This document shows positions 1 through 64,000 of a stretch of 64,000 nt of DNA, one piece after another; position 1 is the first letter of the stretch, and each line of letters starts with the position of its first letter. The translations under genes and the position numbers were made by a program. The notes beneath the pieces were generated by a model. That model made no database searches. It had not been told where the DNA came from and saw nothing but the letters and a program-made list of their open reading frames with translations. Source of the DNA: Pontibacter virosus (GTDB lineage: Bacteria > Bacteroidota > Bacteroidia > Cytophagales > Hymenobacteraceae); the NCBI RefSeq assembly GCF_003096355.1, contig NZ_QEKI01000002.1:124001-188000 (forward strand). Direction: 5' to 3'.

Positions 1-770
1 AACTGGAATACCACGGTCAGGATAATGCCGGCCACAAAGTGCATCAGCAGGAAGCCCAGCAGCACGTGCAGAAAAGGAATTCCGAAGAAAAGGGTCGGCA
101 CCCCGAACATGACAAAGAAGTAAATCGCTTTCATGGCAACCAGTTTCATGAACCAGTTCCTGTTTTCAGTCGCCGTGTTGTTGTTCACGCCGTTCTTTTT
201 GAAAAGCGCATACTGCACAAAATCTTTGGCTACTACCCAGTAGAGGGTAAGCAGTCCATAGAAAGCAAAGGCATATATCCACTGCAACTTATGAAAGAAC
301 TTCACTTTGCTATGGGGGTTGAAACGCAGTACCAGGCGGTCCTGAATATCCTCGTCCATCTCTACTATGTTGGTATAAGTATGGTGCAGGATGTTGTGCT
401 GCAGCTTCCAGTTGAAGGCGGAGCCACCCACTAAATTCAGGGTATGGCCCATCAAATCGTTAACTCGTTTGCTATTGGAGAAAGCACCATGGTTGGCGTC
501 GTGCATCACACTCATGCCGATGCCTGCCACACCTAGCCCCATTATAAACCAGAGCAGCAGACTGATGCCCAAATCGGGTGTAAAGGCAAGCAGTGCCACG
601 AAAGGCAAAAAGTAGGCAAGCAACAGCACCACACTCTTCACGATCATGGCGGTGTTAGCGGTTTTCGTGATGTTGTTCTCAGCGAAATAGGCGTCTACCC
701 GTTTCCGGAGGGTGGGGAAGAACAGACTTTTGTCTTTGTTGACAAACTTGACTTTGCTTTGCAGCTTCAT
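1..770 (-). CDS. Fatty acid (acyl-CoA/acyl-lipid) desaturase, 3' end cut off by the window
   Basis: Reading leftward from the ATG at 770 gives 256 residues with no stop before base 1, so the C-terminus lies outside. Two histidine boxes of membrane di-iron desaturases are visible: H-D-A-N-H (about residues 88-92) and H-N-x-x-H-H (about 125-130); the third box would lie beyond the window. Hydrophobic helices surround both boxes, and the order helix pair, box 1, box 2, helix pair matches integral membrane desaturases. The enzyme should insert a double bond into membrane acyl chains using O2 and reduced electron carriers. It is transcribed away from lpdA, with a 368-base gap between them. The family is clear; regiospecificity and exact substrate are not. 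Confidence 0.9.
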   Translation of the reverse strand, partial: MKLQSKVKFVNKDKSLFFPTLRKRVDAYFAENNITKTANTAMIVKSVVLLLAYFLPFVALLAFTPDLGISLLLWFIMGLGVAGIGMSVMHDANHGAFSNSKRVNDLMGHTLNLVGGSAFNWKLQHNILHHTYTNIVEMDEDIQDRLVLRFNPHSKVKFFHKLQWIYAFAFYGLLTLYWVVAKDFVQYALFKKNGVNNNTATENRNWFMKLVAMKAIYFFVMFGVPTLFFGIPFLHVLLGFLLMHFVAGIILTVVFQ

Positions 771-1083
771 AGTTTCAGGGTATTGTGTGAAAAATCAGAA
801 CTCACACGTGGGGCAGAAAGGCACAAAGAGTGAACTGAAAGTGTATTGTATAAAAGAGAATCCGGCGTATTTAAGTTCAGATGCCTTGTTATCATACCCT
901 CGTGTTATCCTTTGTCGATACCAGTTTCCTATTCTTGTAAAAAATAGCGGGATGTAGCAATTACAGCTTTACTTAAGCTTGCAATATAGTCATTATCAAA
1001 TAAAAATGGATAATTCCCGCGTTCAATCCTGAATTTAAAAAAAACTAAAAAATCGACAAAGCGGTGGTATGTCTTATACATAA
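771..1083. other. AT-rich gap upstream of the desaturase
   Basis: The gap holds the promoter region of the leftward desaturase gene and ends at the lpdA terminator. I see no exact TAnnTTTG box on the minus strand and no convincing small gene. A run of mixed A-rich sequence lies near 1035-1055. Confidence 0.5.
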
Positions 1084-1120
1084 AAAAAGCCTGACCAGAT
1101 ACGCTCTGGTCAGGCTTTTT
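1084..1120 (-). terminator. Rho-independent terminator of lpdA
   Basis: A perfect 16-bp inverted repeat (arms 1084-1099 and 1105-1120) with a 5-nt loop has A/T-rich outer ends, so a U tract follows the hairpin on either strand. It lies 19 bases past the lpdA stop. Confidence 0.9.
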
Positions 1121-1138
1121 AAAGCTATACCTGAAAAA

Positions 1139-2533
1139 TTACAGGTGAATTACTTCGTCGTAAGCGGCTGCGGCAGCCTCCATGATGGCTTCGCTCATGG
1201 TTGGGTGCGGGTGTACCGACTTGATTATTTCGTGGCCAGTGGTTTCCAGTTTGCGGGCAACTACTACCTCAGCGATCATCTCTGTTACGTTGGCACCGAT
1301 CATGTGGGCGCCCAGGAACTCGCCGTACTTGGCGTCGAAGATCACTTTCACGAAACCGTCTTTCGCACCGGCGGCGCTTGCCTTGCCAGAAGCGGAGAAC
1401 GGGAACTTGCCAACTTTGATGTCAAGACCTTGCTCACGGGCGGCTTTCTCAGTCAGACCAACCGAGGCGATCTCAGGATAGCAGTACGTACAGCCCGGGA
1501 TGTTACCATAGTTCAAAGGCTCCGGGTCGTGACCTGTAATGGCCTCTACGCAGATAATACCTTCGGCAGATGCTACGTGCGCCAGCGCAGGGCCTGGAAC
1601 GATGTCACCGATGGCATAGATGCCATCCACGTTGGTTTTGTAGTACTCGTCCACGATCACGCGGCCTTTGTCTACTTTTATACCTAGCTCCTCAATACCG
1701 ATGTTCTCGAGGTTGGTCTGTATACCTACCGCCGAAAGCACTACCTCCGCCTCCAGTGTTTCTTCGCCTTTCGCCGTCTTCACTTTCACTTTGCAGATGT
1801 CGCCGCTGGTGTCCACAGACTCCACAGAGGAATCAGTCATGATGTTGATGCCCGACTTTCGGAAAGACTTCGACAGCTGACGCGATACTTCCTCGTCCTC
1901 CACCGGTACGATGTTCGGCAGGTACTCCACGATCGTTACCTTCGTTCCCATCGCGTTGTAGAAATAAGCGAACTCCACGCCGATAGCGCCGGAACCTACC
2001 ACCACCATACTCTCAGGCTGCTTGTCAAGGGCCATGGCCTGGCGGTAACCGATGATCTTCTTGCCGTCGATTGGCAGGTTAGGCAGCTCGCGTGAACGGG
2101 CTCCCGTTGCCAGGATGATGTGATCAGCCTCTACGGTATCTTTTTTACCGTCCGCATCTGTCACCTCGATCTTGCCCTTGGCTACCACTTTACCAGTACC
2201 CATGATGGCATCGATCTTGTTTTTGCGGAACAGGAACTGAATGCCTTTGCTCATGCCGTCGGCCACACCGCGGCTACGCTTGATTACCGCGTTGAAGTCT
2301 ACAGAGGCCTCCCCGATCGTAATGCCGTAATCAGCTGCGTGGTTGATGTATTCGAACACGTTTGCGCTCTTAAGCAATGCTTTGGTCGGGATACAGCCCC
2401 AGTTCAGGCAGATGCCGCCCAGCGACTCACGCTCGATCACACCTACTTTCAAACCCAGTTGCGACGCGCGGATGGCCGCCACATAACCCCCTGGGCCACT
2501 ACCCAGCACTACCAAATCGTATTTTGATGCCAT
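1139..2533 (-). CDS. lpdA: Dihydrolipoyl dehydrogenase (E3)
   Basis: This 464-residue FAD enzyme reoxidises the dihydrolipoyl arm of pyruvate/2-oxoglutarate dehydrogenase-type complexes, passing electrons to NAD+ in the cytoplasm. The N-terminal FAD loop GSGPGG is at residues 11-16. The redox-active disulfide is C42-LNWG-C47. A second Rossmann loop, GSGAIG, at about residue 180 binds NAD. The C-terminal catalytic pair H443-PTMS-E448 is intact. Length and motif order are typical of E3. It stands alone between a strong terminator and its own promoter, with no E1/E2 genes adjacent, so it probably serves several complexes. Confidence 0.97.
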   Translation of the reverse strand: MASKYDLVVLGSGPGGYVAAIRASQLGLKVGVIERESLGGICLNWGCIPTKALLKSANVFEYINHAADYGITIGEASVDFNAVIKRSRGVADGMSKGIQFLFRKNKIDAIMGTGKVVAKGKIEVTDADGKKDTVEADHIILATGARSRELPNLPIDGKKIIGYRQAMALDKQPESMVVVGSGAIGVEFAYFYNAMGTKVTIVEYLPNIVPVEDEEVSRQLSKSFRKSGINIMTDSSVESVDTSGDICKVKVKTAKGEETLEAEVVLSAVGIQTNLENIGIEELGIKVDKGRVIVDEYYKTNVDGIYAIGDIVPGPALAHVASAEGIICVEAITGHDPEPLNYGNIPGCTYCYPEIASVGLTEKAAREQGLDIKVGKFPFSASGKASAAGAKDGFVKVIFDAKYGEFLGAHMIGANVTEMIAEVVVARKLETTGHEIIKSVHPHPTMSEAIMEAAAAAYDEVIHL

Positions 2534-2557
2534 AGTTTCTCTTTTTTAAATGCTGAG

Positions 2558-2587
2558 CAAAATTAAACGATAATCCCAACTTCACAA
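2558..2587 (-). promoter_or_regulatory. Bacteroidota-type promoter of lpdA
   Basis: On the minus strand TTG (2585-2587) is followed after 19 nt by TAATTTTG (2558-2565), matching the TTG-N17-19-TAnnTTTG consensus of the Bacteroidota housekeeping sigma factor. The -7 box ends 24 bases before the lpdA start codon. Confidence 0.75.
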
Positions 2588-2745
2588 AACCACTTCTACT
2601 TCAGTACCAGCTGCCTCATAAGTAGAACTATACAAAGTCCACACCTCCACATTACTAAGAATCGATACAAAAAATTGCATACCTGTTCCGTATTGGGCTG
2701 AACTATTGTATTTTGCATCCCATAACATGAGGTAACCCCTACTGC

Positions 2746-3414
2746 ATGAAAACAATTTTACTACTGATCATATCCGTACTTTTTGCACTACCGGCTTTTT
2801 CGCAGAAGGCCGCAACGCAGCCTGCCCCACAGAAGACGGCGTTGCAGCACTTTAACGCAGGTAATCAAAAGTTTAAGTCGGGCAAGTATACCGAAGCCAT
2901 AAAGGAGTACAGCGAAGTGCTGAAGCAGGAGCCCGAGCACATCGTGACCATGACGAACCGCGGTATCGCCCGTGACCGCATACTTGACTACCGCGGTGCC
3001 ATTGCTGACTTCGACAAAGCGTTGGCGCTGGATCCTAAACACGTGGAGGCCTGGGTAAGTCGTGGCCTCTCGAAGTACAACCTGCAGGACTATAAAGGTG
3101 CGCTGATTGATTTTAACACCGCCGTTTCGATTGATCAGTTGCAAGCCCGCACCTACAACAACCGTGGCCTGGTGCGCTACGCCCTTAAAGACTACCGCAG
3201 TTCCATCATCGATTACGGTCGCGCCATCACCCTGCAACCCGACTACGCTGAGGCCTATTACAACCGGGGAGCACCCCGATTTACCAGCGGCGACGTAAGC
3301 GGCGCCTGCGAAGACTGGATCAAAGCAAAAAAACTCGGCGTAAAAGAAGCGGAGCAATACCTGAAGCAGTACTGCGGACAAAATTCTACCGCTACCACAA
3401 AATCAACCAAGTAA
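2746..3414 (+). CDS. Exported tetratricopeptide-repeat protein
   Basis: This 222-residue protein starts with a clear signal peptide (hydrophobic stretch to about residue 19, cleavage near S-Q-K). A short Pro/Ala linker leads into four to five TPR units from about residue 33 to 200, with the usual W/G/Y/A/P positions (for example GNQKF..GKYTEAIKEYSEVL, then units around NRGIA, SRGLSKYN, NNRGLVRY and NRGAP). Such proteins are periplasmic or outer-membrane scaffolds for protein-protein contacts. There is no enzyme domain and no operon partner; its neighbour lpdA is divergent. The specific role is unknown. Confidence 0.88.
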   Translation: MKTILLLIISVLFALPAFSQKAATQPAPQKTALQHFNAGNQKFKSGKYTEAIKEYSEVLKQEPEHIVTMTNRGIARDRILDYRGAIADFDKALALDPKHVEAWVSRGLSKYNLQDYKGALIDFNTAVSIDQLQARTYNNRGLVRYALKDYRSSIIDYGRAITLQPDYAEAYYNRGAPRFTSGDVSGACEDWIKAKKLGVKEAEQYLKQYCGQNSTATTKSTK

Positions 3415-3541
3415 AGAGCCTTTTTTTGAGTACTGTAGCTGCTGAGGTTAAATTAAATCCAGTATTCAACCGCTGCTTAATAAGTTATCGAACTTAAGGC
3501 CTCACAGCTATGGTAATACATTGCTAGAGTCGTGTTGCTCT

Positions 3542-3703
3542 TTCGGATTTCCTAATCCGAAAGCTTTCAGTTGGGGATTTCCAAATCCCCGTGGCTAAGC
3601 TTCTGCAACAAGCCACCAAGATCCTTACAGGATGACAAATACGGAAATATAGCACACTCTTACCGAGTACAGATGAAGATATGCACAGGTTAGGAAATCC
3701 GAA
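3542..3703. repeat. MITE-like 162-bp element with 14-bp terminal inverted repeats
   Basis: The 14-mer at 3542-3555 is the exact reverse complement of 3690-3703. Inside are two tight hairpins: 10-bp arms at 3540-3549/3554-3563 and 8-bp arms at 3573-3580/3583-3590. A segment at 3614-3636 recurs in inverted form near 36981-37004. No convincing gene is present. The 449-base gap from 3415 to 3863 otherwise holds only the M23-gene terminator. Confidence 0.6.
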
Positions 3704-3812
3704 TCTTAATTTACCTGAAGCATTTGATGCCATTGCGACCTTAGGGAGAAATCTGAAATTTTAATTATCCCAGATCTCTTATTTCTTTTTAGATGACAAA
3801 AGGGGAACAAGC

Positions 3813-3844
3813 AAAAAAGGGGCGCTTTGCAGCGCCCCTTTTTT
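3813..3844 (-). terminator. Rho-independent terminator of the M23 peptidase gene
   Basis: Perfect 14-bp arms (3813-3826 and 3831-3844) around a 4-nt loop, with GC core and A6/T6 ends, lie 19 bases beyond the stop codon of the leftward M23 gene. Confidence 0.92.
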
Positions 3845-3863
3845 GTTTCACATATAATAAACG

Positions 3864-5201
3864 TTACACCTTGTCTTCCTCCAGTTTCTTGCCTGAATGA
3901 TCCGAAGCCAGTAAATCCTGCTGTAGACCCTTCGGTTCGATCGCCATTAGCTTGCTTTCCAGTTCAGACTTCACTTCTTCGAAAGCATCCTTATACTTCT
4001 TTTCGATCGGATGGGCAGATGGCAGCTTCACTTTCAGGGCGTCTACCTGCTTGCCGTTTTTCCAGAAGCGGTAGCACAGGTGCGGACCCGTTGCCAGTCC
4101 GGTGCTGCCTACGTAGCCAATGGTTTGGCCCTGACTAACGCGGGAACCTCGCTTGATGCCCTTTGCGAACTTGGACATGTGTAGGTACTGGGTTGTGTAG
4201 GTCTTGTTGTGCTTGATCTTTACATAATAGCCATTGCCTCGGGTATAGGAAGCTTCCAGCACCACACCATCTCCCACCGTTCGGATCGGCGTGCCACGAG
4301 GTGCGGCAAAGTCGGTACCCAGGTGCGGCTTGTAGCGTTTCTGCACTGGATGGAAACGGTTCATGGTGTAGCGAGAACTGATGCGGCTGTACTCTAGCGG
4401 CTCTCTCAGAAAAGCTTTCTTCAGGCTCTTGCCATCCTGGTCGTAGTAGCCGGCTTTCTGGCCTTCCTGCTCAAATGCGATGGCATAAAGTGGTTTCCCT
4501 TCATGCTCAAAATAAGCAGCTTTGATCTTCCCAAAACCGATCACGTTGCCGTTTACCTGCTTTTCGTCATAGATCAGTTTGAAGTGGTCGCCAGGCTGAA
4601 GACGGCTTAGGTTAAGGCGCCATGCGTAAATGTCGGCGAAGTGGTTGACCAGCTGCGGTGATCCGCCCGCGGCCAGAATGGACTCAAACAAGGAATGCTC
4701 AATAAAACCGGCAATGGCACGCTCCACCACTTCCACTTCCCGCTTCTCCAGGCGAACGTCCAGCTCACCGTTCAGGTCGTAGATCACATATTCTACTTCG
4801 TTTGGTTCATAGATAAAGTAGCGGGCCGTCTGGGCGGAATCTTGCGCATGCAGGACAATGTAGTTACGCTTGGCGTTGATGCGGCGCACATCGAATATTT
4901 TTTTTGACTTGCGGGCCAGTTGGTCGATGGTGACGGGTGAGATGTTGAAACTGGCCAGGATCTGCGAGAGGTTCTCCCCTCTTTCCACGGTACCTTCCAG
5001 TATTTCGAGTGTGTCGGTGGGGATGCCGAAGATGATCGGAGCTGGGTTTTTGACCTTCGCTACTGGCTCAGGTTCGGGCTCAGGTGCTTTTTCCTCTTTC
5101 GAAGAATTGAATTTTTCAAAGCTGATTGTTTGCGCTGCTGTGATAAACACGAACAACGACACCGCGATCAGGATGGCTAGTCCGACACTACGTTTGAACA
5201 T
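3864..5201 (-). CDS. Membrane-anchored M23 peptidoglycan endopeptidase (MepM/OapA-like)
   Basis: This 445-residue protein has an N-terminal anchor helix (about residues 6-24), a Pro/Glu linker (39-52), a substrate-shielding/LysM-like region (about 60-270) and an M23 (LytM) domain (about 285-390). M23 enzymes cut peptide cross-links in peptidoglycan. H293-x3-D297 supplies two zinc ligands and H341 is the catalytic-site His. The usual H-x-H motif reads H374-L-C376, with Cys in place of the zinc-ligand His. A charged tail follows the domain. The gene stands alone, divergent from fabG. I am sure of the family; activity depends on whether Cys376 can bind zinc. Confidence 0.88.
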   Translation of the reverse strand: MFKRSVGLAILIAVSLFVFITAAQTISFEKFNSSKEEKAPEPEPEPVAKVKNPAPIIFGIPTDTLEILEGTVERGENLSQILASFNISPVTIDQLARKSKKIFDVRRINAKRNYIVLHAQDSAQTARYFIYEPNEVEYVIYDLNGELDVRLEKREVEVVERAIAGFIEHSLFESILAAGGSPQLVNHFADIYAWRLNLSRLQPGDHFKLIYDEKQVNGNVIGFGKIKAAYFEHEGKPLYAIAFEQEGQKAGYYDQDGKSLKKAFLREPLEYSRISSRYTMNRFHPVQKRYKPHLGTDFAAPRGTPIRTVGDGVVLEASYTRGNGYYVKIKHNKTYTTQYLHMSKFAKGIKRGSRVSQGQTIGYVGSTGLATGPHLCYRFWKNGKQVDALKVKLPSAHPIEKKYKDAFEEVKSELESKLMAIEPKGLQQDLLASDHSGKKLEEDKV

Positions 5202-5464
5202 TACAAGGTACCTTTGGTTGGAAGAATGGCACGAAAATATGGTTTAACCGATAGAAATAAAAATAAATAATAACACAATATTCAGATTATAAATATGTTG
5301 CAATCCAATTTCAGAAACATAATATAGCAACAAACATCTTTGTTAGGCTTAATCACAATTGCACATTAGCACGTTGATCACTACTTAACCAACTAGCAAT
5401 CAGAAAATTGCAGCTAAATAAAACAGGAGAATGCAACGGCCCTTCGGAATAAAAAAATCTTTTA

Positions 5465-5472
5465 TAACTTTG
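5465..5472 (+). promoter_or_regulatory. -7 box of fabG (probably leaderless transcript)
   Basis: TAACTTTG matches TAnnTTTG and ends only 6 bases before the fabG ATG at 5479. A start site a few bases downstream of the box would fall on or next to the start codon. Confidence 0.65.
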
Positions 5473-5478
5473 GCCCCT

Positions 5479-6225
5479 ATGAAAGCACTAGAAGGAAAAG
5501 TAGCCCTCGTAACCGGGGCATCAAAAGGTATAGGTCGCGCCATCGCCGAGAAGCTGGTAGAGATGGGCGCCCAGGTAGCATTCACCTACCTCTCAAGCGT
5601 TGAAAAAGGCCAGGCCCTGGAGCAGGAACTAACTGCCAACGGCGGCAAAGCCAAGGGCTTCCGCTCCGACGCCTCTGATATGGCGCAGGCGGAGAAGCTG
5701 ATCGAGGATGTGGTAGCGGAGTTCGGCAAGATCGACATCCTGGTGAACAACGCCGGCATCACGCGTGACGGTCTGCTGATGCGCATGACCGAAGAGCAGT
5801 GGGATGCGGTGATCAATACCAACCTGAAATCTGTGTTTGCTTTAACGAAAGGTGCCACTAAGCACATGATGCGCGCCAAGAGCGGCTCGATCATCAATAT
5901 CACGTCGGTGGTAGGTATAAAAGGAAACGCCGGCCAGGCAAACTACTCTGCTTCCAAAGCGGGCATCATCGGATTCACCAAATCGGTGGCGCTGGAATTA
6001 GGCTCCCGCAACATCCGCTGCAACGCGGTGGCCCCGGGCTTCATCGAAACCGAAATGACAGGCGAGCTTGATCAGAAAGTGGTGGACGAGTGGCGCAAGG
6101 CAATCCCTCTGAAGCGCGGCGGTTCGCCGGAGGATGTGGCCAATGCCGTAGCCTTCCTGGCCTCTGACCAGTCGTCTTACATCTCCGGCCAGGTGCTGCA
6201 GGTAGATGGCGGCATGCTGACCTAA
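5479..6225 (+). CDS. fabG: 3-oxoacyl-[acyl-carrier-protein] reductase
   Basis: This 248-residue short-chain dehydrogenase performs the first reduction of the fatty-acid elongation cycle, reducing 3-oxoacyl-ACP with NADPH in the cytoplasm. The cofactor loop TGASKGIG is at residues 12-19 and NNAG at 90-93. The catalytic tetrad is N115, S143, Y156 and K160. An in-frame ATG at 5431 would add 16 residues, but it lies upstream of the TAACTTTG promoter box, so I chose ATG 5479, which gives the normal FabG N-terminus. No other fab gene is adjacent. A rho-independent terminator follows. Confidence 0.93.
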   Translation: MKALEGKVALVTGASKGIGRAIAEKLVEMGAQVAFTYLSSVEKGQALEQELTANGGKAKGFRSDASDMAQAEKLIEDVVAEFGKIDILVNNAGITRDGLLMRMTEEQWDAVINTNLKSVFALTKGATKHMMRAKSGSIINITSVVGIKGNAGQANYSASKAGIIGFTKSVALELGSRNIRCNAVAPGFIETEMTGELDQKVVDEWRKAIPLKRGGSPEDVANAVAFLASDQSSYISGQVLQVDGGMLT

Positions 6226-6297
6226 GTTCAAGAATTAGGAAGTTTAGGAGTTTGGGAGCTAAAATTTACTTCCCTCAGACTTTCAAAGTATAATATC

Positions 6298-6342
6298 AGA
6301 CCAATGCTAAAGCGTTTACGTTAGTAGCATTGGTCTTTTTCT
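6298..6342 (+). terminator. Rho-independent terminator of fabG
   Basis: Twelve-bp perfect arms (6298-6309 and 6325-6336), a 15-nt loop and a T-rich tail lie 72 bases past the fabG stop. Confidence 0.85.
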
Positions 6343-6415
6343 TTTATCTTTAATCCTTAGATTATTCGATTCTTTAGAAGAAGAACTTCTTAAACTCCCA
6401 AACTCTTTAACTTCT

Positions 6416-8497
6416 TTGGATTCCTTCCGCCTCATAACGACTTATTCACCCTGGCTGATCCTGGCTTGTCTGGCTGTTGGAGCGCTTTACGCCTGGCTGC
6501 TTTATAGCAAGCGTACGCCCTGGTCTGCAGGTATAAACTATGTCCTTGCGGCAGTGCGCTTTGTGGTGGTGAGTTTTCTGTGCTTCCTGCTGCTCGGTCC
6601 GATGGTGCGCTATGTCACCAACAGCACGCAGTCGCCTACCATTGTGTTTGCGGTTGACAATTCGCAGTCGGTGGCACTGTTTTCAGACTCCGTGCAACTC
6701 AGTCAGGCGCAGCAGGGTGTGCAGGCGTTGCGCAACAAACTGAAGGAGCAAGGTATACAAACCGAGGTACGTGTTTTAGGCGAATCCGAGGCTCCCCAGG
6801 ATTTAAGTGAATTGCGATACGAGGCCGAAACAACCAATTTGAGCGAGCTGCTCCGCAATGTGGCGCTTGATTTTGAGCAGCAGAACCTGGCCGGCGTCGT
6901 GCTGCTTTCGGATGGCATCGTGAACCAGGGCACCTCCCCTACTTACGCTAATTTCAACTACACCATATACCCTGTTGCCATGGGCGATACCGTGCCGAAG
7001 AAGGACATTGTGATGGCTTCGCTGCGCTACAACAAGGTTAATTACAGTGGCAACCGTTTTCCGTTGGAGGCCGAACTGCAGCAGCAGGGCTTTGATGGCA
7101 CATCCGTAACGGTGCAGCTGAAGGAGAACAAAAAGGTGATCGAGCGCAAAACCGTTACGCTCAAAGCCGGACAGCCGCTGCAGCAAGTGCCCTTTCAGGT
7201 GATGGCCAGCGGTTTGGGCAAGCGCCACTACGAGGTGGAAGTGCTGCCCGAGCAGGGCGAGTTCACGGAGCTCAACAATTCCCGGAGCGCGTACATCGAC
7301 GTGGTGAAAGGCAAGATAAAGGTGCTGGTAGCCGCCGCGTCTCCCCACCCGGATATCAAAGCATTGCGTGCTGCTATTGAATCGAACGAGAACTATGAGA
7401 CCGAACTGTTTATACCTGGCCTGACTACCCTGAAACAGCAGGACTATGATGTAGCCGTACTCCACCAGTTGCCAGGCCGTACGGCAGGAGGAGACGCTGC
7501 TCTCAACCTGGTGCGCCAGAAAAACCTGCCTGCCCTCTACATTGTGGGCCCGCAGAGCGACATTGGCAATTTCAACCGCCTTAACGTGGGCATCCGCATC
7601 AACACACCAGGGCAGTCCGATGAGGTGACCAGTATTGTCAATCCAAACTTCAGTACTTTCAAGGTAGCCGAGGAGGCTACGGAGCGTCTGCAGCAATATC
7701 CGCCGGCCACGGTGCCTTATGGCGATTACCAGCTCACTGCCAACACCGAAACGGTGCTATACCAGCAAGTCGGGCGCGTACGCACCACTAAACCGCTCCT
7801 CACCGTGCAAACCGTGGGCGACAAACGCAACGCGGCACTGCTGGCTTCCGGCACCTGGCAATGGCGCCTTACGGAAACGGCCAACCACGAAAACGCCGCC
7901 GTGTACGACAAGCTGATCACCAACCTGGTGCAGCTGCTCACGGCTCCCCGCAACAAAAAGCGCCTGAACGTATACCCGCAACTAAACGAATACACCAGCT
8001 CCGACGAAATCCGCTTTGCAGCCGAGGCCTACAACGAAGCGCTGGAGCCGATCTACGGACAGAACATTACGCTCAAGATACAGGACACGGAAGGAACCGA
8101 AAAGTCCTTTGAGTTTGCCAATGGCGAGAACCAGTCAGGGGTGAACATCGGCACGCTGCCGGGCGGCCGCTATACCTATACAGCCTCGGCCCGCATTAAC
8201 GGTTCGCTGCAGCAGGACAAAGGCGAGTTTGTGGTGGAAGAACAGCAATTGGAGGCGCTGCATGCGGTAGCCGATCATAACCTGCTGTACCAGCTTGGCG
8301 CCAATACCGGCTCGAAGCTTTATTATCCCGCCCAGCTGCAGCAACTCGAGCAGGACATCCTAAAAGCAGACCACAAGGACCTGATTTACAGCTCTGAGTC
8401 GCTCAACGACCTGGTAGACCTGAAGTGGCTGTTCTTCGTGATTCTGGCGCTGGTATGCGGCGAGTGGTTTGTGCGGAAGTACAATGGAAGTTACTAA
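6416..8497 (+). CDS. Membrane protein with von Willebrand factor A-like domain
   Basis: This is about 693 residues. Two hydrophobic helices lie at about 10-30 and 42-61. A vWA-like domain starts near residue 77 and carries the D81-N-S83-Q-S85 metal-binding (MIDAS) triad and a later L-L-S-D-G-I strand. A long extracytoplasmic region follows, then a final helix near 671-687. The helix-helix-vWA order resembles Bacteroidota BatA/BatB-type proteins, where the vWA domain mediates protein contacts. No in-frame ATG exists near the beginning, so TTG at 6416 is the best visible start. There is no MoxR ATPase or other bat gene beside it, so the pathway is unknown. Confidence 0.78.
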   Translation: MDSFRLITTYSPWLILACLAVGALYAWLLYSKRTPWSAGINYVLAAVRFVVVSFLCFLLLGPMVRYVTNSTQSPTIVFAVDNSQSVALFSDSVQLSQAQQGVQALRNKLKEQGIQTEVRVLGESEAPQDLSELRYEAETTNLSELLRNVALDFEQQNLAGVVLLSDGIVNQGTSPTYANFNYTIYPVAMGDTVPKKDIVMASLRYNKVNYSGNRFPLEAELQQQGFDGTSVTVQLKENKKVIERKTVTLKAGQPLQQVPFQVMASGLGKRHYEVEVLPEQGEFTELNNSRSAYIDVVKGKIKVLVAAASPHPDIKALRAAIESNENYETELFIPGLTTLKQQDYDVAVLHQLPGRTAGGDAALNLVRQKNLPALYIVGPQSDIGNFNRLNVGIRINTPGQSDEVTSIVNPNFSTFKVAEEATERLQQYPPATVPYGDYQLTANTETVLYQQVGRVRTTKPLLTVQTVGDKRNAALLASGTWQWRLTETANHENAAVYDKLITNLVQLLTAPRNKKRLNVYPQLNEYTSSDEIRFAAEAYNEALEPIYGQNITLKIQDTEGTEKSFEFANGENQSGVNIGTLPGGRYTYTASARINGSLQQDKGEFVVEEQQLEALHAVADHNLLYQLGANTGSKLYYPAQLQQLEQDILKADHKDLIYSSESLNDLVDLKWLFFVILALVCGEWFVRKYNGSY

Positions 8498-8507
8498 ACC
8501 TCAGCTA

Positions 8508-8515
8508 TACCTTTG
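8508..8515 (+). promoter_or_regulatory. -7 box of the GNAT gene (probably leaderless)
   Basis: TACCTTTG matches TAnnTTTG and ends 3 bases before the ATG at 8519. It overlaps one copy of the iterated TATACCT motif. Confidence 0.55.
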
Positions 8516-8518
8516 TCT

Positions 8519-9133
8519 ATGAAACCGGCCACCACTGCACCTCAACCTGTCGTACTGGAAACAGACCGCTTATACCTGAGCGAGTACACGCCTGAGATAA
8601 GCAATCACCTTTTCACTGCCTGCAGTGATGAGGAAATAAAGGCTTACCTCGGTATGAAGACGGAAGAGGAGTTGGCAGAGGAGAAAGATAAATTCAGCAA
8701 GGGCCTCACCACCTATTTCCACTCTTTCAAAAACTTCAGGATACTGGAAAAAAGTACTGGCAAGATAATGGGCCGCTGTGGTTTCCATACCTGGGTCGTG
8801 AGTCACCGTCGCGCGGAGGTGGGCTATACCCTGCTTGAAGACAGTTACAAGCAAAAGGGCTATATGAAAGAGGCATTAGGTCCCGTACTGGCTTACGGCT
8901 TCGAGGAAATGGGACTACGCCGCATCGAGGCACTGGCCGCCGACTACAACACGCCCTCCATCAAACTGCTGAATCACTATGGCTTCCAGCTCGAAGGCGT
9001 GATTCGGGAGCATTATGTGGTAGATGGCGTTAACGAAGATTCCGTGCTTTACTCGATCATTCGCCCCGAATACGACCAGCTCAAATCCCTTTGGAACCTG
9101 CAGTACAAAATCCATCAGCCTGAGCAGGTATAG
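8519..9133 (+). CDS. GNAT-family (RimJ/RimL-type) N-acetyltransferase
   Basis: This 204-residue protein shows the layout of GNAT acyltransferases that move acetyl from acetyl-CoA to amino groups: an N-terminal TDRLYLSEY-type strand, a central HTWVVSHRRAEVGYTL segment, and the acetyl-CoA loop region Y-K-Q-K-G-Y-M-K-E-A followed by RRIEALAADYNTPSIKLLNHYGF, the conserved asparagine-containing late helix. This is closest to the RimJ/RimL subfamily. ATG 8519 is preferred over the TTG two codons upstream because the -7 box ends there. The substrate cannot be told from sequence. Confidence 0.85.
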   Translation: MKPATTAPQPVVLETDRLYLSEYTPEISNHLFTACSDEEIKAYLGMKTEEELAEEKDKFSKGLTTYFHSFKNFRILEKSTGKIMGRCGFHTWVVSHRRAEVGYTLLEDSYKQKGYMKEALGPVLAYGFEEMGLRRIEALAADYNTPSIKLLNHYGFQLEGVIREHYVVDGVNEDSVLYSIIRPEYDQLKSLWNLQYKIHQPEQV

Positions 9134-9344
9134 GGTGGATTGTTAATTGTTAATAGTTGATTGTTTGTTCTCAGGATCTGAGTATAGAAGCCCTATATAC
9201 AGGTTCTGATAAAATTAATCGGTGCACCTTTGGGCAGGATAACGCTCTGTAAGGGGCTAGCTATTTTCAAACTGCACCATGACATTACGGTGTAACGTAG
9301 CTACAATTCGACTTCCTAATTTCTGAACTTACTAAATTCTCAAC

Positions 9345-10055
9345 TTGAAATACATCATCCTCAACAAGCCTTACGAAGTCCTTACGCAGTTTACGGACGA
9401 GGAAGGCCGTGCCACGCTCAAAGATTTTGTGCCTGTGCCTGACATTTACCCGGTCGGTCGGCTGGACTACGACAGCGAGGGGTTGGTGCTGCTAACAGAC
9501 GACAAAGCCCTGCAGCACCGCCTGTCTGACCCGAAGTTTAAGATCGAGAAAACCTACTGGGTGCAGGTGGATGGTATACCTACAGCAGAAGCGCTGGAAG
9601 AACTGCGCCGCGGGGTCATGATCAAAAACACGAAGACGGCTTCTGCTAAAGCCAGTCTACTTGCAGAGGAACCACTGGTATGGGAGCGCTCCAAACCGAT
9701 CCGCTTCCGAAAAGACATTCCGACAAGCTGGGTAGAGATTAAAATTTCACAGGGCATGAACCGGCAGGTGCGCCGCATGACTGCCGCTGTGGGCTTCCCA
9801 ACGCTGCGCCTAATCCGGCCGGCTATTGGTCCGCTGAGCCTCGGCGAGATGCAGCCCGGCGAGTACCGCGAACTGACAGCCGAAGAAGTTGACAAATTGA
9901 AAAGCTTGACCGCTGGCAGCAGTTTCGGGACTGGCAGCAGACCTAAGGGATTGGGTGGATCCCCGAAAAGACCGAGCGGTGCTCCTAAGAGCAAGGGAGG
10001 CAGGCACTATGACAGCCGAAACAACTCCAGTCGGAGGAAGCGCAGTGATAGATAA
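9345..10055 (+). CDS. 23S rRNA pseudouridine synthase, RsuA/RluE type
   Basis: This 236-residue enzyme isomerises a specific rRNA uridine to pseudouridine. The catalytic motif is GRLD at residues 38-41, with D41 as nucleophile, followed by the usual YDSEGLVLLT. The lysine-rich KTYWVQVDG and late MNRQVRRM motifs are present. The protein begins directly in the catalytic domain, without an S4 RNA-binding domain, as in RluE. The last 45 or so residues are a Gly/Ser/Lys/Arg-rich, probably disordered, basic tail. No ATG is available; TTG at 9345 gives the standard N-terminus. It ends one base short of the convergent YpdA-type gene. Confidence 0.9.
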   Translation: MKYIILNKPYEVLTQFTDEEGRATLKDFVPVPDIYPVGRLDYDSEGLVLLTDDKALQHRLSDPKFKIEKTYWVQVDGIPTAEALEELRRGVMIKNTKTASAKASLLAEEPLVWERSKPIRFRKDIPTSWVEIKISQGMNRQVRRMTAAVGFPTLRLIRPAIGPLSLGEMQPGEYRELTAEEVDKLKSLTAGSSFGTGSRPKGLGGSPKRPSGAPKSKGGRHYDSRNNSSRRKRSDR

Positions 10056-10056
10056 G

Positions 10057-11019
10057 TTACTTTTTGAGTATATTCTGCACTATTTTCACGGCATGTTCCC
10101 GGGAGTTTTCGATGAACCACACATGCGTTTCCATGCCGCCACACACCACGCCCGCCAGGTATAGCCCAGGCAGGTTGGTTTCCATGGTTTCCGGGTTGTG
10201 ATAAGGGTACCTATAGAAGTCATCTGACAATTTTACTCCGACCTTCTCCAGGAAAGCAAAATTAGGCTGGTAGCCGGTCATGGCCATCACAAAGTCATTC
10301 GGAATCGTCACTTTGCCTTCCGGTGTATGTATATCTACTTCATTTTCCCGGACGGCAGTCAGGCTGGAATGGAAGTAGGCTTTGATGCTGCCCTCGGCTA
10401 TGCGGTTTTCCAGGTCGGGTTTGGTCCAGTACTTGATGCGTCCAAGCTCACCTTCGCGCACCACCATGGTTACTTCAGCTCCCTTGCGCCAGGTTTCCAG
10501 GGCCACGTCGGCAGACGAGTTGTTGGCGCCCACCACCACGATCTTCTGCTTGTAATAATAGTGCGGGTCGTAATAGTAGTGCTTTACCTTGGGCAAATCC
10601 TCACCAGGTATAGCCAGCATGTTCGGGATATCATAAAAACCGGTCGCCAGGATCACGTATCGCGATTGGTACTTGCTTTTGCTGGTGCTCGTCAGGTATA
10701 GCTCTCCTTGCCTGCTTATACCTGTCACTTCCTCAAATAAGCGAATATTCAACTCACCAATTTCAGACACCCGTCGGTAGTACTCCAGCGCCTCGCTGCG
10801 GTTGGGCTTTGGGTGGATGGAAGGAAAAGGATAGCCACCTATCTCCAGCCTGTCAGCTGTGGAGAAAAAAGTCATGTTGAGCGGGTAGTTGAAGAGCGAA
10901 TTGGTGATGGTGCCTTTCTCGACAATCAGGTAAGAAAGTCCGTCCTTTTGCGCTTCCAGTCCGCAGGCAAGGCCGATGGGGCCACCGCCTACTATCAATA
11001 TGTCGAACGTGTTGTTCAC
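10057..11019 (-). CDS. YpdA-family FAD/NAD(P)-dependent oxidoreductase
   Basis: This 320-residue two-Rossmann flavoprotein has an FAD loop G11-GGPI-G16, an NAD(P) loop around VVVGANNSSADVA (about 170-182) and a C-terminal FAD-contacting segment LYLAGVVCGG. The layout, lack of a CxxC disulfide, and segments such as SIHPKPNRSEALEYYRRV match YpdA, the putative bacillithiol-disulfide reductase; bacillithiol is known from many Bacteroidota. It would act in the cytoplasm in thiol redox balance. No bshA/B/C genes are nearby, so the bacillithiol link is family knowledge, not context. It converges with the pseudouridine synthase with a single base between them. Confidence 0.83.
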   Translation of the reverse strand: MNNTFDILIVGGGPIGLACGLEAQKDGLSYLIVEKGTITNSLFNYPLNMTFFSTADRLEIGGYPFPSIHPKPNRSEALEYYRRVSEIGELNIRLFEEVTGISRQGELYLTSTSKSKYQSRYVILATGFYDIPNMLAIPGEDLPKVKHYYYDPHYYYKQKIVVVGANNSSADVALETWRKGAEVTMVVREGELGRIKYWTKPDLENRIAEGSIKAYFHSSLTAVRENEVDIHTPEGKVTIPNDFVMAMTGYQPNFAFLEKVGVKLSDDFYRYPYHNPETMETNLPGLYLAGVVCGGMETHVWFIENSREHAVKIVQNILKK

Positions 11020-11070
11020 TGTAACGTGCCTGGTTGTAATGAAAACGACTGCTGTGTGCTATGGTTTATG

Positions 11071-11078
11071 CAAAAGTA
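11071..11078 (-). promoter_or_regulatory. Candidate -7 box of the YpdA-type gene
   Basis: On the minus strand TACTTTTG matches TAnnTTTG, 51 bases upstream of the start codon at 11019. I see no good -33 TTG at the right distance. Confidence 0.4.
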
Positions 11079-11097
11079 GTACGTAAGTTAACAGAAT

Positions 11098-11862
11098 TCA
11101 CTCACCCTCTTCCCCCATGGAGTAGGCAATGCCGCCCCAGATGTGCCGCAGAAACGCCGGTTCACTGTAACTTTCTTCGGTATGGCCCAGGCCGGTATAA
11201 AAAGCCCGGCCCCCATCGTAAGCATGATACCAGGCAATCGGATGGTGCGCTCCATTCTTGCCTCCCTCATAAGTTGACTCGTCTAGTTTAGCCAACACGT
11301 GCACATCCGGATTTAGATTTTTGAAATTATACCACTCGTCGGTTCGCTCCCATCTGGATGGCAGTCCTTCAGTTGCCAGATGGTTTTTGTCAACCACAGC
11401 TACCACTGCCTGCTGCACTTTAGGATGGCTCTCGAACTGGGCACCAACCAGCTTGGTGTACCAGGGCCAGTCATACTCTGTGTCCGAAGCGGCGTGTATA
11501 CCTGCAAAGCCACCGCCGTTGCGAATATAGTTTTCGAAAGCCACTTGCTGCTCAGGGTTCAGCACATCTAGGGTAGTATTCAGAAAGACAACAGCCTGGT
11601 ATCGCTGCAGGGAGTCCGCCACAAAATATGCCGCATTTTCTGTCGTATCGACTTTCACCTGATGCTCTCGCCCCAGTTTTAGCAATGCTGCCTTGCCAGC
11701 AGGTATAGAGGCATGCCGAAACCCTGCTGTTTTGGAGAAGACGAGGATGCGTGAGGACTCTGCTTCAGGGTCTGAAACCGAAGAGGTATCAACCTGTTCG
11801 CAGGCTTGAAAACTGCCGGTTAGCAGCAGGAAGAGCAGATATAAGAGTGTGTTCACGTTCAT
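11098..11862 (-). CDS. ThuA-like domain lipoprotein
   Basis: This 254-residue protein has a hydrophobic signal ending in a relaxed lipobox with C21 as probable lipidation site. A Ser/Asp linker is followed by a ThuA-like (class I glutamine amidotransferase-like) domain from about residue 38: RILVFSKTAGFRHASI, Y-Q-A-V-V-F-L, GGGFAGIHAASDTEYDWPWY, and PIAWYHAYDGGRAFYTGLGHT. ThuA-like proteins in Bacteroidota often accompany sugar metabolism, but the biochemical activity is not established. It should sit in the periplasm or on the outer membrane. It is divergent from the Asp-box protein at 12119 across a 256-base gap. Confidence 0.85.
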   Translation of the reverse strand: MNVNTLLYLLFLLLTGSFQACEQVDTSSVSDPEAESSRILVFSKTAGFRHASIPAGKAALLKLGREHQVKVDTTENAAYFVADSLQRYQAVVFLNTTLDVLNPEQQVAFENYIRNGGGFAGIHAASDTEYDWPWYTKLVGAQFESHPKVQQAVVAVVDKNHLATEGLPSRWERTDEWYNFKNLNPDVHVLAKLDESTYEGGKNGAHHPIAWYHAYDGGRAFYTGLGHTEESYSEPAFLRHIWGGIAYSMGEEGE

Positions 11863-12118
11863 ATGAAATTCTTTTTTTGTTCTTCTTTTTCAGGTATAGC
11901 CTCAACAGATAGTGCTCAATCAGATTGAGAAATTATCATGACACTGCTATTCTGCCTCAACTCAGCGATAGCATGCATCAGTTGCTCCGGGTTAAGGAAT
12001 ACGAAGTATCTAATATAACAAATGTTTTTCAGCTCTTCGAGTTCTTCCAAAATCCGGTACAATTCCTTAGCTTTAGAAACTCAAACAATCTACTCTAAAC
12101 TATACCTACATCTACACA

Positions 12119-15055
12119 ATGCAAAAGCGTATACTTTCTGTAGCGCTGCTGGTGGCCCTTAGCGGGGGCGCTGTGCAGGCTCAGAAGAAAGCACTAAAGC
12201 AGCCGGCCTACACACCTGCCAAAGAAAGGCTGCAAGGATTCGAAAAGCGACAGCAGCTGGAACAGAACTCCCTTGTCAAGAACGTGGCCTTCCGCAACGT
12301 GGGCCCGACCGTACAAAGCGGCCGCATCACCGACCTCGATGTGAACCCGAAAGACCCGACTAATTTCTACGCAGCCTATGCCTCGGGCGGTCTCTGGAGA
12401 ACCATCAACAACGGCATTTCCTTTGAGCCGATCTTCGACAATGAAGCGGTGATGACCATCGGCGACATTGCCGTGGACTGGAACAACAACCAAACCATCT
12501 GGATCGGTACCGGCGAGAGCAACTCCAGCCGCTCGTCTTACTCCGGCGTGGGCGTGTACAAGAGCACCGACGGCGGCAAAACCTGGCAGCACATGGGCCT
12601 GGACGATACGCACCACATCGGTCGCATCATCCTGCACCCGACGGACCCGAATACGGTTTGGGTAGCGGCTGTGGGGCACCTGTACTCACCTAACAAAGAC
12701 CGTGGCGTGTACAAAACCACCGACGGTGGCAAGACCTGGAAGAAGACCCTGTACATCGACGATAACACAGGAGCCATTGACCTGGTGATCGACCCGAAAA
12801 ACCCGAACAACGTGTACGCAGCCATGTGGCACCGCGAGCGCCGCGCCTGGGATTTTGTGGAAGGCGGCAAAACATCCGGCATCCATAAGTCAACCGACGG
12901 CGGCAACACCTGGACCCGTGTGACGACAGAAGCCAGTGGTTTCCCGACTTCTGATGGCGTAGGTCGTATTGGCCTCGACATTCACCCGGGCAACCCGAAC
13001 ATCATTTACGCTTTCCTGGACAACCAGGAGCTGCGCCAGATAGAAAAGAAGGAGCCAAAGGCAGGTGAACTGCAAAAAGAGCAATTCAAAGGTATGTCAA
13101 CAGAGGCATTTCTGGCGCTCAACGACAAAGACCTCAACATTTTCCTCGACAACAACCGTTTCCCGTCTAAGTATACCGCCAAAACCGTGAAGGCAGACGT
13201 GAAGAGCGGCAAGCTTAAACCGACAGCTTTGGCTGCTTACCTCGAAGACCCGCTGGCTGTTACGACCGAGGCCCCGGTGAAAGGCGCGGAGGTATACCGC
13301 TCCGATGACGGTGGCAAATCCTGGAAGAAGACACACGAGAAACCGATCGACGACATGTACTCAAGCTACGGCTACTACTTTGGTGTAGTGCGTGTGGCGC
13401 CTCACAACCCGGATAAGATCTACATCCTGGGTGTGCCAATCCTGACCTCGGATGACGGCGGCAAGACGTTCCGCAACATCGAAGGCGACAATGTACACTC
13501 TGACCACCAGGCCCTATGGGTTAGTCCGGACAAGCCGGGCTACCTGATCAACGGCAACGACGGTGGTTTGAACATCACCTATGACGACGGCAAAACCTGG
13601 GCGATTGCCAATACGCCTTCGGTGGGTCAGTTCTACGCTGTGGCCGTGGACATGGAGAAACCCTACAACGTATATGGCGGTTTGCAGGACAACGGCACCT
13701 GGTACGGACCGAGCAACTATAAAGCCAATACAGAGTGGACCCAGACGGGTCGCTACCCTTACCAGCGTTTAGGTGGTGGAGACGGCATGATGGTGCAGGT
13801 GGACTTCCGTGACAACAACACGGTATACCTGGGTTCGCAATACGGCAACTACGCCCGCGTGGACAAGCGCACCGGCCAGCGTGTTTCCATCAGACCAAGC
13901 CATGAGTTAGGCGAAACACCACTCCGCTTCAATTGGGAAAGCCCGATTCACCTGAGCCGCCACAACCAAGACATCCTGTACTTCGGCTCCAACAAATTCC
14001 ACCGTTCTATGAAAAAGGGCGAGGACATGCAAACGCTTTCCGGCGACCTGACCAACGGCGGTCTGAAAGGCGATGTGGGCTTCGGTACGCTGACTTCTAT
14101 CGACGAGTCTCCATTGAAGTTCGGACTACTTTATACCGGATCTGACGACGGGGCCATCCACGTGTCCAAAGACGGTGGCTATAACTGGGAGAACATCTCC
14201 AAGAAATTGCCGCAGCACTTGTGGGTATCGACAGTTGTAGCTTCTAATCACAGCGAGAACCGCGTGTATGCTTCGCTCAACGGCTACCGTTGGGATGATT
14301 TCACACCATACCTGTACGTGTCGGAAGACAATGGCAAAAAGTGGGAGCGCCTGGGCACCAACCTACCAGCTGAGGCTATCAACGTGGTGAAAGACGATCC
14401 GAAGAATGCGAACCTGCTGTACGTGGGCACCGACCATGGCCTCTACATCTCGCTTGACCGCGGCAAAACCTTTATGCAGATGCGCAACGGCATGCCCGCC
14501 GTGTCGGTGCACGACGTAGTGGTGCATCCGCGCGATAATGATTTGATCGTGGGTACGCACGGCCGCTCGATCTACATTGCCAATGTGGAGCACCTGCAGC
14601 AACTAACGCCAGAGATTCAGAACCAGAAACTGCACCTGTTCGCTTTCCAGCCAGTACAGTACAATGGTTTCTGGGGCAGAACGCGTGGCGCCTGGGGCGA
14701 ACCGATGGAGTCTTCACTGGAGATTCCGTACTACACCGCTCAGGCTGGCACCACCACCATCCGCATTAAAACGGACAAAGGACAGTTGTTGAAAGAGTTG
14801 AAAGACGAGACCGAGCGTGGCCTGAACTACGTGAACTATAACTTCTCTGTAGACGACGCCAATGCCAAAGCCTACGAAACGGCTCTTAACGGCAGTAAGA
14901 AAGACGGCGAGGAAACGGTAAAAGTAGAAGCAGCTGACAACAAGATAATCTACCTGCAGCCAGGCAAGTATACCGTGGAAGTAGAAACAGCCGATGGTGG
15001 CAAGGCTACTTCTGAGTTTACTTTGAAAGCTCCTGAGAGAAGAAGCAGAAGCTAG
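12119..15055 (+). CDS. Exported Asp-box (BNR/VPS10-like) beta-propeller protein, copy 1
   Basis: This 978-residue protein has a signal peptide ending near A-Q-A-Q-K. It contains at least nine Asp-box hairpins of the form S-x-D-x-G-x-x-W/F (for example STDGGKTW, TTDGGKTW, STDGGNTW, SDDGGKSW, SKDGGYNW, SEDNGKKW), as found in sialidase and sortilin/VPS10 propellers. The N-terminal segment around FRNVGPTVQSGRI is shared with the paralogue at 22760-25945. About 110 C-terminal residues form a beta-rich domain. Often annotated as glycosyl hydrolase, but I see no sialidase catalytic arginine or RIP motif, so function is unknown. It is followed by a hairpin terminator. Confidence 0.85.
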   Translation: MQKRILSVALLVALSGGAVQAQKKALKQPAYTPAKERLQGFEKRQQLEQNSLVKNVAFRNVGPTVQSGRITDLDVNPKDPTNFYAAYASGGLWRTINNGISFEPIFDNEAVMTIGDIAVDWNNNQTIWIGTGESNSSRSSYSGVGVYKSTDGGKTWQHMGLDDTHHIGRIILHPTDPNTVWVAAVGHLYSPNKDRGVYKTTDGGKTWKKTLYIDDNTGAIDLVIDPKNPNNVYAAMWHRERRAWDFVEGGKTSGIHKSTDGGNTWTRVTTEASGFPTSDGVGRIGLDIHPGNPNIIYAFLDNQELRQIEKKEPKAGELQKEQFKGMSTEAFLALNDKDLNIFLDNNRFPSKYTAKTVKADVKSGKLKPTALAAYLEDPLAVTTEAPVKGAEVYRSDDGGKSWKKTHEKPIDDMYSSYGYYFGVVRVAPHNPDKIYILGVPILTSDDGGKTFRNIEGDNVHSDHQALWVSPDKPGYLINGNDGGLNITYDDGKTWAIANTPSVGQFYAVAVDMEKPYNVYGGLQDNGTWYGPSNYKANTEWTQTGRYPYQRLGGGDGMMVQVDFRDNNTVYLGSQYGNYARVDKRTGQRVSIRPSHELGETPLRFNWESPIHLSRHNQDILYFGSNKFHRSMKKGEDMQTLSGDLTNGGLKGDVGFGTLTSIDESPLKFGLLYTGSDDGAIHVSKDGGYNWENISKKLPQHLWVSTVVASNHSENRVYASLNGYRWDDFTPYLYVSEDNGKKWERLGTNLPAEAINVVKDDPKNANLLYVGTDHGLYISLDRGKTFMQMRNGMPAVSVHDVVVHPRDNDLIVGTHGRSIYIANVEHLQQLTPEIQNQKLHLFAFQPVQYNGFWGRTRGAWGEPMESSLEIPYYTAQAGTTTIRIKTDKGQLLKELKDETERGLNYVNYNFSVDDANAKAYETALNGSKKDGEETVKVEAADNKIIYLQPGKYTVEVETADGGKATSEFTLKAPERRSRS

Positions 15056-15082
15056 TTTTCGCTTAGGCTATACCTAAAACAA

Positions 15083-15117
15083 CAAAGGCAGCTCCAACGG
15101 GGCTGCCTTTGTCATTT
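15083..15117 (+). terminator. Probable terminator of the Asp-box gene
   Basis: Ten-bp arms (15083-15092 and 15102-15111) flank a 9-nt loop, with a weak T-rich tail, 28 bases past the stop. Confidence 0.65.
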
Positions 15118-15191
15118 ATACCTGCAACTCTAAAACAAATTTGAGATTAGCTATCATACTGGCACATATATTGTTATAAAAAATTATATAA

Positions 15192-15827
15192 TATTTTATA
15201 TATTTAATACGCATCTTTTACGGTCTTTTCATTTCTAATGCATACCCAAAATTCAAACTTCTACTCTTCACACTTCTTTTCGGCTTTACTCTCACTGCTA
15301 CGGCACAGAATAAATGGACTCCCAAAGTTGGCTATGGCACCGTGTATTCCGGTAACGGCGATATACCTGGCCACTGGTTCATAGCAGGTATGCAAAACCA
15401 AATCTCAAATCGCTCCGGCTTTGAGGTGCTGGCAACCGGCACTTACATTGAGCAAACGCGACCTTGGGGTTCTGGACATGAAACCTTTCAAAAGTCAAAT
15501 GGTGTAGCGGTTGAAGGATTGTATAACTTGTTCATCAACGCTGGTCCTGTCCAAGTCTACCCTGCAGTTGGTCCGGTCTTACGGTATGCCAGCGAAAGAG
15601 AGTTGTACGGGCTTTCCATTCACTACGATGGGCAGGGCGGCATCACGGACTTCAAGCCTGAAATGCGCTCAAGAAATGGGCTGCAAGCGGGCTATGTGTT
15701 AGCGTTGAACCTGGATGTGAAGGTCAAACAGCACCTTACCTTCGGGTTAAGAGGCTCCGTGCAAAGCTTCCATGATGGGCAGCGCCTCGCTGCAGTAGGC
15801 CTGACCTTGAAAAATGCCAGATGGTAA
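15192..15827 (+). pseudogene. Small outer-membrane beta-barrel protein with damaged or non-canonical start
   Basis: The reading frame is open from 15192 to 15827. From about 15249 it encodes an evident signal peptide (K-F-K-L-L-L-F-T-L-L-F-G-F-T-L-T-A-T-A-Q) and then about 180 residues of alternating beta strands ending in an aromatic residue, as in small outer-membrane barrels. No ATG, GTG or TTG lies in this frame upstream of the signal peptide. An ATG at 15238 is in another frame; adding one T near 15253 would join it to the signal peptide. So this is either a one-base frameshift, a sequencing error, or use of ATT as a start. The first conventional start in frame (GTG 15342) would remove the signal. 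Function unknown. Confidence 0.6.
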
Positions 15828-15897
15828 AATTATCACACTCCGTTCACAAATGGATATCCATACTGATCCTGGTCTGATAGGAGATGCTATACCTGAT

Positions 15898-15931
15898 GCA
15901 AAAGGGCGGTCCGAACGGAGCTGCCTTTTGC
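15898..15931 (+). terminator. Hairpin after the small barrel gene
   Basis: Arms of 8 bp (15898-15905 and 15924-15931) with an imperfectly paired upper stem sit 70 bases past the stop at 15827. The T tail is weak. Confidence 0.5.
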
Positions 15932-16014
15932 TATTTGGCAGATGCTCACACGTAACTTCCACTACCCCCTGACAGAGAACCGTGATTACTCTATCCAAAC
16001 CTGAGCATTTCTTC

Positions 16015-16022
16015 TATCTTTG
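16015..16022 (+). promoter_or_regulatory. -7 box of the M24 peptidase gene
   Basis: TATCTTTG matches TAnnTTTG and ends 25 bases before the ATG at 16048. Confidence 0.55.
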
Positions 16023-16047
16023 TTAGACGCCTTAATGCAGCCCATCT

Positions 16048-17406
16048 ATGAGAAAGCTTTTACCTCTCCTTTTATTACTGAGCTTGGCAGTTCCTGCTTT
16101 CGCCCAGCAGATGCCCACCATTTTGCCGCTACAGGAACGTGCCGCCCTCGAAGACAAAATACTGCAAGAGCGCCTGGATAAGCTGCTTCCCACGCTGATG
16201 CGGAAGCAAGGGATCGACATGTGGTTGGTCATTGCGCGGGAGTATAACGAGGACCCCGTGATCAAAACCATGCTGCCTGCTACCTGGTTAGCTGCCCGAC
16301 GAAGAACAATCCTACTTTTTTATGACAATGGGAAAACGGTGGAGCGTCTGGCCGTCGCCCGCTACGATGTTGGCAATCTGTTCAAGGCCGCCTGGGACCC
16401 GGAAAAAGAACCCGACCAGTGGAAACGGCTGGCTGCCCTTATTGCCGAGCGAAACCCAAAGAAGATCGGCCTGAACTACTCCCCTAACTTCGGCCATGCT
16501 GACGGACTGGCAAAAACTGAATGGGACAACCTGATGCGCTCCATACCTAAATCGCAACAGGCAAAAGTAGTGTCTGCAGAAAAATTGGCGGTGGATTGGT
16601 TACAGGTGCGCACCGAAACGGAGCTCGAACTGTATGAGCAGATTAGCCAGATCGGTCACAGCATCATCGCGCAAGGTTTTTCAGAACAGGTCATCCGGCC
16701 TGGCAAAACGACGACCGAAGACGTGGTCTGGTGGTTCCGGGAGCGGATTGCGGATTTGAAGCTGCAAGCTTGGTTTCACCCGACTGTGGATGTGCAGCGC
16801 GCTAATCCCGGTGCAGGCGACTCGGAGCGGTCTTTTGCCGAGCGCCCGGCGCAGGAAGTGATCTTGCACGGCGACCTGGTACATGTGGACCTGGGTATCT
16901 CTTACCTCAACCTGAACACCGATGTGCAGCAGCTGGCCTACGTGCTAAAGCCTGGTGAAACAGACGCCCCTGATTATCTCAAGAATGCACTGGCAACTGG
17001 CAATCGCCTGCAGGATATCCTGACCAGCCACATGAAACCCAACAGAACCGGCAACGAGGTTTTGAAAGCCACCCTGGCGCAGGCAAAGCAGGAGAACATT
17101 GTGGCCAGCATTTACTCACACCCCATCGGCTACCACGGTCATGGAGCCGGTCCTGCCATCGGTATGTGGGACAATCAAGAAGGTGTGCCCGGCACAGGGG
17201 ATTATCCACTGCAGCCTAACACAGCTTATGCTATCGAACTAAATGCAAAGGTTACACTGCCAGAGTGGAATAACAAAGAAATCCGGGTGATGTTGGAAGA
17301 GCAAGCGGCCCTTACTCCTGCTGGCATCCGCTACATTGATGGCCGGCAAAAAAAGTTGTTGTTGATCCCAAGACAACCAAATTTTATAAATTATTTACAG
17401 CAGTAA
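16048..17406 (+). CDS. Exported M24 family metallopeptidase (Xaa-Pro aminopeptidase-like)
   Basis: This 452-residue protein has a signal peptide (to about residue 20). An N-terminal creatinase-like domain covers about 30-185 and a pita-bread M24 domain about 195-440. All five metal ligands of the M24 family can be placed: D281 and D292, one of the histidines in the 358-365 segment (SHPIGYHGHG), E397 and E417/E418. Such enzymes remove N-terminal residues preceding proline, or cleave Xaa-Pro dipeptides, using two metal ions. The signal peptide puts this one in the periplasm, where it would help process imported peptides. No cluster partners are evident. Confidence 0.88.
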   Translation: MRKLLPLLLLLSLAVPAFAQQMPTILPLQERAALEDKILQERLDKLLPTLMRKQGIDMWLVIAREYNEDPVIKTMLPATWLAARRRTILLFYDNGKTVERLAVARYDVGNLFKAAWDPEKEPDQWKRLAALIAERNPKKIGLNYSPNFGHADGLAKTEWDNLMRSIPKSQQAKVVSAEKLAVDWLQVRTETELELYEQISQIGHSIIAQGFSEQVIRPGKTTTEDVVWWFRERIADLKLQAWFHPTVDVQRANPGAGDSERSFAERPAQEVILHGDLVHVDLGISYLNLNTDVQQLAYVLKPGETDAPDYLKNALATGNRLQDILTSHMKPNRTGNEVLKATLAQAKQENIVASIYSHPIGYHGHGAGPAIGMWDNQEGVPGTGDYPLQPNTAYAIELNAKVTLPEWNNKEIRVMLEEQAALTPAGIRYIDGRQKKLLLIPRQPNFINYLQQ

Positions 17407-17449
17407 AAACATTGGTTACCTTATAACCGCCGATTATACATCATATTTT

Positions 17450-18946
17450 ATGCCATTACAACAGCACGAACGCACTCCTCCCTATTTTTTTAACCTGTTG
17501 ATAGGTGTCGGAGCTTACACACTTCTGCCATTTTTACTTCTCTCTGCATACACGCATCCAACAGCTGATGATTTTAGTTTTGCACTGCGTGATACAACCT
17601 TAGGTTTCTTTAAATCCCAGGTTGAATATTATTTGCATTGGTCCGGGAGGTACTTTGGGACAGCCGTTGTCAGATTAAACCCATTGACTATACCTTCGCT
17701 GCAGCTATATAAATTTTATACCTTTATTTGTCTTCTTGCTGTCTGCTTTTCCACCTGGGCATTAATTAATACTTTACTCAATCAACATCTCAGAAAAAAA
17801 AATACACTAGCTATATCTGCGCTGCTTTTAAGCCTATACTTACTCCTTACACCTAGCCCGGCAGAAGGTTTTTACTTCTTTGCCACCTATGCCACCTATC
17901 AGTTCTCTAACATCATGACATTACTGTTGTTGGCAATTCTATACTTACTATTTCATACAGACATCAAATTCAAGAAGTTATTTTACACTGGTATAGCATG
18001 CATACTCATCATTGCCATTGTCGGTTCTAATGAAATGTCGCTGATTATGGTATTTATGACATGCCTGCTACTCCTAGTTGCTAACAGAAATAATCACATT
18101 CACAGAAGCTACCTTTTATTTCTATTTATGATCTGTACGATTTCCTGTTTGGTAGCTGTCTTGGCTCCCGGCAATTATGATCGTATGAATGATCACCCGA
18201 ATGCTTCTAGGTTTATTTGGTCGACCGTATACGCCGGCTTCTTATCCTTACTCACTTTCTACAGGTGGCTTGCTCCAGTGTTAATAGCATCTGTGATCTA
18301 CATGCTCTTAATCGGTTTGCCCGTGGCCAATAAAACAAAAAATAGCCAGCTGTTTTCCATCGACCTGAGATTGGCAGTACTTTACTTTCTGGGAACTATT
18401 TTCCTGATGTACTTTACCTTTGCCTGGTCCACAGGAGAGCGGGCGACTCCTAGAGTCGAAAATGTGATCTGCTTCTTTTTTGTCTTTGGCTGGTTTTACC
18501 TACTACAGGTAGCTCTCCATACCCATAGTCACCGGCTGCAGCATGAACGCCTACTTTCTCCAATTATACCAGCAGTGGCCATGCTGCTCTTTCTGTTGAA
18601 TTTACTGGCCGTCGAAAATAACATAAGCACAGCTTATGTAGATCTGGTGTCTGGAAAGGCTGCTGCTTATGATGAGGCGCTCAAGCGCAGGTATGCCGCC
18701 ATGGCCGCATCTGATTGCCAGGAATGCACAGTGGATCCACTTCCTGCTATACCTAAATCCATCTATTTCATGGACATACTGGAAGGGCCCGAAAATAATG
18801 ATTTTTGGGTGAACAGAGGCTTTGCTGATTACTGGGGAAAGGACGCTGTTCACCTTAGCGCACCAAACCCACCTATTACTGACAACCTAAGCACTCTGCG
18901 AAAATCGAGCAAAAACTCACTCAGGGAAAAATCTATGATGGAGTAA
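17450..18946 (+). CDS. Polytopic membrane protein, DUF6056-like
   Basis: This 498-residue protein has about 10-12 hydrophobic helices. Near the N-terminus, between the first two helices, it has T-A-D-D-F-S-F-A and H-W-S-G-R-Y segments. The paired acidic residues after the first helix followed by W-S-G-R-Y match DUF6056 proteins, which resemble membrane glycosyltransferases of the GT-C type (inference). The gene is visibly richer in A+T, with more AAT/ATT/TTA codons, than its neighbours, suggesting acquisition. It follows the M24 gene by 43 bases on the same strand, but no functional link is apparent. It would sit in the inner membrane. Confidence 0.7.
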   Translation: MPLQQHERTPPYFFNLLIGVGAYTLLPFLLLSAYTHPTADDFSFALRDTTLGFFKSQVEYYLHWSGRYFGTAVVRLNPLTIPSLQLYKFYTFICLLAVCFSTWALINTLLNQHLRKKNTLAISALLLSLYLLLTPSPAEGFYFFATYATYQFSNIMTLLLLAILYLLFHTDIKFKKLFYTGIACILIIAIVGSNEMSLIMVFMTCLLLLVANRNNHIHRSYLLFLFMICTISCLVAVLAPGNYDRMNDHPNASRFIWSTVYAGFLSLLTFYRWLAPVLIASVIYMLLIGLPVANKTKNSQLFSIDLRLAVLYFLGTIFLMYFTFAWSTGERATPRVENVICFFFVFGWFYLLQVALHTHSHRLQHERLLSPIIPAVAMLLFLLNLLAVENNISTAYVDLVSGKAAAYDEALKRRYAAMAASDCQECTVDPLPAIPKSIYFMDILEGPENNDFWVNRGFADYWGKDAVHLSAPNPPITDNLSTLRKSSKNSLREKSMME

Positions 18947-19026
18947 AGCAACGGATGAGTTAATCTCAGAATCGAGGACATGAACGACTCTATCGATCAG
19001 TGCAAATGGGATTTGAGGTCACTAAC

Positions 19027-21438
19027 TTAGAGCGTAGCCCGCACCGACAGCACAACATTTCTGCCCGCCGCTGCTATACCTGAAGAGTAAGGCCGGTAAC
19101 GCTGGTCAGTGATGTTCTCTATACCTGCGCTCAGCGACAAGTGTTGGGTCAGTTGATACAGCGCCTTCAGGTTGAGGTTGGCCCAAGCCGGACTGTAGGG
19201 ATTCCCGTTTCTGTCAGTAGCATACAAGTACGCTTTGTCCCGCTCCTCCGGTGCCAACTGGTTATACCGGATTGCTCCGTTATACACGGTGTAGAGGTCT
19301 GCTTTCAGGCGAAGGCGGGTATAGGTCAGGCGGGCAGTTCCGAAAGCCGGAGCAGCGTGTCGCAAAGGTGCCTCCGTGCCATTGTCCAGTTCCTCACGAC
19401 CGTGTTGCACATTATACCTGGCAGCAAGGCCAAAGCCAGCGGGAAGCTTCAGTTCCATACCTGCCTGCACGCCCCACACCCTGGCAAAGGCGGCGTTCTG
19501 AATTGCCTGCACCTGACTACGTTCTCCCTCATACTCGATGCTGCTCTCGCCGCCCAAGGTGTAGTCTCTCCGCACCAGCGCATCCTGCAGGTAGGTATAG
19601 AAAGCAGTCGCATCCAGCTTCAGCACCTCCCCGAATGTTTTGGCCGCCCCCAGGTCTGCATTGTAAGCGTACTCTGGCTTCAGATCCGGATTGGGCACAA
19701 CCACCAGCCCCGGTGCCGAGTCGAATATCTTGCCGATGTCATCCACATTCGGAGAACGGAAACCGGTAGACAAGTTGCTGCTCAGTTGCCAGGAAAGCAC
19801 TGGGCTGAACACCATTCCGGCGCTACCCGTTACGGCCCCTGTATTGATGTCGGCGGAGGTGAAAGGGAGATCATAGAAACTGTTATCGAAGTTCGCATTC
19901 AGCAGGATGTGGTTATACCTGGCTCCTGTGAGCACTGTGAGTTTCTCGCCTGCTTTGAAACGGTAGGTCAGGAAGGCTGCATGCGAACTCCAGTCAGCAC
20001 CGTCCGGGTAACGTGATGGTCCAGGTGCAACAGCCCCGGTATTTACGTTTTGGTCGGTGCCGGTGGAGTGCACTTTGTTGATGACCGTCTCCAGACCATA
20101 GAACAGGTGGTGCCGCTGCCCCAGCGCTTTTTCAAAATCGAGGTTGGCGGAGTAGGCGTTTACTTTCTCGTGTCGGTTATACCTCGCTGCTTTGCCCAGG
20201 TCCCGGTTGTGGCGACTCTCCTCAAAGAGCTGATGCGCCAGCCCGATACTGAGCTGATCAAAGAGCTTGTTGTTTGCCCGGTGCGTTGCCTGCAGGTGCT
20301 GCATGGCCCATACCTGCGGACCATAGTACCACTCTGCCGACCGGAGCGTTCCGTTGCGGTAAAGGGTGAGCCGGTCGTAGCGGGGCACGTTGGAGGTGGC
20401 AGAGTAATGGAAGCCGTACTGTAGTTCCCAGTTGTCGCTCGCCCTATACCTGATCTTCTGCATCAGGTTCAGCTGGTCGTAACCAGTGTCTACCTGCCGC
20501 TCCTGGTCGGGGTTTGCGATCACTTCGTCATGCCCGTTTTGGGTACGCACATACTCGCGCCGCAGGTAGTCATCTGGCCCGCGTGAACCCATGCGGAGGT
20601 CGCCGTAATCGCTGAAAGTGGCGCTGGTCAGGAAGGCCCACTTTTTTAGGCCGTAACTCAGGTCCAGGTGGCCAGTTTTCTCGTTGTTAGCTGACGACCA
20701 TCTCACGACAGCGTTTCCTTTTACAACCTGGGTAGCGTCAGTTGCATACTTTGGAGACAAGGTATAGAAGTTCATTACACCCCCAATCGCATCGCTGCCA
20801 TACATCACAGAGCCCGGCCCGAAAAGTACTTCTGTCCTTTGTGTGGCAAAGGGATCTAGCGAGATGACATTCTGCAGGTTGCCGCTCCGGTAGATGGCTG
20901 TGTTCATGCGCACACCGTCTACTGCAATCAGCACCCGGTTAGTGGCAAAACCGCGTATCATGGGGCTTCCGCCTCCGCCCTGGCTTTTTTGGATATACAC
21001 CTCCCCCGTCTGTCCCAGCATGTCAGCGGCTGTCTGAGGTTGCCGCAGCAGCACATCTTTTGGTCGGATGGTACTCACGCGTTGCGGCACTTCTTTGGCA
21101 TCCTGCTGCCAGCGTGTCGCTGAAACAACCACCGTGTTCAGGGCAATTTTATTTTCCCGCAGGTATAGCTGAAAGCCCATCCGCTGTAGTTGCCCGTACG
21201 ACAGGATTTTCTGATCATACCCCACCAGGCGAACCACTACACTATCAAGTCCCTTGAAAGGACTGACATCCACTTTTCCTTTGCTGTCCGTAAAAATTGG
21301 TTGTGTTGTGTTTACACCAGAGAGTTGCACCATTTCCAACGGCTGTTGCGTTACCTGATCTTTCACGGTCAGGACTTGTCCGAACGTAGAAGAACTGAGC
21401 AGGCAGAGCCATCCCATTACATGCAGGAGTTTCTTCAT
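19027..21438 (-). CDS. TonB-dependent outer-membrane receptor (iron/heme-type)
   Basis: This is 803 residues from ATG 21438, which begins the signal peptide; the frame is open 16 codons further up but that extension has no signal character. Domains: signal peptide, a carboxypeptidase-regulatory-like beta domain (about 20-95), a TonB-box-like segment N-T-V-V-V-S-A, plug domain (about 105-230, with PMIRGF, VLIAVDGVRMN, EVLFGPGSVMYGSDAIGGV) and a 22-strand barrel to the C-terminus. It imports a ligand using TonB/ExbBD energy. The plug resembles heme/siderophore receptors, and the upstream PepSY gene, 8 bases away, supports iron uptake. Exact ligand unknown. Confidence 0.9.
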   Translation of the reverse strand: MKKLLHVMGWLCLLSSSTFGQVLTVKDQVTQQPLEMVQLSGVNTTQPIFTDSKGKVDVSPFKGLDSVVVRLVGYDQKILSYGQLQRMGFQLYLRENKIALNTVVVSATRWQQDAKEVPQRVSTIRPKDVLLRQPQTAADMLGQTGEVYIQKSQGGGGSPMIRGFATNRVLIAVDGVRMNTAIYRSGNLQNVISLDPFATQRTEVLFGPGSVMYGSDAIGGVMNFYTLSPKYATDATQVVKGNAVVRWSSANNEKTGHLDLSYGLKKWAFLTSATFSDYGDLRMGSRGPDDYLRREYVRTQNGHDEVIANPDQERQVDTGYDQLNLMQKIRYRASDNWELQYGFHYSATSNVPRYDRLTLYRNGTLRSAEWYYGPQVWAMQHLQATHRANNKLFDQLSIGLAHQLFEESRHNRDLGKAARYNRHEKVNAYSANLDFEKALGQRHHLFYGLETVINKVHSTGTDQNVNTGAVAPGPSRYPDGADWSSHAAFLTYRFKAGEKLTVLTGARYNHILLNANFDNSFYDLPFTSADINTGAVTGSAGMVFSPVLSWQLSSNLSTGFRSPNVDDIGKIFDSAPGLVVVPNPDLKPEYAYNADLGAAKTFGEVLKLDATAFYTYLQDALVRRDYTLGGESSIEYEGERSQVQAIQNAAFARVWGVQAGMELKLPAGFGLAARYNVQHGREELDNGTEAPLRHAAPAFGTARLTYTRLRLKADLYTVYNGAIRYNQLAPEERDKAYLYATDRNGNPYSPAWANLNLKALYQLTQHLSLSAGIENITDQRYRPYSSGIAAAGRNVVLSVRATL

Positions 21439-21446
21439 GCTGCTTA

Positions 21447-22010
21447 CTAGCTTTTGATCTTTCTGATCTGTTTTGGGTAGAACCAAAGGAAGAATCCCGT
21501 GACTGAGAGGATCAGCAGCCCCAAGCCCAGCACATTCATGGAGATCAGTTTGAAAAGATCGCTGATGATGGAGCCGTCGTGTATTTTCTCGATCCAGTCA
21601 GAGTGACGGCGGGCAACAGACAGTACTTTGCCGGTGCTCGCATCCAGCTGTACCTCCCAGCTACCATCTGTAAAAATGGTTTTGACGATGCCTTTATCCA
21701 GACGGGCTTCAATGCGGTCGATGGGATTGTTGTTGATGCCCTGCGCAGAATCCAGACCAGCAAGAGATCGTGCTGACAACTCCGCCAGCGGCAGCCACTG
21801 CTGCAGGTCTGTGGTCACTCCTTTTTGCGTAGGCGGTTGCAGCAGGTCCACATCTTTTTTCCAGCCCAGTAGTATACCTGTCACACTGCTGATCAGGATA
21901 AACATGCCCAGAAAAAGTCCCAGGTAGCGGTGGTATACCCGAAAATTGCGCAGCCGGTCAGCTAGCGTTCTTACTTTCTGTTTTACAAGGGTGGCAGTAC
22001 TGGTACTCAC
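21447..22010 (-). CDS. PepSY-associated transmembrane protein
   Basis: This 187-residue inner-membrane protein has a positively charged N-terminus, one helix at about 28-50 (YHRYLGLFLGMFILISSVTG), a periplasmic PepSY-like domain (about 60-140, with D-x-x-T-G-K-V-L) and a second helix at about 155-180. PepSY-TM proteins commonly accompany siderophore or heme receptors and are thought to help reduce or release iron; the mechanism is not settled. It is the first gene of a two-gene operon with the TonB receptor. It is shorter than full PepSY-TM flavoreductases, with only two helices. Confidence 0.85.
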   Translation of the reverse strand: MSTSTATLVKQKVRTLADRLRNFRVYHRYLGLFLGMFILISSVTGILLGWKKDVDLLQPPTQKGVTTDLQQWLPLAELSARSLAGLDSAQGINNNPIDRIEARLDKGIVKTIFTDGSWEVQLDASTGKVLSVARRHSDWIEKIHDGSIISDLFKLISMNVLGLGLLILSVTGFFLWFYPKQIRKIKS

Positions 22011-22157
22011 GTAATTAGATTAGTGTAGGTATGAAAAGCCAATATCCAACAATTGCGGCAGATAAACAATGTGGCGACACCAGTCTTTAAAATTTGCGTA
22101 CTAATTGCAACCATCCTCCGTTTTATGGGCTCCTAAGGTTGATTAACCAATAAATAT

Positions 22158-22628
22158 ATGATTAAACTGTTTTATCCACTCCTGGCTTTGGCACTCCTCA
22201 CCGAGTGTCAACCAGAAGAAGCCTACAGAACCGCAGCAACCAGACAGGAAACCGGCGACCTGAAATTTGGCAAGGAGGCGCTCCTGCAGCAGTACGGGCA
22301 AATTACGATGTACGGGGAGGGAGTGCCGCGCCGCCTGATCGTTTCCCTGAAAAGTATCCAGGATTCCCGTTGCCCCACCGACGTTGACTGTGTGACAGCG
22401 GGCAACGCCACTGTTGCGCTGCGGGCCTCCAACAGTCAGGGCGCTAACGAAAACATCACACTCTGCATCGGCGACTGCGGGACCGAGGGTGCCAGAGAAA
22501 CCCATACCGTAGCGGCAGAGGTCGGTGGTGTCAACTATACCTTCACGCTGAAGGGTGTGAAGCCATACCCCGGCCTGGCGCACGAAGGCGAAGTGCAAAA
22601 AGCGGCTTTGGTGGTGGAGAAGAAATAA
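22158..22628 (+). CDS. Small lipoprotein with conserved RCP-x-DV-x-C motif
   Basis: This 156-residue protein has a short signal with lipobox L-T-E-C17, so it is probably lipid-anchored facing the periplasm or on the outer membrane. The central S-R-C72-P-T-D-V-D-C78-x-x-A-G-N-A segment is a recurrent motif in small bacterial lipoproteins of unknown function, and a second cysteine pair (C103, C107) could form disulfides with it. The remainder is predicted beta-rich. It is convergent with the large Asp-box gene at 22760-25945, with a shared terminator. I do not recognise a biochemical role. Confidence 0.75.
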   Translation: MIKLFYPLLALALLTECQPEEAYRTAATRQETGDLKFGKEALLQQYGQITMYGEGVPRRLIVSLKSIQDSRCPTDVDCVTAGNATVALRASNSQGANENITLCIGDCGTEGARETHTVAAEVGGVNYTFTLKGVKPYPGLAHEGEVQKAALVVEKK

Positions 22629-22704
22629 GCACCTCCCTGTTTTATACCTGACGCAATTGTAGTTAGCTGCCTCTATAAGAAAATCTTCACAGGCCCAAAA
22701 ATAA

Positions 22705-22734
22705 GAAAGCCCTACCATTGCTGGCAGGGCTTTC
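22705..22734. terminator. Bidirectional terminator between the lipoprotein and Asp-box genes
   Basis: Arms 22705-22713 and 22726-22734 pair perfectly over 9 bp and continue with a mismatch and CCA/TGG. It sits between convergent genes ending at 22628 and 22760. Confidence 0.75.
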
Positions 22735-22759
22735 AGTTTCCTCAGGTATAGGCTATATC

Positions 22760-25700
22760 TTACAAAGATCCTGTCGCCGGGGCTGCCTCAGCTTTCTTCA
22801 CCGAGATCGCATCCACGCCTTTCTCCTTCACCAGTCTATTCAGGGCCGGCACGTCCTGCATCTGCACTTGTTTGAACAGGTTCAGCTGCTCGTCTATTTG
22901 GGCGGTGATCTCCTTTTTGAAGGCATAGGCCTGATCAGTCGGACGGAAGTCGCCGGTGCTTACCTGCCCCACCAGGTTCGCCAGCTTGTTGTTGAGGCGG
23001 ATCGGGAAGTTGAGCGGGTCCTGTCCGCTGCGGTTCTTCGTCTGGTACAAGGCTTCTTCAATAGCCGTGATCTTCTTGTCGATGGCCGTCGCAGACTCCA
23101 CCACGTCTTTGTAATTCTCCTGGCCTTTCAGGTTGCCTTTGAGCGTGTTGAGCTGTGCCCGCATGGTGCGGATGTCTTTGATCGCGTCATGGGTTTCGGT
23201 GAGTTTGTCGCGCACTTCGTTCAGGAAGGTGAACTGTGCAACCCTGTCCTCCGGGGTGGCTTTGGTGCGTGGGTCCGGAAGGATGGTGAAGTCCATTTCC
23301 TGGCTTTCTTTGTTCACGGTGAGTTTCGCTTTGTACAAACCAGGTATAGCCTTCGGTCCCTGCAGTCCACCGCCCCACAGGATGATGCCGTCAAATTTGC
23401 TGGCTTCCGGGTAGCGCATGTCCCACACAAAGCGGTTCATACCTTCCTTCACTTCCAGCTTGTCCTTCTTCTCTTTGGCGTTGCTCAGGTAGCTGCGGAT
23501 TAGTTTGCCGTTCTGGTCCATTATGTCCAGTTGTACCACGGTCGCCGAATCCGGTTTCTGTGGCAGGTAGTAGTGCACCATCACACCACCCGGATGGTTC
23601 TCGCCCGCTGTTTTGGAAAGGCCGCGGCTGCCACCGTCCATCTTGTAAGTATCCAGCGGCTTGTACAGGTGAAACTTGCTCTTGGCTATCCCCTCGTTCA
23701 GCTGGTGCAGCGGCGTAAGGTCATCGATGATCCAGAAGCTACGGCCCTGCGTGGCGGCGATCAGGTTGTCATTCTTGATGGTCAGGTCCGTGATCGGCAC
23801 GATCGGAAGGTTCAGCTGAAACGGTTGCCAGCTTTGCCCGTCGTTGAACGACACATACATGCCATACTCAGTACCAGCGTATAGCAGCCCCTGACGCTTC
23901 GGATCGGCGCGTACTACGCGGGTGAAGTGGTGGCCCGGTATACCTGTCGTGATCTTTGTCCAGGACTTGCCATAGTCGGTCGTTTTGTACAGATATGGGC
24001 TAAAGTCACCGGACTTGTACATGGTGGCCGCCACGTAGGCAGCACCCTTTTGGGTCGGGTGCGCTTCAATGCTGTTGATCTGGATCCACTCCGGCATACC
24101 TTTCGGCAGCACTTTCGTCCAGCTCTTGCCATTATCGCGGGTTACATGGATCAGGCCGTCATCTGAGCCCGTCCAAATCACACCCGACTCTACCGGCGAC
24201 TCGCTGATTGCGAAGATGGTGCCGTAGTATTCCACGCTGGTGTTATCCTTGGTGATCGGCCCACCAGACGGCCCCAACTTGGTGGAATCGTTGCGGGTCA
24301 GGTCCAGGCTGATGGTTTCCCAAGACTGCCCTTCGTTATAGGTGACGTGCACGTGGTTGGACGTTGTATAGAGTTTCTTGGGGTCGTTGGGTGAGAACAT
24401 GATCGGGAAGTTCCACTGAAAGCGGTACTTCATCCCCTCGGCACCGTGGCCCATCGGGTTGTCCGGCCACACGTTGATCACGCGTTCCTGCCCATTGCTG
24501 TGGTCCACGCGCGACAAAAAGCCACCGTAGTTGCCACCGTACACGATCTCCGGATTTTCCGGATTCACGGCCAGGTGCGCACTCTCCGATCCGGCTGTTT
24601 CTTCCCAGTCATCCTCGGTAATGCTATACCCCGTAGAGCGGTGACTGATGCGCACGGTCGAGTTATCCTGCTGCGCTCCGTAAATGCGGTATGGGAAATG
24701 GTTGTCAGTTACGACACGGTAGAACTGGCCGGTTGGCTGGTTGTTCATGGTGCTCCAGTTCATGCCGCCATCCGATGTTACCTGCGCCCCACCGTCATCG
24801 GCGATCACCATGCGCGACGGGTTCTCGGGTGCAATCCAAAGGTCGTGGTGGTCAGCGTGGCCCGCGTAGGCGGACGTAAAGGTCTTGCCGCCGTCTTTGC
24901 TGCGGTGGTATGCCACGTTCAGCACGTATACCACGTCTTCGTCTTTCGGGTCGGCATAAACGCGGGTATAGTACCAGGCCCGCTGGCGCAGGTTGCGGTC
25001 GTCGTTCATTTTCTTCCAGGTCAGGCCGCTGTCGTCGGAGCGGAACAAACCGCCTTCATCGGCTTCTACCATGGCAAACACACGGTTCGAATTCACCGGC
25101 GAAACAGTTACGCCTATGATGCCAAGTGTACCTTTTGGCAAGCCTTCATTTTTCGAGATGTCTTTCCAGGTATCGCCGCCGTCCGTACTTTTCCAGATAC
25201 CGGAGCCTGGTCCGCCTGAGGACAGGCTGTAAGGCGTGCGGCGCACGTTCCAGGTGGTGGCGTACAGGTGGCGTGGGTTGTTCGGGTCAAGGATCAGGTC
25301 GACAGCACCGGCATCTTTGTTGGCAAAGAGTGTTTTCTTCCAGGTTTTGCCGCCATCCGTGCTCTTGAACACCCCCCGCTCCTCATGCGCTTTGTACAGG
25401 TCCCCCATCACAGCAACATACACTATGTCCGGGTTTTGCGGATGGATGCGGATGCGGCCAATGTGCTTGGAATCTTTCAGGCCGACCTGCTCCCAAGTCT
25501 TGCCAGCATCCACTGAGCGCCACATTCCGTGGCCCGACGACACGTTGCCGCGCACCGTCTTTTCTCCTTCGCCCACATATATTACGTTGGGGTCGGACTT
25601 ACTCACAGCCACGGCACCGATAGAACCACCGAAGAAGCCATCTGATATATTTTCCCAAGTAGAGCCGCCGTCGGTGGTGCGCCATACGCCGCCACCCACG

Positions 25701-25945
25701 GTGCCCATGTAATAAAGGTTAGGTTTTCCTGGCACACCGGTTACGGTTGCCGAACGACCGCCCCGGAATGGACCGATGGAGCGCCAGGTCATGCCATTGT
25801 AAAGTTTGGCGTTATATGGGGCAGTTGCTTCTTTCTGCTTGCTGCTGCGCTGCTTCTGTTTCTGGGCCTCCGCTTCTGGCGACGAAAAAGTCAGTGCCAG
25901 CAGCAGGCAAGCCACCGTGCCTGTTCTAAGAAAGGTGCTTTTCAT
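22760..25945 (-). CDS. Exported Asp-box (BNR/VPS10-like) beta-propeller protein, copy 2
   Basis: This 1061-residue protein has a signal peptide and basic linker (to about residue 45). Repeated Asp-boxes follow (TTDGGSTW, SVDAGKTW, STDGGKTW, STDGGDTW, SDDSGLTW, SKDGGKTF, TSDGGMNW, TRDNGKSW, TTDYGKSW), probably forming two propellers. After about residue 790 comes a beta domain (PGGVMVHYYLP...), then a helical coiled-coil-like region (about 915-1050). It shares overall plan and the SIGPFRGGRS/NVGPTVQSGR-type entry motif with copy 1 10 kb away. Such proteins are often labelled glycosyl hydrolases, but no catalytic signature is visible. Function unknown. Confidence 0.85.
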   Translation of the reverse strand: MKSTFLRTGTVACLLLALTFSSPEAEAQKQKQRSSKQKEATAPYNAKLYNGMTWRSIGPFRGGRSATVTGVPGKPNLYYMGTVGGGVWRTTDGGSTWENISDGFFGGSIGAVAVSKSDPNVIYVGEGEKTVRGNVSSGHGMWRSVDAGKTWEQVGLKDSKHIGRIRIHPQNPDIVYVAVMGDLYKAHEERGVFKSTDGGKTWKKTLFANKDAGAVDLILDPNNPRHLYATTWNVRRTPYSLSSGGPGSGIWKSTDGGDTWKDISKNEGLPKGTLGIIGVTVSPVNSNRVFAMVEADEGGLFRSDDSGLTWKKMNDDRNLRQRAWYYTRVYADPKDEDVVYVLNVAYHRSKDGGKTFTSAYAGHADHHDLWIAPENPSRMVIADDGGAQVTSDGGMNWSTMNNQPTGQFYRVVTDNHFPYRIYGAQQDNSTVRISHRSTGYSITEDDWEETAGSESAHLAVNPENPEIVYGGNYGGFLSRVDHSNGQERVINVWPDNPMGHGAEGMKYRFQWNFPIMFSPNDPKKLYTTSNHVHVTYNEGQSWETISLDLTRNDSTKLGPSGGPITKDNTSVEYYGTIFAISESPVESGVIWTGSDDGLIHVTRDNGKSWTKVLPKGMPEWIQINSIEAHPTQKGAAYVAATMYKSGDFSPYLYKTTDYGKSWTKITTGIPGHHFTRVVRADPKRQGLLYAGTEYGMYVSFNDGQSWQPFQLNLPIVPITDLTIKNDNLIAATQGRSFWIIDDLTPLHQLNEGIAKSKFHLYKPLDTYKMDGGSRGLSKTAGENHPGGVMVHYYLPQKPDSATVVQLDIMDQNGKLIRSYLSNAKEKKDKLEVKEGMNRFVWDMRYPEASKFDGIILWGGGLQGPKAIPGLYKAKLTVNKESQEMDFTILPDPRTKATPEDRVAQFTFLNEVRDKLTETHDAIKDIRTMRAQLNTLKGNLKGQENYKDVVESATAIDKKITAIEEALYQTKNRSGQDPLNFPIRLNNKLANLVGQVSTGDFRPTDQAYAFKKEITAQIDEQLNLFKQVQMQDVPALNRLVKEKGVDAISVKKAEAAPATGSL

Positions 25946-26422
25946 GTAAAGGAGAGCGATAGTTTAATAGTCTTTTTGTTTGATGAACTGATTTAGGAAA
26001 GTTTAGCCAAAATAGCAAATCATAACAACCGATGGGCTATACCTTTTGAAGCCCTTTAAAGGGAATTAACCTCTGTCAAAAAGCATAAAGCAAATTTTGG
26101 GTATTTATTCGTCCATATGTAAGTATTAATTGCAAAATAAATGCAAAAAATAAAAAAATTTCACATTTTAATACCAAGTCCAAGAACTTCAACAAGTCTT
26201 GAAAATTTTATAAATCCATGAAACTAAGTATTTTGTTAAGGATTGAAAATAAGGTGTTTAACCATCGAAGTGACACCTTTTTTAAATTTTCTATTCTTTA
26301 CCAATTAACATAAAACAATATAGTACAAACCAAGTATAAAGCACTTTATCGCTTACAATAGAATAGTCGCTCATGAAGCTATTCTATTTCAGTGCCATTT
26401 CAAACCAAAAAACAGCTCATCT
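25946..26422. other. 477-base AT-rich divergent gap with two hairpins
   Basis: The gap separates the leftward Asp-box gene from the rightward subtilase. It contains a terminator-like hairpin (arms 26251-26257 and 26273-26279, then a T run) that follows no gene, and a perfect 10-bp inverted repeat (26357-26366 and 26379-26388) only 34 bases before the subtilase ATG. No convincing open reading frame is present. Confidence 0.55.
26251..26285 (+). terminator. Orphan terminator-like hairpin
   Basis: Seven-bp arms with a 15-nt loop and a T-rich run lie in the gap upstream of the subtilase, with no gene ending before it on the plus strand. It may be an attenuator or the end of a short RNA. Confidence 0.4.
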
Positions 26423-29143
26423 ATGAACAGATTCTTTACGTTGGTTGCAGCGCTATTCTTTCTTGCGAATAGTGCTTTTGCACAAGCTACTGTCGATCCC
26501 GAATTGCGGCAGGCGTTAAACTCCTCGCTATTGCCACAACAAGTAATTGTAACTTTTTACGGCGATAAAGCTCCGAGCAGCAGTAACATCTTATCGCTCA
26601 ATTTACTTGGCATCACAACAGGTGTCTCTTTGCAATCCTTGCCAATTGTGGGTGTGCTAGCTACTGCCGCACAGGTGGATGCGCTGGCTAAAAACACACA
26701 GGTGCGCTCGCTGTACCTGAACAAGAAACTTACTTATTACAACTACCACGACACCCATCTGACCGGTGTACAGCGGCTCCGCAATGATATGGAGATGACG
26801 ACCCGAAACGGCGGGCTGCCAGTTTCAGGAAAGGGCGTAACGGTGGTTATTAACGACAGTGGCGTTGACGGCACACACGAAGACCTGAAGCTAGGTAAAA
26901 ATCTGAAGCAGAATGTACTTGGCAGCACGAACCTAAACGGGCTTGTAACGATTCTGCCTCCTACCTGGTTGGAGAATGTGCCTAACACAGACACAAACTC
27001 TGGTCATGGCACGCATTGCGCAGGTTCTGTAGGAGGACTGGGCACGATGTCGAAAGGCAAGTATGCAGGTGTGGCCAACGGTGCCGACCTCATAGGCTAT
27101 GGCTCTGGCGGTGCGCTTTTCATTCTGGATGCACTCGGCGCCTATGACTGGACCATGCTCAACCAGGCCCGTTATGGCATTCGCGTGATGAGCAACTCCT
27201 GGGGCACATCAGGTGCTTTTGATCCGAATAACCCTGTAAACGTGGCCTCGCTGGCCGCTTATAAGAAGAACATCATTTCGGTATTTGCTGCCGGCAACGA
27301 AGGCCCAGGCTCTGATACGCACAACCCATACGCCATTGCACCCTGGGTGATTTCTGTTGGCGCCGGTGACAGGTATGGCAGACTTGCCGATTTCTCATCC
27401 AGAGGCGTTAAGAACCACAAACAGACGATCACCTTTGATGGCAAAACCTGGACGGTAGAGAACAGACCGACCATTGTCGGACCTGGCGTAGATGTGATTT
27501 CTACAAGAGTAATAGCGCCTCTTGGCGCTCTTGCAGCCGAGCAGGATGTAGCAGTACTTGAGCCTTCTGAAGTTCCTTACTACTCACACATGAGCGGTAC
27601 CTCCATGGCCACGCCACACGTGGCAGGTATTGTCGCCCTGATGCTGGAGGCGAACCCGAAACTGACTCCGGATCAGGTAAAATCTATCCTGCAGCAGACA
27701 GCTACCAACATACCTGGCCGTGAGCCATGGGAAGTAGGCGCCGGTTACGTGAACGCCTATGCCGCCGTGGACCACATCTTCAGAAGCACATCTTTCGGGT
27801 CTCAGCTGAACATCACCAGGAAATTCAACAGCAACATTAACTCTTCGGCTGCAGAGCAGACACTGCGCATCGACTACAATCCAGCAACTGCCTCTACCAA
27901 TGAGCGCACATTTAATGTGGCGCAAGGCGTGACAGGTATAGAGGCGAAGATGTTTGCGACAGGCCTGCTTGGTGAAACAGGCAACACCGTGGGCCTACGT
28001 CTGGTTGCTCCAGACGGAACCATCTACAGTTCAGGAATCTCTGCACTGTTTACTTTGTACACTGACCGTGCCGTTGCCGTTGCCAACCCGATGGCGGGTG
28101 AGTGGAAAGCTGTCATGTACGGATTGCAAGGGGCGGCCTTCCCTGAAACAATAGATGTGAAAATAACGCAAACACAGATCCTGGGCACATCAGGTCTGAC
28201 GGATATTGCCAGCCACCCTGCCAAGTCGGCGATAGAACTGGCTGTTGGGGAGCGCCTGGTAGACGGCCTGAGCGACGGCACCTACAAGCCTGATGCTTTG
28301 TTAAAACGCATTGAATTAGCCGATTACCTGATGATGGGCCAGGGTACACGCCAGTACATTCCAACCAACGGGGCTGTTTCTTTCACTGACGTTGCTACTG
28401 GACAAAAACTACTAGCGGAATCGGTTACGGCAAAAGGCGCTGGCTTGCGTGATGGCTTCCATACCTTCAATGGACTAATGACACCAACAGCTACCGGCAA
28501 ATTCAGTCCGAGCGGCAGTGTGAGCAGAGCTAGTCTGGCTTATTCGCTGGTGCAGGCACTTGGTCAGGAAGAGGAGGCACTCAAGCGTAATGGCACGGCA
28601 CCAACTGTAACGCTCAACGGCACCACCTACCCCATAGAAGACGCGAAGGACATACCTGCAGGTCTGGAGGGATATGTAAGTGTGGCGCTGGAACTGAACC
28701 TGATCAATGCTTTCTATTCGGTTACGCAAGGGCCTTACGACCTGCAGCCGGTACTGCACGCTACTTTCAAGCCGAAAGCAAACGTCACCCGCGCTGATTT
28801 TGCCGTGATTGTGACACGCACCTTCAACGGTTGGAACGAACTTGCCGCTGCAAGCACCTCAGCTATGCAAATGGCAGAAGCGACCAATACAAAGGCTATC
28901 GCCTACCCGAATCCTTTCGCTGAAACAACCACTATCCAGTATAATCTGGAAAACGACGGCTTTGTAACGATGGAGGTCATGGACATCATGGGTAAGAAAA
29001 TCAGAACGCTTGTTTCGGAGTCAAAGCAGTCAGGCAACCACGAGGTGAAGTTCGACGGTAGTACGCTCCCAAGTGGAACCTACCTGTACCGCATCAATGC
29101 GAATGGAAAAACATCAACCATGAAAATGGTGATTGCACGCTAG
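26423..29143 (+). CDS. Subtilisin-family (S8) protease with SLH-like repeats and type IX secretion signal
   Basis: This 906-residue protein has a signal peptide (to about A20), an inhibitor-like prodomain (about 35-105) and an S8 catalytic domain with D145 (N-D-S-G-V-D), H195 (G-H-G-T-H), oxyanion N292 (A-A-G-N-E-G) and S394 (G-T-S-M-A-T-P). A beta domain follows (about 455-580). Next come about three S-layer-homology-like repeats (about 600-810: VDGLSDGTYKPD..R.ELA, TGKFSPSGSVSRAS, HATFKPKANVTRADFAVIV). The last 85 residues are a type A sorting domain (Y-P-N-P-F...L-P-S-G-T-Y-L-Y-R) that directs export through the type IX system and surface attachment. It is a secreted or cell-surface protease; substrate unknown. 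A terminator follows. Confidence 0.92.
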   Translation: MNRFFTLVAALFFLANSAFAQATVDPELRQALNSSLLPQQVIVTFYGDKAPSSSNILSLNLLGITTGVSLQSLPIVGVLATAAQVDALAKNTQVRSLYLNKKLTYYNYHDTHLTGVQRLRNDMEMTTRNGGLPVSGKGVTVVINDSGVDGTHEDLKLGKNLKQNVLGSTNLNGLVTILPPTWLENVPNTDTNSGHGTHCAGSVGGLGTMSKGKYAGVANGADLIGYGSGGALFILDALGAYDWTMLNQARYGIRVMSNSWGTSGAFDPNNPVNVASLAAYKKNIISVFAAGNEGPGSDTHNPYAIAPWVISVGAGDRYGRLADFSSRGVKNHKQTITFDGKTWTVENRPTIVGPGVDVISTRVIAPLGALAAEQDVAVLEPSEVPYYSHMSGTSMATPHVAGIVALMLEANPKLTPDQVKSILQQTATNIPGREPWEVGAGYVNAYAAVDHIFRSTSFGSQLNITRKFNSNINSSAAEQTLRIDYNPATASTNERTFNVAQGVTGIEAKMFATGLLGETGNTVGLRLVAPDGTIYSSGISALFTLYTDRAVAVANPMAGEWKAVMYGLQGAAFPETIDVKITQTQILGTSGLTDIASHPAKSAIELAVGERLVDGLSDGTYKPDALLKRIELADYLMMGQGTRQYIPTNGAVSFTDVATGQKLLAESVTAKGAGLRDGFHTFNGLMTPTATGKFSPSGSVSRASLAYSLVQALGQEEEALKRNGTAPTVTLNGTTYPIEDAKDIPAGLEGYVSVALELNLINAFYSVTQGPYDLQPVLHATFKPKANVTRADFAVIVTRTFNGWNELAAASTSAMQMAEATNTKAIAYPNPFAETTTIQYNLENDGFVTMEVMDIMGKKIRTLVSESKQSGNHEVKFDGSTLPSGTYLYRINANGKTSTMKMVIAR

Positions 29144-29168
29144 ACATTTCGTGAACAGGACATAAAGG

Positions 29169-29194
29169 AGCCCTCCAGTGTGAGGGCTTTTTTA
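29169..29194 (+). terminator. Terminator of the subtilase gene
   Basis: Seven-bp GC-rich arms (29169-29175 and 29182-29188) with a 6-nt loop and a T6 tail, 26 bases past the stop. Confidence 0.85.
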
Positions 29195-29370
29195 TGCCCG
29201 GGTGCTATCAGCTGAACAGGTATAGCAGAGCCACCATACATTGCTATACCTGTCCATAAGTTGGCAAATGTGTCTTGGTTGTCGGGATTCTATTCACGCA
29301 AAAGCGACAAAAGGAATCATCGCACACTCACTTGTGACAGAATGACAGGCAAAACAGGTATAAACCGCCT

Positions 29371-29385
29371 TGGCACATACCTTGA
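29371..29385 (+). promoter_or_regulatory. Sigma-54-like promoter of dnaK
   Basis: TGGCAC, five bases, then TTGA gives the GG and G at -24/-13 with correct 11-base spacing; the only key departure is A for C at -12. Predicted start near 29396 leaves a 47-nt leader. Two TGACAG direct repeats 8 bases apart (29335-29340 and 29343-29348) lie just upstream and could be an activator site. No TAnnTTTG box is seen here. Confidence 0.45.
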
Positions 29386-29442
29386 TAGATTGCTACCAGC
29401 AGTAAAAAAGAAATTGTAATCGAATCATTATAAAACTATAGA

Positions 29443-31374
29443 ATGGGAAAGATAATTGGTATTGACTTAGGTACAACCAACTCCTGCGTTGCCGTAATGG
29501 AAGGCAACGAGCCAGTGGTTATACCCAACAGCGAAGGCCGCAGAACTACTCCGTCTATCGTCGCTTTCCTGGATGGCGGCAAAGGCGAGCGTAAGGTGGG
29601 TGACCCTGCCAAACGTCAGGCAATCACAAACCCGCAGAACACGATCGCTTCAATTAAGCGCTTCATGGGCCACAGCTACAATGAAGTGAGCGAAGAAGCC
29701 AAGCAGGTGTCTTACAAAGTGGTGCAGGGTGGCAACAACACCATCCGCGTAGAAATTGGCGACCGTCAGTACACGCCACAGGAAATCTCGGCAATGGTAC
29801 TTCAGAAAATGAAGGCTACGGCAGAAGATTACCTGGGCACTACGGTAACAGAAGCCGTGATCACGGTACCTGCCTACTTCAACGATGCACAGCGTCAGGC
29901 CACGAAAGAGGCCGGTCAGATCGCAGGTCTTGAAGTGAAGCGTATCATCAACGAGCCCACGGCAGCAGCGCTTGCTTACGGCCTTGACAAGAAACACAAA
30001 GATCAGAAGATCGCGGTATTCGACTTAGGTGGCGGTACCTTCGATATCTCTATCCTGGAGTTGGGTGACGGCGTGTTCGAAGTGCTTTCTACCAACGGTG
30101 ACACACACCTGGGTGGTGACGACTTTGACGCCAAGATCATCAACTGGCTGGCTGACGAGTTCAAGAACGACGAAGGCCTGGACCTGCGCAAAGACCCAAT
30201 GGCCTTGCAGCGTCTGAAAGAAGCCGCTGAGAAAGCTAAAGTTGAGCTTTCTTCTTCAAACGAAACAGAGATCAACCTGCCCTACATCATGCCGGTTGAT
30301 GGTGTGCCAAAGCACTTGGTACGCAAACTGACTCGCGCTAAGTTCGAGCAGCTGACAGACGATTTGATCCGTCGCTCGATGGAGCCTTGCAAGAAGGCCC
30401 TTCAGGACGCTGGTCTGTCCACTTCTGACATCGACGAAGTGATTCTGGTAGGTGGTTCTACCCGTATACCAAAAGTACAGGAAGAAGTAGAGAAGTTCTT
30501 CGGCAAGAAGCCTTCTAAAGGTGTGAACCCGGATGAAGTAGTAGCTATCGGTGCTGCGATTCAGGGTGGTGTACTGACAGGTGAAGTAAAAGATGTGCTT
30601 CTGCTGGACGTAACGCCACTATCACTGGGTATCGAAACCATGGGTGGTGTAATGACGAAGCTGATCGAGTCGAACACGACTATTCCGACTAAGAAGTCTG
30701 AGACTTTCTCGACCGCATCGGATAACCAGCCTTCGGTTGAGATTCACGTACTGCAGGGTGAGCGCCCAATGGCGAAAGACAACCGTACCATCGGTCGCTT
30801 CCACCTAGATGGCATTCCACCAGCACCACGTGGCGTTCCGCAGATCGAGGTTATCTTCGATATCGACGCCAACGGTATCCTGCATGTAACGGCTAAGGAC
30901 AAAGCCACTGGCAAGGAGCAGAAGATCCGCATCGAGGCTTCTTCTGGTCTGAGCGAGCAGGAGATCGAAAAAATGCGTCAGGAAGCAGAAGCCAACGCGG
31001 AAGCTGATAAGAAGGCGAAGGAAGAGATCGAGAAGCTGAACGCGGCTGACTCTATGATCTTCCAGACCGAGAAGCAGCTGAAAGAGTATGGCGAGAAGCT
31101 GTCCGAAGGCAACAAGTCTAACATTGAGGGCGCACTTGGTCAGCTCAGAACAGCACACGGTGCCAAAGACATCACCGGAATTGACGCAGCCATCGAAAGC
31201 TTGAACAACGCCTGGCAGGCGGCATCGCAGGAGATGTACGCTGCCGGAGGCGGACAGGAAGGAGCTGCTGGTGCAGCCGGTAACGGTCAGCAGGCTGGCG
31301 GTCCGCAGGGCGCTGCCACGGACGACGGCGGTGTAACCGACGTGGACTACGAAGAAGTAGACGGTAAAAAGTAA
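29443..31374 (+). CDS. dnaK: Chaperone DnaK (Hsp70)
   Basis: This 643-residue cytoplasmic Hsp70 refolds clients by ATP-driven cycles with DnaJ and GrpE. Visible signatures are [14 protein letters not shown] at the N-terminus, [12 protein letters not shown] (about 193-204), the [12 protein letters not shown] motif (about 336-347) and the linker [14 protein letters not shown] before the substrate-binding domain. A helical lid and a Gly/Ala/Gln-rich disordered tail end in the acidic TDVDYEEVD motif. Length and motifs are canonical. dnaJ and grpE are not adjacent; the gene has its own promoter and terminator. No copy of the iterated AGGTATA/TATACCT heptamer occurs within the gene. Confidence 0.99.
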
Positions 31375-31396
31375 GATTTAACACAAACTATTTATA

Positions 31397-31434
31397 AAAT
31401 CCCCTGTCGAGTATCTCGGCAGGGGATTTTTTTG
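31397..31434 (+). terminator. Terminator of dnaK
   Basis: A near-perfect 16-bp stem (arms 31397-31412 and 31415-31430, one G-T wobble) is followed by a T run, 23 bases past the stop. Confidence 0.92.
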
Positions 31435-31543
31435 TACCTGTCTAAGTAGTATCCAACATCCCGGAGCATCCTAAAAATATTTCTTTGGCACCACTCCAAG
31501 GAATATTTATTTATCCCTATATTTCATGTAAAATATTCAAGCC

Positions 31544-32206
31544 ATGAAAGCAACAAGCCTCCTTCTGTTGGTGATGCTGATAGCTAGCAGCGCCTTCGCC
31601 CAGCTCCAATCAGGTACAAAATTCGCCGGCATTGGGGCTGGTGGCAGTTTCAAGAAGCCAGACGCCTCCAGTAAAGTTTTCGCTTATGAGGTACGACCAT
31701 TAGTAGGCTATTTCATTACAGACAATCTGGTGGTGGGCCTGCATGGAGGTTACTTTCGTTCTGTGCAGAAACAGGAACAAATGCTTGGCTCTCCTGGCTA
31801 TAGCAGCCATTATTACACTGAGAACGAAATAGTCATGCGGTCTTTTAATGCAGGTCCTATGGCTCGCTATTACTATAGTCTTAGCAATAAATTCGCCCTT
31901 TTTGCTGAGAGCACAACGGGTTTTCAATCCTCTAAGACAAAAACAGAAAAATTTTACACAAGCTACGGTCAGCCTGGAGACCCATGGGGCTCGGGGGGTG
32001 GGGAGACTTCTTCGACATCTGAAATGAAGGAGGTTTCTTTGTACGCTACGATCTCACCCGGTCTCGTATTCTTCCCAAGCACTAAAACAGGTATAGAATT
32101 GAAGGTGAACATTCTGAACTACCTCCATGGATTTGACCGGGGCAGCCATGTAGAGGCGAACTTAAGCTTAAGCAAGACGAACCTGGGTATAGGATTTTAC
32201 TTCTAG
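31544..32206 (+). CDS. Outer-membrane beta-barrel protein
   Basis: This 220-residue protein has a signal peptide (to about A-F-A-Q). The mature chain is glycine/aromatic-rich alternating strands, starting with a G-G-S-F-type strand and ending N-L-G-I-G-F-Y-F with a terminal Phe, the hallmark of outer-membrane barrels recognised by BamA. Probably eight strands (OmpA-like or OprF-like small barrel). It lies 41 bases upstream of the frameshifted barrel gene, and the two may be co-transcribed. Function unknown. Confidence 0.78.
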   Translation: MKATSLLLLVMLIASSAFAQLQSGTKFAGIGAGGSFKKPDASSKVFAYEVRPLVGYFITDNLVVGLHGGYFRSVQKQEQMLGSPGYSSHYYTENEIVMRSFNAGPMARYYYSLSNKFALFAESTTGFQSSKTKTEKFYTSYGQPGDPWGSGGGETSSTSEMKEVSLYATISPGLVFFPSTKTGIELKVNILNYLHGFDRGSHVEANLSLSKTNLGIGFYF

Positions 32207-32247
32207 TGCTCCCCTTTTTGCCGTTCCTGAATCCTAAAACAAACTTT

Positions 32248-33479
32248 ATGAAGTACCTCTACCTTCCACTTTTCCTTTGCCTTTTTCTTACACCATCCTT
32301 CGCACAGCAGGATTTCAGACTCGGCTACATTGTACGCGGTGGTGACACACTGCAGGGCTATGTTGACTACCGGGGAGCCATTCGAAATTCGAAAATAGCC
32401 ACTTTTAAAGCCAGCGATAACGGAGTTGCGCATACCTATAGTCCTGATGAGATAGTGGCCTACGGGTTCAAAAATGAAAAGAAGGTATACGAGTCCTGGC
32501 AGGTGCCCACGCCGGACCGGAAACGCTACGAACACCTGTTTTTGCATGTCCTTGTGAAAGGCAAAGTTAGCATCTATACCTACCGGGATGATAACGACAG
32601 CGACCGCTTTTTCCTTTCGAAAGATGGTGCCGACCTGGTGGAATTGGTGGAGCAGGTCTATACCCGTGCTGACCCGAAAACCGGTAAGAGGTACCGCGTA
32701 GTGGATAGGCCATTCATCGGTGTAATAGCATCTGCTTTCTTAGACTGCTCGTCCCTCACTGAGAATCATTTGGAAAATGTGATGCTCAGACACAGTTCAC
32801 TTATTAAGGTGGCCACAGCGTATAACGAGTGCTTCGACAGCTCGCAGTTCACACATGAGCCTAAAAAAGCAACTGTAACGCTTATGCCGATAGTCGCCTT
32901 CACTTTACCATCGTTGCATGTTTCGGGAAGCCATTATTATGCGAGAGGGGACTACCGCAGCACAGGGCTTGGATTAGGGGGAGCCATCGCAATGCAGGTC
33001 GCGAATCCATCTATGAGCGAGAAGCTCTCGCTGATCGTGGAACTGCTGTATGCCCCTTATCGCTTCGAAGGAACAGTGGAAGGTACATACAAGGTCGTAC
33101 TATTTCCTATGATCTGCTTTTTGATCTAAACTATCTTAAACTACCAATGCAGCTTCGCTATACCTTCCCTAAGGGAAAAGTAAGGCCATTTGCCAATGTG
33201 GGGGCCTCCTACTCTTATGCAGTCCACTCAAAAAGGGTTGAAAGTAGGTATAGCTCATTTCACTCCACCAGCTACTCTGAAGAGAAAGAGGCGCTGCCCG
33301 GAAGCGATTTTAAAAGTCACATGTTCGGCGCCGTGGCCGGAGTAGGTATACTGTATCCGGTCAAGACCAAAACCTTCGTTTTAGAGACACGCTACGAGAC
33401 GACCGAAGGTATTTCCAGGTTGCTAAGCTTGCGTAGCAGCATCAAAACCTTTAGCCTGATGGCAGGATATAGATTCTAA
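32248..33479 (+). pseudogene. Outer-membrane beta-barrel protein interrupted by a one-base frameshift
   Basis: Bases 32248-33129 encode a signal peptide (MKYLYLPLFLCLFLTPSFAQ) and about 270 further residues, then an abrupt stop after a non-barrel tail. From about 33093, the -1 frame continues the protein as T-I-S-Y-D-L-L-F-D-L-N-Y-L-K-L-P-M-Q-L-R-Y-T-F and runs to 33479, ending A-G-Y-R-F with a terminal Phe. Adding one G to the GG at 33093-33094 joins both frames (Y-K-G-R-T-I-S-Y-D). A restored gene would encode about 410 residues. I treat it as one gene broken by a single-base loss, or a sequencing error in a short G run; two separate genes is unlikely because neither half is complete. Function unknown. 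Confidence 0.8.
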
Positions 33480-33533
33480 CCCCATTGCTTGCTCTTCCCT
33501 AAGCAAAGGACTGCATTGTCAAAGGAAAAAAAC

Positions 33534-33590
33534 ATAAAAGAAAGTCTCCTGTTTTTAGGTGATTCCTAAAAACAGGAGACTTTCTTTTAT
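33534..33590. terminator. Bidirectional terminator with a 26-bp perfect stem
   Basis: Bases 33534-33559 are the exact reverse complement of 33565-33590, with a 5-nt loop. It lies between the convergent barrel gene (ends 33479) and purE (ends 33630) and has A/T-rich outer ends suitable for termination in both directions. Confidence 0.9.
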
Positions 33591-33629
33591 CCAGCTCTTA
33601 CGATGGAGCGAAATACCTTTGATGTATAC

Positions 33630-34157
33630 TTAATCCAGATCCCGGTCACCTCTGCGCAATTCCTCCACAGAGCGCATCACCTTGTCTTTCAGACTGACCT
33701 TATACTTCTCCAGCTTATCCGCCACAGCGGCATTAGAAGTACCGATGATTTGAGCAGCCAGTATACCTGCGTTCAGGGCACCGTCCAAAGCGACAGTGGC
33801 TACCGGCACACCGCCTGGCATTTGCAGGATCGACAGCACGGAATCCCAACCGTCGATGGAGTTGCTTGACTTTACGGGAACACCAATCACTGGCAGTGTG
33901 GTGATAGAGGCGACCATACCTGGTAGGTGCGCTGCGCCACCGGCCCCGGCGATGATCACCTTCAAGCCTTTTTTGCGGGCCTGTTCGGCGTACTCGAACA
34001 TGCGGTGCGGGGTGCGGTGCGCCGACACGATCGTGATCTCAAAGGGCACACCCAGGTTTTCGAGTATCTCGGCGGCGGCATCCATTACCTTCATGTCAGA
34101 CTGACTGCCCATGATAATGCCTACCAGCGGCTGTGTAGTTGTGGTTTCGTTAGCCAT
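33630..34157 (-). CDS. purE: N5-carboxyaminoimidazole ribonucleotide mutase
   Basis: This 175-residue class I PurE converts N5-CAIR to CAIR in de novo purine synthesis. It shows the substrate loop GSQSDMKVMDAA near the N-terminus, the catalytic S-A-H-R-T-P segment, the G-A-G-G-A-A-H-L-P-G-M-V-A loop and S-I-L-Q-M-P-G-G-V-P-V-A. It follows purK with one base between stop and start, the normal partner arrangement, since PurK makes its substrate. A strong bidirectional terminator follows. Confidence 0.97.
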   Translation of the reverse strand: MANETTTTQPLVGIIMGSQSDMKVMDAAAEILENLGVPFEITIVSAHRTPHRMFEYAEQARKKGLKVIIAGAGGAAHLPGMVASITTLPVIGVPVKSSNSIDGWDSVLSILQMPGGVPVATVALDGALNAGILAAQIIGTSNAAVADKLEKYKVSLKDKVMRSVEELRRGDRDLD

Positions 34158-34158
34158 A

Positions 34159-35289
34159 TTATGCGATTACTTTGATTACGTTTTTAATAGATTCTGCCCG
34201 CTGCTGCGCCTCTTCCAAGTCAGTGCCCAGCACGGTAATGTGGCCCATCTTGCGGGCAGCACGGGTATACTTCTTGCCATACAGGTGAATGTAAACTCCC
34301 GGCACGGTCAGAGCCTCCTGCAGTCCTTCGTACTTGGCTTCGCCATCGTAGCCCGGCTCACCCAACAGATTCAGCATCACGGCGGCACTCTGGATATCAG
34401 TGCTGCCGAGCGGCAGGTTCAGGATGGCGCGCAGGTGCTGCTCGTACTGCGAGGTATAGTTAGCTTTGATGGTGTGGTGGCCGCTGTTGTGCGGACGAGG
34501 CGCCACCTCGTTCACCAGGATCTGACCGTCTTTGGTAAGGAACATCTCCACAGCCAGTATACCCACCATGTCAAAACTCTCGATCACCCTGGTTGCAATT
34601 TCGATGGCCAAACGCTGCAGTTTGTAAGGTACGTTGGCCGGCGCAAACAATGAATCTACCAGGTTGTGCTCCGGATGGAAGCTTAGCTCCACCACCGGGA
34701 AAGCCGTTACCTGTCCGCTCGCGTTACGGGCCACGATCACGGATATCTCCTTTTCAAAATCTACGAGCTTTTCTAACAACGATGGCTCCGCAAAGCCTTT
34801 GCCCAGATCAGCTTCACTCTGTAGTCTCGTCACACCGCGTCCGTCATAGCCTTCGCGACGCAGCTTCTGGAAAGCGGGCAGAAAATCGGTATTGGCTTTG
34901 AGTTCTTCGGCATCTTTTAGTATTCTGAAATCAGCAGAAGGTATAGCGTGTTTCTTATAGAATTCTTTTTGCAGACCTTTGTCCTGAATGGTGCGCACGG
35001 TCTTAGCATCCGGGTATACCTTTACGCCTTCCTGCTCCAGTTTCTCAAGCGCATCGGCATTCACATGCTCAATTTCTATGGTGAGAATGTCGCAGTTCTT
35101 GCCAAACTCGTACACGGTGTCGAAGTCGCGGAAGCTGCCCACGAAGAACTCGTGGCACACGTCCTTGCAAGGTGCGTTTTCGTCCGGGTCGAGCACCAGA
35201 GTATAGAGATTAAAATCGAGTCCAGCCTGAATGAGCATGCGGCCCAACTGTCCGCCGCCCAGTATCCCGAGCTTTACTTCTCCTTTCAT
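34159..35289 (-). CDS. purK: 5-(carboxyamino)imidazole ribonucleotide synthase
   Basis: This 376-residue ATP-grasp enzyme makes N5-CAIR from AIR, bicarbonate and ATP. It has the N-terminal GILGGGQLGRML motif, ATP-grasp strands with L-R-R-E-G-Y-D-G-R-G and F-E-K-E-I-S-V-I-V-A-R, and the metal-binding region N-E-V-A-P-R-P-H-N-S-G-H. It is the first gene of the purK-purE operon. Length and motifs are typical, and the start at 35289 directly precedes the flavin-like Rossmann strand expected for PurK. Confidence 0.97.
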   Translation of the reverse strand: MKGEVKLGILGGGQLGRMLIQAGLDFNLYTLVLDPDENAPCKDVCHEFFVGSFRDFDTVYEFGKNCDILTIEIEHVNADALEKLEQEGVKVYPDAKTVRTIQDKGLQKEFYKKHAIPSADFRILKDAEELKANTDFLPAFQKLRREGYDGRGVTRLQSEADLGKGFAEPSLLEKLVDFEKEISVIVARNASGQVTAFPVVELSFHPEHNLVDSLFAPANVPYKLQRLAIEIATRVIESFDMVGILAVEMFLTKDGQILVNEVAPRPHNSGHHTIKANYTSQYEQHLRAILNLPLGSTDIQSAAVMLNLLGEPGYDGEAKYEGLQEALTVPGVYIHLYGKKYTRAARKMGHITVLGTDLEEAQQRAESIKNVIKVIA

Positions 35290-35318
35290 AGTATCGTTGC
35301 TTAGGGTGTTGTTCTACC

Positions 35319-35326
35319 CAAAATTA
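35319..35326 (-). promoter_or_regulatory. -7 box of purK-purE
   Basis: On the minus strand TAATTTTG matches TAnnTTTG, 29 bases upstream of the purK ATG. No clear -33 TTG. Confidence 0.55.
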
Positions 35327-35440
35327 AGGATTATGTTTTAATCCCCCTTCCTTCAGGTGCATTTCTATACCTGTTAAAGGTTCGTTTTTGGTTTTATATT
35401 GATTAAAAACTATATTGGATGTTCTACGTTTATCGCTTCC

Positions 35441-36058
35441 ATGGAAATCATTCTTGCCACGCTTTCTGCTCTCTTCTCCGTTGTGAACCCCTTTGGGGCT
35501 ATGCCGGTCTTCCTGACGCTCACCCAAAACGACACCCCTGAACAACGTAACCAACAGGCGCTCAAGGCTTGCCTTTACATGGTAGGTATACTGGCTGTCT
35601 TTTTTCTGGCGGGGCAGTACGTGCTTAACTTCTTCGGCATCCGCATCCACGACCTGCGCATTGCGGGCGGATTGATGATCATGAAGGCAGGATTTGATCT
35701 ACTCACCCCAGGCGGCAGTAATAAAAAAGTATCGCCGGATGTGGTAGAAGAGGCGCAGCACAAGGAAGACATTTCCTTTACGCCACTGGCCATGCCCATG
35801 CTCTCTGGCCCTGGTGCCATTGCGGTAAGTATTGGTCTGTTCACCACTTCCCTTTCCTTCTGGGACATGACCCTGATTCTGATCGGCATCATCCTGCTGG
35901 CCGCCATTTCTTATGTGATCCTCCGCTTTTCCACGCAACTTACCCGCTTTATGGGCAAGGCAGGTCTGTCGGCACTCTCCCGCATCATGGGTTTTATTGT
36001 GTTGTCGATCGGGGTAAACTTTATTGTGTCGGCTATCTACGCGCTGTTTCTGTCATAG
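35441..36058 (+). CDS. MarC family integral membrane protein, copy 1
   Basis: This 205-residue protein has six hydrophobic helices. It shows the family features S-V-V-N-P-F-G-A-M-P-V-F in helix 1, G-x-x-x-L-x-x-F-G-I-x-x-x-x-x-R-I-A-G-G in the middle, and the T-P-L-A-M-P-x-L-x-G-P-G-A-I loop. MarC proteins sit in the inner membrane; despite their name no transport substrate is established. ATG 35441 is chosen over an upstream TTG because it gives the normal N-terminus. It is a tandem paralogue of the next gene, which is nearly alignable along its whole length. Confidence 0.87.
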   Translation: MEIILATLSALFSVVNPFGAMPVFLTLTQNDTPEQRNQQALKACLYMVGILAVFFLAGQYVLNFFGIRIHDLRIAGGLMIMKAGFDLLTPGGSNKKVSPDVVEEAQHKEDISFTPLAMPMLSGPGAIAVSIGLFTTSLSFWDMTLILIGIILLAAISYVILRFSTQLTRFMGKAGLSALSRIMGFIVLSIGVNFIVSAIYALFLS

Positions 36059-36225
36059 ATCAGGACTTACAAGATTTCGTAAGCCCCTGTCCTAACAAAT
36101 TGACAGGATATCCCTAATTACCGGATCAATTCCCCTTGGACTTGAAACACCCTGTACGTAAAATAGGCTTTCTACACATAACAATCATACAACACGGTGG
36201 TAACGCAGGCGTAATTTCACCGTCA

Positions 36226-36233
36226 TAGCTTTG
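36226..36233 (+). promoter_or_regulatory. -7 box of MarC copy 2
   Basis: TAGCTTTG matches TAnnTTTG and ends 24 bases before the ATG at 36258. Confidence 0.5.
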
Positions 36234-36257
36234 CATCAGAAACAACCTGACCAAGCT

Positions 36258-36878
36258 ATGGAAATGATGCTGGCCACTTTTTCGGCCCTGTTTAGTGTGG
36301 TGAACCCCTTCGGGGCGATGCCCGTCTTTTTGACCCTCACCCAGGATGACACCCCCTCCAACCGCAACCAGCAAGCGCTTCGAGCCTGCATTTACATGGC
36401 GCTTATTCTGGCGGTCTTCTTTCTGGCCGGACAGTATGTACTCAACTTTTTCGGCATCCGACTGCACGACATTCGCATTGCGGGTGGGCTCATGATCATG
36501 AAAGCAGGCTTCGAACTACTTTCCAGCAAAGCACACCGGGGCAAAAAGGTTTCGAAAGGCGTACTTAGAGAGGGTATGCAGAAAGAAGATATTTCCTTTG
36601 CACCACTGGCCATGCCCATGCTTTCCGGGCCCGGGGCAATTGCAGTGAGCATCGGCTTTTATTCCGATGCATTACAACTTACCGACTTGGGCCTGGTGGT
36701 AACGGCCATTATCGCAGTGGCCGTAGTCGCTTATGTTATCCTGATCTTCTCGCACCAACTGCTGCAATTTATGGGAAAAGCCGGCCTGTCGGCCTTATCG
36801 CGTATCATGGGTTTTCTGGTGCTTTCGATCGGGGTTAACTTTATCGTGACAGGTATACAGGGATTGTTTTTTGTATAA
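36258..36878 (+). CDS. MarC family integral membrane protein, copy 2
   Basis: This 206-residue protein has six hydrophobic helices and the same motifs as copy 1 (S-V-V-N-P-F-G-A-M-P-V-F; L-A-M-P-M-L-S-G-P-G-A-I-A-V-S-I). The paralogues differ mainly in the middle loop (S-S-K-A-H-R-G-K-K here). The 200-base spacer with its own promoter box suggests separate transcription. A tandem duplication with divergence is the simplest explanation. Function in the family is not known. Confidence 0.87.
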   Translation: MEMMLATFSALFSVVNPFGAMPVFLTLTQDDTPSNRNQQALRACIYMALILAVFFLAGQYVLNFFGIRLHDIRIAGGLMIMKAGFELLSSKAHRGKKVSKGVLREGMQKEDISFAPLAMPMLSGPGAIAVSIGFYSDALQLTDLGLVVTAIIAVAVVAYVILIFSHQLLQFMGKAGLSALSRIMGFLVLSIGVNFIVTGIQGLFFV

Positions 36879-37784
36879 ATCAAGATGTTTATGCTCGATT
36901 AACATCCCCCTACCCCTCCCGAATCAATCCCGGGATCTTCGCCCTCGAAGGGGGACTTTCCCGCTGATGCTTTCCGGTCTGTCATCCTGAAAGGATCTTG
37001 GTTGAAATAGAGGGCCCCTACCCCCGGAGGTTAAGCAGTTGCTATAATACACCCCTGCCCCTCTTTTTATAGGGTCCCTACCCTAGAGGGGAATTTCTGC
37101 CGTTACCTCTTGTCAGGTATAAGCACTGTGGCTATAGAAGTCTTTTTGCAATACCGGGTCCAACCACCCCTACCCCTCCTTATCCAAGGAGGGGAGTTTC
37201 ACCCCATCCCAGCCTTCCCCTAAAAACAGGGGAAAGACCATGCCCTTGCCATCTCATAGGTATAAGCACTGTAGCACAGACCACTGGCAGGTATAGCAAG
37301 GTTAACTCGCACGCTCACTACGAAGCAGAAAGCTTTGCCCAGTGTACGGCCGACGATTTTGTGTTTGAGCGGTCAGCGAGTTTAAAATCGTCTTGATTTT
37401 TTTGCTTACTTTTTTCATCAAGGAAAAAAGTGAGGCCCGCCGCACAGGCGAAGCTATGAAATAGTACAGTTAAGGTATAGCTAGACAGCCACTACGCCAG
37501 TTACAAACTGGCCATCATATTCAACCACCAGTTTCGCTATCGCTAAACTTGCGGTTTGAGTAGATGCAGCTATACCTATACCTGGGCCAGAGGCCCCACC
37601 ATAGCAGACACGAGCGAGGACGCTCGCGCCATCAAGCTATACTTGCAAAACTTACCTCGCCGGCAAAGCGAAAACAAAAACTCAACATTCCTCTCTAACC
37701 AAGAGTAATAACCTTTAACCATAAGGCATACCACCTGTTCGTTTGATGATAACAATCATCTTCCGACAGTCAGCATTTTTAACG
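36879..37784. repeat. 0.9-kb gap filled with dispersed repeat modules (copy A)
   Basis: There is no credible gene. Bases 37160-37632 carry, in order, a C-rich block (CCAACCACCCCTACCCC), a GGTATAAGCRCTGT block, ACCACTGGCAGGTATAG, GACGATTTTGTGTT, GTCAGCGAG, a CTTGAN6-7TTGCTTACTTTTT hairpin block, AAGCTATGAAA and a block (37571-37632) ending in a CGAGCG...CGCTCG palindrome. The same blocks occur in the same order at 45121-45540. A GTCATCCTGAAAGGATCTTGG segment (36981) recurs, inverted, near 3614-3636. Confidence 0.75.
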
Positions 37785-37792
37785 TATCTTTG
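37785..37792 (+). promoter_or_regulatory. -7 box of hemE (probably leaderless)
   Basis: TATCTTTG matches TAnnTTTG and ends 4 bases before ATG 37797. Confidence 0.65.
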
Positions 37793-37796
37793 TGCC

Positions 37797-38837
37797 ATGC
37801 AATTGAAGAATGACCTGCTTATAAGAGCCGCCAAAGGAGAAACCGTAGAACGTACTCCGGTGTGGCTGATGCGCCAGGCCGGCCGCATCTTACCCGAATA
37901 CAGAGCCGTACGCGAAAGCCTGAGCGGATTCAAGGAACTAGTGGAAACACCGGATCTGGCCGCTGAAGTGACCATCCAACCCGTAGATATTCTCGACGTG
38001 GATGCAGCTATTATCTTTTCTGACATCCTTGTGGTGCCGGAGGCGATGGGCTGTACCTACGAGATGGTGGAAAAGCGCGGGCCATGGTTTCCAAAGACCA
38101 TCCGCACCGAGGCTGACCTGGCCCGTTTGCGCGTTGCCGATCCACACGAGCATTTAGGTTATGTGTTGGAAGCCATCAAGGTAACCAAAAGAGCCCTGAA
38201 CGGACGTGTGCCGCTTATTGGTTTTGCGGGTGCACCATGGACGATTCTGGCTTACATGGTAGAAGGCAGCGGCTCGAAGACATTCTCGCATGCACGCGGT
38301 CTGCTCTATACCAATCCGAAACTGGCGCACCAGATGCTGCGCATGATCACGGATACTACCATCGCGTACCTGAAAGCACAGGTAGAGGCAGGTGCTAACC
38401 TGATTCAGGTATTCGACTCCTGGGCAGGCATACTTACCCCGGCGCACTACCGTGAATTTTCTTTGCCTTACATCACCGAGATTTGCAACGCCATCAACGA
38501 TGTGCCGGTAACCGTGTTCGCCAAAGGCGCTTTCTTTGCACTGGAAGATTTCAGCAAGCTCAACTGCGAAACCATCGGCCTCGACTGGAACATGGACATC
38601 AAAACGTCCAGAGCGCAGGTTGGCCCGAACAAAACGCTGCAAGGCAACATGGACCCATGCCTGCTTTACAGTTCGTTCGAAACGATTGAGCGTGAAACCA
38701 TCAAGATGCTAAAGGAATTCGGACCGCAGCGCCATATTGCCAATCTTGGCCATGGCGTATACCCTGACACTGACCCTGAGAAAGTGAAATGCTTCATTCA
38801 GACGGTGAAAGCGTATGGGAGCGCCGACAGAGTTTAA
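37797..38837 (+). CDS. hemE: Uroporphyrinogen decarboxylase
   Basis: This 346-residue cytoplasmic enzyme decarboxylates the four acetate side chains of uroporphyrinogen III to give coproporphyrinogen III in heme synthesis. It has the signature [12 protein letters not shown] at about 19-30, the I-I-F-S-D-I-L active-site Asp region (about 75-81), G-F-A-G-A-P-W-T and a late H-x-L-G-H-G-V. ATG 37797 is preferred to an ATG 54 bases upstream because the -7 box lies between them and the product then has the usual N-terminus. No other hem genes are adjacent. A strong terminator follows. Confidence 0.96.
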
Positions 38838-38924
38838 GAATTAGAGCGTTTGGGAGTCGGCGAGTAAATGAATTAAGAAGTCATGAGTCGCCGTATTCTT
38901 TGAAGATCTCCCAGATTTTAAAAT

Positions 38925-38969
38925 AAAGCCCCTATAGCAGGTAACAACCTAACTATAGGGGCTTTCTGT
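38925..38969 (+). terminator. Terminator of hemE
   Basis: Thirteen-bp perfect arms (38925-38937 and 38953-38965) with a 15-nt loop, followed by C-T-rich sequence. Confidence 0.8.
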
Positions 38970-39068
38970 TTATAACCTTTTGTCTTATTAAGACAAACTC
39001 TATATTTCTCAACTCTTTAACACTCCCTTACTCTCAAACTTTCTTACTTCCCAACTCCCAAACTCCGA

Positions 39069-40868
39069 TTACCCGACCGGAAGGTGCGTCTCCGGGTATT
39101 TGTAGGCGGTGGTAGTGGCGCGTGTACTCAGGGCGAGCGCCAAGGTTAACGTACCTACCCTGCCTATGAACATCGACACGATGATAACTCCCTTCCCTGC
39201 ATCCGAAAGTCCTGCGGTTATACCTGTGCTGAGGCCCACCGTAGCAAAGGCCGATACCTGCTCAAAGGCCAATCGGAAGATATCGAACTGCGAGTCGGTG
39301 ATGGTGAGAATGAACAGGAAAAAGATATTGATCATGGCAGCGAACGTAAATACCGAAAAGGCCTTGTAAGACACGGAGTGCGGAATGGTACGGTTCCCTA
39401 TCTCCACGTTGCGCTTACCACGTATAGTCGCCCATACCGACAGCAGGATAATCGTGAAGGTGGTGGTTTTGATGCCGCCCCCGGTAGAGCCAGGCGATGC
39501 CCCGATGAACATAAGGAAAATAAACATCAGCAAGGTAGGCACATTGAGCGCTGAGATATCTAGGGTGTTAAATCCAGCGGTACGTGTGGTTACTGCTTGA
39601 AAAAAAGAGGCAATCACGGCTTCCACAAAACTGAGCTGAGCCAAAGTATTGTAATACTCCAGCAGGAAAAAGCCCATTGTACCCATCGTAATCAAGACGG
39701 CCGACGTGAAAATGGTGATACGCGAGAGCAGGCGCCAGTTACGCCATGGCCGCTCCATTCGTGCCCGCATCGATTTTGGCGACAGCACATCGAGGATGGT
39801 CGGAAAACCAATGCCCCCGAAAATAATTAGGAGGGCCACATTCAAGTGCATCACATAAGAAAACCGCACAGGCTCAGTGTACAACCCCTCGGGGAAAAGC
39901 GACAATCCGGCGTTACAGAAAGCAGACACGGCATGAAAAACTGAGAAGAAGATTTTGCTTCCCAAGCTCTCGAATTGTACTTCCTGCCCCCATGTCATGA
40001 AGATAATCACAGCCCCTATGGCTTCAATTGAGAAGGTCATCACGACCAGTTTGCGCAGCAGGTTCTTAGTATAGAATAGCGATTCGCTCTCCATGATCTC
40101 GTACATGGCTACGTGCTGTTTTATACCTACCCCCTGTCGCATCAGGGTGGCAAAGAAGGTGGCAAAGGTCAATATACCCAAGCCTCCTAACTGTACAAGC
40201 ATCAGTAGCACCACCTGCCCCGAAAAAGTAAAGTAAGTTCCAGGATCCACTACAGCCAGGCCTGTTACGCAGGAAGCGCTGGCCGCCATAAAAAGGGCGT
40301 CAATAAAACGCATGCTGCCCGGCGAGGTGATCATGTTAGGCATCATCAGCAGGCCTGCTCCTATCAGGATCAGGAATACGAAACTTAGCAGAAAAGTGAG
40401 GGTAGGCTTGAACTGCAGGGTTTTGAGATGCACCCGGGTTTCGAGCAGTTCTATAACCAGCAGCAGCAGCATAAACAATGATACTACCACCCGGTATACT
40501 TCTACAGAAAGCGGAATATCAATACTATCAAAAAACGTGTATATAACTGATTCCTGCAATCCGTAGGTGCTCACTTCATTGAGCAGGATGATTGCCATCA
40601 GCAAGCCTTCGAACCATGTGCGCCTCAGGAACTTCTTCCGCTCGAAGCTATAGAGGATGCGGAACAGGTAGATAATGACGAAAATCGACAGAATGGCGTC
40701 GATGGCATTAAACAGCAACTGAACCATTTCAGGCTTTTGTGCAATACCGTGAGCATAGATTAGCAGGCCAACCGAAACAAGGGAAAGCAGGTAGGTGGTA
40801 CGGCGCATCAGGGCGTACGCCCTAAGCTTACTGCCATAAAGCGCCCTGTTTAGCTCTTCTGTGCGCAT
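39069..40868 (-). CDS. TrkH/KtrB-type potassium (cation) uptake protein, copy 1
   Basis: This 599-residue inner-membrane protein has the four pore loops of the Trk/Ktr/HKT family: S-C-V-T-G-L, F-C-N-A-G-L, T-A-G-F-N-T and A-T-V-G-L-S-T, with the family glycines. About 150 extra N-terminal residues with four or five helices precede the usual channel core. It would import K+ together with a cytoplasmic nucleotide-binding partner (TrkA/KtrA); none is nearby. It is last in the minus-strand operon, with 34 bases between it and its paralogue. Confidence 0.92.
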   Translation of the reverse strand: MRTEELNRALYGSKLRAYALMRRTTYLLSLVSVGLLIYAHGIAQKPEMVQLLFNAIDAILSIFVIIYLFRILYSFERKKFLRRTWFEGLLMAIILLNEVSTYGLQESVIYTFFDSIDIPLSVEVYRVVVSLFMLLLLVIELLETRVHLKTLQFKPTLTFLLSFVFLILIGAGLLMMPNMITSPGSMRFIDALFMAASASCVTGLAVVDPGTYFTFSGQVVLLMLVQLGGLGILTFATFFATLMRQGVGIKQHVAMYEIMESESLFYTKNLLRKLVVMTFSIEAIGAVIIFMTWGQEVQFESLGSKIFFSVFHAVSAFCNAGLSLFPEGLYTEPVRFSYVMHLNVALLIIFGGIGFPTILDVLSPKSMRARMERPWRNWRLLSRITIFTSAVLITMGTMGFFLLEYYNTLAQLSFVEAVIASFFQAVTTRTAGFNTLDISALNVPTLLMFIFLMFIGASPGSTGGGIKTTTFTIILLSVWATIRGKRNVEIGNRTIPHSVSYKAFSVFTFAAMINIFFLFILTITDSQFDIFRLAFEQVSAFATVGLSTGITAGLSDAGKGVIIVSMFIGRVGTLTLALALSTRATTTAYKYPETHLPVG

Positions 40869-40902
40869 TTAATCAAGTTGAAGTCTCAAAGCTAATACAG
40901 GC

Positions 40903-42702
40903 TTAGCCAATAGCCAAATGCGTATCAGGATACTTATAAGCGGTAGATGAAGCTCTGGTGCTAATGGCCAGTGCCAGGGTGAGCGTACCTACCCTGCCAA
41001 TGTACATCGACAGGATGATCACGGTCTTTCCTACATCTGAGAGGCCGGCTGTTATACCTGTACTTAGCCCAACAGTGGCGAAAGCAGACACCTGCTCGAA
41101 GGCCAGCCGAAGAATGTCAAACTGGGAGTCTGAAATGGAGAGAATTATCAGGAAAAGAATATTGAAACCAACTGCAAAGGTAAACACCGCAAAAGCCTTG
41201 TAAGACACCGAGTGCGGGATAGTGCGCCTTCCTATTTCGATGTTGCGCTTGCCCACAATGGTCGTCCACACCGCAAGGATGATAACGACAAAAGTCGTTG
41301 TTTTGATACCGCCACCCATCGAGCCCGGTGAGGCGCCAATGAACATTAGCATCATCATGATCAGCAACGCCGGCACAGAGACCGCTGAAATATCTACTGT
41401 GTTAAAGCCAGAAGAGCGGGTAGTCGTTGACTGGAAAAAGGAAGTAATGAGCGCCTCTGCAAAGTTCAGGTGCGAGAGCGTGTTAAAGTACTCGAGCAGG
41501 AAGAAAGTAATAGTTCCAAAGGCCAGTAATGCTGCCGATGCATATACTGTCACCCGCGTCATCATTTTCCAGTTGCGCCATGGGGTTGCCATACGGGCAC
41601 GCATCGCTTTCGGTGAGAGGACGTCAAGGATGGTCGGAAAGCCAATGCCTCCCATGATAACGAGTGCGGCAATCGTTAGGTGCAGCACGTAAGCCTTTTG
41701 AAGCGGATTACTGTAAAGCCCCTCCGGGTACAGCGAGAATCCGGCGTTACAAAAACCTGAGACAGCATGGAACACGGAGAAAAAGATCTTGCTTCCCAGT
41801 CCCACAAATTCGGCGTCAACACCCCATGTCATAAAAATAATGACAGCCCCGATGGCTTCTATCGTTAAAGTCATGGCGATAAGCTTACGCAGCAGGCCTT
41901 TGGTAAAGGAAATTGACTCGCTCTCCATGATCTCGAACATCGCCACGTGCTGTTTTATACCAATCCCCTGTCGCATCAGGGTGGCAAAGAAAGTGGCAAA
42001 GGTCATCACTCCTAATCCGCCGAGTTGCACCAGCACCAGCAGCACGACCTGCCCTGAAAAGGTAAAGTAAGTGCCGGGATCAACTACCGCCAGGCCTGTA
42101 ATACATGAGGCGCTGGTTGCCATAAAGAGCGCATCGACAAAGCGCATACCTTCCGGAGCATTGGTCATTTTAGGCAGCATGAACATGGCCGTGCCCAAAG
42201 CGATCAGCGTGATAAAGCTCATCAGAAAGGTGATGGCAGGTTTTACCTGGAGCGTCTTGAGGTGCACTCTGGTTTCGAGCAGCTCGACTATGAGCAGCAG
42301 GAGCATGTACAGCGACACCAGTAAGCGGTATACCTCCACCGATAGAGGCATTCCTACTCCCTCGAAGATGTTGTAAATAATGGGAAAATTGAACAGATAA
42401 GTACCGACATGGTTGACCAGGATGATCCCCATCAAAATACCCTCAAACCAGGTGCGCCTCAAGAATTTAGCACGCTCGAAGCCATAGAGAATACGCAGCA
42501 GGTATATCACGACAAAGACTCCGAGTATGGCGTCGATGGCGTAGAAAATAAGCTGAAGGGTCTTGGGGTCTGTCACGACACCGTGTGCATACAGCAGCAA
42601 GCCTATCGCCACGATGGTGAGCGTATAGGTGGTGCGGCGCATCAGCATGTATGCCCGCAGCTTGCTGCCGTATAGGAGCCTGTTAAGCTGTTCGGTGTTC
42701 AT
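40903..42702 (-). CDS. TrkH/KtrB-type potassium (cation) uptake protein, copy 2
   Basis: This 599-residue protein aligns end to end with copy 1, including the N-terminal helical extension. Its pore loops are S-C-I-T-G-L, F-C-N-A-G-F, S-S-G-F-N-T and A-T-V-G-L-S-T, so filter glycines are intact. The start codon lies 20 bases inside the end of the kinase gene upstream, implying translational coupling. Equal length and moderate divergence indicate an old tandem duplication. Different ion affinity or a heteromer with copy 1 is possible but not shown. Confidence 0.92.
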   Translation of the reverse strand: MNTEQLNRLLYGSKLRAYMLMRRTTYTLTIVAIGLLLYAHGVVTDPKTLQLIFYAIDAILGVFVVIYLLRILYGFERAKFLRRTWFEGILMGIILVNHVGTYLFNFPIIYNIFEGVGMPLSVEVYRLLVSLYMLLLLIVELLETRVHLKTLQVKPAITFLMSFITLIALGTAMFMLPKMTNAPEGMRFVDALFMATSASCITGLAVVDPGTYFTFSGQVVLLVLVQLGGLGVMTFATFFATLMRQGIGIKQHVAMFEIMESESISFTKGLLRKLIAMTLTIEAIGAVIIFMTWGVDAEFVGLGSKIFFSVFHAVSGFCNAGFSLYPEGLYSNPLQKAYVLHLTIAALVIMGGIGFPTILDVLSPKAMRARMATPWRNWKMMTRVTVYASAALLAFGTITFFLLEYFNTLSHLNFAEALITSFFQSTTTRSSGFNTVDISAVSVPALLIMMMLMFIGASPGSMGGGIKTTTFVVIILAVWTTIVGKRNIEIGRRTIPHSVSYKAFAVFTFAVGFNILFLIILSISDSQFDILRLAFEQVSAFATVGLSTGITAGLSDVGKTVIILSMYIGRVGTLTLALAISTRASSTAYKYPDTHLAIG

Positions 42703-43702
42703 GGGTTTCGTACAGCCTGTTCACTTTTGCTTCCTGGAACAAGCGGTTTCTATCGACAGGCACCACGCCTACCTGTTCACACACCAGGCCACCGCCCAGG
42801 TTGCTCAAGCCGGCCATAAAGGGCAGCGATGTTTTCAGCGCCATACAAAGCGCCGCAATACTAATGACGGTATCACCGGCCCCCGACACGTCGGAAATGG
42901 AACGGCGGTGCGCAGGTATGTAGGTCTTGGTTTCGCCATTTGCCACAAATACGCCCCGTTCCGAGAGTGTTACGAGCACTTGTTTCGTGGTCAGCCGTTC
43001 TTGCAGTTGCGCGACAGCCTCTTCAAATGCAGGCAAGTTCTCGTCAGCGAAATCTACTTTCAGGCCTTCCTTTAGTTCTTTCAGGTTTGGTTTGAAAAGT
43101 GTGCAGCCTTTGTAGTTCAGGAAGTTTTTCTTCTTCGGGTCGACCACACTCGGTATACCCCGCTCGTTGGCCAGCTGTATAAAACGGGCAATGTTATGCT
43201 CCGAGAACACGCCTTTGTCATAGTCCTCAAACACGACCACATCGGCCCGGTCGAGCAGCTTCAGGTAATGTTCCTCTAAGTGGCGTTCTTCATAGTCGGC
43301 CAGATTGTGCTCAATCTCAGCGTCCACGCGCAGTAGTTGCTGACCGCCAGCAATAATGCGGTGTTTGATAGTAGTTACCCGCTCCGGGCTCTGCACGATG
43401 CCTTCTGTGGAGAGGTTGCGATCTTCCATCAGGCGCAGGAAATCGCCGCCATCCGCGTCGTCGCCGATCACAGAGCAAAGCAGCGGTGTGGCGCCCATGG
43501 CCTGCACATTCAGGGCCACGTTGGCAGCTCCGCCCAGTCGCTTCTCACGTTTCACTACGTTCACGATCGGCACCGGTGCCTCTGGCGAAATGCGCGTCGA
43601 CTTGCCCCACAGGTATGAGTCGATCATCACGTCGCCCACGATGAGCACCGTCAGTTGGTCGAAGGCACTGAAAATATCTTCTAAATTGGTATGCTGATTC
43701 AT
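42683..43702 (-). CDS. D-glycero-beta-D-manno-heptose-7-phosphate kinase-like (RfaE1/HldE kinase domain)
   Basis: This 339-residue PfkB-fold kinase has the two ribokinase signatures: an N-terminal R-L-G-G-A-A-N-V-A-L-N and a C-terminal D-V-S-G-A-G-D-T with the catalytic Asp. The early D-S-Y-L-W-G-K and R-I-S-P-E-A-P-V-P-I-V segments are characteristic of RfaE1, which phosphorylates heptose 7-phosphate in ADP-heptose synthesis for LPS. The nucleotidyltransferase domain found in bifunctional HldE is absent. It overlaps the aminotransferase stop by one base and the TrkH start by 20 bases. No other heptose genes are nearby. Confidence 0.87.
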   Translation of the reverse strand: MNQHTNLEDIFSAFDQLTVLIVGDVMIDSYLWGKSTRISPEAPVPIVNVVKREKRLGGAANVALNVQAMGATPLLCSVIGDDADGGDFLRLMEDRNLSTEGIVQSPERVTTIKHRIIAGGQQLLRVDAEIEHNLADYEERHLEEHYLKLLDRADVVVFEDYDKGVFSEHNIARFIQLANERGIPSVVDPKKKNFLNYKGCTLFKPNLKELKEGLKVDFADENLPAFEEAVAQLQERLTTKQVLVTLSERGVFVANGETKTYIPAHRRSISDVSGAGDTVISIAALCMALKTSLPFMAGLSNLGGGLVCEQVGVVPVDRNRLFQEAKVNRLYETHEHRTA

Positions 43703-44910
43703 TATTGCAATTTGGCGAGGCTCTCCTTGATGCGGCGGAGTGCCTCGATTAGTTTATCGTCGGATGTGGCGTAAGAGAAACGGATACACTGCGGCGCACC
43801 AAATGCCTCGCCACTCACTAGCGCCACATGGGCGTCTGTGAGCAGGTATAGGCTCAGATCCAGCGCACTGTTAATGATGTTACCGTTAATGCTCTTTCCG
43901 AAGTAATAACTTACATCCGGGAAAATGTAAAATGCGCCGGTCGGCACGTTGGTTTTGAACCCCGGTATATCCTGCATGATCTCCAGCACCAAGTCACGGC
44001 GGCGCAGGTACGCGTCACGCATCTCCAGAGCCGATTCATTCCCACCGAGCAGCGCCGCATGGGCAGCCTTTTGGGCGATGGAGCAGGTTCCAGACGTGAT
44101 CTGGCTCTGCATTTTCTCGCAGGCAACGGCGATATCTTTGTGCGCGGCAATGTAACCTACACGCCAGCCCGTCATGGCATAACCTTTCGAGAAGCCGTTC
44201 ACAGTGATCACGCGGTCTTTGATAAAGTCGAAGCCGGCCATGCTGGCATGCTTACCCCCAAAGTTGATGTATTCGTAGATCTCGTCGGCAATGATATATA
44301 CCTGCGGATGTTTCTCCAGCACTTTGGCAATCGCCAACAGTTCTTGCTCGTCGAATACCGAACCGGTCGGGTTGCAAGGCGAGGAATACATCACCACTTT
44401 GGTATTGGAGGTGATGGCATTCTCAAGTTGCTCTGGGGTCACTTTAAAGTCGTTCTCCAGACGGCCCTGCAGCGGCACCGGTATACCTTCGGCCAGCTTC
44501 ACGATCTCTTCATACGACACCCAGTAAGGCGAAAAGACGATCACCTCGTCCCCCGGATTTACCAGGCACATCACTGCATTGGCAATGGATTGCTTGGCTC
44601 CTGTCGACACCACAATATTATCCGGACCGTAGTCCAGGTTGTTGTCGCGCTTGAACTTGTCGGCAATGGCTTGGCGCAGCGCCGGATAGCCCGGTACCGG
44701 GGTATAGAAGGTAAAGCCGTCGTCAATCGCCTCTTTCGCGGCGTCTTTGATGTACTGTGGTGTTTGAAAATCCGGCTCCCCGAAGCTCAGGTTGATGATG
44801 TCGTGCCCCTGTGCGGCGAGTTCGCGGCCTTTTTTGGCCATCGCGATGGTCTGCGACTCCGACAGCGCCATAATTCTGTCTGAAAGTATGTGTGATGCTA
44901 TGTTCTGCAT
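43702..44910 (-). CDS. Pyridoxal-phosphate aspartate aminotransferase (class I)
   Basis: This 402-residue fold-type I aminotransferase has F-G-E-P-D-F near the N-terminus, V-S-T-G-A-K-Q-S phosphate contact, S-P-C-N-P-T-G, I-A-D-E-I-Y-E-Y, and the PLP lysine in N-G-F-S-K-G-Y-A-M-T-G-W-R-V-G-Y. C-terminal R-F-S-Y-A holds the substrate carboxylate Arg. Its class (Thermus/Rhizobium AspC-like) transfers amino groups between aspartate and 2-oxoglutarate. It is the first gene of the operon with the heptose kinase and TrkH pair; the genes share no obvious pathway. Confidence 0.93.
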   Translation of the reverse strand: MQNIASHILSDRIMALSESQTIAMAKKGRELAAQGHDIINLSFGEPDFQTPQYIKDAAKEAIDDGFTFYTPVPGYPALRQAIADKFKRDNNLDYGPDNIVVSTGAKQSIANAVMCLVNPGDEVIVFSPYWVSYEEIVKLAEGIPVPLQGRLENDFKVTPEQLENAITSNTKVVMYSSPCNPTGSVFDEQELLAIAKVLEKHPQVYIIADEIYEYINFGGKHASMAGFDFIKDRVITVNGFSKGYAMTGWRVGYIAAHKDIAVACEKMQSQITSGTCSIAQKAAHAALLGGNESALEMRDAYLRRRDLVLEIMQDIPGFKTNVPTGAFYIFPDVSYYFGKSINGNIINSALDLSLYLLTDAHVALVSGEAFGAPQCIRFSYATSDDKLIEALRRIKESLAKLQ

Positions 44911-44930
44911 GCTTGTTCTTAATTAAGCTC

Positions 44931-44938
44931 CAAAGTTA
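44931..44938 (-). promoter_or_regulatory. -7 box of the aminotransferase operon
   Basis: On the minus strand TAACTTTG matches TAnnTTTG, 20 bases upstream of the start codon at 44910. Confidence 0.6.
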
Positions 44939-44990
44939 ATATAATGCAAGAGAAAACCAGTGAAATGGGGTGGGATTATGGAGTGAACAA

Positions 44991-45540
44991 TATGGCGCGA
45001 GCGTCCTCGCTCGTAACTACCATGGTGGGGGCTCTGGACCAAAACAAGAGGGGAACATCTATCATTACTCTTTCAAGGTACAAGCTTTGTGGATGCTGCA
45101 GTTCCTGTGCTTTACCGAATCCAACCACCCCTACCCCTCCTTATCCAAGAAGGGGAGCTTCTGCCGCTACTAGTTTACAAGTATAAGCGCTGTCGTTTCT
45201 GCCACAAACCACTGGCAGGTATAGAAAGACTAACTTGTCCCGGAAGCTATGAAACAAATAGCTTAAGCCAGGTGCACTGATGACGATTTTGTGTTGGGGT
45301 TGTAGGGGTCCCCCTGTCAAGAGCGATCAGCGAGTGGGGTAGGGGCCCTCGATTTGGAGCGTCTTGACCTTTTTGCTTACTTTTTGTGTCAAGACAAAAG
45401 TAAGGCCAGCCCGGCCAGGGCAAGCTATGGAACAAGACTAATTGCTACACCTGCAACTGCAATCGCTACAAAATGAGCTATACCTATATCTGGGCCAGAG
45501 GTCTCACCATGGTAGACACGAGCGTGGACGCTCGTGCCAT
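44991..45540. repeat. Dispersed repeat modules (copy B plus a short inverted copy)
   Basis: The gap 44939-45622 has no credible gene. Bases 45121-45540 repeat, in the same order, the blocks listed for 37160-37632. Bases 44991-45040 hold an inverted copy of only the last block (GCGCGAGCGTCCTCGCTCG...). The hairpin block at 45361-45405 pairs CTTGAC with GTCAAG and CTTACTTTT with AAAAGTAAG. Confidence 0.75.
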
Positions 45541-45562
45541 ACCTATACCTCTGTACCTTACC

Positions 45563-45595
45563 AAAAAAACAAAAAGGACATGCTTTCGCATGTCC
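45563..45595 (-). terminator. Terminator of clpS-recR
   Basis: Perfect 8-bp arms (45576-45583 and 45588-45595) with a 4-nt loop; on the minus strand a T-rich run follows, 27 bases past the recR stop. Confidence 0.85.
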
Positions 45596-45622
45596 CTCCT
45601 CAGCTATTACAAACCGCAAGTT

Positions 45623-46231
45623 TTAGTTCTTGCCGTAAGACGTACGCTCTACAATGCTGCGGCCCAGGGTAATTTCATCCGTATACTCCAACTCCCCGCC
45701 TACCGGTACACCACGGGCAATAGTCGTGATGCGCACCTTGTGGTCGCGGAGTTTACGGGTCAGGTAAAAGGCAGTCGTGTCGCCCTCCATAGTAGGGCTG
45801 ATCGCCAGCAGAATCTCCTTTACTTCGGAGTTCGGCAGGCGCTCCAGCAGCGAGTCGATGTGCAGGTCCGACGGACCAATGCCCTCGATCGGGGAAATCA
45901 CACCGCCCAATACGTGGTACAAACCTTTGAACTGAGACGTATTTTCGATCGCAATCACATCCCGGATGTCGCTTACCACACACAGCAGGCTGCGATCACG
46001 GAGTGGGTTTAGGCAAATACTGCATACCTCGGTGTCAGAAATGTTGTGGCATTCCTTGCAGTGCTTCACCTCGGTACGCATTTTTACGAGCGCCTCAGCC
46101 AATAGAAAAGTCTCTTCAGACTCCTCTTTGAGCATGTGCAGCGCCAACCGCAGGGCAGTCTTGCGCCCTACGCCCGGGAGCTTCGCCAGCTCCTCCACGG
46201 CGTTTTCAATCAGTTTAGACGGAAATTCCAT
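45623..46231 (-). CDS. recR: Recombination mediator protein RecR
   Basis: This 202-residue protein works with RecO/RecF to load RecA on SSB-coated single-stranded DNA. It has a helix-hairpin-helix (L-P-G-V-G-R-K-T-A), a four-cysteine zinc finger (C58, C61, C70, C73), and a Toprim domain with V-S-D-I-R-D-V-I-A-I-E and a later S-P-T-M-E-G-D-T-T. Full length. It is 11 bases downstream of clpS in a two-gene operon. Confidence 0.97.
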   Translation of the reverse strand: MEFPSKLIENAVEELAKLPGVGRKTALRLALHMLKEESEETFLLAEALVKMRTEVKHCKECHNISDTEVCSICLNPLRDRSLLCVVSDIRDVIAIENTSQFKGLYHVLGGVISPIEGIGPSDLHIDSLLERLPNSEVKEILLAISPTMEGDTTAFYLTRKLRDHKVRITTIARGVPVGGELEYTDEITLGRSIVERTSYGKN

Positions 46232-46242
46232 TCAACCTCCCG

Positions 46243-46524
46243 CTACTCGATGTTGGCTGAAAGGTCTTTGTCGTGCAAGGCAGTACACATACCTGCCAAC
46301 TCTTCGTAAGACCCTACCTTTACGGTGCACTTGCCTTTGTAGTGGATCAGCAGCGTGCACTGCTCCGCCTGTTCCGCCGAGTGGCCGCATACCTTTATCA
46401 GGGTGGCGATCACGTGGTCAAATGTATTCACGTCGTCATTATACACAATCAGGTTGCGTAGATCGGTGCTCTCCTCGAGCAAGGCTACTTCATCCTGATG
46501 TAAAATTTGAGTCTCAATATTCAT
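46243..46524 (-). CDS. clpS: ATP-dependent Clp protease adaptor ClpS
   Basis: This 93-residue protein delivers N-degron substrates to ClpA(C)P. It shows the N-V-Y-N-D-D-V-N-T-F-type motif (here L-I-V-Y-N-D-D-V-N-T-F-D-H-V), the hydrophobic-residue binding pocket, and an H-Y-K-G-K segment where the family has H-x-x-G. The flexible N-terminal extension is short. It precedes recR closely. A TAATTTTG promoter box lies 4 bases upstream of the start codon. Confidence 0.93.
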   Translation of the reverse strand: MNIETQILHQDEVALLEESTDLRNLIVYNDDVNTFDHVIATLIKVCGHSAEQAEQCTLLIHYKGKCTVKVGSYEELAGMCTALHDKDLSANIE

Positions 46525-46528
46525 AGTG

Positions 46529-46536
46529 CAAAATTA
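46529..46536 (-). promoter_or_regulatory. -7 box of clpS-recR (probably leaderless)
   Basis: On the minus strand TAATTTTG matches TAnnTTTG and ends 4 bases before the clpS ATG. Confidence 0.6.
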
Positions 46537-46745
46537 GGAATTTTTGTGGAGCTACGGAAGCAGAAATCAGTATAAAACCAGCTTTCAGGCAAGCTCCGAT
46601 CAATCATAAAAAGGTATAGGTTAAAACAATCCCGAGCCGGGGTTAATTCCGGTAGGAGCAGATAATTTGAAGTATAATTACGCTTCACTTACCTTGAACT
46701 GCACGCCTATTTTCCATAATTTTACAGGTATAGCCTGATATACCT

Positions 46746-47288
46746 ATGCCAACCATCTCCACGGGTTTTAAAAAAGCTGTTAAGCAGCTGAGCGACAAAG
46801 AAAAGGAAGCTATTATTCTCAAGGCCGCACGCCGCGATGGGGAACTGTACGATTTGCTGTCCATTGAACTGGGCGAACTTACGCCGGAGGAAGCCTACGA
46901 CCAGACTACCAGTGCCATCCATGATCTGATGATCGGCACCACCGGTCGCTATTTAGGCCGTGCCCTCACCAAGTCCCTGCGCAAGTCGGCCAAGGAGATT
47001 GCCCGTTTCAAACGCATTACCAAGGACGTGAAGCTGGAGACAGACCTGCACCTATACCTGTTGCGCCTGATCTTCGACAACTTCACCGGGCAGTTTGATA
47101 GCTATTATAAGGCTTTCTATACCGCCACGGCCCGCCTCCTGCAGCGCACCATCCAGCTGATCCGCAAGAATTTGCACGAGGACTACCACCTGGAGTACAA
47201 AGACGAGCTCGACAATTTCCTGGAGCAGATCCACAGCCGCAACAAGCCGCTGATCTTTGATTTGCCGCGGGAGTTTGTGGTGGAGTAA
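46746..47288 (+). CDS. Conserved-looking all-helical cytoplasmic protein, function unknown
   Basis: This 180-residue protein has no signal peptide or membrane helix. It is highly charged and predicted almost entirely helical, with K/R-rich stretches (residues 70-95) and leucine-rich amphipathic segments (for example D-L-H-L-Y-L-L-R-L-I-F-D-N-F). Codon use matches the chromosome, and it is clearly a real gene by its base composition and reading-frame purity. It lies alone, followed 38 bases later by the AT-rich DCL/HNH-like gene. I do not recognise the family. Confidence 0.7.
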   Translation: MPTISTGFKKAVKQLSDKEKEAIILKAARRDGELYDLLSIELGELTPEEAYDQTTSAIHDLMIGTTGRYLGRALTKSLRKSAKEIARFKRITKDVKLETDLHLYLLRLIFDNFTGQFDSYYKAFYTATARLLQRTIQLIRKNLHEDYHLEYKDELDNFLEQIHSRNKPLIFDLPREFVVE

Positions 47289-47325
47289 GATTTCAACTTT
47301 TCTAAACGTTCTAGCATAGAAAATA

Positions 47326-48105
47326 ATGAGAAAGTCACTTCGAATCGGCAAAAGGGAGTTCAAGTTTAAAAAAGACGCAATAGCTCATTATCGTTCTATA
47401 CTGAATTCCTATGAGTTTGGGCAGTATTTAAATGACACTGACCTTGAAGACTTAATTGAATTGATGAATTACGATTATATCAATTATTTAGCGGGGTCAG
47501 AGAATATAGAAGGGACTGAATTAGACAAAGAAGGAGCTGAAGTTTCAAATACTATACCTGAAGATCAAACTTCGATTTTCATCGAAGATATTGTTGTAGC
47601 GAAGGTACAGTTTAGCACCAAGTGCTTTGAAGTAAATTACAGCGACGGCACTAGCCAGTATATCTCATATTTAATGATGGTAAATAATGAGCCGTACAAT
47701 CCTGAAAAACTATTCTATACAGCATGCAGAAACGCTGTCCATACTGATATTCGTGCTGTAAAACAGGCATACTTCGATAAATATTCAGTTAAAGGCCAAG
47801 TAAAGTGTCAAGAAACAGGTGTTCTTTCTAAATGGACAGAACTGGTTGTTGACCACAGACAGCCTAATACCTTTTCAATCATTGTAGACCGTTTCAAGGA
47901 AGTCAACAAGTTTGATTTTAATGCGATTGAATATGTTGCAAATAACGAAAACCACTTAGTCTTTGAAGAGCAAGCTTTAGTTGATAAGTTCAGATATTAT
48001 CACAAAGAGAAAGCTGTTTTAAGAGTAGTTAGAAAGGAATGTAATTCCAGTAGAACAGGTATGGCTAGGCTAAAGAAGTCTTCCAAAGATTTAACAATAG
48101 AATAG
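47326..48105 (+). CDS. DCL/DUF3223-like protein with HNH-like C-terminal half
   Basis: This 259-residue protein starts with F-x-F-K-K-D-A-I-A-H-Y-R-S-I-L and later K-C-F-E-V-N-Y-S-D-G-T, the layout of the DCL (DUF3223) domain known from plant rRNA-processing proteins and phage/bacterial homologues (about residues 5-120). The second half has C161-Q-E-T-G, V-V-D176-H177-R-Q-P-N-T-F, H226 in Y-Y-H-K-E-K-A, and E-C239-N240-S-S-R, resembling the D-H...H/N...C-N pattern of HNH nucleases, but with single Cys residues instead of CxxC pairs. The gene is much richer in A+T than its neighbours, pointing to transfer. Nuclease activity is inference. Confidence 0.6.
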   Translation: MRKSLRIGKREFKFKKDAIAHYRSILNSYEFGQYLNDTDLEDLIELMNYDYINYLAGSENIEGTELDKEGAEVSNTIPEDQTSIFIEDIVVAKVQFSTKCFEVNYSDGTSQYISYLMMVNNEPYNPEKLFYTACRNAVHTDIRAVKQAYFDKYSVKGQVKCQETGVLSKWTELVVDHRQPNTFSIIVDRFKEVNKFDFNAIEYVANNENHLVFEEQALVDKFRYYHKEKAVLRVVRKECNSSRTGMARLKKSSKDLTIE

Positions 48106-48335
48106 CTGCATAGCCCTAGCTTTTGTGGCATATATTTAAAGATTAAGATCTGGCAGAATTAGTATAATCCTACCCTGAGGGATAAGTCGCTACCTGTCCT
48201 TACATAACCACCATTCAGGCCATTCAACCTCTAACATCATCATTCCTCTCCATCCTAATTAAACCTTTTCTGATTTCTCCCCTCAAATCCTTAAATTTGA
48301 GAATCTAACCTAATCTAATCGACTTACACCCTGTC

Positions 48336-51300
48336 ATGAAGAAGCATACCTATTGGAGTATGTTCCTGGCGGCGGCGCTTGCCTTACCTTTGGGCACAGC
48401 CTCGGCGCAGGACAAAAAAGACAACAAGTGGAACGTGGAAGAAGCCCGCGGACCACAGAAAGAAATTACCGTAACAACCGACGAAGGCACCTGGATGAGC
48501 CTGGACGTGAGTCCGGACGGCAAAGAGATCGTATTCGACATGCTCGGCGACATCTATAGCATGCCCATCACGGGGGGCAAGGCCAAGTTGCTCCGCAGCG
48601 GCCGCGCTTACGAAGTGCAGCCCCGTTTCAGCCCTGATGGCAAGTTCATTTCCTTCACCTCCGATGCAGGTGGCGGCGACAACATATGGGTGATGAAACG
48701 CGACGGCTCCGATGCCAAGCAGATCACCAAAGAGAACTTCCGACTACTGAACAACGCCGTTTGGACGCCAGATGGCGAGTACCTGATTGCCCGCAAGCAC
48801 TTCACGGCCTCCCGTTCGCTGGGTGCCGGTGAGTTGTGGATGTACCATCGCTCAGGCGGAAGCGGTGTGCAGCTAACCAAGCGCAAAAACGACCAGCAGG
48901 ACGCCGGCGAGCCGATGGCATCGCCTGATGGCAAGTACGTGTACTTCTCTGAAGACATGAGCGGCGGCTCCACCTTCGAGTACAACAAAGACCCAAACAG
49001 CCAGATTTACGTGATTCGCCGCGTGGACCGCAACACGGGCGAGATCGAGAACATCGTGACCGGTAACGGAGGCTCCGTTCGCCCGGTTATCTCCCGCGAT
49101 GGCAAGCACATTGCCTTCGTGCGCCGTGTGCGCACCAAGTCTGTGCTTTTCATCCACGACCTGAAAACAGGTGAGCAGTGGCCGATCTATGACCAGCTGA
49201 GCAACGACCAGCAGGAAGCCTGGGCTATCTTCGGAGTATACCCGAACTTCGCCTGGACGCCTGACAACAAGAGCCTCGTGTTCTGGGCAGGTGGCAAGAT
49301 CAACAAGATTGATGTAGCCAGCCAGAAAGTGACCAACATCCCTTTCGAAGCCACCGCCACGCATCACATTGCCGAAGCTGTGCGCCACGACTTCAGCAAG
49401 GCTGGTGTTTCTCCGGATCAGTTTACAGCCAAAGCCATCCGTCACGCCGTGACGTCGCCTGACGGAAAACTTCTTGTATTCAACGCAGCCGGCCATATCT
49501 ACAAAAAAGAACTGCCAAACGGTAAGCCCGAGCGCGTGACCAACGGCAAAGATTTCGAGTTCTACCCAGCTTTCTCACCTGATGGCAAGACCCTCGTGTT
49601 CTCTACCTGGGACGATGAAAACCTCGGTGCGTTGGTGAAAGTGGACATCCGCAAGAAGAACGCGAAGCCAGCTAAACTGACTTCCGAAAAAGGCTTCTAT
49701 ACCAACGCTTCTTTCTCGCCAAACGGCAAGCTGATTGTGTACAGCAAAGACGGTGGCAACAACCACATGGGCTATGCCTTTGGTAACGAACGCGGACTGT
49801 ACTACATGACCGCCGAAGGTAAAAACCCGACGTTGGTGCAGAAAAGCGGCTTCAATCCGCTGTTCAACGCAACGTCTGACCGTATTTTCTTCACGGCAGG
49901 CGGTGGCGGTAAGTATACCTTCAAGAGCGTGGACCTAAACGGCAAGGAAGAACGCACGCACTATACCTCTACCTACACCGACCAGTTCTACCCAAGCCCG
50001 GACAACAAGTGGCTGGCTTTTGTGGAGCTGTTCAACGGCTATGTGGTACCCTTCTCGGCTAATGGTGCAGGTATGGAATTGAGCGCTGAAACCAAAGCTG
50101 TGCCTGTTGCCCGCTTTACCAAAGACGCCGGCACGAGTGTGCACTGGTCAGGCGACAGCAAGAAAGTGAACTGGGTGCTGGGCGACGAGTATTTCTCGAA
50201 CGACCTGAAAGACCGTTTCGCTTTCCTGGAAGGAGCCCCTGAGAAGTTGCCAGCCATTGATACCACAGGTATAAAGATCGGCCTGGAGTTCAAGACAGAT
50301 GCCCCGCAAGGCAAAGTGGCCTTCACCAACGCTCGCATCATCACGATGAAGGGCGATGAAGTGATTGAAGGCGGCACGATCATAGTGGACGGCAACCGCA
50401 TTGTGTCGGTTGGCAAAGGTATAGCCGTACCAAAAGACGCGAAAGTAATCGACGCCAGCGGCAAGACCATCATGCCAGGTATAGTTGACGTACATGCGCA
50501 CCTCGGTACCTTCCGCAACGGCATGAGCCCGAAACAGCAGTGGTCCTACCTGGCTAACCTGGCTTATGGTGTAACGACTACACACGACCCATCATCTACC
50601 ACGGAGATGGTGTTCAGCCAGTCAGAAGCTGTGAAGGCAGGTCACATGGTGGGTCCGCGTATCTTCTCCACGGGCACGATCCTCTACGGAGCTGACGGCA
50701 ACTTCAAAGCGGTGGTTAACAGCCTCGACGATGCCCGTTCGCACTTGCGCCGCATTCAGGCGGCTGGTGGTTTCTCGGTAAAGAGCTACAACCAGCCACG
50801 CCGCGAGCAGCGCCAGCAGATTATTCAGGCGGCCCGCGAACTCGACATGACCGTGGTACCGGAAGGCGGTTCGACTTTCTTCCACAACATGAGCATGATC
50901 CTCGACGGTCACTCTGGCATCGAGCACAATATTCCGATCGCCCCGCTTTACAAAGACGTGGTAGAAGTATGGAAGGCCTCCAACACTGGCTATACTCCTA
51001 CTCTGATCGTGAATTATGGCGCTACCAGCGGCGAGTACTACTGGTACCAGAACACCAAGGTATGGGAGAAAGACCGCCTGTTGAAATTCACGCCACGCTC
51101 GGTAATCGACGGTCGCTCACGCTTTGTGATGCAGGTACCGGATGAGGAATATCGTAACGGTTACTTCAAGACCTCAGAAGCCTGCAAGGCCCTGACGGAT
51201 GCCGGTGTGAAAGTGAACCTCGGCGCACACGGACAGCTGCAAGGCTTGGGTGCTCACTGGGAACTGTGGATGCTGCAGCAAGGTGGCATGACCAACCTGG

Positions 51301-51629
51301 AAGCCCTGCGTGCCGCCACCCTGAACGGTGCCGAGTACTTGGGTATGGGAAAAGAGCTCGGCTCACTGGAAACAGGCAAACTGGCTGACCTGATCGTGCT
51401 GGACCAGAACCCGCTGGAGAACATCCAGAACTCAGAGCACGTGCGCTACACCATGGTAAACGGCCGTCTGTTTGATGCTGCTACCCTGAACGAAACAGGT
51501 AACTACGATCGCAAGCCAGGTAAATTCTGGTGGGAAAACAACAAGTACGCCTCAACTTTCGACTGGCACGAAGGTACCGACACCCGCGTGGAAGGTATAG
51601 CTGGTGAGAACTGTACCTGCCGTCACTAG
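48336..51629 (+). CDS. Exported amidohydrolase with N-terminal TolB/PD40 beta-propeller
   Basis: This 1097-residue protein has a signal peptide (to about A-S-A-Q). WD40-like PD40 blades run over about residues 50-620 (S-P-D-G-K repeats: VSPDGKEIVF, FSPDGKFISF, TPDGEYLIA, FSPDGKTLVF, FSPNGKLIVY). An amidohydrolase domain covers about 665-1060, with the metal-binding D-V-H-A-H-L-G, later histidines in G-H-S-G-I-E-H and a C-terminal D-L-I-V-L-D-Q-N-P-L. Related proteins are called imidazolonepropionase- or prolidase-like, but the substrate is unknown. Expected in the periplasm. A strong terminator follows. Confidence 0.9.
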   Translation: MKKHTYWSMFLAAALALPLGTASAQDKKDNKWNVEEARGPQKEITVTTDEGTWMSLDVSPDGKEIVFDMLGDIYSMPITGGKAKLLRSGRAYEVQPRFSPDGKFISFTSDAGGGDNIWVMKRDGSDAKQITKENFRLLNNAVWTPDGEYLIARKHFTASRSLGAGELWMYHRSGGSGVQLTKRKNDQQDAGEPMASPDGKYVYFSEDMSGGSTFEYNKDPNSQIYVIRRVDRNTGEIENIVTGNGGSVRPVISRDGKHIAFVRRVRTKSVLFIHDLKTGEQWPIYDQLSNDQQEAWAIFGVYPNFAWTPDNKSLVFWAGGKINKIDVASQKVTNIPFEATATHHIAEAVRHDFSKAGVSPDQFTAKAIRHAVTSPDGKLLVFNAAGHIYKKELPNGKPERVTNGKDFEFYPAFSPDGKTLVFSTWDDENLGALVKVDIRKKNAKPAKLTSEKGFYTNASFSPNGKLIVYSKDGGNNHMGYAFGNERGLYYMTAEGKNPTLVQKSGFNPLFNATSDRIFFTAGGGGKYTFKSVDLNGKEERTHYTSTYTDQFYPSPDNKWLAFVELFNGYVVPFSANGAGMELSAETKAVPVARFTKDAGTSVHWSGDSKKVNWVLGDEYFSNDLKDRFAFLEGAPEKLPAIDTTGIKIGLEFKTDAPQGKVAFTNARIITMKGDEVIEGGTIIVDGNRIVSVGKGIAVPKDAKVIDASGKTIMPGIVDVHAHLGTFRNGMSPKQQWSYLANLAYGVTTTHDPSSTTEMVFSQSEAVKAGHMVGPRIFSTGTILYGADGNFKAVVNSLDDARSHLRRIQAAGGFSVKSYNQPRREQRQQIIQAARELDMTVVPEGGSTFFHNMSMILDGHSGIEHNIPIAPLYKDVVEVWKASNTGYTPTLIVNYGATSGEYYWYQNTKVWEKDRLLKFTPRSVIDGRSRFVMQVPDEEYRNGYFKTSEACKALTDAGVKVNLGAHGQLQGLGAHWELWMLQQGGMTNLEALRAATLNGAEYLGMGKELGSLETGKLADLIVLDQNPLENIQNSEHVRYTMVNGRLFDAATLNETGNYDRKPGKFWWENNKYASTFDWHEGTDTRVEGIAGENCTCRH

Positions 51630-51653
51630 GATTTACAGGTATAAGCTGATAAG

Positions 51654-51692
51654 AAACGAGCCGACTCAAAAGAGTCGGCTCGTTTTATTTTG
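51654..51692 (+). terminator. Terminator of the amidohydrolase gene
   Basis: Fourteen-bp perfect arms (51654-51667 and 51672-51685) with an AAAA loop and T-rich tail, 25 bases past the stop. Confidence 0.93.
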
Positions 51693-51767
51693 AAGGTGTA
51701 GACAATCGGCATGGCGTGATTCAAAGATCCCGGACTCAACTCAAAAGCCCCCTGGAATGTAATGCTT

Positions 51768-51823
51768 TTATGGCGCGAGCGTCCTCGCTCGTGTCTACTA
51801 TCGTGGGGCCTCCGGCCCCATTG
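51768..51823 (-). repeat. Short inverted copy of the dispersed repeat's last block
   Basis: The segment reads, on the minus strand, as the GGCCCCAC...AGACACGAGCGAGGACGCTCGCGCCAT block found at 37590-37632 and 45500-45540. Confidence 0.7.
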
Positions 51824-51929
51824 ATGAATCTATCACATACTAACCAATAATAGCCAACTGCTTAAATAAAAAGATACTTGGAATTTCAAAATAAACTATT
51901 AATTTAGTTTGAAACTTAAACACAGCACC

Positions 51930-52787
51930 ATGCCGCTATACCTGTACAGCATTCTCTTCGTTTGGCTCACTGCTTGCGGTTCCAAAGCCGAGAAAGTGAC
52001 AGCTGAAATTCCTGAAGGGAGAATCGAGTCCGAAGTACTGGTTAATCCCGCAGGAAAGACAATCGCAGAAAGGTTTTTCCCACCGAGAGGCTACAAAAGG
52101 GAAGCTCAACCAAATAACAGCTTTGGTAGTTATTTACAGCATTTTAAGCTGAAATCACATGGCGCAAAGGTGCATTATTACAATGGAGCGGTCAAACCGA
52201 ACGATGGTATTTATGATGCTGTGCTGGACATTGACGTAGGTACCCGCGACCTCCAACAATGCGCTGACGCTATCATGCGCCTACGGGCGGAGTACCTATA
52301 TGAGCAAAAGAAATACGATGCCATTCACTTTAACTTCACGAGTGGCTTTCAGGCAGATTACAGCAAATGGCAGCAAGGCTACCGGGTGCATGTGAAAGGA
52401 AATGATTGCTCTTGGGTTAAAAAAGCAACTCCATCAACTGCCTATGCTTCCTTCAAGGATTACCTGCAAGTCGTATTTACTTATGCCGGCACCTTATCGC
52501 TGGAGAAAGAGATGCAAGCTGTTTCGATAAAGGACTTGCAGATTGGCGACGTGTTCATCAAAGGCGGAAGTCCAGGTCACGCTGTGATCGTAATGGATAT
52601 GGCTATTGATGAACAAACAGGAGAAAAGCTGTTCCTGCTAGCACAAAGCTACATGCCAGCGCAGGAGATCCAGATTTTGAAGAACCCGATGAACCCAGGT
52701 ATAAGCCCATGGTATAGCACCAATTTCAGCGGCCCGCTTTTAACGCCAGAGTGGCCGTTCCAGCGGAGTCACCTCAAGCGGTTTTAG
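51930..52787 (+). CDS. DUF4846 lipoprotein
   Basis: This is 285 residues from ATG 51930 (an upstream TTG at 51909 would add seven residues before the signal). The signal ends in lipobox L-T-A-C16, so it is probably a lipoprotein. The mature part shows F-F-P-P-R-G-Y, N-S-F-G-S-Y-L-Q-H-F-K-L, Y-D-A-V-L-D-I-D-V-G-x-R-D-L-Q-Q-C-A-D-A-I-M-R-L-R-A-E-Y and F-N-F-T-S-G-F, the pattern of DUF4846 proteins, whose function is unknown. A Q-I-G-D-V-F-I-K-G-G-S-P-G-H-A-V-I-V segment late in the chain recalls NlpC/P60- or CHAP-like His strands, but no catalytic Cys is placed. It stands alone. Confidence 0.8.
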   Translation: MPLYLYSILFVWLTACGSKAEKVTAEIPEGRIESEVLVNPAGKTIAERFFPPRGYKREAQPNNSFGSYLQHFKLKSHGAKVHYYNGAVKPNDGIYDAVLDIDVGTRDLQQCADAIMRLRAEYLYEQKKYDAIHFNFTSGFQADYSKWQQGYRVHVKGNDCSWVKKATPSTAYASFKDYLQVVFTYAGTLSLEKEMQAVSIKDLQIGDVFIKGGSPGHAVIVMDMAIDEQTGEKLFLLAQSYMPAQEIQILKNPMNPGISPWYSTNFSGPLLTPEWPFQRSHLKRF

Positions 52788-53189
52788 TGTTATGTATGGC
52801 TTGTCTATCATCAGCTCTTTTCACCTGCCTATCTATGTTTAGAATGGGGCTAGCCACTGCAATTTGCATTGTATAAGCTTTGTAGCATCATACTTTGTTT
52901 GCATTACCGGATCCACCTCTGGAACAAGTCCGGCATCTTCTACTTCTCGAAGGAGGAGAGTCTGCTGTCGCCAACTCACAGGTATATCATTCAGGCCTAT
53001 GCCTTTCGGACTTCTACCAAATGAGTACGACTCTACCCCTCCCGAGAGGGGAACCGCGGCTATTGCCTTATCTAAGATATATGAATTATAGCAAACACAC
53101 CCTTGGCACGCATTGAAAGGGTAACTAGCTCCTGAAGCTATGAAACAGTAAAAATTATTATACCTGCAACAGTCCTAGCTACAAATCCC
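52788..53189. repeat. 402-base gap with a degenerate copy of the dispersed repeat (copy C)
   Basis: Bases about 53033-53186 hold a C-rich block with GAGGGG, GTAACTAGCTCCTGAAGCTATGAAACAG-type sequence, and TATACCTGCAAC...CTAGCTACAAAT, matching the middle and late blocks of copies A and B with gaps. Bases 52905-52975 hold a rearranged ACCGGATCCACCTCTGG block. No gene seen. Confidence 0.5.
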
Positions 53190-54380
53190 CTACTCCTTCA
53201 CCGCTGCCAACACCCGCTTAATCAACTCATCCGGATTCCCATTATGCCAGCGCCAAACAATCACGATATCATGCTCGGGATCTACCCAAATGGTATTCTG
53301 CCCGGCGCCTAAAGCGGCGTAACTGGTGGTTGGTGCACTCGGCCAGGCCTTGCCTTCCGTGTTAAGCCACCACAGGTAGCCGTAGTCCGGACCGACAGGT
53401 CCTCTTACAGTCGTTGCTTCCTTCACCCACGCTTCCGATACGATCTGCTTGTCTTTCCAACGGCCATTCCGCAGGAACAGGTAGCCGAAGCGGGCTTCGT
53501 CGCGGGCGCTGATCCAGAGGCCACCACCCCATCGGGTACCGCCGCTCACTGAAGGCATGCGCTTGCCGTCTATTTCTACATAAGAGTTACGGTAGGGCAC
53601 ATATTGCCAGGTGTTAGAAGCGTCTATCGGATCCATTACTTCGTCTTTGAAAACTTCCGGCAGTGGCTTCTTCCAGAGGCGCAGCATAGACAAGGCAAAA
53701 CGATTGATGCGCACATCGTTGTACTCGTAGAAAGTGCCCGGCTCCTGCAGTTCGCGTGGCTTGCGTTCGCCTTTGCCATATTCTTCTTTGCCTACAAAAT
53801 CATGCTTTTTGCCCCATAGCTCGCCTTCCCATTCACTTGTTTGCCGCACGTGGTGTTCCCAGGTCACTTTGCGGTTCTGCTCTGAGTCATAGCCGCCGTC
53901 CTTTACGTAGTTGGCTACCGGGTCCTGGATGTCTTTGATCATACCTCGATCGATGGTGATACCCAGTATCGTCGAGAGCACACTTTTAGCCACGCTGTAA
54001 GTCGGGTCTACCCGCTCGGTTTCGCCCCACTCGGCCACAATGTAGCCGTTCCTTAGTATGATGCCGTTCGTGCTGGCCCTGTCGTTAGGTATAGGACCGA
54101 GCATTTTGCCGAAAATTTCCTCTTGTGTCGAGAAATCTTTGGGCATTTGAGTCGTCTCCTGCTGTTTGGCCCACTCAACCGCTTCCTGCAACATAGCTGC
54201 GTCCATACCCAGTTGCTCTGGCTGCCTCTTTTCCCAGTTATCGCCTTTGCCGGGGTAGTATACCTTTGTCTCGGTCTGTTGTGCGCTTGAGGTTGCTGTA
54301 GTTTGCTGCGGCTGTTGCTGGCAGCCGCCTATACCCATTGTCAGGGCGAGCGCCAGGTATAGGAATTTGTCTTTTAGCAT
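53190..54380 (-). CDS. Serine hydrolase of the beta-lactamase/class C fold, lipoprotein
   Basis: This 396-residue protein has a signal and lipobox G-I-G-G-C20 followed by a Gln/Thr linker. It carries the S129-V-A-K132 catalytic motif of the beta-lactamase/transpeptidase-like fold, and Y220-N-D222 in the place of the Y-x-N motif. A W-V-D-P-E-H-D-I-V-I-V-W-R-W-H segment near the C-terminus forms the last strands. Most such chromosomal proteins are esterases, peptidases or transpeptidase-like enzymes rather than antibiotic-resistance enzymes. It is membrane-anchored on the periplasmic side; substrate unknown. Confidence 0.87.
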   Translation of the reverse strand: MLKDKFLYLALALTMGIGGCQQQPQQTTATSSAQQTETKVYYPGKGDNWEKRQPEQLGMDAAMLQEAVEWAKQQETTQMPKDFSTQEEIFGKMLGPIPNDRASTNGIILRNGYIVAEWGETERVDPTYSVAKSVLSTILGITIDRGMIKDIQDPVANYVKDGGYDSEQNRKVTWEHHVRQTSEWEGELWGKKHDFVGKEEYGKGERKPRELQEPGTFYEYNDVRINRFALSMLRLWKKPLPEVFKDEVMDPIDASNTWQYVPYRNSYVEIDGKRMPSVSGGTRWGGGLWISARDEARFGYLFLRNGRWKDKQIVSEAWVKEATTVRGPVGPDYGYLWWLNTEGKAWPSAPTTSYAALGAGQNTIWVDPEHDIVIVWRWHNGNPDELIKRVLAAVKE

Positions 54381-54508
54381 AGTATCAGGTGCGTTTAGAA
54401 TGTGCCCCTAAAACTACTTAAAGTAAGGTATAACTACTAGTCTGGCAAACCGACTTTAAACAAAAGTCTGACACCTATGGTAGAATAAAGTTCACAGGCA
54501 GAAATAAT

Positions 54509-55108
54509 ATGCTACAGATAAAGGTTTATTCTGATTACGTTTGCCCTTACTGCTTTTTTGGGGAGCAGGTGCTTGAAAGGGCTTTGCAAGGTATAAAGGA
54601 CCAGGTACAGGTGGAGTGGATGCCTTTCGAACTTCGACCCTACCCGAACCCTACCCTCAAACCGGAGGGTGAGTATTTGCAGACGACTTGGGAAAACTCG
54701 GTATATCCGATGGCAAAGCAATTAGGCATCCATATCGTACTGCCCAAAGTATCGCCGCAGCCTTACACACACCTGTCATTCGAAGGTTACCAGTATGCGC
54801 AGGAACAGGGCAAAGGGGAAGCCTACACGCACCGTATGTTCACAGCCTTTTTTCAGGAAGAACAGGACATCAGCGAAGTGGACGTGCTCACGAAACTGGC
54901 CGGTGAGGTGGGGTTAGATGAAACGGGATTCAGACAGGCATTGGATTCGGGTAGGTATAAGGAGACACACCGGCAGGCACTGCAGCATGCCTACGAAGAA
55001 GTAGGTATACAGGCCGTGCCGACCTTTATCATTGGCAACAAACTGGTCCGGGGACTGCTGCGGGAGGACGACCTGAGGAGGCTCATAAAACTAGAGCTGG
55101 AGGTATAG
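54509..55108 (+). CDS. DsbA-family oxidoreductase, FrnE type
   Basis: This 199-residue thioredoxin-fold protein with helical insertion has the active-site C12-P-Y-C15 and the late cis-proline segment A-V-P-T-F-I-I-G. There is no signal peptide, so it is cytoplasmic, as FrnE-type DsbA-like proteins are. They act in thiol exchange, often under oxidative stress, or as isomerases related to 2-hydroxychromene-2-carboxylate isomerase. The stop codon lies inside a 9-bp hairpin (55093-55101/55115-55123) that may act as a weak terminator. Convergent with the TerB-like gene. Confidence 0.88.
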   Translation: MLQIKVYSDYVCPYCFFGEQVLERALQGIKDQVQVEWMPFELRPYPNPTLKPEGEYLQTTWENSVYPMAKQLGIHIVLPKVSPQPYTHLSFEGYQYAQEQGKGEAYTHRMFTAFFQEEQDISEVDVLTKLAGEVGLDETGFRQALDSGRYKETHRQALQHAYEEVGIQAVPTFIIGNKLVRGLLREDDLRRLIKLELEV

Positions 55109-55165
55109 TCTACTTCCAGCTCTGGTTCTTATGTTCTTTATACCTGCGGTATGACCTGCTATACC

Positions 55166-55987
55166 TTACCAGCTGGTGCCACCACCTCGTTTACCTCCGC
55201 CGAACAGGCCACCCAGCAGGCCACCTAATCCGCCGGAGCCCATGCCGCCGTAGCGGCTATGGCCGTTGAGTCCGCCCAGTACAGAGGCCATGGAGCCCAA
55301 GCCGCTGGTAGAGCGTCGGCCGCCCCCCATCAAGCCTCCCCGGCCCGTCATCATCCCGCCTAGCAAGCCACCTAACAGGCCGCCGCCCATACCACCCATA
55401 CCGCCCATCATGCCACCACGGCGTCTGCCACCGCTCATCATGCGGGCCAGTACAATAGGCGCTGCTATACCTAGTATACCTTGTACCATTTGCGGCGAAA
55501 TGCCAACATTCTTGAACATGTCGCCAAAGCCATTTTTGTTCATAAATGCCTGTGAGCTCGGATCCTCTCCCTGTTTTTGTGCTTCATCGGCCTTGTCTAC
55601 AAATTGCTCCAGCAAGCTGTACTGCTGCTGGTCCACGCCCAGGTAGTTGGCCATCTCCTGGATGCGCTTTTGCTCTTCCTGGCTATATTCGCCATCGGCC
55701 TTGGCAAAACTGATGATATCCGTAATAAATGAAAAGCGCAGCTGACTCTTTTTGAGCACATCCAACACGCGCTGCAGGCTGATCTGAGAAGGATTTCTGG
55801 CAATAGACAGCACCTCCTCCTCTATGTTCTCCGGCATCTCGGCTGCCTCGCTCAGCACTCTCAAAAACTCAAGTTCTTCCTCAGAGGCGTTTCCGTCTGC
55901 AGAGGCGATAGAAGCCAGGGCAGCCAGGTAGGCACCCTTTTCTTCCATGGTATAATCTTTCAGTAGTGTTGTTTGTTCCTGTTCCAT
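55166..55987 (-). CDS. TerB-like domain protein with Gly/Met-rich tail
   Basis: This is 273 residues. The first 125 form two helical EF-hand-like halves typical of TerB/DUF533 proteins (A-S-I-A-S-A-D-G-N-A-S-E-E-E-L and S-F-A-K-A-D-G-E-Y-S-Q-E-E), each with an acidic D-G loop. A hydrophobic segment around 165-185 precedes a tail of about 95 residues that is almost all Gly, Met, Leu, Ser and Arg. Such tails may mediate self-association. TerB domains occur in tellurite-resistance and stress proteins, but no other ter genes are here. It is cytoplasmic or membrane-associated. Confidence 0.75.
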   Translation of the reverse strand: MEQEQTTLLKDYTMEEKGAYLAALASIASADGNASEEELEFLRVLSEAAEMPENIEEEVLSIARNPSQISLQRVLDVLKKSQLRFSFITDIISFAKADGEYSQEEQKRIQEMANYLGVDQQQYSLLEQFVDKADEAQKQGEDPSSQAFMNKNGFGDMFKNVGISPQMVQGILGIAAPIVLARMMSGGRRRGGMMGGMGGMGGGLLGGLLGGMMTGRGGLMGGGRRSTSGLGSMASVLGGLNGHSRYGGMGSGGLGGLLGGLFGGGKRGGGTSW

Positions 55988-56065
55988 AGCTATTTAAATG
56001 TTCTTACTGACATTTAAACGCGAGGCTCGGCCAGAAGTTGATGGATGCAGGAATCGCTGTTAAAA

Positions 56066-56518
56066 TTAAGCTCTCACCCGGTCCAGGGTATCGCTTAGGT
56101 GCTGCGCCTCCTCTGCTGACAGGTTCTTAAACGTCTCCTCCTCCAGCTGCTTCATCAGGGGGTCCAGGTTGTCGAGCAGATCCATCCCTTTGTCTGTAAT
56201 GGCAATTTCTACCTTGCGTCTGTTCTGCTCGCAAAGCTCGCGGGTCACCAGCCCTTTCAGACGCAGTTTCTCCACAAGCCGCGTGGCATTGCTCATGCGG
56301 TTGAGCATCCGCTCCTGTATGGTGAACAGGTTGAGCGGCTTCCCTTGCTGCCCTCTCAGGATGCGCAAGACATTGAACTGCTGCGAAGAAATATCGTAGG
56401 GCTTGAGCAGGCTGTCGACGCGCGCCATCATCCATTCGCCTGTAAACATCAGGTTCAGAGATGCTTTCTGATAAGGGCTCCTGAACTTGGGCATTTTTAA
56501 TTCATCTTCTAACTTCAT
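56066..56518 (-). CDS. MarR family transcriptional regulator
   Basis: This 150-residue winged-helix protein has the dimerising N- and C-terminal helices, recognition helix region R-M-L-N-R-M-S-N-A-T-R-L-V-E-K-L, and the wing R-R-K-V-E-I-A-I-T-D-K-G. MarR proteins bind palindromes as dimers and release DNA on ligand binding or oxidation. It is divergent from the aminotransferase-GRAS gene, with 179 bases between start codons, the usual arrangement of a regulator and its target. The gap is AT-rich, with no exact palindrome that I can name as operator. Confidence 0.92.
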   Translation of the reverse strand: MKLEDELKMPKFRSPYQKASLNLMFTGEWMMARVDSLLKPYDISSQQFNVLRILRGQQGKPLNLFTIQERMLNRMSNATRLVEKLRLKGLVTRELCEQNRRKVEIAITDKGMDLLDNLDPLMKQLEEETFKNLSAEEAQHLSDTLDRVRA

Positions 56519-56697
56519 GCGAAAAAAATCTATGATTCGAATGCAATAACGCTTGCAATAATTGTATATACAACATTTTCAGATATTTAGTTACTTAAGC
56601 CTTAAGCAGCATTTTTTTAAATTTCATTTTGTTATTAATTATTTATGCTTAGCCCGTATTTAAAACATAATATACATTTTTGAATTGCTATATTGCA

Positions 56698-58881
56698 ATG
56701 AACAACCCGCTCCATTATATTTTTCCCATGGAAAACAAACGCCTCCCTTACCAGGCTGCCACCAATGAAAACCTGTTCGGATCATCTCTACAGGTGCTGG
56801 CCGCCATGCAGCAAGCCATAAGCAGCGTGCACGGTTACCCAACGCCCGACGCGGCTGATCTGCGGCTCGCTCTAGCCAGAAAGCAAGGTGTGCAGGCTGA
56901 CGAAATTATAGTGGGAAGTGGATCGGCGGAGCTAATTTCGCTGCTGATGCGTCGCTTCTGCGGTCACGACAAGGACGGAGAAGTGCTCACCTTCACCCCC
57001 TCCTATCCGCTGTATTGCCAGGAGGCCCGCGCGCTGCGGGTTCCCTGCACGGAGATTCCGCTCACGAGCGGTTACCGGATCGACGTACAAGCTTTCAAGC
57101 GCCAACTGAGGCCTACTACCCGGCTTTGCTTCATTTGCAATCCGAATAACCCGACCGGTACCTACCTGACAAGCACTGAGTTGGAGCAGGTACTCGCATG
57201 CCTGCCGGCACACGTTACCGTGGTGGTGGATGAAGCTTACATAGAGTATGTTACCGCGCCCGATTGTGCCGATGCGGTGAGCATGCTGCCCCGCTACCCG
57301 AACCTGGTGGTATTGCGCACTTTCTCCAAAGCCTACGGACTTGCCTCTGTCCGCATCGGGTACATGATCGCACAACGTCATTTGATCCAGCAGGTACTGG
57401 AGGTGAAACAGCCTTATAATGTTAACCAACTCGCCCAGGTCGCTGCCCTGGCCGCTCTGGAAGACGAACAGTTCCTGTACATGACCCTGCAGGCCACGCA
57501 GGTCGCAAAGGCCAAACTGGAGCGGGCTTTGTATAAAATGGGCGTTCAGTTCTGGCCATCGCAGGGCAATTTTCTGCTGGTGGATGCCGGCGGATACAGT
57601 GCCGATGAAATACACAACTACTTACTCGCAAACCACATCCTGGTGCGTCGCGCCGATCACCATACCCTGCGCCTGACCATAGGCCCCGACGAACATCAGT
57701 TATACCTACTTCATATGCTCCAAGAACTGCTACATCCTTCCCGCGTATACGCCACACAACCGCTGCTGGCACAAGTGCTTGACCTGGGCTACCAGATACA
57801 GGACCAGCCTGAAGAGGCGGTAACTGGTGTAAATGACCTGCTAACGAAGGCGGTTGAGCAGACAGATGCGGAGGGCCGCATTGCGCAGGCTTTTGCACGG
57901 GCCATGGCATTGCGTTGTCAACAAGGCAAAACTGCTGCCTCAGGCAACTTGTATGCCTCCAACTTAGGGGAGATGGACATGATCGCAGCCTTTAATGTGC
58001 TGGTGACAGCCACGCCACTCGTTACATTCGGACACCGCTTCGCCAACCACTCTATATGCGCTGCTATTGCCGGTAAAGCATCGGTATACCTGCTCGATTT
58101 AGGTATAGGCAGTGGTTTGCAGTGGTTTCATTTCATGGAGTTGCTGGCAGCATTGCCCGGCGAGCGTCCTGCTTTGCATCTCACTGGTATCGATATACCA
58201 GATGGCAGAAACGATAACCCGGCATTCAAGCTTCAGGCGACAGGTTCGCGTCTGTCAGCACACGCTGAGCGTTTAGGTCTGAACTTCAGCTATACCTATC
58301 TGGCCACCCGCCTCGAAGATTTCGACCTGCAGTCGCTTGAAATAGCTCCATCCCATACCCTGATTGTGAATGCCGCACTCACTCTGCACCACCTCGCCGA
58401 CGAACTGGTAGCGATACCTGACCAGCGTGATCGGGTGCTGCAACAGATCCGGAAGCTGCGTCCACAGCTGGTAACCTTAACTGAACCAGACTCCGAGCAC
58501 AACCGCCTGGATTTCCTGCCGCGCCTGCGTGAGTCGCTGCGCCACTACTATACCGTGTTTGACGTACTGGACACACTCTTGCCAGCCGACATGCCGGAGC
58601 GCCGCGTCATAGAACAGGAGTTTTTTGGGAGAGAGATCCTCAATGTAGTAGCTTTTGAGGGGAGCGACCGTGTGGAACGCCACGAGCGGCTGGATGCCTG
58701 GCAGCACCGCCTGATACGCAATGGGTTTACGCCCGCTCCATGTCAGGTAACAGCAGCACAGATACACCAGGAGTTGGACCTGCACCCGCAGTTTAGCCTC
58801 GCCCCGCACGCGGCAGGCTATACCTTGCACTGGAAGGGCACTAACATTATAGCGGCTACTGCCTGGCAGGTAGCCGATTAA
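56698..58881 (+). CDS. Fusion of HisC-type PLP aminotransferase and GRAS-domain methyltransferase-like protein
   Basis: This is 727 residues with no signal peptide. Residues about 10-340 form a fold-type I aminotransferase like histidinol-phosphate aminotransferase: N-E-N, G-S-G-S-A-E, C-N-P-N-N-P-T-G, D178-E-A-Y181, PLP lysine K211 in T-F-S-K-A-Y-G, and a late L-R-L-T-I-G arginine. Residues about 345-727 form a complete GRAS domain: a VHIID-like strand V-Y-L-L-D467-L-G-I-G-S-G473-L-Q-W, L-T-G-I-D, N-x-x-L-T-L563-H-H-L, T-E-P-D-S-E-H601-N, the Y-Y-T-V-F-D-V-L-D segment, G-R-E-I-L-N-V-V-A-F-E-G and E660-R-H-E663, and the SAW-like end H-W-K...A-A-T-A-W723. The G-x-G-x-G loop suggests AdoMet binding. 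ATG 56698 is chosen; ATG 56728 is possible. Product unknown. Confidence 0.88.
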   Translation: MNNPLHYIFPMENKRLPYQAATNENLFGSSLQVLAAMQQAISSVHGYPTPDAADLRLALARKQGVQADEIIVGSGSAELISLLMRRFCGHDKDGEVLTFTPSYPLYCQEARALRVPCTEIPLTSGYRIDVQAFKRQLRPTTRLCFICNPNNPTGTYLTSTELEQVLACLPAHVTVVVDEAYIEYVTAPDCADAVSMLPRYPNLVVLRTFSKAYGLASVRIGYMIAQRHLIQQVLEVKQPYNVNQLAQVAALAALEDEQFLYMTLQATQVAKAKLERALYKMGVQFWPSQGNFLLVDAGGYSADEIHNYLLANHILVRRADHHTLRLTIGPDEHQLYLLHMLQELLHPSRVYATQPLLAQVLDLGYQIQDQPEEAVTGVNDLLTKAVEQTDAEGRIAQAFARAMALRCQQGKTAASGNLYASNLGEMDMIAAFNVLVTATPLVTFGHRFANHSICAAIAGKASVYLLDLGIGSGLQWFHFMELLAALPGERPALHLTGIDIPDGRNDNPAFKLQATGSRLSAHAERLGLNFSYTYLATRLEDFDLQSLEIAPSHTLIVNAALTLHHLADELVAIPDQRDRVLQQIRKLRPQLVTLTEPDSEHNRLDFLPRLRESLRHYYTVFDVLDTLLPADMPERRVIEQEFFGREILNVVAFEGSDRVERHERLDAWQHRLIRNGFTPAPCQVTAAQIHQELDLHPQFSLAPHAAGYTLHWKGTNIIAATAWQVAD

Positions 58882-59435
58882 CGCGCCAGTTTGCGGAGGG
58901 CCAGCAGGCAAAGCGCCACAGTACCAGCCACATTGATCTGACCGCTTAGGATCATCTGCTCCACCTCCTGCAAAGGCACCTTCAGGACCTCGATGTGCTC
59001 ACTTTCATCCAAGTCCTGGGCGGCCACTTCGCGCACGTTGCGGGCAATGTAGAAGTAGATTTTGTTTGTGTCTTTGGTTGGGTTGTCGATTACCTGCAGC
59101 ACAGGCTCTATCTCGTTGGTGGTATAGCCGGTTTCCTCCAGCAGTTCTCGCTTCGCCGCCTCTAAGGGGTCTTTCTCATGCGCATCGATCACACCACCGG
59201 GTAGTTCGATGAAGATGTCGCCGGCAGCATGCTTGTACTGGCGCACAAAGAGCACATGTCCATCCTCGGTTATTGGGAAGGTCAATACCACATCCGGCCG
59301 CACACTCACGAAGTAATCGTCCATCTGGTGACCGTTGGGCAGCTCCACATGATCACGGCGAAGAGTGTACCACTTATGATCAAATACAACCTGCGATTTG
59401 AGCGTCTTCCAGCGTTCTATTTCTTTCTTAGTCAT
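58878..59435 (-). CDS. NUDIX hydrolase (ADP-ribose/ADP-sugar pyrophosphatase-like)
   Basis: This is 185 residues from ATG 59435 (upstream in-frame codons add no conserved sequence). It has the NUDIX box G81-V-I-D-A-H-E87-x8-R96-E97-L-L-E100-E101-T-G103; the spacing between the first Glu and Arg is one residue longer than the strict consensus. The preceding strand F-V-R-Q-Y-K-H-A-A-G-D-I-F-I-E-L-P-G-G is typical of ADP-ribose pyrophosphatases. It hydrolyses nucleoside diphosphates linked to another group, with Mg2+. Its stop codon overlaps the convergent GRAS-fusion stop within a shared TTAA. Confidence 0.9.
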   Translation of the reverse strand: MTKKEIERWKTLKSQVVFDHKWYTLRRDHVELPNGHQMDDYFVSVRPDVVLTFPITEDGHVLFVRQYKHAAGDIFIELPGGVIDAHEKDPLEAAKRELLEETGYTTNEIEPVLQVIDNPTKDTNKIYFYIARNVREVAAQDLDESEHIEVLKVPLQEVEQMILSGQINVAGTVALCLLALRKLAR

Positions 59436-59488
59436 TGTTCCGAAGTTATCAGAGCGGAGCAGGTTAGTTGCATACCGCACAAAAAAGA

Positions 59489-59521
59489 GCCATACCTGCT
59501 TGTCAGCATTTCAGGTATGGC
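59489..59521 (-). terminator. Terminator after the glycosyltransferase pair
   Basis: Ten-bp perfect arms (59489-59498 and 59512-59521) with a 13-nt loop; T-rich tail on the minus strand. The arms carry a one-base variant of the iterated motif (CAGGTATGG). Confidence 0.85.
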
Positions 59522-59546
59522 CTTTTCTTATATAAATCGTTTAATA

Positions 59547-60641
59547 CTACCTGATCGTTTCCAGCTGTTCTTCATTTGAGGTGTCTAGTGTCATCAACTC
59601 TCCCACATAAGTTTCCAGCTCGTGCGCACGATGGGCGGCTGTATGATGCGCCATTACCTTGCGACGGGCTCGCGTTCCAATAGCCTTACGCTCAGAAGTA
59701 CAGATCTCACGCAGATAACGGAGCGTTTCGGAAGCGCTTTTCGTTATCAGGATCTCCGACTCGGGCTCAAACAGCGCTTCTATACCTTCCCAATAGTCAG
59801 AGATGACGGGCGTACAGCAGGCTGCCGCTTCAAAGAGTCGCATGCTCGGGGTATAGCCGAACCTGCTGGTGCCGGCGCGGGCGATGCTCAGGGCAAAGCG
59901 CTGGCTGTTGAAGAAATCGCGGTGTTCAACCGGGGTCAAGTGATGGAGCATGGTGATGTTGCCCGGCCAGCCCATGTCTTCAGGATATTTCGTGCCTGCC
60001 ACCGCAAAGCGTCCCTCGGGCCACTGCGCTGCAGTATCCACCATCAGTTTCTGCAGGGTAGACTGCCGGTCTTCTGAATAGGCGCCCAGGTAACCCAGGT
60101 CCCATTTGATCTCGCGGTACTCGTGGTGGTATAGCGCGGGATTAACTGAAAAATACAATGGGCGTACCATGCGGGCGCCATACTTCTGCTCAAACAGTTC
60201 CAGCGCCGGACCGCCTGTGCAGGACAGGTATAAGTCGAATGCGGGAATCAGGCTCGCATTCAGGTATGTTGGTCCCTGGCCTTCTAGCTCGGTGAGAGTT
60301 GCCGGGGCATCCAGATCGTAAAAAGCTTTGATGCCTTTAGCCGTCTCAATCACCCATTTCCCAATAGCATTGCCTTCTGTCAGGCTGGAGCCTACTATTA
60401 CCATGTCAGCCTCACGCACCTGCTCTGTGTACTGCTGCAGTTGCCCGAGTGATTCGTACTTCCCGACCTGGCAAAAGTCGGGCTCACTTAAATCAGGCGC
60501 AGTACGCTGGGTGGATGTTCTCTCCAGAAACAAGATGTGGTGTGCATTGGCGTGCAGTGCCCGCACCAGGTTACGATAGGTGGTAGCATGGCCGTTGCCC
60601 CAGGAGGTTGTGATAGAAAGGCCAAGTATTACGATGTTCAT
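59547..60641 (-). CDS. CgeB-like family glycosyltransferase
   Basis: This is 364 residues from ATG 60641 (a TTG five codons upstream is possible). GT-B fold: N-terminal I-V-I-L-G-L-S-I-T-T-S-W-G-N-G-H-A-T-T-Y acceptor domain and a C-terminal donor domain with G-Y-T-P-S-M-R-L-F-E-A-A-A-C-C-T-P-V-I-S-D-Y-W-E-G, the pattern of CgeB/DUF3880-type transferases. These attach sugars from NDP-sugars to spore coat, polysaccharide or small-molecule acceptors. It follows the second glycosyltransferase gene by 41 bases in a two-gene operon. Acceptor and sugar unknown. Confidence 0.87.
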   Translation of the reverse strand: MNIVILGLSITTSWGNGHATTYRNLVRALHANAHHILFLERTSTQRTAPDLSEPDFCQVGKYESLGQLQQYTEQVREADMVIVGSSLTEGNAIGKWVIETAKGIKAFYDLDAPATLTELEGQGPTYLNASLIPAFDLYLSCTGGPALELFEQKYGARMVRPLYFSVNPALYHHEYREIKWDLGYLGAYSEDRQSTLQKLMVDTAAQWPEGRFAVAGTKYPEDMGWPGNITMLHHLTPVEHRDFFNSQRFALSIARAGTSRFGYTPSMRLFEAAACCTPVISDYWEGIEALFEPESEILITKSASETLRYLREICTSERKAIGTRARRKVMAHHTAAHRAHELETYVGELMTLDTSNEEQLETIR

Positions 60642-60682
60642 GCCGTTGTCTGACAATTTTTTTGTAAAGATAAGCTAGTTTT

Positions 60683-61792
60683 TCATTCAGAAACCGAAAC
60701 CGGTGCCTTAATCAGCTGCCCATACAGATAACTGTAATCCTGGGCCATCTGGTCGGCGGTGTATCCATGCGAGCGTTTCACAGAGCGGCAAGCCATTATA
60801 TTGCGGCAAAACTCGTCCTCTATCAAATCCTCAATCGTATCACGCAGTTCATCTGCACTGACCGGGTCTACGTATTTGGCAGCATTGCCCCATACCTCGG
60901 CCATGCTTTCGGTCTTGCCCACTACCAGGGCGCAACCCGACATGGCCGCCTCCAGCACCGTTAACCCGAATGGCTCATACTTGGCAGGCAGCGCATAGAT
61001 CGACGCTCTGGACAGCCAATCCGTTACCTCTTTGTTGGTGAGCTGCCCCAGGAAATACACGTTTTCCAACTCCATGGACTCCCCTGTTTCCGGATGCCTC
61101 CCTTCGCCGGCTATATAAACCGGCCACTGCAGGTCCGAAGCAATATGCGCCAGCATCGAGATGTTCTTGGCCTCGTCCCACACCCTGCCCAGGCTGAAAA
61201 CGAACGGCTCTTTGCGTCCGAACTGGAAGTAATGCTGTCCGCGTCCGTTGTACACCACGGCACTGTGTTTGAACGGACCATACAGTTCCTCAGCCTGGTG
61301 CATCATGGCCTGCGTCGGAGCTACGACCACATCAGCTGCCTGCAGCCCCTTGCGTACCATTTCCCTGTACTTGTTCCATTTCTTAGGTGCTTCCTCCTGC
61401 TTCACGGCACGCCACCACGATAGCACACAAGAGTGAATGACCGTCAGCACAGGTTTTCCCCAGTCCAGACTGCCAAAACTCATATGGTTGAGGTGGATCA
61501 GGTCGGGTTGCACCTGGTCGCGCAACTGCAACAGCCATTCACCGGCTTTCTCTACCTCCTCCCACGGAGCGTCCATCCACTCGAGTTTATACGTGCTTTC
61601 ATATACGGTGAGATTGGAGATGCTCTCGGCCTGCGCACGCTGCTCTTCGCTCATGGGCTCTCCCATGGTAGCCAGTGCTATGTGTGTGCCATGTGTTGCT
61701 ACGGCTCTTGTTAGCTCCAGTGCATACGTCCATACGCTGCCAACCGTATCCGCAGTCATCAGGATTGTCGATGGGTGATGGGATGTTTTCAT
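60683..61792 (-). CDS. Family 4 glycosyltransferase
   Basis: This is 369 residues. GT-B fold with N-terminal I-L-M-T-A-D-T-V-G-S-V-W-T-Y acceptor domain, F-S-L-G-R-V-W-D-E-A-K-N-I in the middle, and the donor-site E-P-F-G-L-T-V-L-E-A-A retaining-transferase E-x7-E motif (A-L-P-A-K-Y-E-P-F-G). Retaining transferase using an NDP-sugar. It is the first gene of the pair with the CgeB-like enzyme; together they probably build a short glycan or glycosylate one acceptor. It differs from BshA in signature, so I do not link it with bacillithiol. Confidence 0.9.
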   Translation of the reverse strand: MKTSHHPSTILMTADTVGSVWTYALELTRAVATHGTHIALATMGEPMSEEQRAQAESISNLTVYESTYKLEWMDAPWEEVEKAGEWLLQLRDQVQPDLIHLNHMSFGSLDWGKPVLTVIHSCVLSWWRAVKQEEAPKKWNKYREMVRKGLQAADVVVAPTQAMMHQAEELYGPFKHSAVVYNGRGQHYFQFGRKEPFVFSLGRVWDEAKNISMLAHIASDLQWPVYIAGEGRHPETGESMELENVYFLGQLTNKEVTDWLSRASIYALPAKYEPFGLTVLEAAMSGCALVVGKTESMAEVWGNAAKYVDPVSADELRDTIEDLIEDEFCRNIMACRSVKRSHGYTADQMAQDYSYLYGQLIKAPVSVSE

Positions 61793-62062
61793 TATCTTTT
61801 CTGGTGTAGATATATTTTACATCAAGTTCTGGTTCAGGCCAATATACCTTATCCGTCAGGTTGCAGAATTGCATTTGAAGGCAGGTATAGGAATTGATAA
61901 GTAGCCAGCCAGGTATAAAGAGAGGCCGATGGCTGGCTTGTCGGTGCATACTATTACGCGTTCAGACCCTATTCCGTTAGTGTGATTTTCGGTTTTTTAC
62001 GTTTTTTTATCGATCTCACTTCCCATACCTGCCAGACCCCTTAAAACAGTGGCTCGAGATGG

Positions 62063-62728
62063 TTGCCAAATGGCGGGCAGGCATCGCAGGGCATCTGCTT
62101 TCGTATAGCATGTTTGAATCAGCAAAGCCATACCTTGGAAGGAGCAACCGAAACCAGTCATACAAGAGGACGGATCTTCCTCATCCGACACGCACGGCCC
62201 GTGGTGCCGAAGAAGGGGTATTTTAACAAAGCATCTGCACGGGCTTACATAAATGACTACGATGCGGCAGAAGTCGAGCAATTCGTATTCGAGCACGCGG
62301 CCATTCCCTTTCAGGAAATCCGCCAGGTATATTGCAGCACTTTGGTGCGGTCGCAGCTTACCGCCCGCCAGATATTTGGGGAGGAGGTCGAGCTGATTGT
62401 GCGGCATGAGTTCAGGGAGTTTGAGCGCCGTATTTTCTCGTTGCCCCTGCTGCGGCTTCCCATCCGGCTCTGGCTGGTGAGTGCCCGGTTGCTTTGGATG
62501 ATGGGACTGAACAGCAAGGGTATCGAGACGTTCCGGCAGGCGAAGCAGCGAGCACGGGAAGCTGCCTCTTTTTTGGCGGGTGACGCAGAACATAATCCTG
62601 CTGTGATACTGGTGGCACACGGCCTGCTCAATAACTTTATACGCTGGTACCTGCAGGACCTGGGCTGGAAGTCGACCCTCCACGAGGGCAGCGGCTTTTT
62701 AAGCGTGACCATGCTGGAGAAAAAATAA
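62063..62728 (+). CDS. Histidine phosphatase superfamily protein
   Basis: This is up to 221 residues. The catalytic L-I-R-H-A-R motif lies at about 40-45 and the second His in L-V-A-H-G at about 185-189, with arginines between, so the core of the phosphoglycerate-mutase-like fold is intact. Substrates of the superfamily include phosphosugars, phosphoproteins and other phosphate esters. A hydrophobic middle stretch (R-L-P-I-R-L-W-L-V-S-A-R-L-L-W-M-M-G-L-N) is unusual and may contact membrane. Start is uncertain: TTG codons at 62063, 62114 and 62135 are in frame and no ATG is. Strong terminator follows. Confidence 0.78.
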   Translation: MPNGGQASQGICFRIACLNQQSHTLEGATETSHTRGRIFLIRHARPVVPKKGYFNKASARAYINDYDAAEVEQFVFEHAAIPFQEIRQVYCSTLVRSQLTARQIFGEEVELIVRHEFREFERRIFSLPLLRLPIRLWLVSARLLWMMGLNSKGIETFRQAKQRAREAASFLAGDAEHNPAVILVAHGLLNNFIRWYLQDLGWKSTLHEGSGFLSVTMLEKK

Positions 62729-62764
62729 AAAAGCCCCGGCAACCAGAAGGCTGCCGGGGCTTTT
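62729..62764. terminator. Bidirectional terminator between the phosphatase and susD genes
   Basis: Thirteen-bp GC-rich perfect arms (62729-62741 and 62752-62764) with a 10-nt loop and A/T ends lie between genes ending at 62728 and 62787. Confidence 0.92.
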
Positions 62765-62786
62765 AGAATGGTGTTCCTTTCGGATA

Positions 62787-64000
62787 TTAGTAACCAGTGG
62801 TTTGCTGAGATTCTAACGTTGGGTTTGCGTCGATTTCACCCTGCGGAATTGGCCACGCCCACTCACGAGCAGTTGGTGCCAATGAGCAGTTAGTAGCGGT
62901 AGTACCGCAGTCTTCACGCTCAATTGTACGCGTAGTGCGCTTCAGGTCGAAGAAGCGGTGTCCTTCGCCGATCAGTTCCTTACGGCGCTCCAGTGCAATC
63001 GCATCCAGGGTAGCCTGCAGTCCAACCGGTGTGTTTAGCAGTGGGTTGTATCCTTCGATACGGGCAGCGCGCAAGGTGTGCAGATCTGCAATAGCACCAA
63101 GCAGGTCAGGCGTAGACTTCATGGCTCTGGCCTCGGCACGGATCAGGTACATTTCAGCAGTTCTGAAAACTTTCCAGTCTACCAGGTTGTCTGACGCAGT
63201 GCCACGGCTTAAGAATTTTGTCATCACCGTTCTTGGAGAGCCAGAAAGGTTTCTGGTACCAAAATAGGCTGTAGTACGAATGTCATTAGCATTGTACTCT
63301 GCCAACAGTTCTTCAGATGGTCTGAAACGGTTTCGGTTAGACGGTCCGTTAAAAGTACCGCTAGAAGCCGAGCCTTCGCCAGCGTTGAAGTTTATTGACC
63401 AGATCACGCCCGCATAAGTCGCGTCAGTCCAAACACCAGGGAACTGCGCTCTCGTAGCAAGCGGACGGGCATCGATAACCTGAGTTGCGTAGGTTTCAGC
63501 AGCATCATAGTTCTTCGCGTACAGGTTCACACGGGCCAGAATTGCTTTTACTACAATTTGGTCGATGAACGCACGGTTAGAAGTATTGACGGCTCTGTCT
63601 ACGTCGCCGAGCAGCGTTTCAGCTTCTTCCAAATCTCTGAAGATCTTGTTGTAGTTCTCCTGCACGGTCTCTCTGGCTGGTTTTGCTTCCGGGTCAACAG
63701 ACTCGATGTAAGGCACTCCCAACTCGTTTGAGTTACGGTCGTAGCTAACAGCCCAGTAGCGCAGCAGGTCGAAGTGTGCCATCGCTCTGATCGCCAAAGC
63801 CTGTCCTTTCAGACGGTTCACTCGACCTGGGTTCTCAGACGCGAAGTTGTCAATGTTGCGCAGCACGATGTTGGACTGGGTGATCACAGAGTAAGCGGCA
63901 AGCCAGGCCTGCGCTACGTCGTCCTCGTCGCTGGTGTACACCCAGTTGGTCTGGTTTGACCAGTTGGCAAGGTCTTCAGATGTCTGCACCAGGTTGTCGC
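62787..64000 (-). CDS. SusD/RagB-family nutrient-binding outer-membrane lipoprotein, 5' end outside the window
   Basis: The frame runs off the right edge; a GTG at 63989 is internal, since open sequence (D-N-L-V) continues before it. The visible 404 residues contain the TPR-like helices (A-L-A-I-R-A-M-A-H-F-D-L-L-R-Y-W-A), the middle W-S-I-N-F-N region and the C-terminal SusD block with F-R-T-A-E-M-Y-L-I-R-A-E-A, L-x-x-I-A-L-E-R-R-K-E-L-I-G-E-G-H-R-F-F-D-L-K-R and W-P-I-P-Q-G-E-I-D-A-N-P. SusD proteins cap a SusC TonB transporter and bind glycans or peptides at the surface; susC should lie just upstream, beyond 64000. No copy of the iterated AGGTATA/TATACCT heptamer is seen in it. Confidence 0.95.
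   Translation of the reverse strand, partial: DNLVQTSEDLANWSNQTNWVYTSDEDDVAQAWLAAYSVITQSNIVLRNIDNFASENPGRVNRLKGQALAIRAMAHFDLLRYWAVSYDRNSNELGVPYIESVDPEAKPARETVQENYNKIFRDLEEAETLLGDVDRAVNTSNRAFIDQIVVKAILARVNLYAKNYDAAETYATQVIDARPLATRAQFPGVWTDATYAGVIWSINFNAGEGSASSGTFNGPSNRNRFRPSEELLAEYNANDIRTTAYFGTRNLSGSPRTVMTKFLSRGTASDNLVDWKVFRTAEMYLIRAEARAMKSTPDLLGAIADLHTLRAARIEGYNPLLNTPVGLQATLDAIALERRKELIGEGHRFFDLKRTTRTIEREDCGTTATNCSLAPTAREWAWPIPQGEIDANPTLESQQTTGY

Follow-up and report, generated by a model that had tools for sequence, protein, structure and literature searches.

A HisC-like aminotransferase fused to a GRAS domain in Pontibacter, and the wider pairing of the two in bacteria

What does a single protein do that joins a HisC-type aminotransferase (AT) to a complete GRAS domain, and what could it tell us about the function of the bacterial ancestors of the plant GRAS regulators? 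A gene of this kind lies in the 64,000-nucleotide stretch of Pontibacter virosus DNA that was analyzed here (the window). Bacterial GRAS proteins were proposed by Zhang, Iyer, and Aravind in 2012 to be small-molecule methylases, a proposal that, in the passages citing it (PMC5012262, PMC4279901, PMC5332381, and PMC6232258), names no substrate. This study adds the AT fusion and pairing, the subgroup nearest to plants, and a His-His site. No AT-GRAS link was found in titles and abstract openings of the open-licence literature, and an earlier mention, for example in the 2012 proposal, is possible. A search of the open-licence literature for GRAS domains together with Pontibacter found no paper.

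One open frame encodes both halves

The gene runs for 727 codons without a stop, joining a HisC-like AT to a full GRAS domain, and is flanked by two genes on the opposite strand:

56698..58881, +: whole fusion gene, 727 amino acids (open frame; 18 full-length relatives in other genomes)
56066..56518, -: divergently transcribed gene for a MarR-family regulator (Pfam MarR, 7.1e-8; 13 of 19 neighbourhoods)
58878..59441, -: convergent NUDIX hydrolase gene, a conserved neighbor (Pfam NUDIX, 1.6e-16; 17 of 19 neighbourhoods)

Residues 1 to 23 form a low-confidence part of the predicted model, and an alternative start, M11 at 56728, may be the true one. Three relatives (L009, L011, and L012) measure 716 to 717 amino acids from their first ATG; two others (L008 and L010) start longer, like the gene in the window.

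The fusion was found in 22 of 50 genomes, in one genus only (Pontibacter/Botryobacter by the named records). In all 22 GRAS-bearing genomes of this genus, an open frame of 716 to 774 amino acids surrounds the GRAS match. The alignments of the two halves cover 19 of them, and the residue counts use these 19 fusions, in which K211, D178, Y181, D467, G469, G471, and G473 are invariant. The dN/dS ratio is below 0.1 for each half in five close pairs, while a sixth pair, which is more distant, gives 0.18 and 0.12; judged by these ratios, both halves are under purifying selection. Together, the frame open in 22 of 22 genomes, the alignment of both halves in 19, and the low dN/dS exclude a chance or local frame accident.

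A reading of the sequence alone (the sequence-only reading) had taken the product to be a single polypeptide, which the unbroken frame across the genus bears out. It is hardly credible that internal initiation makes two separate proteins from this frame: an ATG, GTG, or TTG does occur at aligned residues 335 to 386 in 17 of 19 genomes, but no single start-codon position is common to all 19, two genomes have none in the region, and the frame continues without a break in 22 of 22. A promoter and terminator scan gave no more than shuffled sequence did. The divergent MarR gene that the same reading had placed beside the fusion is confirmed by its Pfam match. The control by this regulator that it had suggested would fit the place of the gene next to the fusion in 13 of 19 neighbourhoods, but no inverted-repeat MarR operator was found in 56500 to 56740.

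A HisC-like aminotransferase away from the his genes

The N-terminal half had been described as a HisC-type AT, and the profiles agree. Pfam Aminotran_1_2 matches residues 21 to 333 (3.5e-54), and NCBIfam hisC TIGR01141 scores about 285 to 288 bits, above its equivalog cut-off of 276.55. Fold matches include 3get (Z 39.8) and 3ffh (Z 38.3). The site of a fold type I PLP aminotransferase is complete, with K211, D178, and Y181 in 19 of 19 fusions:

56758..57732, +: HisC-like PLP aminotransferase domain, about residues 21 to 345 (Pfam, NCBIfam, fold match to HisC-type chains)
57229..57240, +: D178 to Y181, PLP-site residues (both invariant in 19/19 fusions)
57328..57330, +: K211 (invariant in 19/19 fusions and in the 12 + 2 + 27 GRAS-linked ATs counted)
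57670..57672, +: R325 (invariant in the 12 + 2 + 27 GRAS-linked ATs)

We take D178 and Y181 to be PLP-binding residues, K211 to be the Schiff-base lysine, and R325 to be the carboxylate- or phosphate-binding arginine of the family.

The TIGR01141 score above the equivalog cut-off would fit a second histidinol-phosphate aminotransferase that carries the GRAS half as unrelated cargo. This is very unlikely, however, as the host genome has a separate hisC of 363 bits between hisD and hisB, the fused AT stands on a branch of its own, and the pairing with GRAS recurs, as described below. In addition, the genes around the fusion are not his genes. Since the other hisC sits in the his operon, we rate a HisC or imidazole-phosphate role low, and the imidazole-phosphate-like substrate suggested earlier finds no support. 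Among the ATs encoded downstream of GRAS genes, moreover, 26 of 27 have Leu for R317 and so lack one member of the HisC-type arginine pair.

A GRAS domain with conserved AdoMet and His-His motifs

Pfam GRAS (PF03514) matches the C-terminal half at 6.1e-83, scoring 279 bits where the cut-off is 27, over profile positions 18 to 374 of 374. The earlier assignment of this half to the GRAS family thus stands across nearly the whole model. The first helix of the half lies near residue 347 to 355 in the predicted model.

57811..58869, +: GRAS domain, residues 372 to 724 by Pfam (Pfam, AF2 models, Z to plant GRAS)
58096..58116, +: AdoMet loop D467-L-G-I-G-S-G473 (G469, G471, and G473 in 74/74 bacterial GRAS, D467 in 67/74)
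58192..58194, +: D499, acidic position following strand 2 (D or E in 74/74 bacterial GRAS)
58387..58392, +: H564-H565, candidate metal ligands (both in 74/74 bacterial GRAS)
58483..58500, +: E596-P597-D598-S599-E600-H601, end of strand 5 (E596 in 74/74, H601 in 69/74 bacterial GRAS)
58669..58686, +: R658-V-E660-R-H-E663 loop (R658 and E660 in 74/74 bacterial GRAS; kept in three plants)
58852..58866, +: SAW-like end A-A-T-A-W723 (sequence)

All residues named in the sequence-only reading are present, namely K211, D178, and Y181 in the AT half and VYLLDLGIGSGLQW (463 to 476), LHHL (563 to 566), ERHE (660 to 663), and AATAW (to 723) in the GRAS half. The AdoMet motif, which it had called intact, is DLGIGSG, whose glycines are conserved, all three, throughout the 74 bacterial GRAS domains. 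Two sequence marks of a class I AdoMet methyltransferase are found here, with the glycine-rich motif I after strand 1 and an acidic end of strand 2, where we take D499 to be the ribose-binding position. L-H-H-L fails as the GRAS hallmark that it was thought to be, as one of the two histidines is missing in each of four plant sequences; it presumably resembles an ordinary class I methyltransferase motif. The invariance of the His-His pair in bacteria suggests that the GRAS half uses a metal, with E660 as a candidate third ligand.

Predicted fold and methyltransferase relatives

A GRAS-only AF2 model (pLDDT 93.1, pTM 0.92) reproduces the GRAS fold, with an alpha/beta core and an alpha-helical cap, and matches plant GRAS chains with Z of 39.8 to 42.7 over 351 to 371 residues; across the searches with predicted models, the range is Z 38 to 43 over 351 to 373 residues. 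Among the matches listed outside GRAS, CysG/BelI have the top Z (17.5 to 17.8; rmsd 2.6 to 2.7 over 206 to 211 residues), tied with CmoA (17.5) and YecO (17.4), and EgtD (up to 16.5) and histamine methyltransferase (15.2) are also matched. The Foldseek order outside GRAS is led by CurJ, NovO, SgvM, PsoF, and CmoA, with a CysG entry at rank 24; its best 50 rows include the alpha-keto acid C-methyltransferases SgvM (rank 15) and MrsA (rank 46), with TMq of 0.33 to 0.39. SgvM and MrsA are not among the best 50 VIA-align matches of the GRAS model, an absence that excludes nothing. Profile matches beyond GRAS are weak (arsenite methyltransferase, 5.6e-5; SgvM, 0.23), and none to CysG/BelI was found for the GRAS half up to E 10.

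In CysG/BelI, the catalytic metal is held by His-His-Asp, the two histidines being His122-His123 in CysG, and a carboxylate is methylated on its oxygen, according to PMC11408123, from which the word aminotransferase is absent. In the keto acid class, SgvM binds its metal through H244 and H296, as described in an excerpt of PMC10502145.

Pairing of AT and GRAS genes across bacteria

The AT-GRAS pairing is wider than the fusion and is new here, with fused, upstream, and downstream forms. Among 80 named bacterial GRAS loci, the AT is fused in 18, lies just upstream in 2, lies downstream on the same strand in 28, and is missing from 32 (21 of these 32 with at least 1.5 kb of sequence on both sides). 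An AT is therefore fused or adjacent in 48/80 loci and is a separate adjoining gene in 30/80. In L064 and L065, the AT and GRAS genes are ordered as in the fusion and share an ATGA overlap, and for 26 of the 28 downstream ATs the first ATG falls between -40 and +120 nt relative to the stop codon of GRAS. By comparison, the host genome has six AT-like places in 4.88 Mb, the fusion included. The supposition that AT and GRAS belong to one pathway gains strength from the 30 loci with a separate adjoining AT and the 18 fused ones. A link that persists in all three arrangements narrows the substrate to an amino or keto acid, and the 32 loci without an AT imply that the methyltransferase can sometimes do without a linked one. 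The fused, upstream, and downstream ATs stay apart in free AT trees, and a single AT clade is not rejected (AU p of 0.684 for fused plus upstream and 0.299 for all linked ATs).

No further recurrent enzyme gene stood out near the AT-linked loci among the 25 largest clusters, viewed by eye and in a few cases by Pfam. Genes for 2-oxo acid dehydrogenase E1 alpha and beta are found, in either of two orientations, no more than 6 kb from GRAS in the near-identical AT-less actinobacterial loci L121 to L125, to which a recurrent cluster had pointed and where alone such neighbors were examined. These loci count as about one lineage because their five GRAS domains are near-copies, and the neighbors point weakly to a keto acid. 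Two-component genes are found near many bacterial GRAS genes. A LytTR gene cluster is enriched near Bacteroidota GRAS genes in a test that followed the observation and ignores shared descent; it covered 30 hand-picked loci of 37 from Bacteroidota other than Pontibacter, the seven omitted having no cluster member, and counted a homology cluster in which Pfam confirmed one member.

Relation to plant GRAS proteins

The GRAS half matches DELLA protein 1 in phmmer with an E value of 2.3e-41. DELLA1, RGA, SCL3, and SCL7 all have a changed glycine loop, so the loss of the AdoMet motif that had been ascribed to plant proteins is borne out for these four. Among DELLA1, RGA, and SCL3, residue 499 is G/H/G and H565 is T/T/K, and H564 is Y in SCL7. 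Calorimetry reported in PMC5873383 detected neither SAM nor SAH binding to GRAS domains.

In the tree, a 100/100 split unites the four plant GRAS sequences with the fused proteins, the AT-upstream ones, and a single Chloroflexota protein that has no AT. For the sister of the plants, five AU tests gave p values of 0.293 to 0.356, one of them with the plants outside the group of fused, upstream, and L066 sequences. The position of the plants on the fused/AT-upstream side (100/100) marks the bacterial group in which to seek the ancestral chemistry. The fusion, with its AdoMet loop intact, hints at a descent of the plant regulators from an enzyme acting on amino-acid-like molecules.

Proposed chemistry and its alternatives

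The likeliest explanation, to which we give roughly even chances, is that one polypeptide holds two enzymes working successively on a shared small alpha-amino/alpha-keto acid, the GRAS half being an AdoMet-dependent methyltransferase that probably needs a divalent metal. The AT half would convert an amino acid to its keto acid, the GRAS half would use AdoMet to methylate the metal-bound keto acid, and the AT half would then restore the amino group to yield a methylated amino acid. The ligands of the metal would be H564-H565 and a third residue, for example E660. We infer AdoMet and metal binding, the shared substrate, the order of steps, and methylation of carbon rather than oxygen or nitrogen. 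By analogy, the likeliest order would be that of StnR/StnQ1, a cascade of an AT and an AdoMet C-methyltransferase that serves as precedent (relevant passages of PMC4742848).

The GRAS half could instead be a metal-dependent carboxyl O-methyltransferase like CysG/BelI, with the AT making or consuming an amino or keto acid that is esterified at its carboxylate. The top Z outside GRAS, though tied with CmoA/YecO, and the His-His pair common to CysG/BelI and the GRAS half argue for this; AT partners, however, are better known for keto acid C-methyltransferases, and we consider it unlikely. N-methylation of an amino acid or an amine, to which the matches to EgtD and histamine methyltransferase point, is distinctly unlikely, as their Z values are below that of CysG and the invariant His-His pair suggests a metal. 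EgtD, a histidine-specific methyltransferase, is not known to require a metal. A little more doubtful still is a GRAS half that binds AdoMet without methylating and acts as a sensor regulating the fused AT, an early step toward the plant regulators. Plant GRAS proteins are indeed regulators, for which no SAM binding was seen (PMC5873383), and the two-component genes near many bacterial GRAS genes would suit a sensor, but all 74 bacterial GRAS domains retain the motif I glycines and the likely catalytic residues, and a pure sensor could dispense with the His pair, E596, and E660.

A broader scheme is a long shot: the GRAS-AT pair would make, in two steps from a primary metabolite, a methylated amino-acid-like signal that is read in many Bacteroidota by a neighboring sensor kinase and LytTR response regulator. 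Plant GRAS proteins (DELLA, SCARECROW) would then descend from the AT-linked methyltransferase branch, a substrate-binding enzyme of a signal pathway having become a signal-reading regulator. The fusion lends itself to expression as one protein and to assays with PLP, AdoMet, and metals, and a ready mutational test is offered by the His-His pair, which is invariant in the bacterial sequences but broken in the tested plants.

Comparison with known systems

The GRAS half of the fusion is a bacterial GRAS protein of the kind considered by Zhang, Iyer, and Aravind. It shares its Pfam family (PF03514) and predicted fold with plant GRAS proteins (DELLA, SCL3, SCL7, SCARECROW, and SHORT-ROOT), which differ in the AdoMet loop, the acidic residue 499, and one His in the aligned sequences and have no aminotransferase. 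The fused AT keeps the fold, PLP residues, and both arginines of HisC; however, it lies away from the his genes, with the other hisC in the his operon, and on a separate branch of the AT tree. CysG/BelI are AdoMet- and metal-dependent enzymes with a His-His pair, which is also present in 74 of 74 bacterial GRAS domains, but their match covers the core only (model residues 85 to 383 of 383) and they lack an AT domain. StnR/StnQ1 and MarG/MarI, none of them known to be a GRAS protein, differ in being separate proteins from antibiotic clusters with a cupin epimerase. They resemble the fusion in pairing a PLP aminotransferase with an AdoMet methyltransferase (relevant passages of PMC4742848). A partner AT, as expected of alpha-keto acid C-methyltransferases (SgvM, MrsA, and MarI), accompanies GRAS in 48 of the 80 loci.

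Aminotransferase and GRAS domains in one reading frame

56698-58881, + strand: fusion gene, aminotransferase + GRAS; unbroken reading frame of 727 codons

The sequence-only reading had proposed a HisC-type aminotransferase (AT) joined to a GRAS domain. The motifs it listed were all found in the protein, and both assignments held in profile searches. Residues 21 to 333 match the aminotransferase class I/II domain (Pfam, 3.5e-54), and NCBIfam assigns the N-terminal half to hisC slightly above the equivalog cut-off (285 versus 276.55 bits for the whole protein; 288 bits when this half is searched alone). The GRAS domain covers residues 372 to 724 (Pfam, 6.1e-83; 279 bits versus a cut-off of 27), and the C-terminal half matches DELLA protein 1 at 2.3e-41 in a plain phmmer search. 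It is the only GRAS domain in the genome, which carries another hisC between hisD and hisB. Across aligned fusions, the junction region holds no start codon at one conserved position. At the 5' end (56698-56730), the true start may be M11 (56728) instead of 56698, going by where the first ATG lies in three close relatives.

Spread and conservation of the fusion

Full-length relatives (52 to 100% identity) were found in 19 of 59 genomes by whole-protein search, all in the same genus and including P. virosus itself. Within the genus, 22 of 50 genomes give a GRAS profile match, each inside an open frame of 716 to 774 aa. The family-wide search (204 genomes) returned the same 22, with none in the 154 genomes (by subtraction) outside the genus but inside the family. 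GRAS is rare beyond the family, with matches in 4 of 395 genomes sampled across the phylum (P. virosus counted) and in 1 of 244 genomes of the class to which the Rhodothermales genome belongs. Named records assign the fused proteins to Pontibacter and Botryobacter.

The alignment of 19 fusions contains 220 invariant positions, including D467, G469, G471, G473, H564, H565, E596, R658, and E660 in the GRAS half. Both halves are maintained by selection: compared with five close relatives (NG86), dN is 0.061 to 0.078 and dS 0.87 to 1.32 in the AT half, and 0.070 to 0.095 and 0.92 to 1.26 in the GRAS half. One more distant pair gave dN/dS values of 0.18 and 0.12.

The fusion is patchy in the genus, and its surroundings are mostly conserved. 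Among 19 neighborhoods of the genus, a divergent MarR gene lies on one flank in 13 and a convergent NUDIX gene on the other in 17. In five of the six neighborhoods without MarR (L057, L058, L059, L062, and L063), a pirin-like gene is present on the upstream side, accompanied in four of these by a nitroreductase-like gene (names assigned by eye).

Pairing of AT and GRAS across bacteria

An alignment of ten GRAS domains served as query against named genomes and yielded 88 relatives, of which 80 were kept; relatives had to show either the AdoMet motif or the LHH motif intact, and bacterial GRAS domains with neither would escape the scan. Profiles for both domains divided these loci (L numbers) into 18 fusions, 2 with an AT directly upstream, 28 with an AT downstream on the same strand, and 32 without an AT (21 with at least 1.5 kb of sequence on both sides, 11 near a contig edge). 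In 26/28 downstream ATs, the first ATG falls between -40 and +120 nt relative to the GRAS stop; in the other two it lies at 407 and 1919. For scale, the 4.88-Mb P. virosus genome contains six AT-like places, counting the fusion. In the upstream cases, L064 (Rhodothermales) and L065 (Myxococcota), the stop codon of the AT and the start codon of GRAS share the sequence ATGA and the gene order is that of the fusion, which could thus have arisen by a single small change of frame.

In AT trees, from which the incomplete L085 was left out, the fused, upstream, and downstream ATs each form a group of their own among HisC-like enzymes, L111 being the one exception among the downstream ATs. A single origin of all linked ATs was not rejected (p 0.299), and a tree constrained to unite fused and upstream ATs had a better score than the unconstrained one (p 0.684). 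K211, D178, Y181, R219, and R325 are invariant in the 19 fusions and kept in all linked ATs counted (12 fused, 2 upstream, 27 downstream). Position 317 is R in 12/12 fused ATs and in one of the two upstream ATs, G in the other upstream AT, and L in 26/27 downstream ATs.

Signaling genes and other neighbors

Among the 25 largest flank gene clusters outside the genus, inspected by eye, no further enzyme gene was prominent next to AT-linked loci. A sensor-kinase-type cluster of proteins and fragments, two members of which were tested by Pfam, touches 21 of 62 loci. LytTR response regulators occur in 9 of 30 Bacteroidota loci, where their genome-wide density would predict 1.07, an about eightfold enrichment (Poisson 1.9e-6, calculated post hoc and ignoring shared descent). 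These genes lie upstream or downstream of GRAS in either orientation; the neighborhood was thus retained through rearrangement. Both types adjoin GRAS or GRAS-AT within 6 kb in L068, L074, L078, L079, L082, L096, and L103, in varying order and orientation (Pfam check in L068 only). In L102 (Myxococcales), the GRAS gene sits between protein kinase and SpoIIE phosphatase genes, again a signaling setting.

The near-identical actinobacterial loci L121 to L125, which have no AT, all carry 2-oxo acid dehydrogenase E1 alpha and beta genes at most 6 kb from GRAS (in three loci they precede it on its own strand, in two they lie downstream on the opposite strand). In three Runella loci without an AT (L112, L113, L118) and the like-arranged L029, GRAS adjoins a phosphotriesterase-like hydrolase gene (named by eye) in the same order. 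A small protein of ~130 aa, STAS-like by eye, recurs beside GRAS in L071 (5367-5747), L085 (5457-5843), L091, L095, L097, and L116, with two copies in L091, L095, and L097; the single member tested had no Pfam match.

Nearness to plant GRAS proteins

When DELLA1, SCL3, and RGA were compared with 74 bacterial domains by phmmer, the same 15 came out on top each time, at 96 to 163 bits: 12 fused, L064, L065, and the Chloroflexota locus L066, near which no AT was found. The next best reached only 72 to 80 bits. A quick GRAS tree of 77 rows was followed by a more careful one of 41 rows that also included SCL7, and the latter split these 15 and the plants from other bacterial GRAS at 100/100, the plants being four sequences only, all from solved structures. 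Alternative orders inside the plant-containing side gave AU p values of 0.293 to 0.356, so plants may fall within the bacterial group or be its sister.

An AlphaFold2 model of the fusion (19 fusions, no templates; pLDDT 81.9, pTM 0.74), read domain by domain, has plant GRAS chains as its top VIA-align matches: SHORT-ROOT (Z 42.3, rmsd 2.9 over 373), SCL7 (Z 41.3), and SCL3 (Z 41.1). HisC-type chains follow from rank 7 (3get, Z 39.8; 3ffh, 38.3). The GRAS-only model (66 sequences; pLDDT 93.1, pTM 0.92) likewise matches plant GRAS best (Z 39.8 to 42.7). After a wide Z gap, this predicted structure matches CysG and BelI (Z 17.5 to 17.8, rmsd 2.6 to 2.7 over 206 to 211 residues), level with CmoA (Z 17.5) and YecO (Z 17.4); EgtD (up to Z 16.5) and CurJ (15.7) are among those lower still. 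Foldseek shows the same gap and a different order after it (CurJ, NovO, SgvM, PsoF, CmoA), ranking a CysG entry 24 and MrsA 46.

The GRAS active site

Conservation was counted over the GRAS domains of 73 named loci and that of P. virosus, 74 bacterial sequences in all, with seven near-copies excluded. All keep Y419, G469, G471, G473, Q475, E540, N558, H564, H565, E596, R609, F642, R658, E660, and W668, and all have D or E at position 499; D467 is kept in 67. The claim that plants have lost the AdoMet glycine motif is borne out in the four compared, where residues 469 to 473 read GLKQG (DELLA1), DASEP (SCL3), SMNQG (RGA), and GIVQG (SCL7). In DELLA1, SCL3, and RGA, position 499 is G, H, and G and position 565 is T, T, and K, respectively; in SCL7, Y replaces H564.

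CysG and BelI hold a catalytic calcium by His122-His123-Asp191 (PMC11408123). Bacterial GRAS share the His-His pair (H564-H565), and a metal is therefore expected in them, with E660 perhaps its third ligand.

Proposed reaction and relation to known systems

Zhang, Iyer, and Aravind reportedly proposed in 2012 that bacterial GRAS are methylases, as citing papers indicate. In the fusion, the AT half would remove the amino group from an amino acid, giving a keto acid. With this keto acid held by metal at H564-H565, AdoMet in its site at D467-G473 and D499 would donate the methyl group, after which the AT half would restore the amino group. That an AT and an AdoMet methyltransferase act on one amino/keto acid has, in our judgment, an even chance of being correct; StnR and StnQ1 carry out such a sequence of steps on tryptophan (PMC4742848).

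C-methylation by the GRAS half is a tentative proposal, for which SgvM, where a keto acid bound to the metal is positioned to receive the methyl group, offers a parallel (PMC10502145). CysG and BelI, whose His-His pair the domain shares, transfer the methyl group to the C1 carboxylate of malic substrates (PMC11408123); carboxyl methylation by the GRAS half is unlikely.

Relative to the literature as far as accessible, the new elements are the fusion seen across the genus, an AT partner conserved as a fused, upstream, or downstream unit, the position of plant GRAS close to the branch linked with ATs, and, by comparison with CysG and BelI, the His-His pair that is invariant in bacterial GRAS.
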